In this document: one piece after another, positions 1 to 64,000 of the stretch | How positions within the stretch are numbered: position 1 is the first letter of the stretch | How the letters are laid out: each line of letters starts with the position of its first letter | NCBI RefSeq assembly: GCF_001682385.1 | Contig: NZ_CP016210.1 | Coordinates: 1,178,001-1,242,000, forward strand | DNA length: 64,000 nt | Direction: 5' to 3' | From: Azoarcus olearius | Lineage (GTDB): Bacteria; Pseudomonadota; Gammaproteobacteria; Burkholderiales; Rhodocyclaceae | Notes under the pieces: generated by a model | What the model saw: only the letters and a program-made list of their open reading frames with translations | What the model was told of the DNA's origin: nothing | Databases searched by the model: none | Program-made: the position numbers and the translations under genes

Positions 1-230
1 TCAGTGCGGATGCGGGCGCGGCCAGCGCCTTCCATCCGGCGGGAACGTCGGGAAAGTGGCTGGCCGATCTTTTCCAGCTCGCACGCCGTCGCCTTGCCGC
101 CATGGGCGTCATGCACGTCCACGGCGGCGACACCTGTACGTATTCCGACGCTGCGCGCTTCTATTCCTATCGGCGCGACGGCGCGACGGGGCGCTTTGCA
201 TCCTTGATCTGGCGCGAAGACCATGCGTAA
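1..230 (+). CDS. pgeF: PgeF/YfiH laccase-domain protein, C-terminal part
   Basis: Only the last 75 codons are in the window; the frame enters at base 3 and stops at TAA 228-230. The visible end carries the family's characteristic tail: a GGDTCTYSD stretch, then RFYSYRRDG and ASLIW just before the stop. PgeF (YfiH, formerly called polyphenol oxidase) is a cytoplasmic laccase-like-fold enzyme that keeps L-serine out of the second position of the peptidoglycan stem peptide. The Cys and His of the tail belong to its metal/active-site region. In betaproteobacteria it usually follows rluD and precedes phaC, which fits here. Family identity is read from the tail only. Confidence 0.82.
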   Translation, partial: SADAGAASAFHPAGTSGKWLADLFQLARRRLAAMGVMHVHGGDTCTYSDAARFYSYRRDGATGRFASLIWREDHA

Positions 231-268
231 GCGGCACCTCGCGCCGGCTTATCACTCCAGCATGAACG

Positions 269-490
269 CTATTGATCGCGCCCGGAATCGGCTCTATCGT
301 TGAGGCTGTCGTCCGTCGCCGAACGTGCCGCCTTGTGGCGCCTCCGGGCGGGCGTACCGAACAACCACAAGAACAGTGCCAGCGGCGCAAGTCCGAAGAA
401 AATGAAGGTGAGCACGCCGCCGACTACGGTATCGTCGGATACCGCGGCGAGCAGGGCTACGTAGAGCCACGCGATGGCGATCAGGTACAT
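269..490 (-). CDS. small two-helix membrane protein
   Basis: A 73-residue protein on the minus strand, ATG at 488-490 and stop TAG at 269-271. Residues about 1-20 and 24-46 are strongly hydrophobic and would form two membrane helices. They are followed by a basic ARRRHK stop-transfer stretch and a polar, charged tail. It lies between the convergent pgeF end and the divergent phaC start, leaving an 87-bp gap to phaC that must hold both promoters. I do not recognise a function. The hydrophobic pattern with a positively charged cytoplasmic tail argues for a real gene rather than a chance frame, but it is short. Confidence 0.6.
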   Translation of the reverse strand: MYLIAIAWLYVALLAAVSDDTVVGGVLTFIFFGLAPLALFLWLFGTPARRRHKAARSATDDSLNDRADSGRDQ

Positions 491-577
491 GCCTCGATTG
501 TACTTCCGCGGGCTGCGCGGACGAGGCGACGACGGAAACTATCGGGGCTGCTGGCGGCCTCGGCTTAGGAGGGGCAG

Positions 578-2320
578 ATGTCCAATTCGAACGAAGGGCA
601 GGCGGCTGCGGCCATGCAGGCGATGCTCCTGGCGGGCCAGGCCATGGCCCAGACATTTTTCGACAATATCGCCAAACAGCACTCGGCCGTGGCGGATTCC
701 GGCGGGGGAGGCGTGCCGCCGCTGCCACTGCCCGAAACCGAAACCTTCTCCCGTCTCCAGCACGATTTCGCCGAGAAGCACCTCGCCCTGTGGTCGTCGA
801 TGCTCGGGCGCAAACCGCAGCAGCCGGTTGCCCCCGTCGTGAAGGCGGTCGAGGCAGACAAGCGCTTCAACGCCCCGGAATGGGCCGACAGCCCGGTGTT
901 CGACTATGTCCGCCAGGCCTACATGTTGAACGCGGGTTTCCTGAAGGAGGTTGCGGATGCCTTGCCGATTGCCGATGGCCGCGCGAAATCCCGCATCCAG
1001 TTCCTGACCCGGCAGTACATCGATGCGCTCGCGCCGACCAACTTTGCTGCGACCAATCCCGAGTTCATCCGTACCGCACTCGAAACGCGCGGCGAAAGCA
1101 TCACGACCGGGGTCAGGAACCTGATTGCCGACCTCGAGAAGGGCCGGATCTCGATGACCGACGACGAGGCGTTCGAGGTCGGCCGCAACCTGGCGGTGTC
1201 GCCGGGTGCGGTGATCTATCAGAACGAACTCATCCAGCTGATCCAGTACGCGCCGCTGACCGACAAGGTGGCCCAGGTTCCGCTGCTGATCGTGCCGCCC
1301 TGCATCAACAAGTTCTACATCCTCGATCTCCAGCCGGAGAATTCGCTGGTGCGCTTCCTCGTCGAGCAAGGGCACACGGTGTTCCTGGTGTCGTGGAAGA
1401 ACGTCCGGCCGGACGAGGGCAACTTCACCTGGGATGACTATCTCGACAAGGGCGTGTTCGCCGCGCTCGACGTCGTGCGCGCGGTCACGCGCGTCAAAAA
1501 GCCGAACGTGCTGGGCTTCTGCGTCGGCGGCACCATTCTGACCTCGGCACTCGCCGTCGCCCGCGCGCGCGGGGAGGACCCGGTGCAGAGCCTGACCCTG
1601 ATGACCACGCTGCTCGATTTCGCCGATGCGGGCGAACTGGGTTGCCTGGTGGACGAGGCGAGCGTGGCGGCGCGCGAGGCCGCGATTGGCAAGGGCGGCA
1701 TCCTGCGGGGACAGGAACTGGCCAACGTGTTTTCGTCGCTGCGCGCCAACGATCTCGTCTGGCAATACGTGGTCGGCAACTATCTGAAGGGGCAGAAGCC
1801 GCAGGCCTTCGACCTGCTGTACTGGAATTCGGACTCCACCAACCTGCCGGGGCCGTTCCTGACCTGGTACCTGCGCAACATGTATCTGGAGAACAACCTG
1901 CGCGTGCCGGGCAAGCTCAAGATGCTTGGCCACAAGGTCGACCTCGGCAAGGTGGATGCGCCTGCCTATGTGATGGCCGCGCGCGAGGACCACATCGTTC
2001 CGTGGGCGAGTTCCTATCTCGGTCGCCACCTGCTTGGGGGAGAAACGACCTTCGTGCTGGGCGCCAGCGGTCATATCGCCGGGGCTATCAACCCGGCCTC
2101 GAAGAATCGCCGCAGCTACTGGACCAGCGACGCGAAGAGTGCGGACCCCGAGGAGTGGCTGGAGCAGGCGGTCGAGAACAAAGGGTCGTGGTGGCTGCAC
2201 TGGGCGCAGTGGTTGACCGCGCATCGGGGGAAGACCGTGGCCGCTCGCGGTCGGTTGGGCAATGCAAAGTACGCGCCTATCGAGCCCGCTCCTGGGCGTT
2301 ATGTGAAGGACAAGGCCTAG
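578..2320 (+). CDS. phaC: class I poly(3-hydroxyalkanoate) synthase
   Basis: PhaC polymerises (R)-3-hydroxybutyryl-CoA into PHB at the granule surface. The 580-residue length fits class I synthases. The lipase-like box GFCVGG gives nucleophile Cys315; Asp471 (REDHIVPW) and His499 (ASGHIAG) complete the catalytic triad. A N-terminal PhaC domain of roughly 90-260 precedes the alpha/beta-hydrolase core. The ATG is preceded by a very strong ribosome site, AGGAGGGG, 5 bp away. It is followed by two acetoacetyl-CoA reductase genes and phaR, but no thiolase gene (phaA) is present nearby, so acetoacetyl-CoA must come from a thiolase encoded elsewhere. Confidence 0.96.
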   Translation: MSNSNEGQAAAAMQAMLLAGQAMAQTFFDNIAKQHSAVADSGGGGVPPLPLPETETFSRLQHDFAEKHLALWSSMLGRKPQQPVAPVVKAVEADKRFNAPEWADSPVFDYVRQAYMLNAGFLKEVADALPIADGRAKSRIQFLTRQYIDALAPTNFAATNPEFIRTALETRGESITTGVRNLIADLEKGRISMTDDEAFEVGRNLAVSPGAVIYQNELIQLIQYAPLTDKVAQVPLLIVPPCINKFYILDLQPENSLVRFLVEQGHTVFLVSWKNVRPDEGNFTWDDYLDKGVFAALDVVRAVTRVKKPNVLGFCVGGTILTSALAVARARGEDPVQSLTLMTTLLDFADAGELGCLVDEASVAAREAAIGKGGILRGQELANVFSSLRANDLVWQYVVGNYLKGQKPQAFDLLYWNSDSTNLPGPFLTWYLRNMYLENNLRVPGKLKMLGHKVDLGKVDAPAYVMAAREDHIVPWASSYLGRHLLGGETTFVLGASGHIAGAINPASKNRRSYWTSDAKSADPEEWLEQAVENKGSWWLHWAQWLTAHRGKTVAARGRLGNAKYAPIEPAPGRYVKDKA

Positions 2321-2350
2321 CGCGCTTCCAGGCGGAAAACCGGGATCTGG

Positions 2351-2386
2351 TCGACTGACGACGACGGGGAGGGCGCCGTCAGTCGA
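2351..2386 (+). other. 10-bp perfect hairpin between phaC and phaB
   Basis: TCGACTGACG at 2351-2360 is the exact reverse complement of CGTCAGTCGA at 2377-2386, with a 16-nt loop. No run of T follows, so it is a poor intrinsic terminator. It could stabilise or mark a processing point in a phaC-phaB transcript. Confidence 0.45.
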
Positions 2387-2430
2387 GCTTGCTACCCCCC
2401 CGAGACAACACAAGATAGAGGAGATAAACC

Positions 2431-3171
2431 ATGTCTCGAGTCGCACTGGTTACTGGCGGGATGGGCGGACTGGGTGAAGCGATCTGCATCAAGCTCGCAG
2501 CACTCGGCTACCGTGTGGTGACCACCTACTCGCCCGGTAACAGCAAGGCTGCCGAATGGCTTCAGGCCATGAACAACATGGGCTACGGCTTCAGGGGCTA
2601 CCCCTGCGACGTGTCCGATTTCGATTCGTGCAAGGCCTGCATCGCGCAGGTCACCGAAGAGGTCGGTCCGATCGACGTGTTGGTGAACAACGCGGGTATT
2701 ACCCGTGACATGACGTTCAAGAAGATGACCAAGGCCGACTGGGACGCGGTGATCAGCACCAACCTGGATTCGGTGTTCAACATGACCAAGCAGGTCATGG
2801 ACGGCATGGTCGAGCGCAAGTGGGGGCGGGTGATCAACGTGTCGTCCGTCAATGGCCAGAAGGGAGCGTTCGGGCAGACGAACTACTCCGCCGCGAAGGC
2901 GGGTATGCACGGCTTCACCAAGGCGCTGGCACTGGAAGTCGCGCGCAGTGGCGTCACCGTCAATACCATCTCGCCGGGTTACATCGGTACCAAGATGGTG
3001 ATGGCGATTCCCCAGGAGATCCTGGAGTCCAAGATCCTGCCGCAGATCCCGGTATCCCGCCTCGGCAAGCCCGAGGAAATCGCCGGGCTGGTGGCGTATC
3101 TGTCGTCCGACGAGGCGGCTTTCGTAACCGGCGCCAACATCTCCATCAACGGCGGCCAGCACATGTTCTGA
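2431..3171 (+). CDS. phaB: acetoacetyl-CoA reductase (first copy)
   Basis: A 246-residue short-chain dehydrogenase that reduces acetoacetyl-CoA to (R)-3-hydroxybutyryl-CoA with NADPH, the step before PhaC. The cofactor motif TGGMGGLG is at residues 8-15, NNAG near 86-89, and the catalytic set is Ser139, Tyr152 and Lys156 in a YxxxK arrangement. GAGGAG lies 8 bp ahead of the ATG. It starts 110 bp after phaC and is followed by a likely terminator, so it may end a phaC-phaB transcript. The next gene is a diverged second copy. The family also includes FabG-type reductases, but position and length point to PhaB. Confidence 0.92.
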   Translation: MSRVALVTGGMGGLGEAICIKLAALGYRVVTTYSPGNSKAAEWLQAMNNMGYGFRGYPCDVSDFDSCKACIAQVTEEVGPIDVLVNNAGITRDMTFKKMTKADWDAVISTNLDSVFNMTKQVMDGMVERKWGRVINVSSVNGQKGAFGQTNYSAAKAGMHGFTKALALEVARSGVTVNTISPGYIGTKMVMAIPQEILESKILPQIPVSRLGKPEEIAGLVAYLSSDEAAFVTGANISINGGQHMF

Positions 3172-3177
3172 TGTGCC

Positions 3178-3224
3178 GGCGGCGCCCCCCCCGCCGCCCG
3201 TGCGGGGGCAGGGCGCCGCCTTTT
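3178..3224 (+). terminator. intrinsic terminator after first phaB
   Basis: GGCGGCGCCC (3178-3187) can pair perfectly with GGGCGCCGCC (3211-3220), followed by TTTT. The loop is long (23 nt) and C-rich, and the T run is short, so termination may be partial. Confidence 0.6.
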
Positions 3225-3259
3225 GCGCTGCAACAACCCCACTCGAACCTGTTTATAAT
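3223..3259 (+). promoter_or_regulatory. promoter -10 and candidate PhaR operator for second phaB
   Basis: A consensus -10 hexamer TATAAT is at 3254-3259, about 100 bp before the second phaB. I see no good -35. Where the -35 would lie is the dyad TTGC-N3-GCAA (3223-3233), a one-base-per-arm variant of the CTGC-N3-GCAG type site described for Paracoccus PhaR. The -10 is clear; the operator role is inference. Confidence 0.4.
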
Positions 3260-3362
3260 GCGCGCGGTAGTCGTTGCCGCGCTGCGGCGGCGATCGTACG
3301 TTCCGCATAGCCCGTCGCGGGCGCCGCGGTGATTCCCTTAACCGTTGTACAAGGATTCGACG

Positions 3363-4103
3363 ATGAGCCAGAAAGTCGCACTCGTTACCGGCGCCATGGG
3401 CGGCCTGGGCACTGCAATTTGTCAGTCGCTCGCCAAGGATGGCATCAAGGTAGTGGCCAACTGTCTGCCCGGCTTTCCCCAGAAGGACGAGTGGCTGGCG
3501 AAGCAGAAGGAACTTGGCTTCGACTTCGTCGCCGCGGAAGGCGACGTGTCCGACTACGAGTCCTGCAAGGCCATGGTCGAAAAGATCGAGGCTGAAGTCG
3601 GGCCGGTCGACGTCCTGGTGAACAACGCCGGCATTACCCGCGACAAGTTCTTCCCGAAGATGGAGAAGGGCCAGTGGGATGCGGTTATCAACACCAATCT
3701 CAACAGCCTGTTCAACGTTACCCACCACATCTCGCCGAAAATGGCCGAGCGTGGCTGGGGACGGATCATCAACATTTCCTCGGTCAATGGCGTGAAGGGC
3801 CAGGCCGGCCAGGCCAACTACTCCACCGCCAAGGCGGGTGTGCTCGGCTTCACCAAGGCGCTTGCGCAGGAACTCGCCACCAAGGGCGTCACCGTCAATG
3901 CGATCGCCCCGGGTTACATCGGCACTGACATGGTGATGGCGATCCGCGACGACATTCGCCAGGCGATCACCGATTCGGTCCCGATGAAGCGCCTCGGCAA
4001 GCCGGAAGAAATCGGCGGCCTGTGTTCCTACCTCGCGTCCGAACTCGCCGGCTACATCACCGGTTCCACCATCAACATCAATGGTGGCCTGCATATGTGC
4101 TGA
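3363..4103 (+). CDS. phaB: acetoacetyl-CoA reductase (second copy)
   Basis: A second 246-residue PhaB-type short-chain dehydrogenase, the same length as its upstream paralogue. The NADPH motif TGAMGGLG is at 9-16; the catalytic residues are Ser140, Tyr153 and Lys157 (SSVNG then NYSTAK). The start at 3363 is chosen over an in-frame TTG at 3345 because AAGGA sits 8 bp upstream and the protein then aligns end to end with its neighbour. It has its own -10 box and its own terminator, so it is probably a separate transcription unit from the first copy. The two copies differ most at residues 32-60, after the cofactor motif. Confidence 0.92.
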   Translation: MSQKVALVTGAMGGLGTAICQSLAKDGIKVVANCLPGFPQKDEWLAKQKELGFDFVAAEGDVSDYESCKAMVEKIEAEVGPVDVLVNNAGITRDKFFPKMEKGQWDAVINTNLNSLFNVTHHISPKMAERGWGRIINISSVNGVKGQAGQANYSTAKAGVLGFTKALAQELATKGVTVNAIAPGYIGTDMVMAIRDDIRQAITDSVPMKRLGKPEEIGGLCSYLASELAGYITGSTININGGLHMC

Positions 4104-4133
4104 TGCGCACGGCTGAGTCGTTGCGCATGCTCG

Positions 4134-4158
4134 AACCCCGTCCCGTGGCGGGGTTTTT
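4134..4158 (+). terminator. intrinsic terminator after second phaB
   Basis: AACCCCG (4134-4140) pairs with CGGGGTT (4149-4155) around an 8-nt loop, and the T run extends to 4158. A typical Rho-independent terminator. Confidence 0.8.
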
Positions 4159-4172
4159 ATTTCGCTGCGCGG

Positions 4173-4178
4173 TATAAT
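4173..4178 (+). promoter_or_regulatory. -10 box of the phaR promoter
   Basis: A perfect TATAAT lies 46 bp before the phaR start and just after the terminator of the preceding gene. The position of the -35 falls inside that terminator and does not match consensus, so an activator or an extended contact may be used. Two TGCGCA copies 18 bp apart (4104-4109 and 4122-4127) lie upstream. Confidence 0.5.
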
Positions 4179-4223
4179 TTCGCGCACATAGAGCGGACCA
4201 CCGCCACCGAGGAGATGAACACC

Positions 4224-4853
4224 ATGGCTGAACAGCCGCGCCTGATCAAGAAGTACCCGAACCGCCGCCTGTACGACACCCGCACCAGTTCCTACATCAC
4301 GCTTGCCGACGTCAAGGAACTCGTGCTGGGCCATGAGGAATTCCAGGTCGTCGATGCGAAGACCAACGAAGACCTGACCCGCAGCATCCTGCTGCAGATC
4401 ATCCTCGAAGAAGAGGCCGGTGGGGCGCCGATGTTCACGAGCGACCTGCTTGCGCACATGATCCGGTTCTACGGCAATGCGATGCAGGGCATGATGGGCA
4501 AGTACCTTGAGAACAACATCAAGGCCTTTACCGACATGCAGGGCAAGCTGCAGGAGCAGGCACGTTCGATCTACGGCGACAACAGCCCGGTCGGACAGGA
4601 CCTGTGGGCCCAGTTCCTGAACTTCCAGGGGCCGGCGCTGCAAAGCATGATGGGCACCTACGTCGAGCAATCGAAGCGGATGTTCCAGCAGATGCAGGAG
4701 CAGGTCGAGAGCCAGACCCGCAACATGTTCACCGGCTTCCAGTTCCCCACCTATGCGAAGGGAACGGCGAAGGACGACGCCGGCGACAAGACCGAGCGGA
4801 CCGGTAAGGCGGAAGACGCCACCGCTGCCGGCAAGGGCAGTACCGACAAGTAA
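4224..4853 (+). CDS. phaR: PHB synthesis repressor PhaR
   Basis: PhaR is the DNA-binding regulator that senses PHB granules and represses phasin and often its own gene. The N-terminal PHB_acc_N domain is plain: [12 protein letters not shown] at residues 7-18, with two PHB-accumulation domains following to about residue 150. The last 50 residues are charged, low-complexity and probably disordered. I chose the ATG at 4224 (209 residues) because GAGGAG at 4209-4214 is 9 bp upstream; an ATG at 4215 abuts the ribosome site and would add three residues. It closes the phaC-phaB-phaB-phaR cluster. Confidence 0.93.
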
Positions 4854-4914
4854 CTCAAAGGCAGCCGTTCAAGGCTCCGGTATCCGGGGCGGCCGCGCGA
4901 CAGGCACGAGCAAG

Positions 4915-6246
4915 ATGAGCAATATCAAGACCCAGGACGTGCCGCGCGTCGGCTTCGTATCCCTCGGGTGCCCGAAGGCGACTTCGGATTCGGAACACAT
5001 CCTCACGCGCCTGCGGGCCGAAGGGTACGAAATCTCCGGCAGCTATGACGCCGCGGATCTGGTCGTGGTGAATACCTGCGGCTTCATCGACGCGGCCGTC
5101 GAGGAGTCGCTGGATGCGATCGGTGAGGCCCTGGCGGAGAACGGTCGGGTGATCGTCACCGGTTGTCTTGGCGCAAAGGACGACGTCATCCTTGCGGCTC
5201 ATCCCCAGGTTCTTGCGGTGACCGGGCCGCATGCCACGGAAGAGGTGATGCAGGCTGTCCATCGCCACCTTCCCAAGCCGCACGACCCGTTTTCCGACCT
5301 GGTGCCACCGCAGGGGATCCGGCTCACGCCGCAGCATTACGCGTACCTGAAGATTTCCGAGGGCTGCAACCATCGGTGCACCTTCTGCATCATCCCCTCG
5401 ATGCGCGGCGATCTGGTAAGCCGGCCCATTCACGATGTCATGCGGGAGGCCGAGGCGCTCGCCGATGCTGGCGTGAAGGAGTTGCTGGTCATTTCCCAGG
5501 ACACCTCGGCCTACGGCGTCGACGTCAAGTACCGCACCGGCTTCTGGGGCGGAAAGCCCGTGAAGACGAGGCTTTACGATCTTGCCAACGCCCTGGGCGA
5601 ACTGGGCATCTGGATCCGGATGCACTACGTCTACCCGTATCCCAGTGTCGATGACCTGATTCCGCTGATGGCGGAAGGAAAGATACTGCCCTATCTCGAC
5701 GTGCCCTTCCAGCATGCGAGCCCGCGCATCCTCAAGGCGATGAAGCGCCCCGCCAATGCAGAAAACGTGCTGGAGCGCGTCCGCAAGTGGCGGGAGATCT
5801 GCCCGGATCTTACGATCCGCTCGACCTTCATCACCGGCTTTCCGGGGGAGACGGAGGAGGACTTCGAGCAACTCCTGCAGTTTCTGGAGGCGGCGCAGCT
5901 CGACCGGGTGGGTGCGTTTGCCTACTCGCCGGTGGAAGGCGCCGCGGCCAACGACTTGCCGGATGCCGTCCCCGACGAGGTCCGTGAAGAGCGCCGCGCG
6001 CGCCTGATGGATTTCCAGGAAGACATCTCGACGCTGCGCCTCGAGGCCAAGATCGGCCGTGAGATGACGGTACTGGTGGATGATGTCGACGAGGAGGGGG
6101 CGCTTGCGCGTTCGCCCGGAGATGCGCCTGAAATCGACGGTCTCGTCGTGATCCCGGACGGCGAGGGACTGGCGCCGGGAGACTTCGCCCGTGTCCGCAT
6201 CACCGATTGCGATATCCATGATCTCTACGCGGAGCGGGTGGCCTAG
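4915..6246 (+). CDS. rimO: ribosomal protein S12 methylthiotransferase
   Basis: RimO adds a methylthio group to Asp88 (E. coli numbering) of ribosomal protein S12, a radical-SAM reaction. At 443 residues it has the full family plan. The N-terminal UPF0004 domain has cluster ligands Cys19, Cys55 and Cys84. The radical-SAM domain has CNHRCTFC (Cys151, 155, 158), and a C-terminal TRAM domain runs from about 375. The ATG at 4915 is preceded only by a weak GAGCAAG site. It follows phaR by 61 bp with no terminator, so co-transcription is possible. RimO rather than MiaB is supported by SLGCPK near the N-terminus and IIPSMRG after the cluster motif. Confidence 0.95.
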
Positions 6247-6266
6247 TTTCGCGTGAAGGAGGGCGT

Positions 6267-7208
6267 CTGGACGGTCTGCCCAGTCTGAACCCATCCGAGC
6301 GCCCCGTCATTGGTCTGGCGCTGGGGAGCGGTGCAGCCCGCGGTTGGGCCCATCTCGGGGTGCTGCGCGCCCTCGCGGCGGACGGAATCGTGCCGGATGT
6401 CGTATGCGGTTGTTCGATCGGTGCGTTCGTCGGTGCGGCCGCGGCCTCCGGCGACCTCGGCAAGATCACCGACTGGGCCCAGTCGCTGAAGTGGCAGGAT
6501 GTGGTGTCCTTGCTCGACGTCAGTCTGCGCGGCGGGCTGATCAAGGGCGAGCGGCTGATCCAGTTCTTCCAGCGCAATTTCGTCGACCGCGACTTTTCGG
6601 AGCTGCCCACCCGGTTTGCCTGCGTAGCAACCGAGCTTGGAAGCGGCCGCGAGATCTGGCTGCACGAGGGTAGCGTTTCCGCCGCCGTGCGGGCCTCGAT
6701 CGCGCTGCCGGGGTTGATGACGCCGGTCCTCTATCGGGGCAAGGTGCTGGTCGACGGCGGCTTGGTCAATCCGGTGCCGGTTTCTCTGTGCAGGGCGATG
6801 GGGGCGGATCTCGTCATTGCGGTGGATCTGGGGTCCGACATGGTCGGGCGGGCGTGGAAGCACGCCGCGGTAGAGCCGGCTCCCATCGAGGAAACCGAGA
6901 GCGGCTGGAGCGACCGCCTTCTGGCGCGCTTTCGTTTCGGGGCGGCCGCCGGACCCAATTCGGCAGTCGAGGCCAATCTGCCCTCGCTCATCACGGTGCT
7001 CAGTTCCAGCATCAACGTCATGCAGGTGCGGATTGCCCGCAGCCGGCTCGCGGGAGAGCCGGCGGATGTGCTGGTTTCGCCGCGGGTCGGCCAGTTGGGG
7101 CTGCTCGACTATCACCGCGCGGCGGAAGCGATTGCGGAGGGGGAGGCCGCAGTGGCCCGGGTTCGCCCCTTGCTTGACTATGCGCTCGGGAGGGCGGGGT
7201 CGGCTTAA
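6267..7208 (+). CDS. rssA: patatin-like phospholipase (RssA family), probable CTG start
   Basis: A patatin-fold serine hydrolase related to E. coli RssA. The oxyanion-hole motif GSGAARGW, the nucleophile box GCSIG and the catalytic DGG (VDGGLVNPVP) are all present. The first ordinary start in this frame is GTG at 6360, which would cut off the oxyanion-hole motif that is essential in the family. Reading back to the rimO stop there is no ATG, GTG or TTG, but CTG at 6267 lies 3 bp after a near-perfect AAGGAGGG (6256-6263). From there the protein has 313 residues, with G20-x-G22-x3-G26 and Ser50. The CTG start is inferred; a base error is the alternative. Substrate unknown. Confidence 0.8.
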   Translation: MDGLPSLNPSERPVIGLALGSGAARGWAHLGVLRALAADGIVPDVVCGCSIGAFVGAAAASGDLGKITDWAQSLKWQDVVSLLDVSLRGGLIKGERLIQFFQRNFVDRDFSELPTRFACVATELGSGREIWLHEGSVSAAVRASIALPGLMTPVLYRGKVLVDGGLVNPVPVSLCRAMGADLVIAVDLGSDMVGRAWKHAAVEPAPIEETESGWSDRLLARFRFGAAAGPNSAVEANLPSLITVLSSSINVMQVRIARSRLAGEPADVLVSPRVGQLGLLDYHRAAEAIAEGEAAVARVRPLLDYALGRAGSA

Positions 7209-7231
7209 CGGCGTAGGCGTCAGGAGCGCGA

Positions 7232-8638
7232 ATGGACAGGATCGTAGAGGAACTGATCGGTATCGTCGGCGAGGCGAATGTCCTTACCACCGCCGACGAC
7301 ATGGCGCCTTATCTGACCGACTGGCGCGGCCGCTACCGCGGCCATGCGCGCGCGGTGGTCAGGCCGGCTGCAACGGCTGAAGTGAGCGCCGTTCTGGCGG
7401 CGTGCCATGCGGCCGCGGTGCCCGTCGTTCCTCAGGGCGGCAACACCGGTTTGTGTGGCGGGGCAACGCCTTCGGAGGCGGGAGTGGCGGTCGTGCTCAG
7501 CCTGACCAGGATGAACCGCATCCGCTCCCTCGATCCGGACAACAACACCGTGGCGGTCGAAGCTGGCTGCACCCTTGCTGCGCTCCAGGAGGCCGCGGCG
7601 GCAGCGGAGCGGCTGTTCCCCTTGTCGCTGGCGTCGGAGGGCAGTTGCACCATTGGCGGAAACTTGTCCACCAACGCCGGCGGGGTGCAGGTGCTGCGCT
7701 ACGGAAATACGCGCGAACTGACGCTGGGGCTCGAGGTGGTGCTGCCGGACGGGCGGATCTGGGACGGGATGCGAGGCTTGCGCAAGGACAACACGGGCTA
7801 TGACCTCAAGCACCTTTTCATTGGCGCCGAGGGAACCTTGGGTGTGATCACCGCCGCAGTGCTGAAGTTGTTTCCCGCGCCCCGCGGGTTTGCGACGGCC
7901 TGGGCTGCCGTGTCCGACCCTGCTGCAGCGGTCCGTCTGCTTGGACGCCTGCGCCATCACTGCGGTGACCGAATCAGCGCTTTCGAACTCGTGGGGCGGC
8001 CGGCACTCGATCTCGTGCTGAAGCACATCCCCGGGGCTCGTGATCCCTTCAGTGCGCCCACCCAGTGGGCTGTTCTGATCGAACTGAGCGACAGCCTCGA
8101 GGGAGAGGGGCTGGCCGAGACCCTCGCCGGCGCATTAGGGGCCGAGATGGAGGCCGGGCTGGTCCTCGATGCGGTCGTCGCGTCCAGCCTTGGGCAGGCC
8201 CAGACGCTGTGGGCGCTGCGTGAAAACATCTCGGAAGCGCAGCGCATCGAAGGCGTGAGCATCAAGCACGACGTGTCGGTGCCGGTGAGCCGGATCGCCG
8301 AGTTTCTTGAGCGGGCGGATGTCAGCCTCAAATCGCAGTGGCCCGGGGTGCGCATCGTGGCATTCGGTCACATCGGTGACGGCAATCTGCACTACAACCT
8401 TTCACGTAGTGAAACCGACGACAACGCCTCGTTCATCGCCCGCACCGAGGACGTCAATCGGATCGTCCATGATCTGGTCGATGCCTTGGGCGGTTCGATT
8501 TCCGCCGAGCACGGCCTGGGACAGCTCAAGAGAGCGGAGATCCGCCGTTACAAGAGTACGGTCGAGATGGACATGATGGAGGCAATAAAGAATGCCTTCG
8601 ATCCGTCGCGCCTGATGAATCCCGGAAAGGTGCTTTGA
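7232..8638 (+). CDS. FAD-linked oxidase, GlcD / D-2-hydroxyacid dehydrogenase type
   Basis: A 468-residue flavoprotein with an N-terminal FAD-binding-4 domain (VVPQGGNTGLCGG near 65-77; SEGSCTIGGNLSTNAGG near 134-150) and a C-terminal FAD-oxidase domain. The latter includes HIGDGNLHYN and ends EHGLGQLKR...FDPSRLMNPGKV. These are hallmarks of the GlcD, D-lactate dehydrogenase and D-2-hydroxyglutarate dehydrogenase group, which oxidise a D-2-hydroxyacid to the 2-oxoacid. No glycolate-oxidase partners (glcE, glcF) are adjacent, which favours a stand-alone dehydrogenase such as D-2-hydroxyglutarate dehydrogenase. The substrate cannot be decided from sequence. It starts 23 bp after the patatin gene and probably shares its transcript. 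Confidence 0.85.
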   Translation: MDRIVEELIGIVGEANVLTTADDMAPYLTDWRGRYRGHARAVVRPAATAEVSAVLAACHAAAVPVVPQGGNTGLCGGATPSEAGVAVVLSLTRMNRIRSLDPDNNTVAVEAGCTLAALQEAAAAAERLFPLSLASEGSCTIGGNLSTNAGGVQVLRYGNTRELTLGLEVVLPDGRIWDGMRGLRKDNTGYDLKHLFIGAEGTLGVITAAVLKLFPAPRGFATAWAAVSDPAAAVRLLGRLRHHCGDRISAFELVGRPALDLVLKHIPGARDPFSAPTQWAVLIELSDSLEGEGLAETLAGALGAEMEAGLVLDAVVASSLGQAQTLWALRENISEAQRIEGVSIKHDVSVPVSRIAEFLERADVSLKSQWPGVRIVAFGHIGDGNLHYNLSRSETDDNASFIARTEDVNRIVHDLVDALGGSISAEHGLGQLKRAEIRRYKSTVEMDMMEAIKNAFDPSRLMNPGKVL

Positions 8639-8680
8639 TTCCGCTGCGGCAGCGAAACCGAAAATTCTCGCGTTGCCGTC

Positions 8681-8709
8681 TTTACAGCGACGTAATGTCA
8701 CCCTATAAT
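8681..8709 (+). promoter_or_regulatory. promoter of first tRNA cassette
   Basis: TTTACA (8681-8686), a 17-bp spacer, and a perfect TATAAT (8704-8709), 15 bp before the first tRNA base. The discriminator is GC-rich (GCGCGC), the usual mark of stable-RNA promoters under stringent control. Confidence 0.85.
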
Positions 8710-8724
8710 GCGCGCTCTTTCGAC

Positions 8725-8800
<76 letters not shown>

Positions 8801-8820
8801 GTCGAAGTGGTAGTACCTCA

Positions 8821-8896
8821 GTCCCCATCGTCTAGAGGCCTAGGACACCGCCCTTTCACGGCGATAACCGGGGTTCGAATCCCCGTGGGGACGCCA
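8821..8896 (+). tRNA. tRNA-Glu (TTC)
   Basis: 76 nt with encoded CCA. The loop CTTTCAC gives anticodon TTC. The T arm GGTTCGAAT is intact. It lies 20 bp after tRNA-Ala and is identical to the copy at 9207. Confidence 0.97.
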
Positions 8897-8958
8897 AACA
8901 AGGCGTGCTGACAACGTCAGCGCGCGACGCCAGCGCAAGGTTGGCAGCAGGTCAGCGC

Positions 8959-9035
8959 GGAGTGGTAGTTCAGTCGGTTAGAATACCGGCCTGTCACGCC
9001 GGGGGTCGCGGGTTCGAGTCCCGTCCACTCCGCCA
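8959..9035 (+). tRNA. tRNA-Asp (GTC)
   Basis: 77 nt with encoded CCA. The loop CTGTCAC gives anticodon GTC; acceptor arms GGAGTGG and CCACTCC pair fully. The 12 bases before it, GCAGGTCAGCGC, are repeated before the second tRNA-Asp, so the duplicated unit includes some precursor spacer. Confidence 0.97.
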
Positions 9036-9078
9036 GTTTTTCTGCAGGTGAAACTGCAGCTAGGAAGTAGCGAAGTGC

Positions 9079-9107
9079 TTGCGGTGAGCTTAACCGAAAG
9101 CTATAAT
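9079..9107 (+). promoter_or_regulatory. promoter of second tRNA cassette
   Basis: TTGCGG (9079-9084), a 17-bp spacer and a perfect TATAAT (9102-9107), 14 bp before the second tRNA-Ala. Its sequence differs from the first cassette's promoter apart from the hexamers. Confidence 0.75.
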
Positions 9108-9121
9108 CGCCGGCTTGTTGT

Positions 9122-9197
<76 letters not shown>

Positions 9198-9206
9198 AAG
9201 GTTCAG

Positions 9207-9282
9207 GTCCCCATCGTCTAGAGGCCTAGGACACCGCCCTTTCACGGCGATAACCGGGGTTCGAATCCCCGTGGGGACGCCA
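9207..9282 (+). tRNA. tRNA-Glu (TTC), second copy
   Basis: 76 nt, identical to the gene at 8821, with encoded CCA. The spacer from tRNA-Ala is only 9 bp here, against 20 bp in the first cassette. Confidence 0.97.
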
Positions 9283-9342
9283 ATAAAGTGCGCATTGATG
9301 TAATGCGCACAAAATCGACGGAAGTCGATTGCAGGTCAGCGC

Positions 9343-9419
9343 GGAGTGGTAGTTCAGTCGGTTAGAATACCGGCCTGTCACGCCGGGGGTCGCGGGTTCG
9401 AGTCCCGTCCACTCCGCCA
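9343..9419 (+). tRNA. tRNA-Asp (GTC), second copy
   Basis: 77 nt, identical to the gene at 8959, with anticodon GTC and encoded CCA. Confidence 0.97.
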
Positions 9420-9427
9420 ATCAATAG

Positions 9428-9459
9428 ATATGGGAGCCTTCGGGCTCCCATATTTTTTT
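9428..9459 (+). terminator. intrinsic terminator of the tRNA operon
   Basis: An 11-bp perfect stem, ATATGGGAGCC with GGCTCCCATAT, closed by a TTCG tetraloop and followed by six further T. Very strong. Confidence 0.93.
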
Positions 9460-9633
9460 CTGCGCCTCCTGGCGCAACCATCTTCCCCTTCTGCCGTCAG
9501 CAGAACCCCGCCAAGACGGGGAGTCGACCATATGTATGGCTAAAAGCGTAGTGATAAGCTACATTTCTTTCCATACGCATCGGTATGGATTGGTTCGTCC
9601 GCTGCGTCGATCAAGAAAGGAGAAGACAGCACA

Positions 9634-10485
9634 ATGAGCATCAAGAAAGTAGGTGTAGTGGGTGCCGGCACGATGGGCAACGGTATCGTCCAGGCTTTCG
9701 CGGTCGCGGGCTTCGACGTGGTCATGACCGATATTGCCGACGCTGCGCTGCAGCGGGGTGTGCAGACGATCTCGGGCAGTTTCGATCGTTTGATCAAGAA
9801 GGAGAAAATGACCGGCGACGAGAAGGCTGCGGCACTTGGCCGAGTCAAGACGTCGACCGATCTGGGCGCAATGGCGGATGTTGATCTGGTGATCGAGGCC
9901 GCCACCGAGAATCTCGATCTGAAGCTGAAAATCTTCGCCCAGCTCGATTCGGTCGTGAAGGCCGACGCAATCGTCGCCAGCAATACGTCTTCGATCTCCA
10001 TCACCAAGTTGGCCGCCGCGATGAAGCGCCCCGAGCAGTTTGTCGGCATGCACTTCTTCAACCCGGTTCCGATGATGGCGCTGGTTGAACTGATCCGGGG
10101 CTTGCAGACCTCGGATGCTACCTACGCCGCGGTCGAAGCCGCAGCCAAGGCGGTCGGCAAGACGCCCGTGCAAGTGCGCAACAGCCCGGGCTTTGTGGTC
10201 AACCGACTGCTGTGCCCGATGATCAACGAGGCGATTTTCGCCCTCGGCGAGGGGCTGGCCACCGCCGCGGAGATCGACGAGGCGATGAAGCTGGGTTGCA
10301 ACCATCCCATTGGTCCGCTGGCATTGTGCGACCTGATCGGTCTCGACGTCGAACTGGCGGTGATGCAGGTGCTGTTCGAAGGATTCAAGGATCCCAAGTA
10401 CCGGCCGGCGCCCTTGCTGGTTGAAATGGTTGAAGCGGGCCGCCTCGGTCGGAAAGTGGGTAAGGGCTTCTTCGACTACGCCTGA
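9634..10485 (+). CDS. hbd: 3-hydroxybutyryl-CoA dehydrogenase
   Basis: A 283-residue 3-hydroxyacyl-CoA dehydrogenase of the short Hbd/PaaH type. It interconverts (S)-3-hydroxybutyryl-CoA and acetoacetyl-CoA with NAD(P). The N-terminal Rossmann motif GAGTMGNGI is at residues 9-17. Catalytic context [13 protein letters not shown] (His and surrounding) is near 140, and the C-terminal dimerisation domain with LCDLIGLD follows. The ATG has AGGAG 13 bp upstream. It stands alone between the tRNA terminator and a shared terminator with rho. It works on the opposite stereoisomer from PhaB, so it links to beta-oxidation, butyrate or aromatic-acid breakdown rather than PHB synthesis itself. Confidence 0.93.
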
Positions 10486-10518
10486 GGCGCCTCGCCTAAA
10501 TTAGGCGCTACAGAAAAT

Positions 10519-10546
10519 ACAAAAGCCACCCTGGGGTGGCTTTTGT
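10519..10546. terminator. bidirectional terminator between hbd and rho
   Basis: A 12-bp perfect stem ACAAAAGCCACC / GGTGGCTTTTGT with loop CTGG. T-rich sequence follows on the plus strand and the A-rich arm gives T on the minus strand, so it can serve both convergent genes. Confidence 0.88.
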
Positions 10547-10561
10547 TTTGTGCTGTCGGGA

Positions 10562-12013
10562 CTATCCGCGCCTCATTGCATCGAAGAATTCGGCGTTGCC
10601 CTTGGTGGCCTTGACCTTGTCGAGCAGGAATTCCATCGCGTCGATGTCGTCCATGCCATACAGCAGCTTGCGCAGTATCCAGATCTTCTGCAGCACGTCC
10701 GGCTTCATTAGCAGTTCTTCGCGCCGGGTGCCGGAGCGATTCACGTTGATTGCCGGATAGACGCGCTTCTCCGCCATGCGTCGGTCGAGGTGGAGCTCCA
10801 TGTTGCCGGTGCCCTTGAACTCCTCGTAGATCACGTCGTCCATGCGGCTGCCGGTGTCGATCAGCGCGGTGGCGATGATGGTCAGCGAGCCACCTTCCTC
10901 GATGTTGCGCGCCGCACCGAAGAAACGCTTGGGTTTCTGCAGCGCATTGGCGTCGACACCGCCGGTCAACACCTTGCCGGAAGCGGGCACCACGGTGTTG
11001 TAGGCGCGGGCAAGCCGGGTAAGGGAGTCCAGCAGGATAACCACGTCCTTCTTGTGCTCGGTCAGGCGCTTGGCCTTCTCGATCACCATTTCGGCGACTT
11101 GCACATGGCGCGACGCGGGTTCGTCGAAGGTGGAGGCCACAACCTCGCCCTTCACCGACCGCTGCATCTCCGTCACTTCTTCCGGGCGCTCGTCGATCAG
11201 CAGCACGATCAACTCCACGTCCGGATGGTTGGCCGTGATCGCGTGGGCGATGTGCTGCAGCATCACCGTCTTGCCGCTCTTCGGCGGGGCGACGAGCAGG
11301 CCGCGCTGGCCTTTGCCGATCGGCGCGATCATGTCGATGATGCGGCTGGTGACATTCTCTTCGCCGCGGATCTCGCGTTCGAGCTTCAGGCACTCCTGCG
11401 GATGCAGCGGCGTGAGGTTCTCGAACAGGATCTTGTGCTTGCACTCTTCCGGCGGTCGCCCGTTGATCTTGTCGAGCTTGACCAGCGCAAAGTAGCGTTC
11501 GCCATCCTTCGGGGTGCGGATCTCGCCCTCGATGGTGTCGCCGGTGTGCAGATTGAAACGCCGGATCTGCGAGGGCGACACGTAGATGTCGTCCGTACCC
11601 GCCAGGTACGAGGTGTCGGGCGAGCGCAGGAAGCCGAAGCCGTCTGGCAGGACTTCAAGCGCGCCGTCGCCGTAGATCGGCTCGCCCTTGCGCGCACGAT
11701 TCTTCAGCAGCGCGAAGACGAGTTCCTGCTTGCGGAGCCGGTTCGCACCCTCGATTTCGTTGGCAACCGCCATTTCCAGCAGCTGGCTCACATGCAGAGC
11801 TTTCAGCTCCGACAGATGCAAGGCCGCAGCAGCCGTGGATTCGGCGGACGAAGCAGAACCCTCTTCCATCGCCAGCTCGGCATCGAGCAGGTCGAGTTCG
11901 GAGGTGTTGCCTTGGGGAGAATTACCGTCGCGGTTGCGGGCACCCCTGCGGCGGGTCCGCGAAGCACCGCGAGAACGGGCCGGAGTCGCCTCCGGCTTAG
12001 ATGTTGCTGTCAA
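10562..12013 (-). CDS. rho: transcription termination factor Rho, with N-terminal extension
   Basis: Rho is the hexameric RNA-dependent helicase that ends transcription. The RNA-binding cold-shock-like domain ([21 protein letters not shown]) and the ATPase core (Walker [33 protein letters not shown]) are intact. The conserved core begins LHLSELK at residue 65 of the longest frame. The frame is open upstream as far as a TTG at 12013 inside trxA (483 residues). Internal options are ATG at 11869 (435 residues) or TTG at 11821, which gives 419 residues, the E. coli length. The extension starts arginine-rich and turns acidic. Its codons from about residue 30 look like coding sequence, so the long form is given. 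The start is uncertain. Confidence 0.9.
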
Positions 12014-12323
12014 TGAAAGCAGTCAGTTGAGATTTGGACAGGGCGCCAACCTTGGTCGCCTCGATGTTGCCGCCCTTGAAGATCATCAGGGTCGGAATGC
12101 CACGGATGCCGTACTTGGCCGGCGTTTCCTGGTTTTCGTCGATGTTGAGCTTGGCGACCTTGAGCTTGCCGGCGTAGTCTTTGGCAACTTCGTCAAGGAT
12201 CGGCGCAATCATCTTGCACGGGCCGCACCATTCAGCCCAGTAGTCGACCAGGACGGGCGTCTGGGACTGCAGTACCTCGGCCTCAAAGCTGCCATCGGTC
12301 ACATAATGGATATGCTCGCTCAT
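11997..12323 (-). CDS. trxA: thioredoxin 1
   Basis: A 108-residue cytoplasmic thioredoxin that reduces protein disulfides with electrons from thioredoxin reductase. The active site WCGPC is at residues 32-36 and the cis-proline segment GIPTL follows near 75. The length equals E. coli TrxA. A GAGGAA ribosome site precedes the ATG. It is upstream of rho on the same strand, an order conserved in many proteobacteria, and its last 17 bases overlap the longest rho reading frame. The divergent ferredoxin gene shares the 295-bp upstream region. Confidence 0.97.
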
Positions 12324-12618
12324 GATTCCTCACATCAGGGGTGACGGTATTGTGTGTCGGGGGGCGTTGGGTCGCGGGAGCGGTGAGGCCCTGCGGGGCC
12401 CGAAGGACCAGGGTGCGACGAAGCCACCCCGGGAAGTTTTCGCGAAGTTATGTCAAGGCGCGGCCTCCGTCAAGAAAAAGTGCGGCGCGGCGGATAGGGA
12501 GTTGTCCTGACGTGGCAAAAAGCCACACGCCTGACTACTATTGCAAGCCCATCGCGCGCGACCGCGGGTTCCTTTCCGCGCGGCCGGGTGGGCGAATCCA
12601 AGAAAGTGAGTGAGCAAA
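12324..12618. other. divergent intergenic region trxA / fdxA
   Basis: 295 bp that must hold both promoters. A small hairpin GTGGC-AAAAA-GCCAC lies near 12512-12526. On the minus strand TTGACG is followed 17 bp later by TAACTT, a weak candidate trxA promoter. I see no coding frame here and no convincing plus-strand promoter. Confidence 0.4.
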
Positions 12619-12942
12619 ATGGCCTACGTGGTGACCGAATCCTGTATTCGCTGCAAGTACACCGACTGCGTCGACGTGTGTCCGGTCGACTGCTTCCGCG
12701 AGGGGGAGAACTTTCTCGTCATCGATCCGGAGGAGTGCATCGACTGCACGCTGTGCGTAGCCGAGTGCCCGGTCGAAGCGATCTACGCGGAAGACGACGT
12801 GCCTGCGGATCAGCAGCAGTTCATTGCCCTGAATGCTGAGCTTGCCCGTACCTGGAAGCCGATCGTGGAGCGCAAGGAGCCTCTGCCGGATGCTGAGCAG
12901 TGGGCCAAGGTCAAGGGAAAAACCGGCGAACTGAAGCGCTGA
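12619..12942 (+). CDS. fdxA: seven-iron ferredoxin (3Fe-4S / 4Fe-4S)
   Basis: A 107-residue electron carrier of the FdxA type. N-terminal cysteines 9, 12, 17 and 21 with Cys25, then [12 protein letters not shown] at 40-51, match the Azotobacter-type ferredoxin with one 3Fe-4S and one 4Fe-4S cluster. The 50-residue C-terminal tail is also typical. I start it at ATG 12619, because the family begins with MxxVVT; an in-frame GTG at 12610 would add three residues. It is divergent from trxA and followed 71 bp later by a CBS-domain gene. Partner enzymes cannot be told from here. Confidence 0.93.
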
Positions 12943-13013
12943 GTGTCGATTACGCCTGAACGGGCGTCGTGCGGCTGGAACAACGATAAGCAATTGCGGG
13001 TAGGGAGAACATC

Positions 13014-13463
13014 ATGCTGGTAAGCGAAATTCTCGCGATCAAGGGGAAGGTGCTGTACACGATCGCACCCAACCGAAGCCTGGCCGAGGCCGTGACCATC
13101 ATGACCGAGCAGGACGTGGGCTCGCTGGTGGTGTTTGCGCAGGGGCAGATGGCCGGGCTGCTCACATTCCGTGAGGTTCTCCAGGCCGTGCATAAGGGCG
13201 GCGGCGGCTGGGAAAGCCTGCCGGTGGAAACCGCCATGCTGAAGGGGCCGCTTACCGCGGCGCCGACGATGGAGATGGACGAATTGCGCCGGCTCATGGT
13301 CGATCGCCATCAGCGCTATCTTCCGGTGATGGATGGCAACACGCTGCTCGGCGTCGTGAGTTTTCACGACGTGGCGAAGGCGGTGCTCGAGGAGCAGAGC
13401 TTCGAAAACCGCATGCTGAAGAACTACATTCGCAACTGGCCGGCGGAAGAAGGCGAGGCCTGA
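13014..13463 (+). CDS. two-CBS-domain protein
   Basis: A 149-residue protein made almost entirely of a pair of CBS motifs (about residues 8-65 and 75-132), which form one adenosyl-nucleotide-binding Bateman module. Recognisable CBS signatures are LAEAVTIMTEQDVGSLVVF, followed by GLLTFREVLQAV in the first repeat, and RYLPVMDGNTLLGVVSFHDV in the second. There is no attached catalytic domain, so it is probably a stand-alone nucleotide sensor or regulator. GGGAG is 8 bp before the ATG. It may share a transcript with fdxA. The target is unknown. Confidence 0.85.
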   Translation: MLVSEILAIKGKVLYTIAPNRSLAEAVTIMTEQDVGSLVVFAQGQMAGLLTFREVLQAVHKGGGGWESLPVETAMLKGPLTAAPTMEMDELRRLMVDRHQRYLPVMDGNTLLGVVSFHDVAKAVLEEQSFENRMLKNYIRNWPAEEGEA

Positions 13464-13602
13464 GTCCGGTCCTTTCCGGGCCCCCCGTTCGCCGGGCGAG
13501 GGGCCTGTGGTCCGCCAGGGCTGGTGCACCACGATTCGGTGCGTTTGTGCTGGTGCGTGATCGCCCGGTCCGTTCCGGCCGGCCCCATCCCTTGTCGCGG
13601 AG

Positions 13603-15294
13603 ATGAGCGTGGACAAGATCTGGCTGAAGAGCTACCCCGCTGGCGTACCCGCAGAAGTCGATGTCGGAGAGTTCGCTTCGATCGGTGATCTCTTCGAACA
13701 GGGCGTGCGTCGGTATGGCTCGCGGCCGGCGTATATCTGCATGGGGCGGTCGCTCGCTTACGACGAACTCGACGTGCTCGTGAGCCGGTTCGCCGCCTAC
13801 CTGCAGGGAGAACTCAAGCTGGCGCGCGGGGCGCGGGTGGCGTTGATGATGCCGAACGTCCTGCAATATCCGGTGGCGATGTTTGCGGCGCTACGCGCGG
13901 GCTATACCGTCGTCAACGTCAATCCGCTTTACACCGCGCGCGAACTCGAACATCAGCTGCGGGACGCCGCGGCCGAAGCAGTGATCCTGCTGGAAAACTT
14001 CGCCCACACGCTTGAAATGGTGGTGCAGCACCTGCCGATCCGGCATGTGGTGGTGACCAGCGTGGGAGATCTGCTCGGCTTTCCGAAAGGTGCCGTGGTC
14101 GACTTCGTCCTGCGTCGGGTGCGCAAGCTCGTGCCGCCCTGGAAACTGCCGGGCGCGGTGCGCTTCCGGGAGGCATTGGCCGCTGGCGCCAAGCACACTT
14201 TCCGCCCGGCGGACGTCGGCCACGACGACATCGCCTACCTGCAGTACACCGGCGGCACCACCGGGACGGCCAAGGGCGCCATCCTCACTCACGGCAACAT
14301 CATCGCCAACCTGCAGCAGGCGCATGCGTGGATCCGGCCCCAGGTGCGGGAGGGGGTGGAGGTCATCATTACCGCGCTGCCGCTCTATCACATCTTCTCG
14401 CTCACGGCGAACTGCCTCACGTTTTTCAAGATCGGTGCGACCAATGTCCTGATCACCAATCCGCGTGACATCCGGGGCTTCGTGAAAGAGTTGGGGAAGC
14501 ACCGGTTCACTGCCATCACCGGGGTCAATACGCTCTTCAACGCATTGCTCAACAATCCGGATTTCGCCCGGTTGGACTTTTCGGCGCTCCACATCACGCT
14601 CGGCGGAGGCATGGCGGTGCAGCAGGCGGTGGCGGAGAAGTGGCGTGCGGTGACCGGCGTTCCGCTGATCGAGGCCTACGGGCTGACCGAAACCTCGCCC
14701 GCAGTGGCAATCAACCCACTCGACCTGAAGGCCTTCAACCATTCCATCGGCCTGCCGGTGCCGTCGACCGAGGTCAGCATTCGCGACGACGACGGCGTCG
14801 AGCAGCCGCCGGGGCAGCGCGGCGAATTGTGCGTACGCGGCCCACAGGTGACGCGTGGCTACTGGAACCGGCCGGAGGACAGTGCCCGCGCGTTTACGCC
14901 GGATGGCTTCCTGCGTACCGGCGATATCGCGGTGATGGACGAGGCGGGTTATCTTCGTATCGTCGACCGCAAGAAGGACATGATCCTGGTCTCCGGCTTC
15001 AACGTGTATCCGAACGAGGTGGAGGATGTGGTCGCCAGTCATCCGGGGGTGCTGGAGGTGGCGGCGGTCGGCGTACCGGACGCACGCAGCGGTGAGGCTG
15101 TGAAAGTCTTCGTGGTGCGGAAGGATGCCTCGCTGACCGAGGCCGACTTGATTGCCTACTGCCGCGAAAACCTCACGGCTTACAAGGTGCCGCACCGCGT
15201 GGTGTTCCGCGAGTCGCTGCCGAAGACCAACGTGGGCAAGATATTGCGCCGCGCGCTGCGCGACGAGGACGAGGCGGCGGCCCGGCAGCCCTGA
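13603..15294 (+). CDS. fadD: long-chain fatty acid-CoA ligase
   Basis: A 563-residue adenylate-forming enzyme that activates fatty acids to acyl-CoA. It resembles E. coli FadD (561 residues) from its first residues ([13 protein letters not shown]) through [13 protein letters not shown]. The AMP-binding P-loop [12 protein letters not shown] is near 219-230, and the adenylation motif [10 protein letters not shown] near 352-361. The hinge and C-terminal motif [22 protein letters not shown] and the final catalytic lysine in TNVGKILRR are present. It probably associates with the inner membrane from the cytoplasmic side. The nearest downstream genes are ilv genes with their own leader, so it stands alone. 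Confidence 0.93.
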
Positions 15295-15310
15295 TTTCGC
15301 ACAACAGGGC

Positions 15311-15340
15311 TTGTGCTCGCCGCCGCACGGCGCTTAAACT
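15311..15340 (+). promoter_or_regulatory. possible promoter of the ilvBN leader
   Basis: TTGTGC (15311-15316), an 18-bp spacer and TAAACT (15335-15340) would start transcription near 15347, about 20 bases before the leader-peptide ATG. Both hexamers are imperfect (3/6 and 4/6 matches). Confidence 0.4.
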
Positions 15341-15366
15341 TGCGGCCTGTTTCTGAATTTCAAGCC

Positions 15367-15444
15367 ATGTTCCGTTCCGCTTCCCTTCCTGTCGTAGCCC
15401 TGTCCGTACGCGTAGTAGTAGGCGTAGGCGGTCGCGCGTCGTAG
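15367..15444 (+). CDS. valine-rich leader peptide of ilvBN (IvbL-like)
   Basis: A 25-codon reading frame, ATG 15367 to TAG 15444. It has seven valines, five of them in SVRVVVGVGG near the end (residues 13-22). Six of the seven are GTA, a codon that is uncommon in this GC-rich genome. The pattern closely resembles the E. coli IvbL leader, which also has a Val-Arg-Val run. It is followed 34 bases later by a strong terminator and then by ilvBN, the arrangement of a transcription attenuator: ribosomes stalling at Val codons when Val-tRNA is scarce would prevent termination. No strong ribosome site is visible before its ATG. Confidence 0.78.
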   Translation: MFRSASLPVVALSVRVVVGVGGRAS

Positions 15445-15478
15445 CGGATAAGGGCACAGGCAAACCACAGCATTCCCC

Positions 15479-15520
15479 AACCCCCGCCGGCGCGAAATGC
15501 CGGCGGGGGTTTTTGTTTTT
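15479..15520 (+). terminator. attenuator terminator ahead of ilvBN
   Basis: A 12-bp stem AACCCCCGCCGG (15479-15490) with CCGGCGGGGGTT (15500-15511) is followed by TTTT-G-TTTTT. Upstream, CCTGT and GCCCT (15388-15401, inside the leader frame) can pair with AGGGCACAGG (15451-15460), a candidate competing stem enclosing the Val codons. Confidence 0.85.
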
Positions 15521-15565
15521 CTGGCCGCCGGCATCTAGCTCCGAACCTGATCGAAGGAGATGACG

Positions 15566-17233
15566 ATGAACCAGATGACCGGCGCAGAACTGATCGTGCG
15601 CCTGCTCGAGCGCCAGGGCGTGCGCACCATTGCCGGGATTCCCGGCGGCGCGATCCTGCCGCTCTATGACGCGCTCTCGCAAAGCGACCTGATCGAACAC
15701 GTGCTGGCTCGCCACGAACAAGGCGCGGGCTTCATGGCCCAGGGTATGGCGCGGGTGTCCGGCGTGCCGGGCGTGTGCTTTGCCTCCAGCGGTCCTGGCG
15801 CCACGAACCTTGTCACCGCCATCGCGGACGCCCAACTCGATTCGATCCCGATGGTGGCGATCACCGGTCAGGTGCCGCTGCCGATGATCGGCACCGATGC
15901 TTTCCAGGAAGTCGATATCTACGGCATGACGGTGCCGATCACCAAGCACAACTTCCTGGTGCGTTCGGCCGAAGAACTGCTGAAGGTGATTCCCGAGGCG
16001 TTTCGCATCGCGATGTCCGGGCGCCCGGGACCCGTGCTGGTCGACGTGCCCAAGGACGTGCAGAACCAGCGCATCGAGTTCGCCGAGTTTCCGCCGCCGG
16101 CGGGCCGCGACGCGGTGCCGGCGCTCGACGCCGCGGCGATCGACCGTGCCGCCGCGATGATCAACGAAGCCGAACGTCCGGTGCTCTACCTCGGCGGTGG
16201 CGTCATCCACTCCGGCGCTTCGGCGCAGGCGGTCACGCTGGCCGAGCAGGCGGGCCTGCCGACCACGATGACGCTGATGGCGCTTGGGGCGATAGCGGTG
16301 GACCACCCGCTGTCCATCGGCATGCTCGGCATGCACGGTGCCCGCTATACCAACTACGTGCTCGAAGAGGCCGACCTGCTGGTCTGTGTCGGCGCGCGCT
16401 TCGACGACCGCGCGATCGGCCGGGCGGCGCAGTTCTGTCCCGGCGCCCGCATCGTTCATATCGACGTCGATCCGTCCGAGCTGCACAAGATCAAGACCGC
16501 ACACGTGGCGATCCACGGCGACGTCGCGGCGGTGCTCGATGCGCTGTTGCCGAAGGTGAAGGTGCAACTGCGCAAGCGCTGGCTGTCCCACGTCGAAAGC
16601 CTGAAGTCCCGGTTCCCGATGCAGATGCCGGACCTCGACGATCCGCGCAGCCATTACGGCCTGATCCATGCCGTGGCGGCGGCCCTCGACGACGAGGCGG
16701 TGATCGCCACCGATGTCGGCCAGCATCAGATGTGGGTGGCGCAGGCCTATCCGTTCCGGCGCGCGCGCCAGTGGCTCACGTCCGGCGGGCTGGGCACGAT
16801 GGGTTTCGGCATGCCGACCGCGATCGGTGCGGCGCTGGCCGCGCCCGAACGCACCGTGGTGTGTTTTTCCGGTGATGGCAGCCTGCAGATGAACATCCAG
16901 GAACTGGCCACGCTGGCCGAGCTGGGGCTCAACGTCAAGATCGTGCTGATGAACAACAATTCGCTCGGCCTGGTGTACCAGCAACAGAACCTGTTCTACG
17001 GCAAGCGCACCTTCGCGTCCAAGTATCGCGGTGGTCCGGACTTCTGCCGCATTGCCGAGGGCTATGGCATCGCCGCGGTCGATCTCGACGCGAGCGACAA
17101 CCCCCGCGCGACGCTGGCCGAAGCCCTGCAGGCGCCGGGGCCGTGCCTGATCCATGCCTCGATCGACCGCGAGCAGTTTGTCTACCCCATGGTGCCGCCG
17201 GGCGCCGCCAACACCGAAATGATCGGAGGCTGA
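15566..17233 (+). CDS. ilvB: acetohydroxyacid synthase I, large subunit
   Basis: The ThDP- and FAD-dependent enzyme that joins two pyruvates to acetolactate, or pyruvate plus 2-oxobutyrate to acetohydroxybutyrate, the first common step to valine, leucine and isoleucine. The catalytic Glu is Glu51 in ARHEQGAGF. The ThDP motif [15 protein letters not shown] followed by MNNNSLG is near 433-465. I use the second ATG (555 residues) because AAGGAG ends 6 bp before it; the first ATG at 15560 touches the ribosome site. The sequence and the short partner resemble E. coli isoenzyme I (IlvBN) rather than the IlvIH pair usual in this group. Confidence 0.93.
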
Positions 17234-17550
17234 TGATGATCGAACAGGTTGCCGACCCGCTGCCCCAAGCGGGCTTTGCCAAGGTTGTGCTCGAACTGGA
17301 AGTGCGCAACCACCCCGGCGTGATGAGCCACATCTGCAATCTCTTCGCGCGACGGGCATTCAACGTCGAGGGCATCCTGTGCATGCCTGTGTCGGACGGC
17401 AAGAAGAGCCGGATCTGGCTGCTGGTGTTCGAGGATCAGCGCCTCGAGCAGATGCTGCGCCAGCTCGAGAAGCTCGAGGACGTCCTTGCCGTGCGCCGGC
17501 ACGGCGCAGAGCACGAAGTCTTCGAGCGGCTGGAGGACTTCTTCCACTAA
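17233..17550 (+). CDS. ilvN: acetohydroxyacid synthase I, regulatory subunit
   Basis: A 105-residue single ACT-domain subunit that activates IlvB and carries valine feedback inhibition. It is close to E. coli IlvN (96 residues), sharing [21 protein letters not shown] and DQRLEQM, and it lacks the second domain of IlvH-type subunits. The ATG overlaps the ilvB stop by one base, with GGAGG 3 bp upstream, so translation is coupled. A following in-frame ATG would shorten it by one residue. No terminator is seen before aroC, 110 bp downstream. Confidence 0.93.
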
Positions 17551-17660
17551 GACAGGCGGGGAGGGCGGCGGGGCGCGTGTGCTAAACTCCGTCGCCTGTC
17601 CCGGCCGCCTCCGCGGCCCGCAACCGGCCGCTTTCCGGCTGTCTTTCGGCGAGTTTCCCC

Positions 17661-18797
17661 ATGTCCGGCAACACCCTCGGCACGCTGTTCTGCGTCACCT
17701 CCTTCGGCGAATCCCACGGCCCCGCGATCGGTTGCGTGATCGACGGCTGTCCGCCGGGGCTGAGCCTGACGGCTGCCGATATCCAGGGCGAACTCGATCG
17801 CCGCAAGCCCGGCACTTCGCGTCACGTCACCCAGCGCCGGGAGCCCGACGAGGTCGAGATCCTGTCGGGCGTGTTCGAAGGCGTGACCACCGGAACCCCG
17901 ATCGCCCTGCTGATCCGCAACCAGGACCAGCGTTCCAAGGACTACGGCAACATCGCCGAGACCTTCCGCCCGGGGCACGCCGACTACCCCTACTGGCAGA
18001 AGTACGGCATTCGCGACTATCGCGGCGGCGGCCGGTCGTCGGCGCGCGAGACCGCCGTTCGCGTGGCCGCGGGCGCGGTGGCGCGCAAGTGGTTGAGCGA
18101 GCGCTACGGCATCGTCATCCGCGGCTACATGGCGCAGCTCGGCCCGCTGCCCATTCCCTTCGTGTCGTGGGACGCGGTGGGCGACAACCCCTTCTTCGCC
18201 CCCAATGCGGAGATCGTGCCGCAGCTCGAAAGCTACATGGACGAATTGCGCAAATCGGGCGACTCGGTTGGCGCACGCATCAACGTCGTCGCCAGCGGCG
18301 TGCCCGTGGGCTGGGGCGAGCCGGTGTACGACCGCCTGGATGCCGACATTGCCTACGCGATGATGAGCATCAACGCGGTCAAGGGCGTGGAGATCGGCGC
18401 CGGCTTCGCGTCCGTTGCGCAGCTTGGCACCGAGCATGGCGACGAACTCACGCCGGAAGGTTTCCTGTCCAATAACGCCGGTGGCGTGCTGGGCGGCATT
18501 TCCTCCGGCCAGGACGTGCTGGTGAGCATGGCGATCAAGCCCACCTCCAGCATCCGGCTCGACCGCCGCTCGATCGACCGCGAGGGCAATCCGGTCATCG
18601 TCAATACTCATGGCCGCCACGACCCCTGCGTCGGCATCCGCGCCACGCCGGTTGCCGAGGCCATGCTGGCGCTGGTGCTGATGGACCACGCCTTGCGTCA
18701 CCGCGCCCAGTGCGGCGACGTCCGTACCGCCACGCCGCAGATTGCCGCGCTGGCGCCCAAGGGCGTGCAGGCGGTGCCGTCGCCACGCCCGGAGTGA
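17661..18797 (+). CDS. aroC: chorismate synthase
   Basis: Converts 5-enolpyruvylshikimate 3-phosphate to chorismate using reduced FMN, the last shared aromatic step. Family signatures are [14 protein letters not shown] near 14-27, [16 protein letters not shown] near 121-136 and RFDxHDPC-like [14 protein letters not shown] near 317-330. The 378 residues are slightly longer than the 361 of E. coli, with a short proline-containing tail. The start is the ATG at 17661 after TTCCCC. An 8-bp inverted repeat (GACAGGCG at 17551-17558, CGCCTGTC at 17593-17600) lies in the gap after ilvN. The next gene starts inside its stop codon. Confidence 0.96.
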
Positions 18798-19984
18798 CGA
18801 CGGCAGGCGGCAGCGGGGCGGGCCTTCCTTACTGGCGGCTGTCCGCGTACTACTTCAGCTATTTCGCCTTTGTCGGGGCGTTTTCGCCCTACTTCACGCT
18901 CTACCTCAAGGCGCTCGATTTTTCCGCGACCGACATCGCCGTGCTGATGTCGCTGATGCAGGTGATGCGGGTGCTGGCGCCCAACCTGTGGGGCTGGCTC
19001 GCCGAACACCTCGGGGTGCGCCTGCCCATCGTCCGCCTGTCCGCGCTGATGAGCGTGGCCGGCTTTGCGGTGTTCTTCTTCACCGAGTCATTCAGCGGCA
19101 TCTTTGCCGGCATGGCGCTGATGTCCTTCTTCTGGGCTGCGGCGCTGCCGCTGGTGGAAAGCCTCACCTTTGCTCACCTGGCCACCGCCGCGCATCGGTA
19201 CGGCAGCATCCGAGCGTGGGGATCGGTCGGCTTCATCGCCGCGGTGGTCGGTCTGGGCGCCTTGCTCGACCTGCTGCCGATCCGCGCGGTGCTATGGGGG
19301 ACAACGGCGGTGCTCGGCGCCATTCTCGTCTGTTCGCTGTTGCTGCCCGAAGCGGCGCGGGCCGCCACCCGGGGCGCCGGGGCGAGCCTGCGCGAGGTTC
19401 TCGGGCGAAGTGAAGTCAAGGCGCTGCTCGGTGCCTGCTTCCTGATGTCGGCGGCCCACGGTGCGTTCTACGTGTTCTTTTCCATCCTGCTGGTCGATCA
19501 CGGCTACGGCAAGGCGGCGGTGGGCGCCTTGTGGGCGCTCGGCGTGGTGTCGGAGATCATCGTGTTCATGTTCATGCCGCGGTTGATGCGGCGGGTTCCG
19601 CTGCGCGCCATCCTGCTGTTTGCGTTCTGCTGCGCTGTCGTGCGCTTTGTGCTGACCGGCTGGGGCGCGGCCAGCGTGGCGGTGGTGGCGGCCGCCCAGG
19701 TGCTTCACGGCGTGACCTTCGGTGCTTACCATGCGGCCGCGATTGCCGCCATCAACCGCTGGTTCTCCGGGCGCCTGCAGGCGCGCGGGCAGGCCTTGTA
19801 TGGCAGCCTTTCATTCGGCGCCGGCGGCATGCTGGGCGGCTTGGTGAGCGGCCTCGGCTGGGAAACGATAGGACCGGCCTGGACCTTCACGCTCGGCTCG
19901 GTGTTTGCGCTGGCCGGGCTGCTATGGTTGAAACTGGGTTGGCGCCCGGGCCTCGGCGACGAGGTGGCGGGCGCCCGCGCATAG
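18794..19984 (+). CDS. MFS transporter, HcaT (phenylpropionate permease) type
   Basis: A 396-residue inner-membrane carrier with about 12 hydrophobic segments. The beginning ([21 protein letters not shown]) and the [14 protein letters not shown] segment near 135 are typical of the PPP/HcaT branch of the major facilitator superfamily. I choose GTG at 18794, whose last two bases overlap the aroC stop (GTGA). Longer frames upstream would lie wholly inside aroC and begin with an arginine-rich non-membrane stretch. The overlap implies translational coupling with aroC. Substrate not determinable; members are named for 3-phenylpropionate but many are uncharacterised. Confidence 0.82.
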
Positions 19985-19998
19985 GCGGAGGAGCAAGC

Positions 19999-20820
19999 AT
20001 GAAGTTCTTGACGCAAAGGGTTTTGCCGGCCGCGCTGGCGGTCACCATGGCGGTCGCCTGCCAGACGGTGCAGACGACCGGGGGCGGCGCGGTCGGCGTC
20101 GACCGCAGCCAGTCGATGCTGATATCGGCACAGGAAATCGAGCAGGCTTCGAACCAGCAGTACCAGGAGGTATTGGCCGAAGCGCGCCGCAAGAACGCGC
20201 TCAATCGCAATCCGGAGCAGGTCCAGCGCGTGCGCCGTATCGCCGCGCGCCTGACGCCGGCCACCGCCGCGTTCCGCAGCGACGCGCCGGCGTGGCGGTG
20301 GGAGGTCAACGTCCTCAGCTCCGACGAACTCAACGCCTGGTGTATGGCCGGCGGCAAGATCGCGTTCTATTCCGGCTTGATAGAGCGCCTCAACCTGAGC
20401 GATGACGAGATCGCCGCGGTGATGGGGCATGAGATCGCGCATGCGCTGCGTGAGCACGCGCGCGAAAGGGTGTCGAAGGCGATGGCCACCGGGCTGGGGA
20501 TTTCGGTGGCCGGCGCGCTGCTGGGCGTGGGGCAGACCGGACAGGACCTGATGGGGACGGTGGCAAAGGTGACGTTCGAACTGCCGAACTCGCGCCTGCA
20601 CGAAACCGAGGCGGATCGCATCGGCGTCGAGCTTGCGGCCCGTGGCGGCTACGACCCGCGCGCCGCGGTCACGCTGTGGAACAAGATGGCGGCGCAGTCG
20701 AACGGCGCGCCGCCGCAGTGGCTGTCCACCCACCCGTCCCACGATAGCCGTCAGCAGGATCTCGCGAATTATGCCCAAAGGGTAATGCCGCTGTACGAGC
20801 GATCCCGCGCCGGACGCTAG
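19999..20820 (+). CDS. M48-family metalloprotease lipoprotein
   Basis: A 273-residue zinc peptidase. The N-terminal signal ends in a lipobox (MAVAC, Cys21), so it should be lipid-anchored, probably to the outer membrane. Zinc ligands are His144 and His148 in HEIAH and Glu204 in HETEAD, all intact. It has the LoiP/YcaL-like plan: a single M48 domain without the TPR region of BepA. Such proteases act in envelope protein quality control. It begins 14 bp after the MFS gene with AGGAG upstream. The function assignment beyond periplasmic protease is inference. Confidence 0.88.
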   Translation: MKFLTQRVLPAALAVTMAVACQTVQTTGGGAVGVDRSQSMLISAQEIEQASNQQYQEVLAEARRKNALNRNPEQVQRVRRIAARLTPATAAFRSDAPAWRWEVNVLSSDELNAWCMAGGKIAFYSGLIERLNLSDDEIAAVMGHEIAHALREHARERVSKAMATGLGISVAGALLGVGQTGQDLMGTVAKVTFELPNSRLHETEADRIGVELAARGGYDPRAAVTLWNKMAAQSNGAPPQWLSTHPSHDSRQQDLANYAQRVMPLYERSRAGR

Positions 20821-20824
20821 GCGA

Positions 20825-20847
20825 CGGACGGCCTGCAAGGCCGTCCG
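20825..20847. other. perfect 10-bp hairpin after the M48 gene
   Basis: CGGACGGCCT and AGGCCGTCCG pair exactly around a 3-base loop GCA, 4 bp past the stop codon. No T run follows on either strand, so it may protect the transcript end or work with Rho rather than being a classic terminator. Confidence 0.5.
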
Positions 20848-20914
20848 GCGGCTGTTCAGCGGCGCAGCCTTTGTGAAATAATCGGAACCTTTTCTTTCCC
20901 CGGAAGCGCACTGG

Positions 20915-22324
20915 ATGGAAGCCCAAACGCTGTACGAAAAGCTCTGGTCGAGTCATGTCGTTCACCAGGAGGCCGACGGCACGGCGCTGATCTACATCGA
21001 TCGCCACCTCGTCCACGAAGTCACCAGCCCGCAGGCCTTCGAAGGGCTGAAGCTGGCCGGCCGCAAGCCGTGGCGCATCTCGTCCATCGTCGCCACCGCC
21101 GACCACAACACCCCCACTGACCACTGGGAGATGGGTATCCAGGACCCGGTGTCGCGCCAGCAGGTCGAAACCCTGGACGCCAACATCCGTGAAGTGGGCT
21201 CGCTGGCTTATTTCCCGTTCAAGGACCAGCGGCAGGGCATCATCCATGTGATCGGACCGGAAAACGGCACCACGCTGCCGGGCATGACCGTGGTCTGTGG
21301 CGACTCGCACACTTCGACGCACGGCGCCTTCGCCTGTCTGGCGCACGGCATCGGCACCTCCGAGGTCGAGCACGTGATGGCGACCCAGTGCCTGCTGCAG
21401 AAGAAGTCCAAGACCATGCTGATCAAGGTCGAAGGCACGCTCGGCCGCGGCGTAACCGCCAAGGACGTCGTGCTCGCCATCATCGGCCGGATCGGCACCG
21501 CCGGCGGTACCGGCTACGCCATCGAGTTCGGCGGCAGTGCGATCCGCTCGCTGTCCATGGAAGGCCGCATGACGGTCTGCAACATGGCGATCGAGGCCGG
21601 CGCGCGCGCCGGTCTGGTGGCGGTGGACGAAACCACCATCGACTACCTCAAGGACAAGCCTTTCGCGCCCAAGGGGCCGCAGTGGGATGCCGCGGTGGCG
21701 TACTGGCGCACGTTGAAGTCCGACGACGGCGCCACCTTCGACACCGTGGTGGAACTGGATGCCACCTCGATCCTGCCGCAGGTCACCTGGGGCACCTCGC
21801 CCGAGATGGTGACCACGGTGGACGGGCGGGTGCCGGATCCGGCCGCGATCGCCGATCCGGTCAAGCGCGAAGGCGTCGAGCGCGCGCTCAAGTACATGGG
21901 GCTGGCGCCGAATACGCCGATCAGCGAGATCGCGGTCGACCAGGTCTTCATCGGTTCGTGCACCAACTCGCGCATCGAGGACCTGCGCGAGGCCGCCGCG
22001 GTGGTCAAGGGACGCAGCAAGGCCGCTTCTGTGCGCCGCGTGCTGGTGGTGCCGGGGTCCGGTCTGGTCAAGCACCAGGCGGAAGCCGAGGGTCTGGACA
22101 AGGTGTTCATCGAGGCGGGTTTCGAATGGCGCGAGCCGGGTTGTTCGATGTGTCTGGCGATGAACGCCGACCGCCTCGAGCCGGGCGAGCGTTGCGCGTC
22201 CACCTCCAACCGCAATTTCGAAGGCCGTCAGGGCGCTGGCGGGCGCACCCACCTGGTGAGCCCGGCGATGGCTGCGGCCGCGGCCGTCACCGGACATTTC
22301 ACCGACGTGCGCACCCTGAACTGA
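20915..22324 (+). CDS. leuC: 3-isopropylmalate dehydratase, large subunit
   Basis: With LeuD it isomerises 2-isopropylmalate to 3-isopropylmalate in leucine synthesis. The 469-residue aconitase-fold protein has the 4Fe-4S ligand motifs GSCTNSR near 348-354 and CSMC near 409-412, plus [20 protein letters not shown] near 127. The start is an ATG with GGAAG upstream. It opens a leuC-leuD-leuB-asd run; leuA is not in the window, as is common in betaproteobacteria. Confidence 0.97.
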
Positions 22325-22340
22325 CACGACAGGCAGAACC

Positions 22341-22979
22341 ATGAAACCGTTTACCGTTCTCGATGCGATCGTGGCGCCGCTTGACCGTGCCAACGTCGAT
22401 ACCGATGCGATCATTCCCAAGCAGTTCCTGAAGTCGATCAAGCGCAGCGGCTTCGGCCCCAACCTGTTCGACGAATGGCGTTACCTTGACGTCGGCCAGC
22501 CCGGCCAGGACTGCAGCAACCGCCCGAAGAACCCGGACTTCGTGCTCAACCAGGCGCGCTATCAGGGGGCGCAGGTACTGCTCGCACGCGACAACTTCGG
22601 CTGCGGCAGCTCGCGCGAGCACGCGCCGTGGGCGCTGGAAGACTACGGCTTCCGCGTGATCATCGCGCCGAGCTTCGCCGACATCTTCTTCAACAACAGC
22701 TTCAAGAACGGCCTGCTGCCGATCAAGCTGGATGCCGCCGAACTCGACGTGCTGTTCCAGCAGTGCGAGGCCACCGAAGGCTACCGCCTGAAGGTGGACC
22801 TTGCGGCGCAGACGATCACCCGCCCGGACGGCAAGGCGATCGCCTTCGATGTCGATCCCTTCCGCAAGGAATGCCTGTTGAACGGTTGGGACGACATCGG
22901 CCTGACCCTGCGCCATGCGGACAAGATCCGCGACTTCGAAGCGAAGCGCCGCGCCGAGCACCCCTATTACTTCGCCTGA
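22341..22979 (+). CDS. leuD: 3-isopropylmalate dehydratase, small subunit
   Basis: The 212-residue swivel-domain partner of LeuC. Typical features are [15 protein letters not shown] near the N-terminus, the substrate-loop [15 protein letters not shown] near 85-99, and a short C-terminal arm ending EHPYYFA. It begins 16 bp after leuC with AGGCAG as a modest ribosome site. The order leuC-leuD-leuB and the tight spacing point to one transcript and stoichiometric production of the two subunits. Confidence 0.97.
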
Positions 22980-23015
22980 GCCGCTGCGGCCCGGGTTTGT
23001 GTGGAGAATCACTGG

Positions 23016-24080
23016 ATGAAGATTTGCGTGTTGCCGGGCGACGGCATCGGTCCCGAAATCACGGCAGAAGCCGTGCGCGTGCTCCGGGCGCTCGATCTGA
23101 AGATCGAACTGGAAGAAGCGCTGCTCGGCGGCAGCGCGGTGGACGCCACCGGCACGCCCTACCCGGAGGCGACGCAGAAGCTTGCGCGCGCCGCCGACGC
23201 CGTGCTGCTCGGCGCGGTCGGCGGCCCGAAGTGGGACACGCTGCCGCGCGAACAGCGCCCCGAGCGCGGCCTGCTCGGCATCCGCAAGGATCTCAGCCTC
23301 TTCGCCAACCTGCGTCCGGCCATCCTGTATCCGGAACTGGCCAACGCCTCCACGCTGAAGCCGGAGGTGGTGTCGGGGCTCGACATCCTGATCGTCCGCG
23401 AACTCACCGGCGACATCTACTTCGGCCAGCCGCGCGGCATCGAAACCCGCGAGGTCAATGGCGCCCAGCAGCGCGTGGGCTGGAACACGATGATCTACGC
23501 CGAGTACGAAATCCGCCGCATCCTCAAGGTGGCGTTCGAAGCGGCGCAGAAGCGCGGCAAGAAGCTGTGCTCGGTCGACAAGATGAACGTGCTCGAAACC
23601 ACTCAACTCTGGCGCGATATCGCCGATGAAATGGCGAAGGACTTCCCGGATGTGGAGCTGTCGCACATGCTGGTCGACAACGCTGCGATGCAGCTGGTGC
23701 GCAATCCCAAGCAGTTCGACGTGATGGTCACCGGCAACATGTTCGGCGACATCCTGTCGGACGAGGCCTCGATGCTCACCGGCTCGATCGGGATGCTTCC
23801 GTCGGCCTCGCTCGACGCCAACAACAAGGGGCTGTACGAGCCTTCGCACGGCTCGGCGCCGGACATCGCCGGCAAGGGCGTGGCCAACCCGCTGGCCACC
23901 ATCCTGTCGGCGGCGATGATGCTGCGTTATACGTTCAATCAGGAAGAAGCCGCGGTGCGCATCGAGCGCGCGGTCAAGAAGGTGCTGGCGCAGGGTTTCC
24001 GCACCGGCGACATCTACGAGGCAGGTACGAAGAAGGTCGGCACCAGGGAAATGGGCGACGCGGTGCTGGCGGCGCTCTGA
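23016..24080 (+). CDS. leuB: 3-isopropylmalate dehydrogenase
   Basis: NAD-dependent oxidative decarboxylase making 4-methyl-2-oxopentanoate, the leucine precursor. At 354 residues it has the usual length. Signatures are [10 protein letters not shown] at 5-14, the metal/substrate region [13 protein letters not shown], and [25 protein letters not shown] near 245-269. The ATG at 23016 follows GGAG by 9 bp; an upstream in-frame GTG at 23001 would place five residues before the family's normal start. It is 36 bp downstream of leuD. Confidence 0.97.
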
Positions 24081-24129
24081 GCGAGCGTTGCCGGGCGGCA
24101 TGTAAGGTTTGTTGATTCGAGGTGATGTG

Positions 24130-25263
24130 ATGAAGCGAGTAGGTCTGGTTGGCTGGCGCGGCATGGTCGGTTCCGTGCTGATGCAGCGCATGGTGGACGA
24201 GGGCGATTTCGCCCATATCGAGCCGGTGTATTTCTCCACCTCGGCGGCCGGCGGCAAGGCCCCGGTGTTCGGCGGTAAGGAAGCGGCGCTGCCGCTGCAG
24301 GATGCGACCAGCATCGACGCGCTGAAGGCCTGCGACATCATCATCACCTGCCAGGGCGGCGACTACACCAAGGAAGTCTTCCCCAAGCTGCGTGCGTCCG
24401 GCTGGGACGGCCACTGGATCGACGCGGCCTCGGCGCTGCGCATGGCGGATGACGCTGTCATCATCCTCGATCCGGTCAACATGCACGTGATCAAGGATGC
24501 GCTCGCCAAGGGCGGCAAGAACTGGATCGGCGGCAACTGTACGGTGTCGCTGATGCTGATGGGCCTTGGCGGTCTCTTCAAGCACGACCTGGTCGAGTGG
24601 GTGTCGGCGATGACCTACCAGGCTGCCTCCGGCGCCGGTGCGCAGAACATGCGCGAGCTGATCGCGCAGATGGGCACCATCCACGCTTCGGTGGCCGACC
24701 TGCTGGCCGACCCGGCTTCGGCCATTCTCGACATCGACCGCAAGGTCGCCGAGACCATCCGTTCGGATTCGTTCCCGAAGAAGAACTTCCGCAACACCCC
24801 GCTCGCCGGCAGCCTGATCCCGTGGATCGACGTGCCCGTCGACGGCGGCCAGTCCAAGGAAGAGTGGAAGGGCGGCGCCGAGTGCAACAAGATCCTCGGC
24901 AAGCCGGCGTTCCGCAGCCAGGGCAGCATCCCGATCGACGGCCTGTGCGTGCGCATCGGCGCGATGCGCTGCCACTCGCAGGGCCTGACCATCAAGCTGA
25001 AGAAGGACGTGCCGCTCGACGAGGTCACCGAGATCATCGCCACCGCCAACGACTGGGTGAAGGTCGTGCCCAACGAGCGCGAGATCAGCGAACGCGAACT
25101 GACCCCGGCGGCGGTGACGGGTACCTTGACGGTGCCGGTCGGCCGCCTGCACAAGCTGGCGATGGGGCCTGACTACCTTGGCGCCTTCACGGTGGGTGAC
25201 CAGTTGCTGTGGGGCGCGGCCGAGCCCCTGCGCCGCATGTTGCGCATCCTGCTCGATGCCTAA
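24130..25263 (+). CDS. asd: aspartate-semialdehyde dehydrogenase
   Basis: NADPH-dependent reduction of aspartyl phosphate to aspartate semialdehyde, the branch to lysine/diaminopimelate, methionine and threonine. The 377-residue enzyme has the N-terminal [11 protein letters not shown] nucleotide loop and the catalytic cysteine Cys137 in GGNCTVSL. Arg and His of the active site lie in the [11 protein letters not shown] region near 275. The ATG at 24130 follows GAGGTGA by 5 bp; a TTG at 24109 is in frame but unlikely. It ends the leu block and is followed by a strong terminator. Confidence 0.97.
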
Positions 25264-25282
25264 GCCTTTGGGCGTATCGAAC

Positions 25283-25320
25283 AAAAGGGCTGGGCGGCGT
25301 CTGCCGCCCGGCCTTTTTTT
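25283..25320 (+). terminator. intrinsic terminator after asd
   Basis: GGGCGGC and GCCGCCC pair around loop GTCT, extended outward through GGC/GCC with a mismatch to an A-rich left flank and a TTTTTTT right flank. Confidence 0.88.
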
Positions 25321-25466
25321 CGACGAACGCCCGCCGTTGTTTGCTCCCCGGGGAGAAACTCCTTGTGGAAGAAACAATTGCTGCGTGAACTTAAGGATAA
25401 TGCTAGATTGCTAATCCAAGTTCATGATGCTAAGTCCCTTGCCGTCCGGTACAGGGAGAACGCGGT

Positions 25467-28388
25467 TTGAAGACACCTATGAAAAAGTCGCTCAAGGCAT
25501 CCCTGATCGCGGTCGCGATCGCCTCGTTCCCGTTCGGTAGCCAGGCTGCCGGTCTCGGCCAGATCAATGTGTTGAGCGGGCTTGGGCAACCTCTCCGAGC
25601 CGAAATCCAGATCAATGCCAGCCCGCAGGAACTGCAGTCACTGCGCGCCCGCATCGGCTCGCCGGAGAGCTTCCGCCAGGCCAACGTGCCTTATTCTCCC
25701 GTCATCCCCACGCTGCGGGTCGCGGTCGAGAACCGTGGTTCGCGGTCCGTCGTCAAGCTGAGCACCGATCGCCCCGTCAGCGACCCTTTCGTCGACCTGT
25801 TGCTTGAGCTGGACTGGGAAGGCGGCCGCTTGAGCCGCGAATACACCTTCCTGCTCGACCCGGTGGATCTCGGCGCTCCCCGTGCGCTGGGCGCGCGTGT
25901 CGATACCCCGGCCGCAGCCCCGGTGCCGCGCTCGCCGCGGGCCGAAGTGGCGCCGCGGGCGCCCGCGGTACCCGCAGCGGCCGGGACGGCAAGCGCTGAC
26001 GCCGGCAGCTACCGGGTACAGCGGGGCGACACCCTGCGTCGAATCGCGGACAACACGCGTCCGGCGGACGCCTCGCTCGATCAGATGCTGGTGGCGCTGT
26101 TCCGCGCGAACCCGGCCGCCTTCGAGGGCAACAACATCAACCGCCTCAAGGCCGGCGCGATCCTGACGGTTCCGCCCGCGAGCACGGTGCAGGGGCTGGA
26201 CCCGCAAGAGGCGCGGCGCGAGGTTCTCGCGCAGTCGGCGGATTTCGACGCCTATCGCAGGCGGTTGGCCTCGTCGGCGGTGGAGCGTCCGGCCGAGGGG
26301 CAGGTCGAGCAGGCGGCCGGCGGTCGCATCGTGCCTCGGGTCGATGCCCCCGCTTCCACGCCGTCCGGCGACAAGCTCAAGGTGTCCCGCACGCAGAGCG
26401 GCGAGACGGCGGCCGGCACTGAAGTGGCGAACCGGCTGCAGTCGCTGGAAGAGGAACTCGTATCCCGTGAAAAGGCGCTGGACGAAGCCAACGCCCGCCT
26501 GGCGCAGCTGGAACAGAACATCCGCGAACTGCAGAAGCTGCTGCAGCTGAAGAGCGAATCGCTCGCACAGGCGCAGGCCGCCGCCGGCGGTGCCCCGGCA
26601 CCTGCGATGACGCCGGCGCCCGCGGCTCCGGCTCCAGCCGACACCCCGCCTGCCGCAAGCGCACCGGCGCCGGGCGCCGAAGCGCCGGCAGCAGCCGTCA
26701 CGCCTGCGACGCCGCCGGCAGAGTCCAAGCCGGCGGAGGCGCCCAAGCCCAAGCCGAAGAAGGTGGTTCCGCCGCCGGAACCCGAACCCGAGCCCGGCTT
26801 CCTCGAGTCGATGCTCGGCAACCCGACGATTCTCGCCGCTGGCGGCGGCATTCTCGCCCTGTTGCTGGCCTACGCGGGGCTGCGGATGCGTGGCCGTTCT
26901 GCGAAGAAGAACGAGACCGACAGTGCGGCGCTGATCAGTGAGTTCCCGCCCGAAAGCAGCGGTGTGTTCGGCGCCACCGGCGGCCAGAGCGTGGATACCA
27001 GTAACAGCAGCGTGATTCACACCGACTTCAGCCAGTCGGGCCTCTCCGCCATCGACGCAGATGAAGGGGTCGATCCGGTGGCCGAAGCCGATGTCTATAT
27101 GGCCTACGGTCGCGACGCGCAGGCGGAAGAGATTCTGCTCGACGCGCTGAAGGCCGATCCTGAGCGTCTGGCGATCCCGCTTAAGCTGCTCGAGATCTAT
27201 TCCAAGCGCAAGAGCGCGAAGCAGTTCGAGAGCATCGCCTCCGAACTCTATGCCCGCACTGGCGGCAAGGGTCTCGACTGGGAGAAGACCGCGCTGATGG
27301 GGCGCAAGCTCGACCCGGACAACCCGCTGTACAGCAGCAAGACTGTTGAGCCGGAGCGTACCGAGGCCCCGTCCACCGAGATGCCCGCGGCCCCGCTTGC
27401 AGCCGCCGGTGTCGCGGGCGCCGCGGCGGCGGCAGTCGCGCTCGAGGCCGCCGAGCAGGATGCGCCGGAAGCGCCTGCGCTCGCCAACCTCGACTTCACC
27501 ACTTCCATGTCCGGCGTGAGCAACCCGCAGGAGCTGACGGCCACCTGGACCGAAGGCGTGGGGCAGATCGGCGCCGATGCGTCTGAAGCCCCGGTTGAAG
27601 AGCCGGCTGCGGACGAACAGCCGGTGTCGATGGATGTCAACCTGGACGCGCTCGACTTCGATCTCGAACTCGACGCGCCGACGCCGGCGGCGGCGCCCGC
27701 CGCTGCCGCGGCCCCGGACCTTGCTGCGACCTCGGACCTGATGCTCAATCTCGACCTCGGCGGCGACACCGCACCGCTGGGCCAGGGGGAGGAAGTCGAT
27801 TCCGCGGCGCCCGGCAACGCCGCTGAAACCGGCACGGTCACTGTCATCGGTCAGGACCTCGACTTCGCCGCTGCCGACGACGCCGGTCTGACCTTCGATC
27901 TGCCGGAGTTGAGCGCACCCGCGCCGCAGGCCGACAGTCCCGATCTGAATGCGACGGTGGTGCAGGCCGACGCGCTTGAGTTCGGTGGCGACGCCGCGGC
28001 GACCACCGATCTCGAGGCCACGAGCTTCGACAGCAACCTGCTCGATTTCGATTTCGATCTGGATACCCCCGCCGCGACCGCAGCCCCCGCTGCGCCCGCT
28101 GCAGGGCTGGACCTCACCAGTATCGACCTCAACCTTGAGCCGCCGGCCGACGCTGACCTTGGCTTCGACGCGCCGCCGTCCGTGGATGAACTGCCGGCGC
28201 TGGACGGCACCGCGGCCACGGTGGACGGCGGAATCGACCAGGAAGTGGAAACCAAGCTTGAACTGGCCCGCGCCTACGAGGAAATGGGCGATAAGGATGG
28301 CGCGCGCGAACTTCTCGACGAGGTGGTGCGCGAGGGAACGCCGACGCAGCAGGCGGCAGCCCGCGAACTGATCGCCCGTCTGGCCTGA
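25467..28388 (+). CDS. fimV: FimV/HubP-family polar and pilus-assembly protein
   Basis: A 973-residue inner-membrane protein of the FimV family, which organises type IV pilus assembly and cell-pole markers. It has a signal peptide ending SQA, and a conserved N-terminal FimV region (LGQINVLSGLGQPLRAEIQI split over residues 30-49). A LysM peptidoglycan-binding domain lies at about 180-233 (YRVQRGDTLRRIADN), a coiled coil at 320-370 and a Pro/Ala-rich spacer after it. One membrane helix is near 450-467. A long acidic, Ala/Asp-rich cytoplasmic part ends in a TPR-like FimV C-terminal domain (VETKLELARAYEEMGD). The TTG at 25467 suits the GGGAG 9 bp upstream; ATG at 25479 is the alternative. Confidence 0.92.
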   Translation: MKTPMKKSLKASLIAVAIASFPFGSQAAGLGQINVLSGLGQPLRAEIQINASPQELQSLRARIGSPESFRQANVPYSPVIPTLRVAVENRGSRSVVKLSTDRPVSDPFVDLLLELDWEGGRLSREYTFLLDPVDLGAPRALGARVDTPAAAPVPRSPRAEVAPRAPAVPAAAGTASADAGSYRVQRGDTLRRIADNTRPADASLDQMLVALFRANPAAFEGNNINRLKAGAILTVPPASTVQGLDPQEARREVLAQSADFDAYRRRLASSAVERPAEGQVEQAAGGRIVPRVDAPASTPSGDKLKVSRTQSGETAAGTEVANRLQSLEEELVSREKALDEANARLAQLEQNIRELQKLLQLKSESLAQAQAAAGGAPAPAMTPAPAAPAPADTPPAASAPAPGAEAPAAAVTPATPPAESKPAEAPKPKPKKVVPPPEPEPEPGFLESMLGNPTILAAGGGILALLLAYAGLRMRGRSAKKNETDSAALISEFPPESSGVFGATGGQSVDTSNSSVIHTDFSQSGLSAIDADEGVDPVAEADVYMAYGRDAQAEEILLDALKADPERLAIPLKLLEIYSKRKSAKQFESIASELYARTGGKGLDWEKTALMGRKLDPDNPLYSSKTVEPERTEAPSTEMPAAPLAAAGVAGAAAAAVALEAAEQDAPEAPALANLDFTTSMSGVSNPQELTATWTEGVGQIGADASEAPVEEPAADEQPVSMDVNLDALDFDLELDAPTPAAAPAAAAAPDLAATSDLMLNLDLGGDTAPLGQGEEVDSAAPGNAAETGTVTVIGQDLDFAAADDAGLTFDLPELSAPAPQADSPDLNATVVQADALEFGGDAAATTDLEATSFDSNLLDFDFDLDTPAATAAPAAPAAGLDLTSIDLNLEPPADADLGFDAPPSVDELPALDGTAATVDGGIDQEVETKLELARAYEEMGDKDGARELLDEVVREGTPTQQAAARELIARLA

Positions 28389-28401
28389 TCCTGACCGCCA
28401 C

Positions 28402-28446
28402 CAAGCCGCCGTCGCGTATATGCGCGCCGGCGGCTTGCGCTTTTTC
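28402..28446 (+). terminator. intrinsic terminator after fimV
   Basis: AAGCCGCCG (28403-28411) pairs with CGGCGGCTT (28428-28436), followed by GCGC and TTTTT. The loop holds a further GCGC-rich palindrome. It ends 5 bp before the next ATG. Confidence 0.75.
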
Positions 28447-28450
28447 GGCC

Positions 28451-29080
28451 ATGCATGCCGCCCTTGTTCTCCTCCTCTGGCTAGTCGCGGTGGTCGTCAT
28501 CCAGGCGCTACCGGCGCCGGCGCTCCTCGTCGCGGTCGCCGCCAGTATCGGCGTGGCCGCCGTCATTGCGCGGCCGCGCGCGCTCCGGTTGATGCGGCGG
28601 GTCCGGTTTCTACTGCTTGCCATCGTTGTGCTGTTCGCCGGCTTCACGCCGGGAGAGGCTCTGGTGGCCGATTGGCCGCTGTTGTCGCCGACGCGCGAAG
28701 GGGTGGCGTTGGCGCTGATTCACGCCGGCCGCCTGCTTGCCGTGGTGGCTGCGGTCGCCGTGTTGCTCGAGGTGTTGCCCGCCGCGCGCCTGGTGGGGGG
28801 CTTGCATGTGCTGTGCGGACCGCTGCGCTGGATCGGCGTGCCGCCCGAGCGGGTGGCGGTACGGCTGCTGCTCGTGCTGCGTTATGTCGAAACGACGCCG
28901 CGTGGCAGTGGCAAGTCGTGGCATGCGTGGCTGGTGGAGGAGGATTCAGCGGCGGAGGAGGATTCAGCGGCGGAGGAGCGCATGCTGTTGCAGCGCGAGC
29001 AGTGGCGCGCGCGTGATGTCGCGGTGCTGCTGACGGTGGTGCTCGGATTGGGGCTTTGGGTGAGCGGGGTAGTGTGGTGA
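28451..29080 (+). CDS. integral membrane protein, possibly CbiQ/EcfT-like
   Basis: A 209-residue hydrophobic protein with about four or five membrane helices in residues 1-125, a charged loop, and a final helix before the C-terminus. The helix pattern and the PARPLLRLM-like basic loops recall the transmembrane subunit of energy-coupling-factor transporters. However, the family's Ala-Arg-Gly signature is not clear and no ATPase partner is nearby, so I hold the function open. Residues 163-176 contain a tandem repeat EEDSAA-EEDSAA. It begins right after the fimV terminator with no visible ribosome site, and its stop overlaps the truA start. Confidence 0.65.
   Translation: MHAALVLLLWLVAVVVIQALPAPALLVAVAASIGVAAVIARPRALRLMRRVRFLLLAIVVLFAGFTPGEALVADWPLLSPTREGVALALIHAGRLLAVVAAVAVLLEVLPAARLVGGLHVLCGPLRWIGVPPERVAVRLLLVLRYVETTPRGSGKSWHAWLVEEDSAAEEDSAAEERMLLQREQWRARDVAVLLTVVLGLGLWVSGVVW
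28937..28978 (+). repeat. 18-bp in-frame tandem repeat
   Basis: The unit GAGGAGGATTCAGCGGCG occurs twice without a mismatch (28937-28954, 28955-28972), plus a third partial GAGGAG. It encodes EEDSAA twice and keeps the frame whatever the copy number, so it could vary by slippage. Confidence 0.9.
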
Positions 29081-29871
29081 GACTGGCGCTGGGCGTGGAA
29101 TACGCGGGCGATCGCTTCGAAGGCTGGCAAAGCCAGCGCCATGGGCGGACGGTGCAGGATGCGCTCGAAGCGGCGCTGTCGCGGATCGCCGGCGAAGCGG
29201 TGAAGTTGCATTGCGCGGGGCGGACGGACACCGGTGTGCATGCCACCGCCCAGGTGGCTCATTTCGACACCGCCGCGGTGCGTCCGCTGTCAGCGTGGAT
29301 CCGCGGCGTGAACACCCATCTGCCGGCCGGTGTCGCGGTGCGTTGGGCAGTCGAAGTCGATGACGCTTTCCATGCCCGCTTCCTGGCCTACGAGCGTCGC
29401 TACCGCTACGTGCTGTTCAATGCGCCGACCCGGCCGGCGCTGCTGGCCGGCAGAGTCGGCTGGTTTCACCTGCCGCTGGACGAGGGGGCGATGGCGGAGG
29501 CGGCCCGTTGCCTCGTCGGCGTGCAGGACTTTTCCGCTTTTCGCGCCGCGGAGTGCCAGGCCAAGACGCCGGTGCGCGACATGCGGGAGGTCCGGGTGCA
29601 GCGTAGCGGGGACTACCTGATCTTCGATTTCCGCGCCGACGGCTTCCTGCATCACATGATCCGCAATCTGGTGGGGGCGCTGGTGTATGTGGGCAAGGGG
29701 CGATATCCGCCGGGGTGGCTGGCCGAAGTGCTGGCGGGGCGGGACCGTTCGCGCGCTGCGCCGACCTTTGCACCCGACGGCCTTTATCTGTGCGGCGTCA
29801 GCTATCCGGGCAACTGGCCGCTGCCTGACGATGGGCGTATCATCGCGCTGCCCCGGATTCCCCTCGTCTGA
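29077..29871 (+). CDS. truA: tRNA pseudouridine(38-40) synthase
   Basis: TruA makes pseudouridine at positions 38-40 of the anticodon arm. The 264-residue protein has ALGVEYAGDRFEGWQ at its start, catalytic Asp51 in CAGRTDTGVHA, and DFRADGFLHHMIRNLVGAL near 190-208. I choose GTG at 29077, which overlaps the preceding stop (GTGA); GTG at 29074 and TTG at 29056 are also in frame. It lies in the conserved block fimV-truA-trpF. The next gene begins immediately after its stop. Confidence 0.94.
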   Translation: MRLALGVEYAGDRFEGWQSQRHGRTVQDALEAALSRIAGEAVKLHCAGRTDTGVHATAQVAHFDTAAVRPLSAWIRGVNTHLPAGVAVRWAVEVDDAFHARFLAYERRYRYVLFNAPTRPALLAGRVGWFHLPLDEGAMAEAARCLVGVQDFSAFRAAECQAKTPVRDMREVRVQRSGDYLIFDFRADGFLHHMIRNLVGALVYVGKGRYPPGWLAEVLAGRDRSRAAPTFAPDGLYLCGVSYPGNWPLPDDGRIIALPRIPLV

Positions 29872-30495
29872 ATGTCCCGTACCCGTATCAAGATTTGTGG
29901 CCTGACCCGGCCGGATGACGTGCGCGCGGCCGTCGATGCGGGCGCGGACGCGATCGGCTTCGTCTTCTATCCGCCCAGCCCACGTGCGGTCGATTTCGGC
30001 CGTGCGGCCGAGCTTGCAGCGCTGCTCCCACCCTTCGTGACCGCAGTCGGACTGTTCGTCAACCCGACGCGCGAGTTCGTCGCCGCCGCGTGTGCCGAAG
30101 TGCCGCTGCAACTGTTGCAGTTTCACGGCGACGAGACGGAGGCGGAGTGCGCTTCCCATGGTCGGCCGTGGATCAAGGCTGCGCGGGTCCGCGCGGGGAC
30201 CGATCTGGTAGAATTCTGCGCTTCCCATGCCCGCGCCCGCGGCATCCTGCTCGACGCCTTCGTCGACGGCTACGGCGGCGGCGGGAAAACATTCGATTGG
30301 TCCCTGATTCCTCCCCGGCTCGGGCGGCCCCTGATTCTTTCCGGCGGCCTGAATCCGTCCAACGTGGAAGAGGCGGTGCGCCGCGTCCGCCCTTGGGCGG
30401 TCGACGTGTCGAGCGGCGTCGAGGTGGCCAAGGGGATCAAGGATGCGGCCAGGATCGCCGCATTCGTTGCCGGAGTTCGACATGCAGATGGCTGA
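29872..30495 (+). CDS. trpF: phosphoribosylanthranilate isomerase
   Basis: Third step of tryptophan synthesis: an Amadori rearrangement on a TIM-barrel enzyme of 207 residues. Catalytic Cys is in KICGLTR near residue 7 and catalytic Asp in [18 protein letters not shown] near 123. The phosphate site SGGLNPSNV is near 157. Its ATG directly follows the truA stop with no gap, and its own end overlaps the trpB start, so the trpFBA genes are translationally coupled to truA. Confidence 0.96.
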
Positions 30496-31696
30496 CACGC
30501 CTTACCACTATCCCGACGCCCGCGGCCATTTCGGCCGGCACGGCGGCGTCTTCGTCGCCGAAACGCTGATGCCGGCACTCGACGAGCTGCGCGAGGCCTA
30601 TGCCCGCTACAGCCAGGATCCCGAGTTCATCGCGGAGTTCCAGTACGAACTCAAGCACTACGTCGGCCGGCCCAGTCCGATCTACCACGCCAAGCGCTGG
30701 TCGGGCATCCTCGGCGGTGCGCAGGTCTATTTGAAGCGCGAAGACCTCAATCACACCGGCGCGCACAAGGTTAACAACTGCATCGGCCAGGCGCTGCTCG
30801 CCCGCCGCATGGGCAAGCCGCGGGTGATTGCCGAAACCGGCGCCGGCCAGCACGGCGTCGCCACCGCCACCGTCGCTGCCCGCTACGGCATGGAGTGCGT
30901 GGTCTATATGGGTGCCGAGGACGTCAAGCGCCAAGCCGCCAACGTCTATCGCATGAAACTGCTCGGCGCCACCGTGGTGCCGGTCGAGTCCGGCTCCAAG
31001 ACCCTGAAGGACGCGCTCAACGAAGCCATGCGCGACTGGGTGACGAACGTTGCCGATACCTTCTACATCATCGGCACCGTGGCGGGGCCGCACCCCTACC
31101 CGATGATGGTGCGCGACTTCCAGGCGGTGATCGGCGACGAGTGCAAGGTGCAGATGCCGGAACTGGTCGGCCGTCAGCCCGATCAGGTCATCGCCTGCGT
31201 GGGCGGCGGTTCGAACGCGATGGGTATCTTCTACCCCTACCTCGATGTGCCCGGCGTCAAGCTGGTCGGCGTCGAGGCGGCAGGCGAGGGCCTGCAGACC
31301 GGCCGTCACGCCGCTCCGCTGACGGCGAACGCGCCGGTGGGCGTGCTGCACGGCAACCGCACCTACCTGATGCAGGACGAGGACGGCCAGATCATCGAAA
31401 CGCACTCGATCTCGGCCGGTCTCGACTACCCCGGCGTCGGCCCCGAACATGCGTGGTTGAAGGATGACGGGCGCGCCGAGTACGTTGCCGTGACCGACAG
31501 CGAGGCGCTGCAGGCCTTCCACGACCTGTGCCGGTTCGAGGGGATCATCCCGGCGCTGGAGTCCTCGCATGCGCTGGCGTACGCCGCCAAGATCGCCCCC
31601 ACCCTGCCGAAGGATCACGTCCTGCTGGTCAATCTCTCCGGGCGTGGCGACAAGGACATGCACACCGTCGCCGAACGCTCCGGCATCCAGTTCTGA
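30482..31696 (+). CDS. trpB: tryptophan synthase, beta chain
   Basis: The PLP enzyme that condenses indole with serine. At 404 residues it carries the PLP lysine Lys96 in HTGAHKVNN, and [12 protein letters not shown] and [12 protein letters not shown] for cofactor phosphate binding. I choose ATG 30482, 6 bp after GGAG; ATG 30488 is possible. The gene starts 14 bases before the end of trpF. Confidence 0.97.
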
Positions 31697-31738
31697 ACCC
31701 GTAGCGGGCCGTCCCGGCCCGCCGCTGCCGAATCCGAC

Positions 31739-32554
31739 ATGTCGAAAATCCAGACCACTTTCCAGCGCCTTCAGGCCCAGGGCCGCAAGGCGCTGATCCC
31801 GTTCATCACCGCGGGCGATCCCGACCCCACGCTGACGGTGCCGCTGATGCATGCGCTCGTTGCGGGCGGGGCGGACATCATCGAGTTGGGGGTCCCGTTC
31901 TCCGACCCCATGGCTGACGGCCCGACCATCCAGCGTGCTTCCGAGCGCGCATTGGCGCAGGGCATGACCTTGCGCAAGGTGCTGCAGGCCGTGCGCGAGT
32001 TCCGCAGCGGGGATGCCGACACCCCGGTGGTACTGATGGGCTACGCCAATCCGATCGAGGCGATGGGCCAGCAGGCCTTTGTCGCCGCAGCCCGCGAAGC
32101 CGGCGTGGACGGCGCGCTCGTGGTGGATTACCCGCCCGAAGAGTGCGTCGAGTTCGCCGCGGCCAGCAAGGCGGCCGGGCTCGACCCGATCTTCCTGCTC
32201 GCGCCGACGTCGTCGGAACAGCGCTTTGCGGACGTCGCCCGGGCGGGCAGCGGCTACATCTACTACGTCTCGCTGAAGGGCGTGACCGGCGCTGGCACGC
32301 TGGATCTGGACGAGGTCGCGCGCCGTATTCCGCAGATCCGCGCTGCGGTGGGCATGCCGGTGGGCGTGGGGTTCGGCATCCGTGACGCCGAAAGCGCGCG
32401 ACGGATCGGCGCCGTGGCCGATGCGGTGGTGATCGGCAGCCGCATCATCGAAGAGATCGAACGCAGCCCGCGCGAGCAGGCCTGCAGCAATGTCACCCAC
32501 TTCGTGAAGGGCATCCGCGAAGCCCTCGATACCCTGCCCGGAGTCAAGCAATGA
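31739..32554 (+). CDS. trpA: tryptophan synthase, alpha chain
   Basis: Cleaves indole-3-glycerol phosphate and passes indole through a tunnel to TrpB. The 271-residue TIM barrel has both acid residues in [19 protein letters not shown] (Glu near 48, Asp near 59), plus [12 protein letters not shown] near 177-188 and GVGFGIRD for phosphate binding. It follows trpB by 42 bp, and its stop overlaps the accD start (ATGA), tying tryptophan synthesis to fatty-acid synthesis in one operon. Confidence 0.97.
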
Positions 32555-33423
32555 GCTGGCTGCAGAAACTGCTTCCGCCCAAGATCAAGCGCAGCGACGC
32601 CGCCGCGCGCAGCAAGTCCATCCCGGAAGGGCTGTGGAGCAAGTGCCCGTCGTGCGAAGCGGTGCTGTACCGCTCCGACCTGGAAAGCAATCAGAGCGTG
32701 TGCCCCAAGTGCGGCCACCACCAGCGCTTGCGTGCCCGTGCGCGCCTCGACCTGCTGCTGGACCCCGAGGGCCGGTTCGAACTCGGCAGCGAAGTGGTGC
32801 CGGTCGACCCGCTCAAGTTCAAGGATTCGCGCCGCTATCCCGAGCGCCTGTCCACCGCCGTCGCCGACACCGGCGAGGCCGATGCGATGGTCGTCATGCA
32901 GGGCGCCATCCTGACGGTGCCGGTGGTGGTGGCCTGCTTCGAGTTCGAATTCCTCGGTGGCTCCATGGGGTCGGTTGTCGGCGAGCGCTTCGTGCGCGGC
33001 GCGCGTGCCGCGCTGGAGCAGCGGCTGCCCTTCATCTGCATTACCGCCACCGGCGGCGCGCGGATGCAGGAAGGCCTGTTCTCGCTGATGCAGATGGCCA
33101 AGACCACTGCGGCCATCACCCAGCTCGCACAGCGCAAGTTGCCCTTCATCACGCTGCTGACCGACCCGACGATGGGCGGTGTTTCGGCCAGCTTCGCCTT
33201 CATGGGGGACGTCGTGATCGCCGAGCCCGGCGCGCTGATCGGTTTTGCAGGTCCGCGGGTCATCGAGCAGACGGTGCGGGAGAAGCTGCCTGAAGGCTTC
33301 CAGCGTTCCGAATTCCTGCTCGAAAAGGGCGCGATCGACATGATCGTGGACCGTCGCGAACTGCGCGAGCGGCTTGCGGCGCTGCTGACGCTGATGACCC
33401 GCCAGCCGGCGGTCGGCAACTGA
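32551..33423 (+). CDS. accD: acetyl-CoA carboxylase carboxyltransferase, beta subunit
   Basis: Transfers the carboxyl group from carboxybiotin to acetyl-CoA, together with AccA, in the first committed step of fatty-acid synthesis. The 290-residue protein has an N-terminal four-cysteine zinc finger (Cys32, 35, 51, 54), which can bind nucleic acid in E. coli. The crotonase-like core holds [21 protein letters not shown] and GGVSASFA. The ATG overlaps the trpA stop by four bases. Confidence 0.97.
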
Positions 33424-33439
33424 GGCAGCCCTGAGCGAC

Positions 33440-34738
33440 ATGTCTTTGCCGCACACCCTGGACGGCTGGCTGGAACTGCTCGAGCGCCGTCACGCCCAGG
33501 CCATCCAGCTGGGGCTGGAGCGCGTGCGCACGGTGCGCGATGCGCTGGGCCCCGGTCCGGAGACCGTGGTGATCACGGTCGGTGGTACCAATGGCAAGGG
33601 CTCGACCTGCGCGATGCTCGAGGCGATCCTGCGCGCCGAGGGTTACCGTGTCGGCTGCTACACCTCGCCCCATCTGCTGCGCTACAACGAGCGCGTGCGG
33701 GTCGATGGCCAGGACGTGGACGACGCGCGCCTGGTCGCGGGCTTCGAAGCGGTGGAGCGCGCCCGTGGCGACGTTCCGCTGACGTATTTCGAGCACGGCA
33801 CGCTGGCGGCGTGGGAGGTGTTCCGCGCGGCCGCGCCGGACGTCGTGATCCTCGAGGTGGGATTGGGCGGCCGTCTGGACGCGGTGAACGTGTTCGAGCC
33901 CGACTGTGCGATCGTCACCAGTGTGGCGATGGACCACATGGATTATCTCGGGGACACGCGCGAGGCCATCGGCTACGAGAAGGCGGGCATCTTCCGCAGC
34001 GGCCGTCCCGCGGTCTGCGGTGATCCCCAACCGCCCGCTTCGCTGCGCGAGCACGCCGAGGCGATTGGCGCGCAACTGTGGATCAGCGGGCGCGATTTCG
34101 GCTTCGGCGGTGACCAGCAGCAGTGGGGCTACTGGCGTTATCCGGCCCCCGCCACCCGCGGTGCGCTGGTCAAGCGGGGCGGCCTGGCCTATCCCGCGCT
34201 GCGCGGCGCCAACCAGTTGCTCAACGCGGCCGCGGTGTTTACCGCGCTGGATACGCTGCGCGACCGCATTCCGGTGTCGATGCAGGCGATCCGCCAGGGC
34301 TTGATGCTGGTCGAGGTGCCCGGACGCTTCCAGGTGTTGCCGGGCAAGCCCGCGGTGGTGCTGGACGTGGCCCACAATCCGCAGGCCGCCGGCGTGCTCG
34401 CCGAGAACCTCGGCGGCATGGGGTTCTACCCCGAAACCTGGGCGGTACTCGGCATGCTGGCGGACAAGGACGTGGAAGGTGTGGTCGAACGGATGCGGCA
34501 TCGGGTCGACCACTGGTTGCTCGCCAGCCTGCCGGGCGCGCGCGGCCTTGACGCCGAAACGCTCGCCGCGCGCTTGCATGCCGCGGGAGTGGCGGGGGAT
34601 GTACGCTGCTTTTCCGATCCGCAAGTCGCATTTTCCGCAGCGCGGAAAAGCGCTGCCGAGGGTGATAGAATCGTCGCCTTTGGTTCCTTCCTGACCGTGG
34701 CGAGTGTATTGGCAGCGATCCGCGCCGAGCGACACTGA
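33440..34738 (+). CDS. folC: folylpolyglutamate / dihydrofolate synthase
   Basis: Adds glutamate to dihydropteroate and to folates. The 432-residue Mur-ligase-fold enzyme shows the P-loop VGGTNGKGSTCAML near 46-59, YTSPHLLRYNERVRV near 74-88, LEVGLGGRLDAVN and the C-terminal DVAHNPQAA motif near 308-316. It starts 16 bp after accD. The accD-folC-dedD-cvpA-purF order is the same as in E. coli. Confidence 0.96.
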   Translation: MSLPHTLDGWLELLERRHAQAIQLGLERVRTVRDALGPGPETVVITVGGTNGKGSTCAMLEAILRAEGYRVGCYTSPHLLRYNERVRVDGQDVDDARLVAGFEAVERARGDVPLTYFEHGTLAAWEVFRAAAPDVVILEVGLGGRLDAVNVFEPDCAIVTSVAMDHMDYLGDTREAIGYEKAGIFRSGRPAVCGDPQPPASLREHAEAIGAQLWISGRDFGFGGDQQQWGYWRYPAPATRGALVKRGGLAYPALRGANQLLNAAAVFTALDTLRDRIPVSMQAIRQGLMLVEVPGRFQVLPGKPAVVLDVAHNPQAAGVLAENLGGMGFYPETWAVLGMLADKDVEGVVERMRHRVDHWLLASLPGARGLDAETLAARLHAAGVAGDVRCFSDPQVAFSAARKSAAEGDRIVAFGSFLTVASVLAAIRAERH

Positions 34739-34749
34739 GGGGTTTCCGG

Positions 34750-35391
34750 GTGAGCGACGCAGACAACCTTGAAATCAAGAAGCGTGCGCGCCGGCGCCTG
34801 GTGGGTGCGGCGGCGCTGGCGCTTACGGCCGCCATCGTGCTGCCGATGATGATGGAGCAGGAACCCGCCCCGTCCAGCCCGGACATCCAGGTCACCATTC
34901 CCGACCGAGACAGCCCATCCGCGTCCGGTCGTCCCGATTCAGAGGCGCGTACGCCCGACGCGGCGCTTCCGCCGGCCCCGGTGGAAGAGCCGCCGCAGCC
35001 CGGCGTTGCCGAAGCGCCGTCCCGTCCCGCTCCCGGCGCAGCAGAGGCGCCGCGTGCCGCCAGCCCCGCCTCGCCCAGAAATGCCGGCGACGAGGAAGCC
35101 CGGGTGCGCGCCTTGCTCGACGGCAAACCGCCTGCCTCCGCCGCCGCACCGGCAACGCCCGCGCCCGCCGCCAAGGAAGGCTACGTCCTTCAGATCGGCG
35201 CGTTCGGCGATCCGGCCAAGGCGGGATCGATCAGTAGCGAACTCAAGCAGGCAGGGTTTTCTGCCTACACTGAAAAGGCCGGCGCGATGACGCGTGTCCG
35301 GGTCGGCCCCTTTGCCAGCCGTGACGAAGCAGAGAAGGTTGCCGCGCGGCTCAAGGCGCAGGGGCGCAACGTGGTGCTGACGCCGCGTTGA
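34750..35391 (+). CDS. dedD: SPOR-domain membrane protein, DedD-like
   Basis: A 213-residue single-pass inner-membrane protein. A basic N-terminus (KKRARRR) precedes one helix at about 18-35. A long Pro/Ala-rich periplasmic linker (about 38-140) leads to a C-terminal SPOR domain (YVLQIGAFGDPAKAG ... VRVGPFASRDEAEKV) that binds septal peptidoglycan lacking stem peptides. This matches E. coli DedD (220 residues), which helps cell constriction. GTG start with GGGG upstream, 11 bp after folC. Confidence 0.9.
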   Translation: MSDADNLEIKKRARRRLVGAAALALTAAIVLPMMMEQEPAPSSPDIQVTIPDRDSPSASGRPDSEARTPDAALPPAPVEEPPQPGVAEAPSRPAPGAAEAPRAASPASPRNAGDEEARVRALLDGKPPASAAAPATPAPAAKEGYVLQIGAFGDPAKAGSISSELKQAGFSAYTEKAGAMTRVRVGPFASRDEAEKVAARLKAQGRNVVLTPR

Positions 35392-35401
35392 CCGGATACG
35401 C

Positions 35402-35893
35402 ATGACGGTTTTCGACTACGCCTTCCTGGCGATCCTCGCCGTTTCGGCGTTGGTCGGCTTGTGGCGCGGCCTCGTCAGCGAAATCCTGGCGCTGGTGACT
35501 TGGGGGATCGCCCTGCTAGCCGCATGGCGCTATGCCACGGTGGCGGCGGAACTGTTCCAGGGCCTGCTGGACGAACCGCTGTGGCGGCAGGCTGCAGGTT
35601 TCGTACTGATCTTCGTCGCGATCCTGCTGATCGCGGCACTCGTCCGCTTTCTGTTGCGCGAACTGTTGCGCGCAGCGGGATTGCGGGCCACGGACCGGTT
35701 CTTCGGCGCCCTCTTCGGGTTGGCGCGCGGGGTGCTGATCGCGTTGGCAGTGGTGTTGCTGGGCGGGCTGGTGGGGATTGCGCGTGAGCCGTGGTGGGCT
35801 AACGCGACGTTCTCGCCACCGCTCGAAACGGCGGTGATAGCCGCCAAACCGTGGCTGCCGGAAGCGGTGGCCGCACGAATCCGATTCAGATAG
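35402..35893 (+). CDS. cvpA: CvpA-family membrane protein
   Basis: A 163-residue protein with four hydrophobic helices and the CvpA signature near the start (DYAFLAILAVSALVGLWRG divided by a short turn). CvpA is an inner-membrane protein needed for colicin V production and, in other bacteria, for envelope stress tolerance; its biochemical role is unsettled. It starts 10 bp after dedD and 11 bp before purF, and the cvpA-purF pair is widely conserved. Confidence 0.93.
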   Translation: MTVFDYAFLAILAVSALVGLWRGLVSEILALVTWGIALLAAWRYATVAAELFQGLLDEPLWRQAAGFVLIFVAILLIAALVRFLLRELLRAAGLRATDRFFGALFGLARGVLIALAVVLLGGLVGIAREPWWANATFSPPLETAVIAAKPWLPEAVAARIRFR

Positions 35894-35904
35894 GCAGGGC
35901 TTCC

Positions 35905-37434
<1,530 letters not shown>

Positions 37435-37441
37435 CGCGGTG

Positions 37442-38611
37442 ATGGACGAATTCGACTTCGATACGCTGGCGGTGCGGGCAGGCATAGAGCGTAGCCAGTT
37501 CAACGAGCACAGCGAGGCGCTGTACCTGACCTCGAGCTTCGTGTTCAAGAGCGCGGCGCAGGCGGCGGCCCGTTTTTCCGGCGAAGAAGAGGGCAATGTC
37601 TACGCCCGCTTCTCCAACCCCACCGTCACCGCGATGCAGACCCGGCTGGCAGCGCTGGAAGGGGCGGAAGCCTGCGTGGCGACCGCGTCCGGCATGTCGG
37701 CGATCCTGTCGCTGGTGATGGCGACCTTGCAGGCGGGCGATCACATCGTCGCCTCCAACGGCCTGTTCGGGGCAACCCAGCAACTGCTGGGCGGCATCAT
37801 GAGCAAGTTCGGAATCGAGACCACGTTCGTGCCGGCGACCGACATCGCCGCATACCGCGCTGCGGTCCGTCCGCGCACGCGGTTGTTCTTCATCGAAACG
37901 CCGTCCAACCCGCTCACCGAGGTGGTCGACATCGCGGCAGTGGCTGCGGTGGCGCACGAAGCGGGTGCGCTGCTGGCGGTGGACAACTGCTTCTGTACCC
38001 CCGCGCTGCAGCGGCCGCTCGCGCTCGGCGCGGATGTCGTCGTGCATTCGGCGACCAAGTATCTCGACGGCCAGGGCCGGGTGCTGGGCGGCGCGGTGGC
38101 GGGTGCCCGTGCGGTGACCGACGAGGTGTTCAAGTTCCTGCGTACCGCGGGGCCGACGCTGTCGCCGTTCAACGCCTGGGTGATCCTGAAGGGCCTGGAG
38201 ACGCTGCGCGTGCGCATGGAGGCGCAGTCGGCCACTGCGCTCGAACTCGCGCGCTGGCTGGAGCAACAGCCTGGCGTCGCCCGTGTTTACTACCCGGGCC
38301 TGCCTTCGCATCCTCAGCACGAACTGGCTATGCGCCAGCAGAAAACCGGCGGCGCCATCCTCGCCTTCGACGTGGAGGGCGGACGCGACGCCGCCTGGCG
38401 TGTGGTGGATGCGACGCGCATGATCTCCATCACCGCCAATCTGGGCGACACCAAGACCACCATCACCCATCCTGCTACCACCACCCACGGCCGCGTGTCT
38501 GCCGAAGCGCGCAAGGCGGCGGGAATTGGCGATGGTCTGTTGCGGGTGGCGGTGGGGCTGGAGTCGATCGAGGACCTCAAGGCCGACCTCGCACGGGGTC
38601 TGGTGACCTAG
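37442..38611 (+). CDS. metZ: O-succinylhomoserine sulfhydrylase
   Basis: A 389-residue Cys/Met-metabolism PLP enzyme that makes homocysteine from O-succinylhomoserine and sulfide. The PLP lysine is Lys206 in HSATKYLDG. YARFSNPT near 54-61 and TLSPFNAW near 240 place it with MetZ rather than MetB. It starts 7 bp after the purF stop, an order (purF-metZ) common in beta- and gammaproteobacteria. An ATG 66 bases upstream is in frame but inside purF. A strong terminator follows. Confidence 0.93.
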   Translation: MDEFDFDTLAVRAGIERSQFNEHSEALYLTSSFVFKSAAQAAARFSGEEEGNVYARFSNPTVTAMQTRLAALEGAEACVATASGMSAILSLVMATLQAGDHIVASNGLFGATQQLLGGIMSKFGIETTFVPATDIAAYRAAVRPRTRLFFIETPSNPLTEVVDIAAVAAVAHEAGALLAVDNCFCTPALQRPLALGADVVVHSATKYLDGQGRVLGGAVAGARAVTDEVFKFLRTAGPTLSPFNAWVILKGLETLRVRMEAQSATALELARWLEQQPGVARVYYPGLPSHPQHELAMRQQKTGGAILAFDVEGGRDAAWRVVDATRMISITANLGDTKTTITHPATTTHGRVSAEARKAAGIGDGLLRVAVGLESIEDLKADLARGLVT

Positions 38612-38639
38612 GTACGCGGAGATTCGTCGCCCCGCACAC

Positions 38640-38667
38640 AGCGCCGGCCGGTCCGGCGCTTTTTTTG
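38640..38667 (+). terminator. intrinsic terminator after metZ
   Basis: An 8-bp perfect stem AGCGCCGG / CCGGCGCT with loop CCGGT and seven T. It ends the long plus-strand block running from leuC or fimV. Confidence 0.92.
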
Positions 38668-38699
38668 TTCGGGGCGCGCCGCTGGTCAGGCGGCGGGAG

Positions 38700-39500
38700 T
38701 CACAGGCTGGTGAAACGGGTGCCGTCGTAGGCGAGCCAGCGCGCGCGGCCGTGCCAGTCCGCCAGCACGTGGCGTCCGCACTGCCGGCCATCGACGAGGT
38801 GGGTGTGCTGGCCCGGTCGATGGGTGTGGCCATGGATCAGTTCGGGGTAGCCGTACTCGCGCAGCAGCGCGGCGACGGCGTCGGGATTGACGTCCATGAT
38901 CGTCATCGCCTTGTCCTGCTTCGCGCGTTCGCTCTGCTGACGCAGGCTGGCGATGAAGGCCTTGCGGGCTGCGAGTGGCTGCGAGAGGAAGCCGGCCTGC
39001 CAGGCGGGGTCGCGTACCTGCCGCCGATAGGCCTGGTAGGCGGTGTCGTCGGTGCACAGGGCGTCGCCGTGGCTGAGCAGGACGCGGGGCGCTGTTTCGT
39101 GCTGCCCGAGCCGCACGAGCGCCGGATCCGCCAGCAACTGCATGCCCGTGGCTGCGGCCAGTCCGTGTCCTGCGAGCAGGTCGCGGTTGCCGACCATGAA
39201 ATATACGGCGGTGCCGCTCGCGGCCAGGGCCCGCAATGCGGACGCGATGCGCTGGTTGAAAGGCGCTTCGAGGTCGTCATCGCCCGCCCAGTATTCGAAC
39301 AGGTCGCCAAGGATGAAGAGGCTGCCCGCGTCGCGCGCGGGCCCGGCGAGAAAGTCCACGAAGGCGGCAACCGTGTCCGGCTGATCCTCGCTCAGGTGGA
39401 GGTCCGAAATGAAGAAAGCCGGAAGCGCGACGGACGCGGCTTCCGGCTCGTCGCCGGCACGGCCGCCGGTGGCGGCCGCTTGCGTACGGGGATCAGACAA
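38700..39500 (-). CDS. lpxH: UDP-2,3-diacylglucosamine diphosphatase
   Basis: Splits UDP-2,3-diacylglucosamine to lipid X in lipid A synthesis, at the inner membrane surface. The 266-residue metallophosphatase has every metal motif: ISDLHL (Asp33, His35), GDLFEYW, GNRD, SHGD and HGHTHRP. It has about 26 residues before the first motif, where E. coli LpxH has fewer than ten; no later ATG exists before residue 102, so the extension stands unless a non-ATG start is used. Its ATG overlaps the ppiB stop, as in E. coli where ppiB and lpxH are also neighbours. Confidence 0.94.
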
Positions 39501-39987
39501 CTTCGGCCCGCTCGATGATCACGTCTTCCTTCGGCACATCCTGATGGAAGCCGCTCGAGCCCGTCTTGACCTTGCGGATCGCATCGACCACGTCCAGTCC
39601 GGCGGTAACGCGGCCGAACACGCAGTAGCCCCAGCCCTGCAGGTCCTGCGAACGGAAGTTGAGGAAGTCGTTGTCGGCGACATTGATGAAGAACTGCGCA
39701 GAGGCGGAGTGGGGCGCCTGGGTGCGCGCCATGGCGATGGTGCCGCGTTCGTTCTTGAGGCCGTTGTCGGCTTCGTTCTTGATCGGCTCGCGGGTCGGCT
39801 TCTGCTTCATGCCGGGCTCGAAGCCGCCGCCCTGGATCATGAAACCGTCGATGACGCGGTGGAAGACGGTGTTGTCGTAGTGGCCGTCCTTCACGTAGGT
39901 CAGGAAGTTCTCGACGGTCACCGGCGCCTTCTCGGCGTCGAGTTCGAGGGTGATGACGCCGTAGTTGGTGTGCAGGTTCACTGCCAT
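39493..39987 (-). CDS. ppiB: cytoplasmic peptidyl-prolyl isomerase (cyclophilin)
   Basis: A 164-residue cyclophilin without a signal peptide. Active-site features are [13 protein letters not shown] near 42-54 and [13 protein letters not shown] near 94-106, with a Trp in QGWGYCVFG. It assists folding at proline bonds in the cytoplasm. It lies between lpxH (8-base overlap downstream) and a periplasmic paralogue 16 bp upstream, a clear tandem duplication with different destinations. Confidence 0.95.
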
Positions 39988-40003
39988 GGTGTGCTCCTTG
40001 TGC

Positions 40004-40585
40004 TTATCGGGCTGCGGGGCCGGCCGGCTGCGCTTCGATCACGCGCGCCGACTGGATGACGACCGGCTCGGCCGGGACATTCTGGTGGAAGCCGACATTG
40101 CGCGTCGGCACGCGGGCGATGGTGTCGACGACGTCGAGGCCGCGCACCACCTTGCCGAACACCGCGTAACCCCAGCCGTCACGGGAAGGGTAGTCGAGGA
40201 AGCTGTTGGGGGCCACGTTGATGAAGAACTGCGCGGTGGCGGAGTGCGGGTCGCCGGTGCGGGCCATCGCCAGCGTGCCGGGTTCGTTGCGCAGGCCGTT
40301 TTTCGCTTCGTTCTCGATCGGGGCGCGGGTGGATTTTTCCTTCATCGCCGCGTCCATGCCACCGCCCTGGATCATGAAGCCGTTGATGACGCGGTGGAAG
40401 ATCGTGCCGTCGTAGTGCTTGTCCTTCACGTACTGCAGGAAGTTGGCGACCGTCTTCGGTGCCTTCTCAGGGTACAACTCGACGACGAGTTCGCCCTGGT
40501 TGGTGGTGAACAGCACCTGCGGGTTGGCGGCGGCGGCGAGCCCGAGCCAGGTGGACAGGGCAAGGAAGGCGATGAGGCGTTTCAT
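40004..40585 (-). CDS. ppiA: periplasmic peptidyl-prolyl isomerase (cyclophilin)
   Basis: A 193-residue cyclophilin with a clear signal peptide (KR, hydrophobic core, cleavage after LAAA near residue 20). The catalytic [13 protein letters not shown] and [13 protein letters not shown] are conserved and align closely with the cytoplasmic copy next door. It should act on exported proteins. The ATG at 40585 has GGAG upstream; longer frames into the next gene are not supported. Confidence 0.94.
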
Positions 40586-40629
40586 GGAATCTCCGCGGAG
40601 GGGAAAAAGGGTGGGGCGGGGGAGGCGGC

Positions 40630-41826
40630 TCAGGCGGCGCCTTCGTAGACGATCTTCCACTCGCCGCCTTCGCGCACCCAGTACTGACGCTTGCGGTGCA
40701 CGTCGTTGAGACCGTTGCTGCGGTAGGTCTGTTCGAAGGTGACGACGACGAGTTCTTCCTTGCCGGGGTTGCGGAACATGCTGACCTTGTCCACGCCGAC
40801 CTTGATCCACTCGCGGCCCTGCGCCGCGCGCCGCTTCTGCCTGGCCCAGCCGTCGCGGTCGTAACGGTCGCTGCGGAACTCCCGCGAGTAGTTGGACAGC
40901 AGCCGATCGACGTCCAGGCTCTCCCAGTCGCGCCGCCAGCGCTCGATGGCGTCGTTGAGGCTGCGCCGGCTGCTCTGCCAGTCGTCCAGGCTCAGCCACT
41001 CGACCTCGTTGCTGATGATCACCGGGGTGGAGCCCGGTTCGACATAGCTGGAAAGGCTGGTGAAATCCTGGTTGGTCAGCACCACGCAGCCTTCGGAGGC
41101 CTTGGGCGGGCGCGAATAGGTGTCGCTGGGGGTGCCGTGCAGCCAGATGCCGTGGCCGGTACGGCCGAGGCGCTTGTCCCAGTCGTTGGGGTAGTTGAGC
41201 GGAAAGGCGCCGCTGCCGTAGAAGTCGGGCAGGCGCTTGGGCTCGATGAACGAGGTGACGTGGTACACGCCGAGCGGCGTGCGGTTGTCGCCTTCGCGCA
41301 TCTTCTCGGCGCCGGCCTTGCCGTGGCTGGCGTAGTAGTCCGCGACGAAGCGCGGCTTGCCGTTGTCGTTGCGATAGACGTAAAGGCGGGCGCGACGGGT
41401 GTCGACGACCACGGCGTAGCGCTGATCCGGCCCCATCTGCATCAGGTAGCGTGGTACCACCTCGGTGGGCGGGCGTTCGCGATAGGCCCGCAGCCGCAGG
41501 ATGGCCTCTTCGCGCAGTCCCTCGACCTCGCTGCCGGCGGCTTCGATGTTGCCGAAGGTCTTCAGCGGGCGCGCGCGCGCCAGCAACAGGTCGCCTTTGA
41601 CGAGGTGAGCGAGGCGGAAATTGGGATATACCGCAAGCAAGGCCTCGGTGCGGTCGAGCGCGGCATCGAGGCGGTTGGCCTCGATCTCCCGGAAAACGTC
41701 CTGCAGCGCGGCGTCCGGCCCGCTGTCGCTGATCTTGCGCTCGAGCCCTGCCGACGTGGCCGCGCCCCCCGGAACAAGCAGGCCGAGCGCGAGCAGCGCG
41801 GCGCACAGGCGGTGAAGCGGGCTCAT
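40630..41826 (-). CDS. L,D-transpeptidase (YkuD) with C-terminal NTF2-like domain
   Basis: A 398-residue exported protein. A signal peptide (about 1-26) is followed by an all-helical repeat-like region (30-120). The YkuD catalytic domain runs from about 136 to 270, with His230 and nucleophile Cys247 in HGT...SEGC. The C-terminal domain (about 285-398) ends YRSNGLN...[13 protein letters not shown]. YkuD enzymes make 3-3 peptidoglycan crosslinks or attach proteins to the wall. The C-terminal domain is of the NTF2/Cds6-like kind and closely matches the end of the adjacent TPR protein. The two genes are 2 bp apart. Confidence 0.9.
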
Positions 41827-41828
41827 CC

Positions 41829-43076
41829 TCAGCCTCCCACCGTTTCGCGACGGATCTTCCACTGATCGCCGCGGCGGACCAGTTCCAGCGTCTTGTTGGT
41901 CGAACCATTGAACCCGCTGGAGCGGTAATGCTGCTGGAAGCGGACGGTGGCGCGGTCGCCATTGACGCTGATGCGCGGGTTGTCCACCTCGACCGTGATC
42001 GCGCCTGCCTTGCCTACCCGCTGCTGGCGTTCGCGCTCCCATACGGCGCGGGCGCGGCCGTCGGGCACCTCGAAGTCCTTGTCGTAGGCCGCAAGATAGG
42101 ACTTTACGTCCTTGCGCGACCAGGCCTGAGCCCAGCCCTGCACGCTGCGCAGCACCGCGTCCTGCGCGGCCTTTTCGGGCGCTGCGGCCGGCTTGCGTTC
42201 CGCCACGGCCGTGTCGGCGCCGGGCTGGGACGCGGTGCCGGCGGGCGCTTCGGCCGCCGGCGGCACTGGCACGGAGGCTGCGCGGGGCGCGGCCGCCGGT
42301 TGCGGCGGCGCGCCGGCGGTTGTCTGCGGGATTGCGGGCGAGTTTGGCGTGGCGGCGACAGCCGGCGCCGCGCTGCCCGGGGCGGACGGCGCCACCGGTT
42401 TTGCGGGTGCGGCGGCCGGCGGTGGCGCGACCGCGGTTGTCGGCGGTGCTGCGGCAATCGTCGGCGAGCCCGAGGCCGCCGCGAGCGCCGGTCCCTTGGG
42501 TGCGGCCGGCGGCACCGCGGCGGCGGTGCTGGCGCGCGGGCCGGCAGCGGTTCTGGCTGCGTCGCTCTTGAGTTCGGTGATCAGCGCGAGCCGCGTAGGC
42601 GTCTCGGTGCTGCGGGGGCTGTCGGCCTGCAGGGCCTTTTCGTAGGCCTGGCTTGCGAGGCGCGCATACAAGTCGCCGAGGTTCTGGTGCGCAACGGCGT
42701 AGCTGGGGTGGGTGCGCAGCGCCGATTCCAGCGTGGCGCGCGCCTTGTCGTACTGCTTCTGCTGCGCATACAGGACCGCGAGGTTGTTGTACGGCTCGGG
42801 CTGCGACGGGAAGTCCTGCGTGAGCTTGAGGAAGACCGAGATCGCCTCGTCTTGCCGCCCCAGTTCGGCGAGCGCGACGCCTCGGGCGAAACTCGCTTCG
42901 GCATCGCGGGGTTGTGCTTCCACCAACCGGGTGGCAAGCACCAAGGCTTCTGCGGCCTTGCCCTGCTGGAGCAAGGCGTGTACGTCCCGCGGGCCTTCAG
43001 CCGCACAGACGGGGGAGGCGCCGAGGAACTGCAGCAGCGCCAGCGCGCCCAGGGCGGCGGAGAGGCGAATCTTCAT
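41829..43076 (-). CDS. periplasmic TPR protein with C-terminal NTF2-like domain
   Basis: A 415-residue exported protein. A signal peptide (1-25) precedes three to four TPR repeats (about 30-165). A Pro/Ala-rich linker follows (about 185-300), then a C-terminal NTF2/Cds6-like domain. That domain ends YRSSGFN...VRRGDQWKI, strikingly like the end of the downstream L,D-transpeptidase. Spacing of 2 bp implies one transcript, and the shared domain implies a common ligand or a partnership at the cell wall. I do not know a characterised orthologue. Confidence 0.85.
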
Positions 43077-43195
43077 GTGCTATACTGCTAAGGTTTTTCA
43101 GGGGGATAGAAGCGCGGACCAGCGCCCGATTCTACCAACTGCCCTCTACTCCTACAATCCGACGTCGTACGGCCGCCGAGTTAGGCGTCGGCAAG

Positions 43196-43223
43196 GCGGG
43201 GCCACCAGGCACCCGCTTTTTTT
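43196..43223 (+). terminator. intrinsic terminator in front of cysS
   Basis: GCGGGGCC (43196-43203), loop ACCA, GGC, a bulged A and CCCGC (to 43216) form an 8-bp stem followed by TTTTTTT. It ends 23 bp before the cysS ATG on the same strand, with no gene upstream on that strand, so it sits in the cysS leader. A second T7 tract follows at about 43231. A further arm pair CCGACG (43159-43164) / CGTCGG (43186-43191) lies just ahead. Confidence 0.75.
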
Positions 43224-43246
43224 GTGCGATTTTTTTGGTAAAGCGC

Positions 43247-44629
<1,383 letters not shown>

Positions 44630-44633
44630 AAAC

Positions 44634-44664
44634 GACAACGGCCCCGCTGGACGGGGCCGTTGTC
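44634..44664. terminator. shared hairpin between cysS and the binding-protein gene
   Basis: A 13-bp perfect stem GACAACGGCCCCG / CGGGGCCGTTGTC with loop CTGGA, placed between convergent genes. There is no T run on either side, so efficiency is uncertain despite the very strong stem. Confidence 0.65.
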
Positions 44665-44693
44665 ATGGTGCGTGGTGTAGTCGCGGTGCGCCG

Positions 44694-45848
44694 TCAGCGG
44701 GTGAAGTTGCCGCGGCTGATCACCGTTAGGTCCACATAATCCATGCCCACATGGCGGCGCGGCGAGAACGCCATGCGCATGCCGCCGGCGTCCCAGTCGC
44801 CCATGTTCTCCAGTGCGCTGATCAGCTTTTCGCGGGTGAGATCGCGTCCGGCGCGGCGCACGGCTTCGCCGAAACTGCGCGCCGCGAGATAGCCCTCCAG
44901 CGACGCGTACGAGTAGGCGATGCCCGCTTTCTCGGCCGCCTGGCGGTAATCGCGCACGAAGGGATAGTCGACCCGGAAAGGCGAGGGCATCACCTGCGCG
45001 ATCACCAGGCCGTGGGCCTTCTCGCCAAGTTCGCGGATGAGCTGGGTGCTGCTGATCACCGACAGCCCGTAGAGCATCGGCTGGCTGCCTGACTGCTGCA
45101 GTGCGCGCAGCAGGGCGGCGGAACTGTTGCCGGCGGTGATCATGATGACCGCGGCCGGGTTTGCCGCGGCGACCTTCTTCACCGTGTCCGCCGCGTCCGC
45201 ACCGCTGGAAGCGATCGGCGCGACCACTGCCGGCGTCAGATTGCGCTTGGCGAGCGATGCGACCGCTGCGTCGAGGCCGGCCTGGCCGAAGGGGTCGGCG
45301 TGGTGGACAACCCCGATCGACTTCACCCCCAGCTTCGTGAGGTGGTCCACCGCCTTCTCGACCTCCTGCCGGTACGACGCGCGGACGTGGAATACGTAGG
45401 GGTTGAGCGGCTCGCGCAGCGCTTCCGCGCCGGTGTAGGGGGCGAAGAACGGGACTTTGGCGGCCGCGGCCAGCGGCACGACCTTGAGGCTGGGGCCGGT
45501 GCCGAAGCAGGCGAAGAGCGCGAAAACCTGATGCTGCTCGATCAGCCGCTGCGCGTTCTCGGCCGCCTTGTTGGGATCGTAGGCATCGTCGAGCGTGAGC
45601 AGCCGGATCCGCCGTCCGTTGATGCCGCCGCGCTCGTTGGTCTGGTTGAAATACAGGTTCGCGCCGGCCAGGTATTCCTTGTTGAGTTCGGCGAGCGGGC
45701 CGCTGAGGGCGCCCGTGTGACCCAGCGTGATGGCGTCGGCGTCTACGCCCTGCTGGGCGAAGGCGGCAGGCGCACCGCATGTCGCCGCAACGGCGAGCAG
45801 GGACGCGAGTCCGCGGCGAAAGAGCGCGGGCAGACGCAGGGATGTCAT
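44694..45848 (-). CDS. ABC transporter periplasmic binding protein, LivK/amide type
   Basis: A 384-residue type I periplasmic binding protein. The signal peptide ends AAFA near residue 31, followed by the domain typical of branched-chain amino acid and amide binders (ITLGHTGALSGPLAELN; AYDPNKAAENAQRLIEQ; ALFACFGTGPS). No permease or ATPase genes are adjacent, so it is an orphan. It may feed a Liv-type system elsewhere or serve as a sensor input. Ligand unknown. It stands downstream of dnaJ on the same strand, 189 bp away. Confidence 0.85.
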   Translation of the reverse strand: MTSLRLPALFRRGLASLLAVAATCGAPAAFAQQGVDADAITLGHTGALSGPLAELNKEYLAGANLYFNQTNERGGINGRRIRLLTLDDAYDPNKAAENAQRLIEQHQVFALFACFGTGPSLKVVPLAAAAKVPFFAPYTGAEALREPLNPYVFHVRASYRQEVEKAVDHLTKLGVKSIGVVHHADPFGQAGLDAAVASLAKRNLTPAVVAPIASSGADAADTVKKVAAANPAAVIMITAGNSSAALLRALQQSGSQPMLYGLSVISSTQLIRELGEKAHGLVIAQVMPSPFRVDYPFVRDYRQAAEKAGIAYSYASLEGYLAARSFGEAVRRAGRDLTREKLISALENMGDWDAGGMRMAFSPRRHVGMDYVDLTVISRGNFTR

Positions 45849-46037
45849 CGTTTTCTCCTCTCCGGTTTAGCGTGTGGCGAGGAGCGGCGATCGTTGTTGT
45901 TGCTGCCAGCCGCACTGGCGGTGCCGCCGGCAGCGGCTGCGCTCCTCAGCGGCGGAGTATAGCGAAGTCGCCGACCGCGCCGCCGCCCGATAGCCGGATG
46001 GCATCGGCGCGGCGACGGGCGTGAGGATCGGGTGGTT

Positions 46038-47165
46038 TCAGGTGGCGAAGAAGTCGCGCACCTTGTCCATCCAGGACTTGGCCTTCGGGTTGTGCCGTTC
46101 GGCGTCGCCCTTCGAGACTTCCTCGAACTCGCGCAGCAACTCCTTCTGGCGCTCGGTGAGGTTCACCGGGGTTTCCACCACCACGTGGCACATCAGGTCG
46201 CCGTGCGTGTGCGAACGCACGTTCTTGATGCCCTTGCCGCGCAGGCGGAAGACCTTGCCGCTCTGGGTCTCGGCCGGAATCTTGATCCGTGCCATGCCTT
46301 CCAGTGTCGGGATCTCGATCTCGCCGCCCAGCGCCGCGGTGGCGAAGCTGATCGGCATCTCGCAGTGGAGATCGTCGTGGTCGCGTTCGAACACCGGGTG
46401 CTGGCGGATGTGGATTTCGACGTAGAGGTCGCCCGGAGGGCCACCGTTCACGCCGGGCTCGCCATGGCCGGAGTGGCGCAGGCGCATGCCTTCGTCGATG
46501 CCGGCGGGAATCTTCACTTCCAGCGTCTTCTGCTTCTTCACCCGGCCCGCGCCGCCGCAGTCGCCGCAGGGGTCGGGGATGATGCGCCCGGTGCCGTGAC
46601 ACTTGGGGCAGGTCTGCTGGATGGAGAAGAAACCCTGCTGGATGCGCACCTGGCCGGCGCCGCCGCAGGTGGGGCAGGTCTTCGGCTGGGTGCCGGGCTT
46701 GGCGCCGCTGCCGTGGCAGGTGCCGCACTCTTCCACGGTGGGAATGCGGATCGTCTTCTCCGCGCCGCGCGCGGCTTCTTCCAGCGAGATTTCCAGGTTG
46801 TAGCGCAGGTCGGCGCCGCGATAGACGTTGGAGCGCCCGCCGCCACCGCCGCGGCCGCCGAACAGGTCGCCGAAGATGTCGCCGAAGGCGTCGGCAAAGC
46901 CCTCGAAGCCCTGCCCGCCGCCGCCACCGCCCATCGACGGATCAACCCCGGCGTGACCGTAGCGGTCGTAGGCGGCCTTCTTCTGGGCGTCGGAAAGAAC
47001 CTCGTAGGCTTCCTTCGCTTCCTTGAACTTTTCCTCGGCTTCCTTGCTGTCCGGATTGCGGTCCGGGTGGTACTTCATGGCCAGCTTGCGATAGGCCTTC
47101 TTGATCTCGTCGTCCCCGGCGTCGCGGTTGACGCCGAGCACCTCGTAGTAATCCCTTTTGGACAT
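46038..47165 (-). CDS. dnaJ: chaperone DnaJ (Hsp40)
   Basis: Co-chaperone that delivers substrates to DnaK and triggers its ATPase. All class A parts are present in 375 residues: the J domain with HPD (YHPDRNPD near 32-39), a Gly-rich linker ([11 protein letters not shown]), and four CxxCxGxG zinc repeats at about 130-200. The C-terminal substrate-binding barrel completes it. It follows dnaK by 95 bp, a gap containing a 9-bp hairpin. The grpE-dnaK-dnaJ order is the usual proteobacterial one. Confidence 0.97.
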
Positions 47166-47195
47166 GGTGTGTCGCTCTGGCTGAATTCATGCGAA

Positions 47196-47235
47196 GGCCG
47201 AGCCGCCGCCAGATGCCTCCGGCGTGGGCTCGGCC
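47196..47235 (-). other. hairpin between dnaK and dnaJ
   Basis: GGCCGAGCC (47196-47204) and GGCTCGGCC (47227-47235) pair over 9 bp with a 22-base loop. Without a T run it is more likely an mRNA processing or stability element that sets the DnaK:DnaJ ratio than a full terminator. Confidence 0.45.
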
Positions 47236-47260
47236 CTACGGTCGACCGACTGGCGAAGGC

Positions 47261-49186
<1,926 letters not shown>

Positions 49187-49250
49187 GATGATGTCCTTTA
49201 TGTTCTGAATCCGTGGATCGCCGGCGCGGCGGCCGGCGAGGTCTGAGTCG

Positions 49251-49279
49251 AATATGGGGTGGTTCGCGGCGGTTTCAAG
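49251..49279 (-). promoter_or_regulatory. sigma-32 heat-shock promoter of dnaK
   Basis: On the minus strand: CTTGAAA, a 13-bp spacer, CCCCATATT. This is near-perfect for the E. coli sigma-32 consensus (CTTGAAA and CCCCATNTA). It lies 65 bp upstream of the dnaK ATG. Confidence 0.92.
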
Positions 49280-49300
49280 CCGCTGCCGCGCCCGCTGTCC

Positions 49301-49867
49301 TTACTGGGCCTTGGCCTTGGAGACCACCACCAGCGCCGGGCGCACGACGCGTTCGTGCAGCAGATAGCCCTTCTGCAGCACGTTGATCACGGTGTTGGGT
49401 TCGCCTTCGGCTTCGATCGCGCTGATCGCCTGATGCTTGTTCGGGTCGAACTTCTGGCCGAGCGGGTTTTCTTCTGCCAGGCCAGCGCCTTCGAACGCGG
49501 AAACCAGCTGCTTGAGCGTCAGTTCCACGCCTTCGCGCAGTTTTTCGACGGTCTGGTTCTCGACCGCGAGCGCGGCTTCGAGGCTGTCCTTCACCGGCAC
49601 CATCGCGCTGGCGAACTTCTCGGCAGCAAACTTCGTCGCCTTGGCAATGTCCTCCTGCGCGCGGCGGCGGATGTTCTCGCCCTCCGCCTTGGCCCGCAGC
49701 CAGGCGTCGTAGTGTTCGGCGGCCTTGAGTTCGGCCTGGCGCAGGGTCTCTTCCAGGCTGGGCATCACGTCGGCGCTGCTTTCCGGAGCGGCCTCGGCGG
49801 CGGCTTCCGGTGCGGCGTGCTGCTCGAGTTCCGGCGTGACGTTCGGGTTCTGGGTGGGATCCGGCAT
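49301..49867 (-). CDS. grpE: nucleotide exchange factor GrpE
   Basis: Releases ADP from DnaK. The 188-residue protein has an acidic Ala/Glu-rich N-terminus (about 1-35) and a long coiled-coil helix ([22 protein letters not shown] onward, split by a short break). The C-terminal beta domain has [35 protein letters not shown]. The ATG at 49867 has GGAG 7 bp upstream. Longer frames run into the divergent gene and are not supported. A sigma-32 promoter lies 39 bp upstream. Confidence 0.96.
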
Positions 49868-49905
49868 CGGGTGTGCTCCGTGTTGTTTTCTCAGGGATGG
49901 GCGGC

Positions 49906-49934
49906 TACTTGGGGGCGGTCCGGCGGTTTTCAAG
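49906..49934 (-). promoter_or_regulatory. sigma-32 heat-shock promoter of grpE
   Basis: On the minus strand: CTTGAAA, a 13-bp spacer, CCCCAAGTA. The spacer length equals that of the dnaK promoter. The divergent gene begins 70 bp beyond the -35. Confidence 0.88.
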
Positions 49935-50003
49935 CGCATCAACGAAAAAAATGCGCGCGGGCGGCGGGGCGCGATAATCGCGGCTTTTGCGCCGCCTGCC
50001 GCC

Positions 50004-50249
50004 ATGCCGCCTTCCGTTAAGCCCTCCGATCCCTTCACGGCGCCCGTGCGTACGCTGGCCGATGCCGAGGCCGCGGTCGCCGCGATCCGGGGGCGGCTTG
50101 AATGTGCCGGGCTCTCGCTGCGCCCGCCGCCTGCGCCGCCCACGACGTGCTGCGGCCGTGGCTGCAATGGGTGCGTGTGGGAGGGCTACTACAGCGCGCT
50201 GGGGTACTGGCGCGAGGATGCAAGGCGGCTGTTGGCCGGCGAAGGCTGA
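50004..50249 (+). CDS. oxidoreductase-like small protein
   Basis: An 81-residue protein with a proline-rich N-terminus and a cysteine-rich C-terminal half: [21 protein letters not shown] near 48-68, split here as [14 protein letters not shown] and LGYWREDA. This matches the short Oxidored-like domain, named after an N-terminal segment of some oxidoreductases. The four cysteines could bind metal. It is divergent from grpE and 107 bp before gyrA. The start at 50004 is the only ATG before the motif; an ATG-less longer frame is possible. Function unknown. Confidence 0.75.
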
Positions 50250-50356
50250 TCGCGCGTTGACGGCGGGCCTGTCAGCGACCCGCCGACCGGAATGCCGCAA
50301 GGGGGCGTGGTAACATCTCTCCCTTTTGGGTTACGCGGGTCTGACCGCCTTCGAGC

Positions 50357-52986
<2,630 letters not shown>

Positions 52987-52990
<4 letters not shown>

Positions 52991-54084
52991 CACGCGTCTG
53001 GAATTTCGCGGCCGGTCCGGCCGCGCTGCCCGCCGAGGTGCTGCAGCAGGCCGCCGAGGAGATGCTCGACTGGCGCGGCGCCGGCGTCGGCGTCATGGAA
53101 ATGAGCCACCGCAGCAAGGAGTTCGTGTCGATCGCCGAGCAGGCCGAGGCCGACCTGCGCGAGCTGATGGCGATTCCGGCCAACTACCGCGTGCTGTTCA
53201 TGCAGGGCGGGGCGATCGCCGAGAACGCGATCATCCCGATGAACCTGATGGGCGAGGAGAAGCGTGCGGACTACGTGGTCACCGGCTCGTGGTCGGTGAA
53301 GTCGCAGAAGGAGGCACGCAAGTACGGCGAGGTCAATATCGCCGCGACCTCGGAGGCGAGCGGCTACACCACGGTGCCGCCGATGAGCGAGTGGAAGCTG
53401 TCGGCGCGCCCGTCCTACCTCTTCACCTGCACCAACGAGACCATCGGCGGCGTCGAGTATCCGTTCGAGCCCGATCTGGCCCGGATCGGCCGCGCCGAGG
53501 TGCCGGTGGTGGCCGACGTGTCCTCGCACATCCTGTCGCGCCCGTTCGACGTGACCAAGTACGGCCTGCTGTTCGGCGGTGCGCAGAAGAACATCGGTCC
53601 TGCCGGGCTCACGATCGTCATCGTCCGCGACGACCTGCTCGGGCGCGCCGCGCCGTTCTGCCCCACGGCCTTCGACTACCGCACCGTGGCCGACAACGGC
53701 TCGATGTACAACACCCCGCCTACCTATGCCATCTACATCGCTGGCCTCGTGTTCCAGTGGCTCAAGCGCAAGGGCGGCGTCGCCGGCATCGAAGCGCAGA
53801 ACATCGCCAAGGCGGAACTGTTGTACGGCTTCCTCGACGACTGTCCGTTCTACGAGAACCGCATCGATCCGGCCTGCCGCTCGCGCATGAACGTGCCCTT
53901 CTTCCTCAAGGACGAATCGCTCAACGACCGCTTCCTGGCGGGCGCCAAGGATGCCGGCCTGGTGCAGCTGAAGGGTCACAAGTCGGTGGGCGGCATGCGC
54001 GCCTCGATCTACAACGCGATGCCGCTCGAAGGCGTGCAGGCGCTGGTCGATTACATGCGCGACTTCGCGCTTCGCCACGGATAA
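52987..54084 (+). CDS. serC: phosphoserine aminotransferase
   Basis: PLP enzyme making phosphoserine, also used in pyridoxal phosphate synthesis. The 365-residue protein begins [12 protein letters not shown]. It has the cofactor segment [32 protein letters not shown] (read as ADVSSHI, then GGAQKN with the Schiff-base lysine near residue 202). ATG overlaps the gyrA stop by four bases. The gyrA-serC-pheA-hisC-tyrA-aroA order couples serine, aromatic and histidine synthesis. Confidence 0.97.
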
Positions 54085-54099
54085 GCGGAGCCGGTACCC

Positions 54100-55164
54100 A
54101 TGAGCGACGAACTCCTGAACCTGCGTAACCAGATCGACCGTCTGGACGAGGAAATCCTTGCCCGCCTTGCCGAGCGCGCGCGTTGTGCGCAGCGCGTGGG
54201 CGAGATCAAGCACGGCAACATCTACCGGCCGGAACGCGAGGCCCAGGTGCTGCGCCGGCTGGCGGACCTCAATGGCGGACCGCTGCCCGACGTCGCGGTG
54301 CAGAAGATCTTCCGTGAAATCATGTCGGCCTGCCTGGGTCTTGAGCAGCCGCTGAAGGTGGCTTATCTCGGCCCCGCTGGCACCTTCTCGGAAAGTGCGA
54401 GCCGCAAGCATTTCGGCGCGGCCCCCAACTTCCTGCCGACGCCGTCGATCGACGAGGTGTTCCGCGCGGTCGAGTCGGGCAATGCGGACTATGGCGTGGT
54501 GCCGGTGGAGAACTCCACCGAGGGCGCGGTCGGCGGCACGCTGGATTTGCTGCTGGCCAATCCGCTGAAGGTGTGCGGCGAGGTCAAGCTGCGCATCCAC
54601 CAGAACCTGCTGTCGCGCGCCGAGGGCATCGGCGGCGCGAAGCGCCTGTATTCGCACGCGCAGTCGCTGGCGCAGTGCCACGAGTGGCTCAACCGCAACC
54701 TGGCCCATCTGCCGCGCATCCCGGTGGCGAGCAACGCCGAGGCGGCGCGGCTGGCGGCGGAAGATCCCGAATCGTGCGCAATCGCCGGCGAGGCCGCGGC
54801 CGAGCTGTACGGCCTCAACAAGCTCGCCACCAACATCGAGGACGACCCCAACAACACGACGCGTTTCCTCGTCATCGCCAGCCATGATGCAGGGCCGTCC
54901 GGCAACGACAAGACGTCGCTGGTGTGTTCTGCGCAGAACCGCCCCGGGGCGATGCACGCGCTGCTCGAACCGCTGGCGCGCCACGGCGTCGACATGAGCA
55001 AGCTCGAGTCGCGCCCGGCGCGCAGTGGCTTGTGGGAATACGTGTTCTACGTCGACATCCAGGGGCATCAGACCGATGCCGCGGTGGCCGCCGCGCTGCG
55101 CGAGCTGAACGAGCGCGCCGCCTTCGTCAAGGTGCTGGGCTCCTACCCGGTCGCCGCGATCTGA
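54100..55164 (+). CDS. pheA: chorismate mutase / prephenate dehydratase (P-protein)
   Basis: Bifunctional enzyme converting chorismate to prephenate and on to phenylpyruvate. Residues 1-85 are the helical AroQ mutase (LRNQIDRLDEEILARLAER). Residues about 88-265 are the dehydratase (YLGPAGTFSESA; VPVENSTEGAVGGTLDLL; NNTTRFLVI). Residues about 270-354 are an ACT domain for phenylalanine feedback, with the ESRP motif (SKLESRPAR). It is 15 bp downstream of serC. Confidence 0.97.
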   Translation: MSDELLNLRNQIDRLDEEILARLAERARCAQRVGEIKHGNIYRPEREAQVLRRLADLNGGPLPDVAVQKIFREIMSACLGLEQPLKVAYLGPAGTFSESASRKHFGAAPNFLPTPSIDEVFRAVESGNADYGVVPVENSTEGAVGGTLDLLLANPLKVCGEVKLRIHQNLLSRAEGIGGAKRLYSHAQSLAQCHEWLNRNLAHLPRIPVASNAEAARLAAEDPESCAIAGEAAAELYGLNKLATNIEDDPNNTTRFLVIASHDAGPSGNDKTSLVCSAQNRPGAMHALLEPLARHGVDMSKLESRPARSGLWEYVFYVDIQGHQTDAAVAAALRELNERAAFVKVLGSYPVAAI

Positions 55165-55181
55165 ACTTTCAGGAGTCTGCC

Positions 55182-56279
55182 ATGAGCGTAGCCAGCCGCG
55201 CGCCTGCCTACATCCGTTCCATCCAGCCCTACCAGCCGGGCAAGCCGATCTCCGAACTCGCCCGCGAGATGGGCCTTCCAGAAGCCGACATCGTCAAGCT
55301 CGCCTCCAACGAGAATCCGCTCGGTATGGGCGCGAAGGCGCGTGCCGCGGCCGAAGCGGCAATCCGCGAGGCCTTTCGCTATCCGGACGGCGGCGCCTTT
55401 GCGCTGAAGGCGGCGCTGGCACGCAAGTTCGGCGTGGATGCGGCGCAGCTCGTCATCGGCAACGGTTCCAACGACGTGCTCGAGATCGCCGCGCAGACCT
55501 TCCTTGCGCCCGGTACTTCGGCCGTGTTCTCGCAGTACTCCTTCGCGGTCTATCCGCTCGCCACCAATGCCCGCGGCGCGCGCTGCATCCAGGTGCCGGC
55601 ACAGGCCTACGGGCACGACCTCGACGCGATGGCCGCGGCCATCGCGCCCGACACCCGCATCGTGTTCATCGCCAATCCGAACAATCCCACCGGCACCTTC
55701 GTTGGCGGTGCCGCACTCGAGGCCTTCCTCGCCAAGGTGCCCGAAGACGTGCTGGTGGTGCTGGACGAGGCCTACACCGAGTTCCTCGAACCCGAGCAGC
55801 GCTACGACTCGCTGGCCTGGCTTGCGCGGTTCCCCAACCTCCTGGTGTCGCGCACGCTGTGCAAGGCCTACGGCCTGGCCGGGCTGCGGGTGGGGTATGC
55901 CATCGCCCACCCCGACGTGGCCGATCTGATGAACCGTGTGCGCCAGCCCTTCAACGTGTCCGCGGTGGCGCTGGCGGCGGCCGAGGCCGCGCTGGGTGAC
56001 GACGATTTCGTCGCACGTACCGCCGACATCAACCGCCGCGGCAAGCAGCAGCTCACTGACGCGTTCGCCAGCCTGGGGCTGGAGTGGATTCCGTCCGCCG
56101 GCAACTTCGTCACCGTGCGCGTGGGCGACGCCGCGGCGGTCAACCTCGCGCTGCTGCGCCAGGGTGTGATCGTGCGTCCGATCGCCGGCTACGGCATGCC
56201 GGAATGGCTGCGGGTCTCGATCGGGCTGCCCGAGGAGAACGCCCGCTTCATCACCGCGCTGCGCAACGCGCTGGGCTGA
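55182..56279 (+). CDS. hisC: histidinol-phosphate / aromatic aminotransferase
   Basis: A 365-residue fold-type I PLP aminotransferase. SNENPLGMG is near the N-terminus, NPNNPTG is near 166-172, and the PLP lysine lies in SRTLCKAYGLAGLRVGY near 224-240. HisC converts imidazole acetol phosphate to histidinol phosphate. Its place between pheA and tyrA, as in many beta- and gammaproteobacteria, suggests a paralogue also able to transaminate phenylpyruvate and hydroxyphenylpyruvate. AGGAG is 8 bp before the ATG. Confidence 0.93.
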   Translation: MSVASRAPAYIRSIQPYQPGKPISELAREMGLPEADIVKLASNENPLGMGAKARAAAEAAIREAFRYPDGGAFALKAALARKFGVDAAQLVIGNGSNDVLEIAAQTFLAPGTSAVFSQYSFAVYPLATNARGARCIQVPAQAYGHDLDAMAAAIAPDTRIVFIANPNNPTGTFVGGAALEAFLAKVPEDVLVVLDEAYTEFLEPEQRYDSLAWLARFPNLLVSRTLCKAYGLAGLRVGYAIAHPDVADLMNRVRQPFNVSAVALAAAEAALGDDDFVARTADINRRGKQQLTDAFASLGLEWIPSAGNFVTVRVGDAAAVNLALLRQGVIVRPIAGYGMPEWLRVSIGLPEENARFITALRNALG

Positions 56280-56294
56280 GCGGCGGAGCGGTCC

Positions 56295-57185
56295 ATGGCC
56301 TTGATCGGCAAGCTCGTCGTCTGCGGCGTCGGCCTCATCGGCGGATCTTTCGCGCTCGCGCTGAAGCAGGCCGGCGCGGTGGAACGCGTCGTCGGTGTGG
56401 GCCGTAATCCGGCCACCCTTGCGCGCGCCGTGGAACTGGGCGTGATCGACGAAATCGCCTCCGGCTGGCGCGACGCGCTCGACGGCGCGGACTTCGTGTT
56501 GCTCGCCACGCCGGTCGGCCAGCTCGACGCAATCATGGAAGCCATGGCGCCCCACCTGCAGCCCGGCACCATCGTGACCGATGCGGGCAGCACCAAGCGC
56601 GACGTGATCGAAGCGGTCTATCGCCGCCTCGACCCCCATCTCGCCACCGTCGTGCCCGCCCACCCGATCGCGGGCGCGGAAAAGAGCGGCGTGGAAGCCG
56701 GCTTTCCGACGCTGTACCGGGGCAAGAAGGTAGTGGTGACGCCGCTGCCCGAGAACAGACCGGACGCGGTCGAGCGCGTGCGCGCCGCCTGGACAGCCTG
56801 CGGCGCCACCGTGGTCGAGATGTCGCCGCAGGATCACGACCGCGTCTTCGCCGCCGTCAGTCATCTGCCGCACCTTCTCGCGTTCGGTCTGGTGCACGAC
56901 CTGGCGGGGCGCGCCAACGCCGAGTTGCTGTTCTCCCACGCTGCCAGCGGCTTTCGCGACTTCACCCGCATCGCCGGCAGCCATCCGGAGATGTGGCGCG
57001 ACATCTGCCTCGCCAACCGGCAGGCCTTGCTGGCCGAACTCGACCAGTACCTGGCCGAACTTGCCTACCTGCGCGCGCTCTTGCTGGCGGGCGACGGCAC
57101 CCGGCTGGAACAGCTGTTCGGCGAGGCGCGACGCGCGCGCGACGCATGGGCCGCGCAGTTCCCGCCCCCTTCTACCGCGGAATGA
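56295..57185 (+). CDS. tyrA: prephenate dehydrogenase (TyrA family)
   Basis: NAD(P)-dependent oxidative decarboxylation of prephenate or arogenate, towards tyrosine. The 296-residue monofunctional enzyme has the Rossmann loop [15 protein letters not shown] near 12-26, VTDAGSTK near 95-102, the catalytic-His region [15 protein letters not shown] near 118-132 and HLPHLLAF. There is no fused chorismate mutase. Whether it prefers prephenate or arogenate cannot be read from the sequence. It overlaps the next gene by four bases (ATGA). Confidence 0.95.
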
Positions 57186-59143
57186 CCATGGAATTTCTCG
57201 ATCTGCCGCCCATGCTCGCCGCGCGCGGGCAGGTGCGTTTGCCCGGCTCGAAGAGCATCTCGAACCGCAGCCTGCTGCTCGCCGCGCTCGCCGAGGGCGA
57301 AACCGACATCCGCGACCTGCTTGCCTCCGACGACGTCGAGCGCATGCTGGAAGCGCTGCAGGCGCTCGGCGTGCGCTGGTCGCGCGAGGAAGGCACCGAA
57401 AACTACCGTGTGCACGGCGTCGGCGGCCCGTTTCCGGTCAAGAAGGGCGATCTTTTCCTCGGCAATGCCGGCACCGCCTTCCGTCCCTTGACGGCAGCGC
57501 TGGCGCTGTCGGGGGGGGACTATCGCCTGTCCGGTGTGGCCCGGATGCATGAGCGCCCGATCGGTGACCTGGTGGATGCGCTGCGCCAGGCCGGGGCCGA
57601 TATCGAATACGTCGGCAACGAGGGCTTTCCGCCGCTGCACATCCGTCCGGCCACGATCCGGCCGGGGGGCTTGCTGAAGGTCAGGGGCGATGTTTCCAGC
57701 CAGTTCCTGACCGCACTGCTGATGGCCTTGCCGCTGACCGGGGTCGAGACGACGATCGAGGTGGTGGGCGAACTGATTTCCAAGCCGTATATCGCGATCA
57801 CGCTCGACCTGATGGCGCGCTTCGGGGTCGATGTCGTGCGCGAGGACTGGCAGCGTTTCACCGTTCCCGGCGGGGCGCGCTACCGCAGCCCCGGCGTCTT
57901 GTACGTCGAAGGCGACGCGTCCTCGGCATCCTATTTCCTCGCTGCCGGTGCGATCGGCGGTGGGCCGGTCCGCGTCGAAGGGGTCGGCCGGGACAGCATC
58001 CAGGGCGACGTCCGCTTCGCCGACGCGCTGGCTCAGCTCGGCGCGGTCATTACCGTGGGCGACAACTGGATCGAGGCGGCCGCGCCGGCGGGCGGCCGCT
58101 TGCGTGCATTCGATCTCGACCTCAACCACATCCCCGATGCGGCGATGACGCTGGCCGTGGCCGCGCTGTTCGCCGACGGCCCGTGCACGCTGCGCAATAT
58201 CGCGAGCTGGCGGGTCAAGGAGACCGATCGCATCGCTGCGATGGCGACCGAGTTGCGCAAGGTTGGAGCGGAGGTGGAAGAGGGGGCGGACTACCTGCGG
58301 GTCATGCCGCCTGCGGTGTTGCGTCCGGCCGCAATCGACACCTACGACGATCACCGCATGGCGATGTGCTTTTCGCTCGTCAGCCTCGGCGGCTGCCGCG
58401 TCCGCATCAACGATCCGCGCTGCGTGAACAAGACCTTTCCGTCCTACTTCGAGGCTTTCGCCACCGTGGCCGCGCCGGTTCCCGTTGTGGCGATCGACGG
58501 GCCGTCGGCGTCGGGCAAGGGGACGGTTGGTGCGCGTGTCGCGGCCGCCCTCGGCTGGCATCACCTCGACAGCGGGTCGCTCTACCGGCTCGTGGCACTG
58601 AGCGCGGAGCGCAGCGGCATCGACCTGGACGACGAGGTGGCGCTGGCCGCCATCGCCGGCGATCTTCCTGCGCGTTTCGAAGGCGAACGCGTCTGGCTGG
58701 GCACCGACGACGTCACCGACGCGATCCGCAGCGAGCAGTGTTCCGCCGGCGCGTCCAAAGTCGCGGTTCTTCCCGCGGTGCGTGCCGCCTTGCTCGGCCG
58801 TCAGCGCGACTATCGCCAGGGCCCCGGGCTGGTTGCGGAAGGTCGCGACATCGGTTCGGTGATCTTTCCCGACGCGAGCGTCAAGATCTTCCTCACCGCC
58901 TCAGTGGAGGCCCGTGCCGAACGCCGCTATAAGCAGTTGATCGGCAAGGGTTTGGCTGCTAACATGGAAAGCCTTATGCAGGACCTGCGGGAGCGGGACG
59001 CGCGCGACGCGGCCCGGACCGTGGCGCCCTTGCAGAAGTTGCCTGACGCCGCGCTGCTTGATACGACCGACAGGGACGTCGAGCAGGCCGTGACTTTCGT
59101 GCTCGATCTTGTTCGGGATCACGGGTTGCGGGGAGCAAATTAA
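57182..59143 (+). CDS. aroA-cmk: fused EPSP synthase and cytidylate kinase
   Basis: One uninterrupted 653-residue frame with two complete enzymes. Residues about 1-425 are 3-phosphoshikimate 1-carboxyvinyltransferase ([48 protein letters not shown]). Residues about 434-653 are CMP kinase, with P-loop [10 protein letters not shown] near 439-448 and [13 protein letters not shown] short linker, FATVAAPVP, joins them with no stop or start signal. In most relatives aroA and cmk are separate neighbours, so this is a gene fusion of adjacent genes; similar fusions are annotated in some betaproteobacteria. ATG 57182 overlaps the tyrA stop; ATG 57188 is the alternative. Confidence 0.95.
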
Positions 59144-59161
59144 CCGCTGAAGGCTGCAGCC

Positions 59162-59197
59162 GCATACCGGAGCAAGTGCTCCGCGTGTGCGTTTTTT
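59162..59197 (+). terminator. terminator hairpin between aroA-cmk and rpsA
   Basis: GCATACCGGAGC, loop AAGT, then GCTCCG, a bulged C and GTGTGC form a 12-bp stem (one G-U pair), followed by G and TTTTTT. It lies 50 bp ahead of the rpsA start, so it either isolates rpsA from the operon or attenuates it. Confidence 0.7.
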
Positions 59198-59246
59198 CAA
59201 TTTCCACTTAACGCCGTCCTTCGGGCCGGTGCCGGGTTTTTTCTTT
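59198..59246 (+). promoter_or_regulatory. Shine-Dalgarno-less rpsA leader
   Basis: The 49 bases before the rpsA ATG contain no purine-rich ribosome site. Just before the start they read GGGTTTTTTCTTT, preceded by a small stem with a TTCG loop (CC-TTCG-GG, about 59218-59225). This matches the known S1 mRNA habit of relying on structure and pyrimidine-rich contacts, with autoregulation by S1. Confidence 0.55.
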
Positions 59247-60953
59247 ATGTCCACTGCCACCCCCGTTTCCACCCAGGAAAGTTTCGCCGCTCTTTTCGAA
59301 GAAAGCCTTGCGCTGCAGGAAATGCGCGCCGGTGAAGTCATCACGGCCGAAGTCGTCCGCATCGACCAGAACTTCGTGGTCGTCAATGCCGGCCTGAAGT
59401 CCGAGAGCTACGTGCCCATCGACGAGTTCCGCAACGACCGCGGCGAACTCGAAGTGAACCCGGGCGACTTCATCCACGTGGCGATCGAAGCCCTGGAAGA
59501 TGGCTACGGCGAAACCCGCCTGTCGCGCGACAAGGCCAAGCGCATCGCCGCGTGGAACGACCTCGAGAAGGCGCTCAACGAAGGTACCCTGGTGAAGGGC
59601 GTGATCTCCGGTCGCGTCAAGGGTGGTCTGACCGTCATGACCAACAGCATCCGCGCCTTCCTGCCGGGTTCGCTGGTCGACATGCGTCCGGTCAAGGACA
59701 CCTCGCCGTACGAAGGCAAGGAATACGAATTCAAGGTCATCAAGCTCGACCGCAAGCGCAACAACGTGGTCGTGTCGCGCCGCGCCGTGCTTGAAGAGTC
59801 GATGGGTGAAGAGCGTCAGAAGCTGCTCGAAAACCTCAAGGAAGGCACCGTCGTCAAGGGTGTGGTCAAGAACATCACCGACTACGGCGCGTTCGTGGAT
59901 CTGGGCGGCATCGACGGCCTGCTGCACATCACCGACCTGGCCTGGCGTCGTGTGCGTCACCCGTCCGAAGTGCTCAATGTCGGCGACGAAATCGAAGCCA
60001 AGGTGCTCAAGTTCGACCAGGAGAAGAACCGCGTTTCGCTGGGTCTCAAGCAGCTGGGCGAAGATCCGTGGGTCGGCATCTCGCGTCGTTACCCGCAGGG
60101 TACCCGCCTGTTCGGCAAGGTCACCAACATCACCGACTACGGCGCGTTCGTTGAAGTCGAGCAGGGCATCGAAGGCTTGGTGCACGTGTCCGAAATGGAC
60201 TGGACCAACAAGAACATCCACCCGACCAAGGTTGTCCAGTTGGGCGACGAAGTCGAAGTGATGATTCTCGAGATCGACGAAGACCGTCGCCGCATCTCGC
60301 TGGGCATGAAGCAGTGCGCCTCCAACCCGTGGGACGATTTCGCGATCAACCACAAGAAGGGTGACAAGGTCCGCGGCCAGATCAAGTCGATCACCGACTT
60401 CGGCGTGTTCATCGGCCTGGATGGCGGCATCGACGGCCTGGTGCACCTGTCCGACCTGTCCTGGAGCGAGTCCGGCGAAGACGCCGTGCGCAAGTTCAAG
60501 AAGGGCGACGAAGTCGAAGCCGTCGTGCTGGCGATCGACGTCGAGCGCGAGCGCATCTCGCTGGGCATCAAGCAGCTGGAAGGCGACCCCTTCACCAACT
60601 TCATCGCCACCCACGAGAAGAACAGCCTCGTCCGTGGCACCGTGAAGTCGGTGGATGCCCGTGGTGCCGTGATCGGCCTGGGTGACGAAGTCGAAGGCTA
60701 TCTGCGCGCCTCCGAAGCCGCCCCGCACCGTGTGGACGATCTCACCACGATGCTGAAGGAAGGCGACGAGCTCGAGCTTATGATCATCAACGTGGATCGC
60801 AAGACCCGTTCGATCAACCTGTCCATCCGCGCCAAGGACCAGGCCGAGCAGACCGAAGCCATGCAGAAGCTGGCTTCCGAAAGCTCTGCTGCGTCCGGTA
60901 CCACCAACCTCGGCGCGCTGTTGAAGGCCAAGCTGAACGAACAAAAGCAGTAA
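59247..60953 (+). CDS. rpsA: 30S ribosomal protein S1
   Basis: A 568-residue RNA-binding protein with six S1 repeats, near E. coli size (557). S1 loads mRNA on the 30S subunit. The repeats are visible by the recurring ITDYGAFV / ITDFGVFI strands at about 210, 297 and 384, and by the ISLGMKQ / ISLGIKQ ends. Repeats 1-2 bind the ribosome through S2. I start it at ATG 59247 (MSTATPVST); upstream codons of the same frame belong to the terminator and leader. Codon choice is strongly biased toward C endings, as expected for a highly expressed gene. Confidence 0.97.
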
Positions 60954-60963
60954 CTGGCCGATC

Positions 60964-61248
60964 ATGACCAAATCGGAGCTGATCGCCCAGCTTGCGGCGC
61001 GTTTTCCGCAACTGGTCGCAAAGGATGCCGATTACGCGGTCAAGATGATTCTCGATGCGATGTCCGACGCGCTTGCGCGCGGGGATCGCATCGAAATCCG
61101 CGGTTTTGGAAGCTTCGCGCTCAACTACCGGCCGCCCCGCGTCGGACGCAATCCGAAGTCGGGAGAGAAGGTTCACGTGCCGGAGAAGTACGTTCCGCAT
61201 TTCAAGGCGGGCAAGGAGCTGCGGGAGCGGGTCGATATCGTCGAGTGA
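60964..61248 (+). CDS. ihfB: integration host factor, beta subunit
   Basis: A 94-residue HU/IHF-family DNA-bending protein. The C-terminal signature [24 protein letters not shown] (read as GFGSF then [10 protein letters not shown]) with Pro at the arm tip marks IHF. The start TKSELI and position after rpsA identify the beta subunit. With IhfA it bends DNA at specific sites for recombination, replication and sigma-54 promoters. It is 10 bp after rpsA and ends before a strong terminator. Confidence 0.96.
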
Positions 61249-61282
61249 CCGCGCGGTAATCGCTTTTGGATGTCATTGGAAG

Positions 61283-61310
61283 GAAGGCGGCTGAGGCCGC
61301 CTTCTTTTTT
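61283..61310 (+). terminator. intrinsic terminator after ihfB
   Basis: A 9-bp perfect stem GAAGGCGGC / GCCGCCTTC with loop TGAG and six T. Confidence 0.93.
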
Positions 61311-61324
61311 GCGACCTGCTCGGG

Positions 61325-61330
61325 GATAAT
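61325..61330 (+). promoter_or_regulatory. possible -10 box of lapAB
   Basis: GATAAT lies 8 bp before the lapA ATG, right after the ihfB terminator. Transcription from it would begin almost at the start codon, giving a nearly leaderless lapA mRNA. A -35 is not recognisable. Confidence 0.35.
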
Positions 61331-61338
61331 GCCGGCCT

Positions 61339-61644
61339 ATGCGCATCGTCATGTGGTTGCTCCGTTTCCTGCTTTTCTTCCTGCTGTTCGGGTTCGCGGT
61401 CAAGAACGATCACCTCGCGAGCCTGCGTTTCTTTTTCGGCGGGGAATGGCAACTCCCGGTCGTATTCGTGATCCTGGTGAGCTTCTCGGCGGGAGCGCTG
61501 CTGGGTATCACCGCTACCTTTGCGTCCCTGTTGCGGCAGCGGCGCGAGATTTCGCGGCTCCGCCGGCAACTCGTACGCGCGGAGCGCAGCCAGGGCAGCG
61601 CGTCGCCGCCGGCGACTGACGCACAGGCACCGGAAACCCTTTAA
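61339..61644 (+). CDS. lapA: LapA-family membrane protein
   Basis: A 101-residue inner-membrane protein with two helices (about 5-22 and 38-62), followed by a basic coiled-coil tail (LRQRREISRLRRQLVRAE). This is the LapA (YciS) family, which works with LapB to control lipopolysaccharide synthesis through FtsH-dependent turnover of LpxC. There is no ribosome site and the ATG is close to a possible -10, so leaderless translation is possible. It is followed 7 bp later by lapB, as in E. coli. Confidence 0.88.
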   Translation: MRIVMWLLRFLLFFLLFGFAVKNDHLASLRFFFGGEWQLPVVFVILVSFSAGALLGITATFASLLRQRREISRLRRQLVRAERSQGSASPPATDAQAPETL

Positions 61645-61651
61645 GAACAAT

Positions 61652-62827
61652 ATGGAAATCGAGTTCTGGTGGCTGCTTGCGCTGCCGCTCTTCTTTGCGC
61701 TCGGATGGCTTGCCGCGCGGATCGACATCCGTCAGGTCGTGCAGGAGTCCCGTGCCTTGCCGCGCTCCTATCTGGCCGGGCTCAATTTCCTGCTGAACGA
61801 GCAGCCTGACAAGGCGATCGACGCGTTCATCGAGGCGGTGCGGATCGACCCGCAGACGGTCGAACTGCACTTCGCGCTCGGGAGCCTTTTTCGCCGCCGC
61901 GGAGAAACCGATCGCGCCATTCGCCTCCACCAGTTGCTGGTCGACCGGGATGACCTGAACGAGGACCAGCGCCTGCAGGCGCTGGGGGAGCTGGGGCAGG
62001 ACTTTCTCAAGGCCGGCTTGCTCGATCGCGCCGAGACCGTGTTCCTCAAGTTGCGAGACACGCGCGCCAACGATGTGGCCTTGCGCTACCTGCTCGAGAT
62101 CTACCAGCAGGAAAAGGACTGGGCGAAGGCGATCGAGATCGCGCGCGCACTGCCGGACCACGAAGAGGCGATGTGGCGCAAGGAAGTGGCGAGCTTTCAT
62201 TGCGAACTCGCCACCACCGCGCTCGCGGATTCGCGCTTTCCGGATGTGCGCCGCCACATTGACGAGGCCTTGGCGATCAACCGCAGTTGCGTCCGCGCCA
62301 GTCTGATCGAAGGTGATCTGTACGCCGCGCAGGGACGCGACGAGGATGCGCTTGAGGCATGGAAGCGGATCGAAAGCCAGGACCCGGTCTATCTTTCGCT
62401 TGCCGCGGAGCGGGTGATGGATGCCTATGGACGCCTTGGTCGCGTCGAGCAGGGCCATATGTTGCTGCGCTCGTGGCTGGACCGCCATGCCTCTCTTGAC
62501 CTGCTGGACGAGTTGTTCCAGTGGGAAATCGAGAAACTCGGGCCAAAGGCGGCCTACGACCTGGTGCGAGAAGAATTACGCCGCAACCCGACCCTGCTCG
62601 GGCTGGACAAGCTGCTGGAGGCGGCGTTGCTCGCCGCGCCCGCGGAGCAGCGCGGCGACATAGAACTGGTGAAACAGTTGATTCACGGACACACGCGAAA
62701 GGTTGCGCGATACCGCTGCGAGTCCTGCGGGTTCAAGGCGCGGCAGTTCCATTGGCATTGTCCAGCGTGCGGTGGCTGGGAAACCTATCCGCCGCGGCGC
62801 ACCGAGGAGTTCGACCTGGAGCCGTGA
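61652..62827 (+). CDS. lapB: lipopolysaccharide assembly protein LapB
   Basis: A 391-residue protein: one N-terminal membrane helix (about 5-20), then a cytoplasmic array of about nine TPR repeats (about 35-350). A C-terminal rubredoxin-like zinc domain carries two cysteine pairs, YRCESCGF and CPACGGWE, near 358-378. LapB (YciM) adapts LpxC for degradation by FtsH and thereby limits lipid A synthesis. The start ATG 61652 lies 7 bp after lapA. Confidence 0.95.
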   Translation: MEIEFWWLLALPLFFALGWLAARIDIRQVVQESRALPRSYLAGLNFLLNEQPDKAIDAFIEAVRIDPQTVELHFALGSLFRRRGETDRAIRLHQLLVDRDDLNEDQRLQALGELGQDFLKAGLLDRAETVFLKLRDTRANDVALRYLLEIYQQEKDWAKAIEIARALPDHEEAMWRKEVASFHCELATTALADSRFPDVRRHIDEALAINRSCVRASLIEGDLYAAQGRDEDALEAWKRIESQDPVYLSLAAERVMDAYGRLGRVEQGHMLLRSWLDRHASLDLLDELFQWEIEKLGPKAAYDLVREELRRNPTLLGLDKLLEAALLAAPAEQRGDIELVKQLIHGHTRKVARYRCESCGFKARQFHWHCPACGGWETYPPRRTEEFDLEP

Positions 62828-62944
62828 CCCACGCTTCGCTCGCGGGGCAGGGGCACGGGTGAGTCTGTCATCGTCTCGCTTCAATATCGCAGGGCGGGCG
62901 CGGACGGACCGGGCCGGCGGAATCCAATCTGAATCGGGGGTTGC

Positions 62945-64000
62945 ATGAAAGTTACGGTAGTCGGAACCGGTTATGTCGGTCTGGTGAGCGGCGCTTGTCT
63001 TGCCGATGTGGGCAATGACGTACTGTGCCTGGATGTCGACCCGGACAAGATCCGCATCCTCGAGGAGGGCGGCATCCCGATTCACGAGCCGGGCTTGCTC
63101 GACGTCGTCCGGCGCAACGTTGCGGCGGGGCGCCTGTCCTTTACGACGGATGTCGAGCGCGCCGCGCGGCACGGCGTCATACAGTTCATCGCGGTCGGGA
63201 CGCCGCCGGACGAGGATGGCTCGGCCGACCTGCAGTACGTGCTCGCGGCCGCCCGCAACATCGGTCGCCATATGGATGGCTACCGCGTGATTGTGGACAA
63301 GTCGACCGTTCCGGTGGGCACGGGTGACAAGGTGCGGGCGGCGGTGGCCGAGGAACTTGCCGTGCGTGGCAGCACGCTCGCGTACAGCGTGGTGTCCAAC
63401 CCGGAGTTCCTGAAAGAAGGCGCCGCAGTAGAGGACTTCATGCGTCCGGACCGGATCATCGTCGGCGCCGATGACGAGCGCGCGGTCGAGCTGATGCGGC
63501 AACTCTACGGCCCGTTCCAGCGCAACCACGAAAAGCTGCTGGTGATGGACGTGCGCAGCGCGGAACTCACCAAGTACGCGGCCAACGCGATGCTGGCCAC
63601 CCGCATCAGCTTCATGAACGAACTTGCCAATCTTGCCGAAACCCTGGGGGCTGACATTGAACTGGTCCGTCAGGGCATTGGCTCGGACCCCCGTATCGGG
63701 TGGCACTTCCTGTATGCCGGCTGCGGCTACGGCGGTTCCTGCTTCCCCAAGGACGTGAAGGCGCTGGTGCGTACCGGCGCGGAGCATGGGCACGACCTTT
63801 TGCTGTTGAATGCGGTCGAAGCGGTAAACGATGCCCAGAAGTTGCGTCTGGTCGACAAAGTCGTTTCGCGTTTTGGTGAAAATCTGGCCGGGCGCCGGTT
63901 TGCGGTGTGGGGCCTGGCGTTCAAGCCCAATACCGATGACATGCGCGAAGCCCCCAGCCGCGTGGTGCTGGGTGAGTTGCTGGGGCGCGGCGCTTCGGTC
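62945..64000 (+). CDS. ugd: UDP-glucose 6-dehydrogenase, N-terminal part
   Basis: The gene runs off the end of the window; 352 codons are visible and roughly 90 more are expected. It oxidises UDP-glucose to UDP-glucuronate for exopolysaccharide or lipopolysaccharide sugars. The NAD motif [12 protein letters not shown] is at 4-15, [10 protein letters not shown] near 118-127, [12 protein letters not shown] near 152-163, and catalytic Cys266 in [15 protein letters not shown] lies 7 bp before the ATG. It is separated from lapB by 117 bp in which I see no clear promoter or terminator. Confidence 0.94.

Follow-up and report, generated by a model that had tools for sequence, protein, structure and literature searches.

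Three shape-determining LD-carboxypeptidases, Csd6 of Helicobacter pylori, Pgp2 of Campylobacter jejuni and Bd1075 of Bdellovibrio, carry a C-terminal NTF2-like domain behind their YkuD catalytic domain. What this domain contributes is best described for Pgp2. According to the accessible text of that study, peptidoglycan fragments perturb the NTF2 pocket in NMR, a K307A protein is pulled down only weakly by sacculi, Y233F retains sacculus binding, and the catalytic mutants C174S and H157A lose most wall binding (PMC8038945). Its authors state that strong binding needs both the catalytic and the NTF2 domain, and an isolated tail may thus bind weakly or not at all. In the same text, the Csd6-type NTF2 domain was suggested to be restricted to helical cells. 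The available part of the Bd1075 report describes how the NTF2 domain directs the protein to one cell face through some cue (PMC8938487).

An enzyme with the same C-terminal domain is encoded in Azoarcus olearius, next to a TPR protein that bears a related tail. The window that we analysed comprises 64,000 nucleotides of contig NZ_CP016210.1; the features of the locus are as follows.

41829–43076, minus strand: TPR protein, 415 aa, with an export-like N-terminus, TPR helices, a Pro/Ala linker and a C-terminal NTF2-like domain
42621–42992, minus strand: TPR domain, residues 29–152; model confidence about 94–98 (blocks of ten, residues 31–150)
42183–42590, minus strand: Pro/Ala linker, residues 163–298; 57% Pro+Ala, low model confidence
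41844–42155, minus strand: Cds6_C NTF2-like domain of the TPR protein, residues 308–411; PF24125 match
41833–41838, minus strand: GGGAGG, resembling a ribosome site, within the end of the TPR gene and upstream of the enzyme ATG at 41826
40630–41826, minus strand: YkuD-family enzyme of the Csd6/Pgp2/Bd1075 type, 398 aa
41479–41754, minus strand: N-terminal helical part of the enzyme, residues 25–116, weakly TPR-like (TPR_16, E 0.016, below the cut-off)
41014–41418, minus strand: YkuD catalytic domain of the enzyme, residues 137–271; H230, G231, C247; E178, Y203, W228; V249
40642–40959, minus strand: Cds6_C NTF2-like domain of the enzyme, residues 290–395; PF24125 match
40004–40585, minus strand: cyclophilin-like (ppiA-like) gene downstream of the enzyme, 193 aa, with an export-like N-terminus
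39493–39987 and 38700–39500: ppiB-like and lpxH-like genes, following the cyclophilin-like gene

Both proteins of the pair are predicted to be exported, judging from their N-termini. The downstream genes, which we take to be ppiA-, ppiB- and lpxH-like, form a context common to many relatives. A promoter scan found none (0.3 expected).

The sequence-only reading had described two neighbouring exported proteins, encoded 2 bp apart, with homologous C-terminal ends of about 105 residues, and this observation is borne out. Two nucleotides (GG) separate the TGA stop of the TPR gene (41831–41829) from the enzyme ATG, and the motifs stand as quoted (YRSNGLN and VREGGEWKI in the enzyme, YRSSGFN and VRRGDQWKI in the TPR protein); profile matches and the structure model likewise recover the YkuD domain, the TPRs and the Pro/Ala linker. 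The two ends share 31% identity across 101 columns in BLASTP (E 1e-10), and their local alignment scores 118, compared with a mean of 33 (sd 6.3, maximum 72) in 2000 shuffles. Both exceed the curated cut-off of 27 bits for PF24125 (Cds6_C), the enzyme with 92 bits (E 3.7e-26) and the TPR protein with 55.3 bits (E 9.6e-15), and at E 0.01 the genome has no others. A profile-profile comparison of the two domains gives a probability of 99.2% (E 3.1e-19). The two C-termini, which might have fallen into different families, are thus members of a single NTF2-like one. The TPR tail also matches SnoaL/DUF4440-like relatives, and the OmpA-like family PF00691 is absent from the four families listed for the enzyme and from the best 25 of 33 for the TPR protein. 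Foldseek places Bd1075 (7o21) first for the TPR-protein model (E 5.0e-8). The VIA table for the same model is filled by TPR chains, so the NTF2 part is uncovered there.

How might the two proteins act together? We envision Cds6_C as a modular anchor for peptidoglycan, and the pair as consisting of a wall-trimming LD-carboxypeptidase and a wall-anchored TPR adaptor that likely recruits the enzyme or another envelope protein; we give this reading a probability of roughly 0.58. In such a scenario, a fragment of peptidoglycan would sit in the pocket of the NTF2-like module. The periplasmic enzyme would trim stem tetrapeptides to tripeptides, with its own NTF2 domain binding and selecting wall sites, and the tail of the TPR protein would grip peptidoglycan as a second wall-anchored protein. 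The flexible linker of about 135 residues would then present the TPR platform. Through this platform, the adjacently encoded enzyme or some other envelope protein would most likely be brought to the same part of the wall.

The two genes are paired far beyond the window, with Herbaspirillum, Rhodocyclus and Methylophilus among the bacteria that have both. In a sample of 120 genomes from the order, 65 encode Cds6_C, mostly beside the TPR partner; the TPR gene lies directly upstream of the enzyme gene at 59 loci of the order survey, and the two genes are adjacent in 76 of 80 named loci. Among the fetched order loci, which were found via PF24125 so that enzymes lacking it are invisible to the survey, a single enzyme has no TPR gene on its piece (L092), and this one sits at a contig start. 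A survey of the class recovered the tandem PF24125 pair in 22 of 38 positive genomes (3 of the 38 from the order), and strict universal pairing was rejected on this count. The other 16 include lone enzymes, two-domain enzymes, a BamE-domain protein, fragments and, at L114, L118 and L121, an enzyme beside a TPR protein whose tail is weak or was not found. The expectation that the genes co-occur therefore holds for nearly all order loci examined, and frequent separation is confined to genomes outside the order. Conversely, the TPR gene is found without a detectable enzyme relative in two draft genomes (G081, 98% complete; G039, 100%), by a search that a very divergent enzyme could escape, and without an enzyme downstream at L184 and L197. 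Lone enzymes occur outside the order (L115, L116, L119 and L124), where a divergent adjoining TPR gene could likewise escape detection. Because TPR genes without an enzyme and lone enzymes both exist, a fixed complex is not general, and a regulator existing only with the enzyme was rejected on account of these unaccompanied TPR genes.

Conceivably, a transcript and a mobile domain for wall anchoring are all that the two genes share, and their products work independently. The unaccompanied genes on either side would fit such independence, as would the wide shuffling of the tail among other proteins described below. The adjacency across the order, with genes that nearly abut, argues against it, as does the contig-start position of the one PF24125-bearing enzyme, among the fetched order loci, with no TPR gene on its piece. 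So does the putative ribosome site of the enzyme inside the TPR gene, by which translation of the enzyme may be coupled to that of its neighbour. On balance we regard independent function as unlikely, if a serious contender.

The recruitment scenario also has the enzyme trimming the wall. By sequence and model, it is probably an LD-carboxypeptidase of the Csd6/Pgp2/Bd1075 type, and the earlier label "transpeptidase" is probably a misnomer. Its model matches Bd1075 (7o21) with a VIA Z of 31.0 (261 residues, rmsd 1.9), Csd6 (4xzz) with 28.6 and Pgp2 (6xj7) with 26.9; these matches span the YkuD and NTF2 domains over 261–266 residues, whereas none of the LD-transpeptidases that figure in the 50 listed entries exceeds Z 18.2, most of them aligning over about 112 residues. 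In hmmsearch, the enzyme meets its LD-carboxypeptidase relatives with E values from 6e-67 to 5e-39. The structural match begins at residue 122, behind the weakly TPR-like helices; Bd1075, in the accessible part of its report, lacks N-terminal dimerisation helices of the Csd6 and Pgp2 kind (PMC8938487). The active-site set comprises catalytic H230, G231 and C247 and the D-Ala-site residues E178, Y203 and W228; at the corresponding Pgp2 positions E107, Y130 and W155, the residue is unchanged in 139, 153 and 157 of 157 YkuD domains, respectively.

Could the enzyme nevertheless be a true LD-transpeptidase, forming 3-3 or other crosslinks, as was assumed earlier? Its YkuD domain (E 5.6e-22) does contain the His/Gly/Cys triad, and an unusual LD1,3-transpeptidase family of the LDTGo type is described from Betaproteobacteria in the available text of PMC10864386. 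Most LD-transpeptidases, however, have an arginine two residues after the catalytic cysteine, as far as the accessible part of PMC8938487 describes them. A further YkuD protein from this genome (SHGCIR, L235) has this arginine, and none of the 157 domains does; they have valine (121), alanine (30), threonine (4) or serine (2) at this position, which is V249 in the window enzyme. Together with the spacing of the four anchor residues (Glu, Tyr, His, Cys), close to that in Csd6, Pgp2 and Bd1075, and the fact that the closest relatives by fold and sequence are the three characterised LD-carboxypeptidases in both domains, this makes a transpeptidase improbable.

Does the tail of the TPR protein hold peptidoglycan? 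The Pgp2 residues Y233, F242, K257, K307 and E324 correspond to Y327, F335, R350, K395 and E411 in the TPR protein (four identical and one Lys-to-Arg exchange) and to L309, F317, K331, K379 and E395 in the enzyme (four identical, Tyr to Leu). Pocket positions are W315, W319, Y327, Y331, F335, R350, Y384, K395 and E411 in the former, and W297, W301, L309, Y313, F317, K331, Y368, K379 and E395 in the latter. Across 155 TPR tails, in Pgp2 numbering, position 233 is Tyr in 154, 242 is Phe in 149 and Tyr in 5, 257 is Arg in 151 and Lys in 3, 307 is Lys in all 155, and 324 is Glu in 153 and Asp in 2. The 12 most conserved tail columns contain 8 of the 14 pocket columns (hypergeometric p 2.7e-6). The pocket is less well conserved in the NTF2 domain of the enzyme, where position 233 is Tyr in 100 of 147 and only 5 of the 12 most conserved columns belong to it (p 0.0068). 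Such conservation may in part be general to SnoaL/DUF4440-like relatives. By analogy with Pgp2, the TPR tail would bind peptidoglycan.

Proteins unrelated to the pair bear the same domain. Cds6_C is found at the C-terminus of TolC/OEP, SurA-type, BamE-domain, TonB-receptor, autotransporter and FhaC-type proteins; copies beyond the enzyme mostly form the ends of other envelope proteins and fit the TPR-type profile better than the enzyme-type one. This separation is partly built in, since the profiles were made with some of the proteins being scored. In a tree of the domain (85 rows, 122 columns), the enzyme domains stand apart (3 changes) and the TPR and other tails are intermixed (11 and 14 changes); with 49 of 82 inner branches unresolved, it supports only the separation of enzymes from tails. 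This tree samples 22 enzyme and 24 TPR rows, excluding the fragments L065 and L191 as well as L039, which was too short for alignment. The OmpA-like domain is a peptidoglycan-binding domain. Orthologous TolCs carry Cds6_C, an OmpA domain or nothing at the same C-terminal position, and one genus has both Cds6_C and OmpA. Of 20 TolC orthologs fetched, 10 have no recognised tail, implying that anchoring is dispensable there. On the OEP tree, where changes are counted as the fewest gains or losses irrespective of direction, the Cds6_C and no-tail labels show little clustering beyond that of shuffled labels (as low in 43 and 82 of 500 shuffles, respectively); L237, which had no query hit at the chosen cut, was excluded, and the long rows L260 and L108 are placed unsurely.

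Since unrelated outer-membrane proteins of relatives also bear it, Cds6_C may be a general wall hook. At slightly better than even odds, we would extend this to a mobile peptidoglycan anchor of Gram-negative envelopes, a counterpart of the OmpA-like domain that fixes TolC-type channels, receptors, autotransporters, SurA-type chaperones, TPR scaffolds and BamE-domain proteins to the wall, with the window pair as a form common in the order that marks or shapes a wall zone, far beyond helical bacteria. The earlier proposal of a shared binding partner in the wall gains support from the NTF2 family, the kept pocket and the Cds6_C or OmpA tails of TolC. Alternatively, the tail might recognise another ligand, such as a pseudaminic acid glycan or a common envelope protein, and sort proteins to one place. 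A pseudaminic-acid pocket was proposed for Csd6 by docking, according to the accessible text of PMC4599014, and both the targeting of Bd1075 to one cell face and the insufficiency of the Pgp2 NTF2 domain for strong wall binding could be read in this way. The NMR and pull-down results on the Pgp2 pocket, the alternation of Cds6_C with OmpA on TolC orthologs and the presence of a SPOR domain and a Cds6_C tail in one protein (L214) speak for peptidoglycan instead, and we consider another ligand quite improbable.

Finally, the related NTF2 domains might pair, joining TPR protein and enzyme in a heterodimer whose TPR part recruits or regulates. Dimerisation is common among NTF2-like proteins, the genes are tightly paired in the order, and both domain types occur in one chain of Undibacterium flavidum (L182; by the same partly self-constructed profiles, domain 1 is enzyme-type with 79.0 vs 20.5 bits and domain 2 TPR-type with 128.6 vs 61.8 bits). 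Enzymes with two such domains and no TPR gene detected (L125, L126) would also fit, but in a poorly resolved tree their second domain does not group with TPR tails. Partial distance correlations over 140 gene pairs, uncorrected for phylogeny, are 0.13 between the NTF2 domains and 0.49 between YkuD and TPR domains (YkuD with TPR tail, 0.25; enzyme NTF2 with TPR domain, −0.20). With tree, two-domain chains and correlations mixed and weak, such pairing was rejected as the main explanation and kept as a rival. It is quite improbable, given that the tail also sits on unrelated proteins, that Csd6 dimerises through different, N-terminal helices, and that Bd1075 (crystal and size exclusion; PMC8938487) and a truncated Pgp2 construct (light scattering; PMC8038945) are monomeric in the accessible text of their reports.

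If Cds6_C is a wall anchor, it is a further such domain next to OmpA, LysM and SPOR, and hints at how these bacteria fix some of their outer-membrane machines to the wall. The placement of Csd6-type enzymes in the wall moreover becomes testable via the TPR partner. Among the papers listed by literature searches that covered few subscription journals, none deals with this partner or with outer-membrane proteins ending in Cds6_C.

How does the pair compare with known systems? Csd6, Pgp2 and Bd1075 share with the window enzyme the YkuD and NTF2 arrangement across 261–267 residues, the active-site set, from which Bd1075 differs at Glu and Gly, and largely the same pocket residues. Unlike them, the window enzyme, known from sequence, has a weakly TPR-like helical N-terminus and is encoded with a TPR protein of the same tail. 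The PF24125 family is named after one such enzyme, whereas the copies found here reside mostly on other envelope proteins; the OmpA-like domain takes the same place in TolC orthologs, with the same proposed anchoring job, but belongs to a different Pfam family. As far as accessible accounts describe them, NlpI and LpoA/LpoB-type proteins are TPR or related proteins that gather wall enzymes, much like the proposed TPR partner. Those are outer-membrane lipoproteins, whereas the window protein, in which no clear lipobox was seen by eye, carries its NTF2 domain at the end of a long Pro/Ala linker.

Two neighbouring genes of the window, separated by two bases, encode the following proteins:

41829-43076, minus strand: TPR protein, 415 aa
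40630-41826, minus strand: YkuD enzyme, 398 aa

The last ~105 residues of the two products are homologous, as the sequence-only reading had proposed: they match at 31% over 101 columns (BLASTP, E 1e-10), their alignment scores 118 against a maximum of 72 in 2000 shuffles, and a profile-profile comparison gives a probability of 99.2%. Both C-termini are assigned to the Cds6_C NTF2-like domain (PF24125) above the curated cut-off, and at E 0.01 they are its only matches in the Azoarcus olearius genome. Because the GGGAGG preceding the enzyme start sits within the TPR gene, coupled translation of the two genes is plausible. A tandem of two cyclophilin-like genes (39493-40585), one with an export-like N-terminus, follows the pair here and likewise in many relatives.

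Which kind of YkuD protein is the enzyme, which had been taken for an L,D-transpeptidase? A PDB sequence search at E 0.01 returned four distinct sequences, all from three LD-carboxypeptidases, namely Bd1075 of Bdellovibrio (7o21, E 3.3e-42), Csd6 of Helicobacter pylori (4xzz) and Pgp2 of Campylobacter jejuni (6xj6, 6xj7); a profile search additionally brought up DpaA (8ikr, E 1.5e-6). The predicted enzyme model (mean pLDDT 90.5) matches Bd1075, Csd6 and Pgp2 over both domains with Z scores of 31.0, 28.6 and 26.9; of the 50 listed entries, those that are LD-transpeptidases score at most 18.2, mostly over ~112 residues. The Glu-Tyr/Tyr-His/His-Cys spacing is 25/27/17 in the window enzyme, compared with 23/27/16 in Csd6, 23/27/17 in Pgp2 and 26/27/15 in Bd1075. 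Across 157 collected YkuD domains, there is no variation at the positions of Pgp2 W155, H157 and G158; 156 have the Cys, 153 the Tyr and 139 the Glu, and the residue at Cys+2 is V in 121, A in 30, T in four and S in two. From the sequence and structure matches, the active-site residues and their spacing, we infer that the enzyme is probably an LD-carboxypeptidase; it is a further member of a known enzyme kind. The Csd6 and Pgp2 papers put the absence of transpeptidase activity down to loops obstructing the way of the acceptor (PMC4599014; PMC8038945). Two more YkuD genes are present in the same genome: L235, which shows SHGCIR, and L234, which gave no match to the active-site pattern used.

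How often do the two genes go together? A profile survey of the order Burkholderiales found PF24125 in 65 of 120 genomes, in 59 of which two same-strand matches form a tandem with a distance of 0.98-1.72 kb between them; the 14 control genomes gave none. We examined the 59 tandem loci, the window among them, together with the six positive order genomes without a tandem. In 59 loci a YkuD gene is immediately preceded, on its own strand, by a called TPR gene bearing a tail (a C-terminal Cds6_C copy on a protein other than the enzyme), and the TPR frame is cut or short in two further tandem loci (L039, L065). At L089 and L091 the enzyme is without the domain and a third domain-bearing protein stands beside the pair; that of L091 (7466-8323, minus strand), which we take to be RodZ-like, begins with an HTH_25 domain and is encoded directly upstream of the TPR-tail gene and tailless enzyme. 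The draft genomes G081 and G039 keep the TPR gene with a cyclophilin-like gene directly after it, and no enzyme relative was seen in either. Matches to the window's cyclophilins occur in 54 of 64 loci examined, and to its lpxH-like gene in 53.

The TPR profile was also used in a named scan, biased because its query was the TPR protein; in 76 of the best 80 loci an enzyme-type frame follows downstream in the same orientation. The domain is visible in 73 of these (counting L191, recovered as a 180-residue fragment); contig ends truncate two others, and the last, L202, shows no domain. The remaining four are L171, truncated by a contig end, L184 and L197, where the next gene is cyclophilin-like by eye, and L213, set in another context. 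In Undibacterium flavidum (L182, 5002-6768, plus strand) a single enzyme carries two NTF2-like domains, the first enzyme-type and the second TPR-type. Across the class, PF24125 was matched in 38 of 229 genomes, with a tandem in 22 of the 38; no TPR gene was detected beside the enzymes of L115, L116, L119 and L124, those of L125 and L126 have two domains, and those of L114, L118 and L121 adjoin TPR proteins with a weak tail or with none found. A phylum sample gave PF24125 in 120 of 299 genomes, many from one family. Thus, the two genes are as a rule paired within the order, but not outside it. Directly upstream of the lone NTF2-domain enzyme of L119 lies a gene for a small exported protein (7696-8313, minus strand) with a possible SH3-like start.

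The domain is also found on other envelope proteins. Among the 150 matches listed, the 59 tandem order genomes hold 25 further Cds6_C copies, in 15 genomes, all of which were fetched. Thirteen of these 25 copies end TolC/OEP channel proteins: 11 were scanned singly, L099 within A3 (a set of 25 member proteins), and L245 was assigned by 98% identity to L100, itself a type I secretion TolC (NCBIfam, 285 bits vs cut-off 225). The others belong to three BamE-domain proteins, two DctM-domain proteins, two TonB receptors, each adjoining a tail-bearing autotransporter, and five small or unassigned proteins, one cut (L242). Both receptor-autotransporter pairs (L104 2581-10178 and L241 999-8705, minus strand) come from one genome and all four proteins are tailed, the L241 autotransporter by our own profile only. 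Outside the 25, Cds6_C occurs on SurA-type proteins (5 of 25 members of A3), an FhaC/ShlB-type protein (L133), a BamE-domain protein (L122), a SPOR-domain protein (L214) and the HTH_25 protein of L091. The SurA-type peptidyl-prolyl isomerases, with the domain C-terminal, are from another class (L216 4864-6588, plus; L217 6105-7829, minus; L223, L230, L231), and the L216 gene is flanked by lptD- and pdxA-type genes. In L214 (5888-7129, plus strand), from a different class of the window's phylum, Cds6_C precedes the SPOR domain. Enzyme-tail and TPR-tail profiles separate 150/150 single-domain enzymes and 156/156 single-tail TPR proteins, partly by construction; 30 of 32 other frames, which include three fragments of the pair (L039, L065, L191), score TPR-type.

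What might the tail do? A search with a tailed TolC in 300 order genomes gave orthologs aligning to the end and others aligning only to residue ~400-490. Among 20 picked by eye and fetched, four carry Cds6_C (three recognised by Pfam, and L267 because it aligns as far as residue 604), six have OmpA instead (PF00691, E 9e-17 to 1e-22) and ten no recognised tail (L248 by scan, nine from how soon the protein ends beyond its channel part); L248, 523 aa, is the window genome's own ortholog. On a tree of 31 of 32 rows, built from nothing but the channel part, the three tail states require at least nine changes; shuffled labels averaged 13.5, and 1 of 200 shuffles came out as low. The OmpA state needs at least three changes, whether gains or losses. 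In a single genus (g24, clade support 100/100), Cds6_C is found in G717 and OmpA in G112 and G021 (100/98 for this pair); channels ending in OmpA or Cds6_C within one genus are L249 (604-2493, minus), L250 (584-2446, minus) and L267 (465-2300, plus). In L251 (419-1963, plus), a channel with no recognised tail, the sequence KHWKIQRE about 20 residues ahead of the stop resembles a remnant of a lost Cds6_C domain. Since OmpA-like domains bind peptidoglycan and occupy the same place on TolC orthologs, the simplest reading is that Cds6_C does the same job.

Published work on Pgp2 shows that its NTF2 pocket is involved in peptidoglycan binding, within limits: strong binding requires both domains, and in the pull-down a Y233F mutant still bound and two catalytic mutants, too, bound minimally (PMC8038945). 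For Bd1075, the NTF2 domain has been shown to target the protein to the convex face (PMC8938487). We mapped the published Pgp2 pocket residues, with numbering checked, onto an alignment of 343 domains.

Residues at Pgp2 pocket positions in three sets of domains; the 30 others include the short TPR frame L065 and the enzyme fragment L191
TPR proteins (155): Y233, Y 154; F242, F 149, Y 5; K257, R 151, K 3; K307, K 155; E324, E 153, D 2
Others (30): Y233, Y 30; F242, F 27, Y 2; K257, R 20, K 9; K307, K 30; E324, E 30
Enzymes (147): Y233, Y 100; F242, F 138; K257, K 115; K307, K 136, R 7; E324, E 147

The 14 pocket columns supply eight of the 12 most conserved in the 155 TPR tails (p 2.7e-6), seven in 28 other tails, fragments L065 and L191 left out (p 5.5e-5), and five in the 147 enzyme domains (p 0.0068). 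The window enzyme's own domain has Leu at the Y233 position, which counts against the pocket reading, and NTF2-like folds may keep the pocket residues for some other reason.

The best-supported picture would be that of an LD-carboxypeptidase with a wall-binding domain beside a wall-anchored TPR adaptor. Pocket conservation and alternation with OmpA point to the adaptor's grip on the wall; gene order and the abutting genes hint that the enzyme may be held on the TPR platform. Neither a TPR partner with a Cds6_C tail nor wide use of this tail on envelope proteins was found in the literature searched. The Pgp2 paper remarks that helical cells appear to be the only ones with the NTF2 domain (PMC8038945); its presence in 65 of 120 order genomes sits badly with that remark, in a comparison by genomes rather than by cell shapes.
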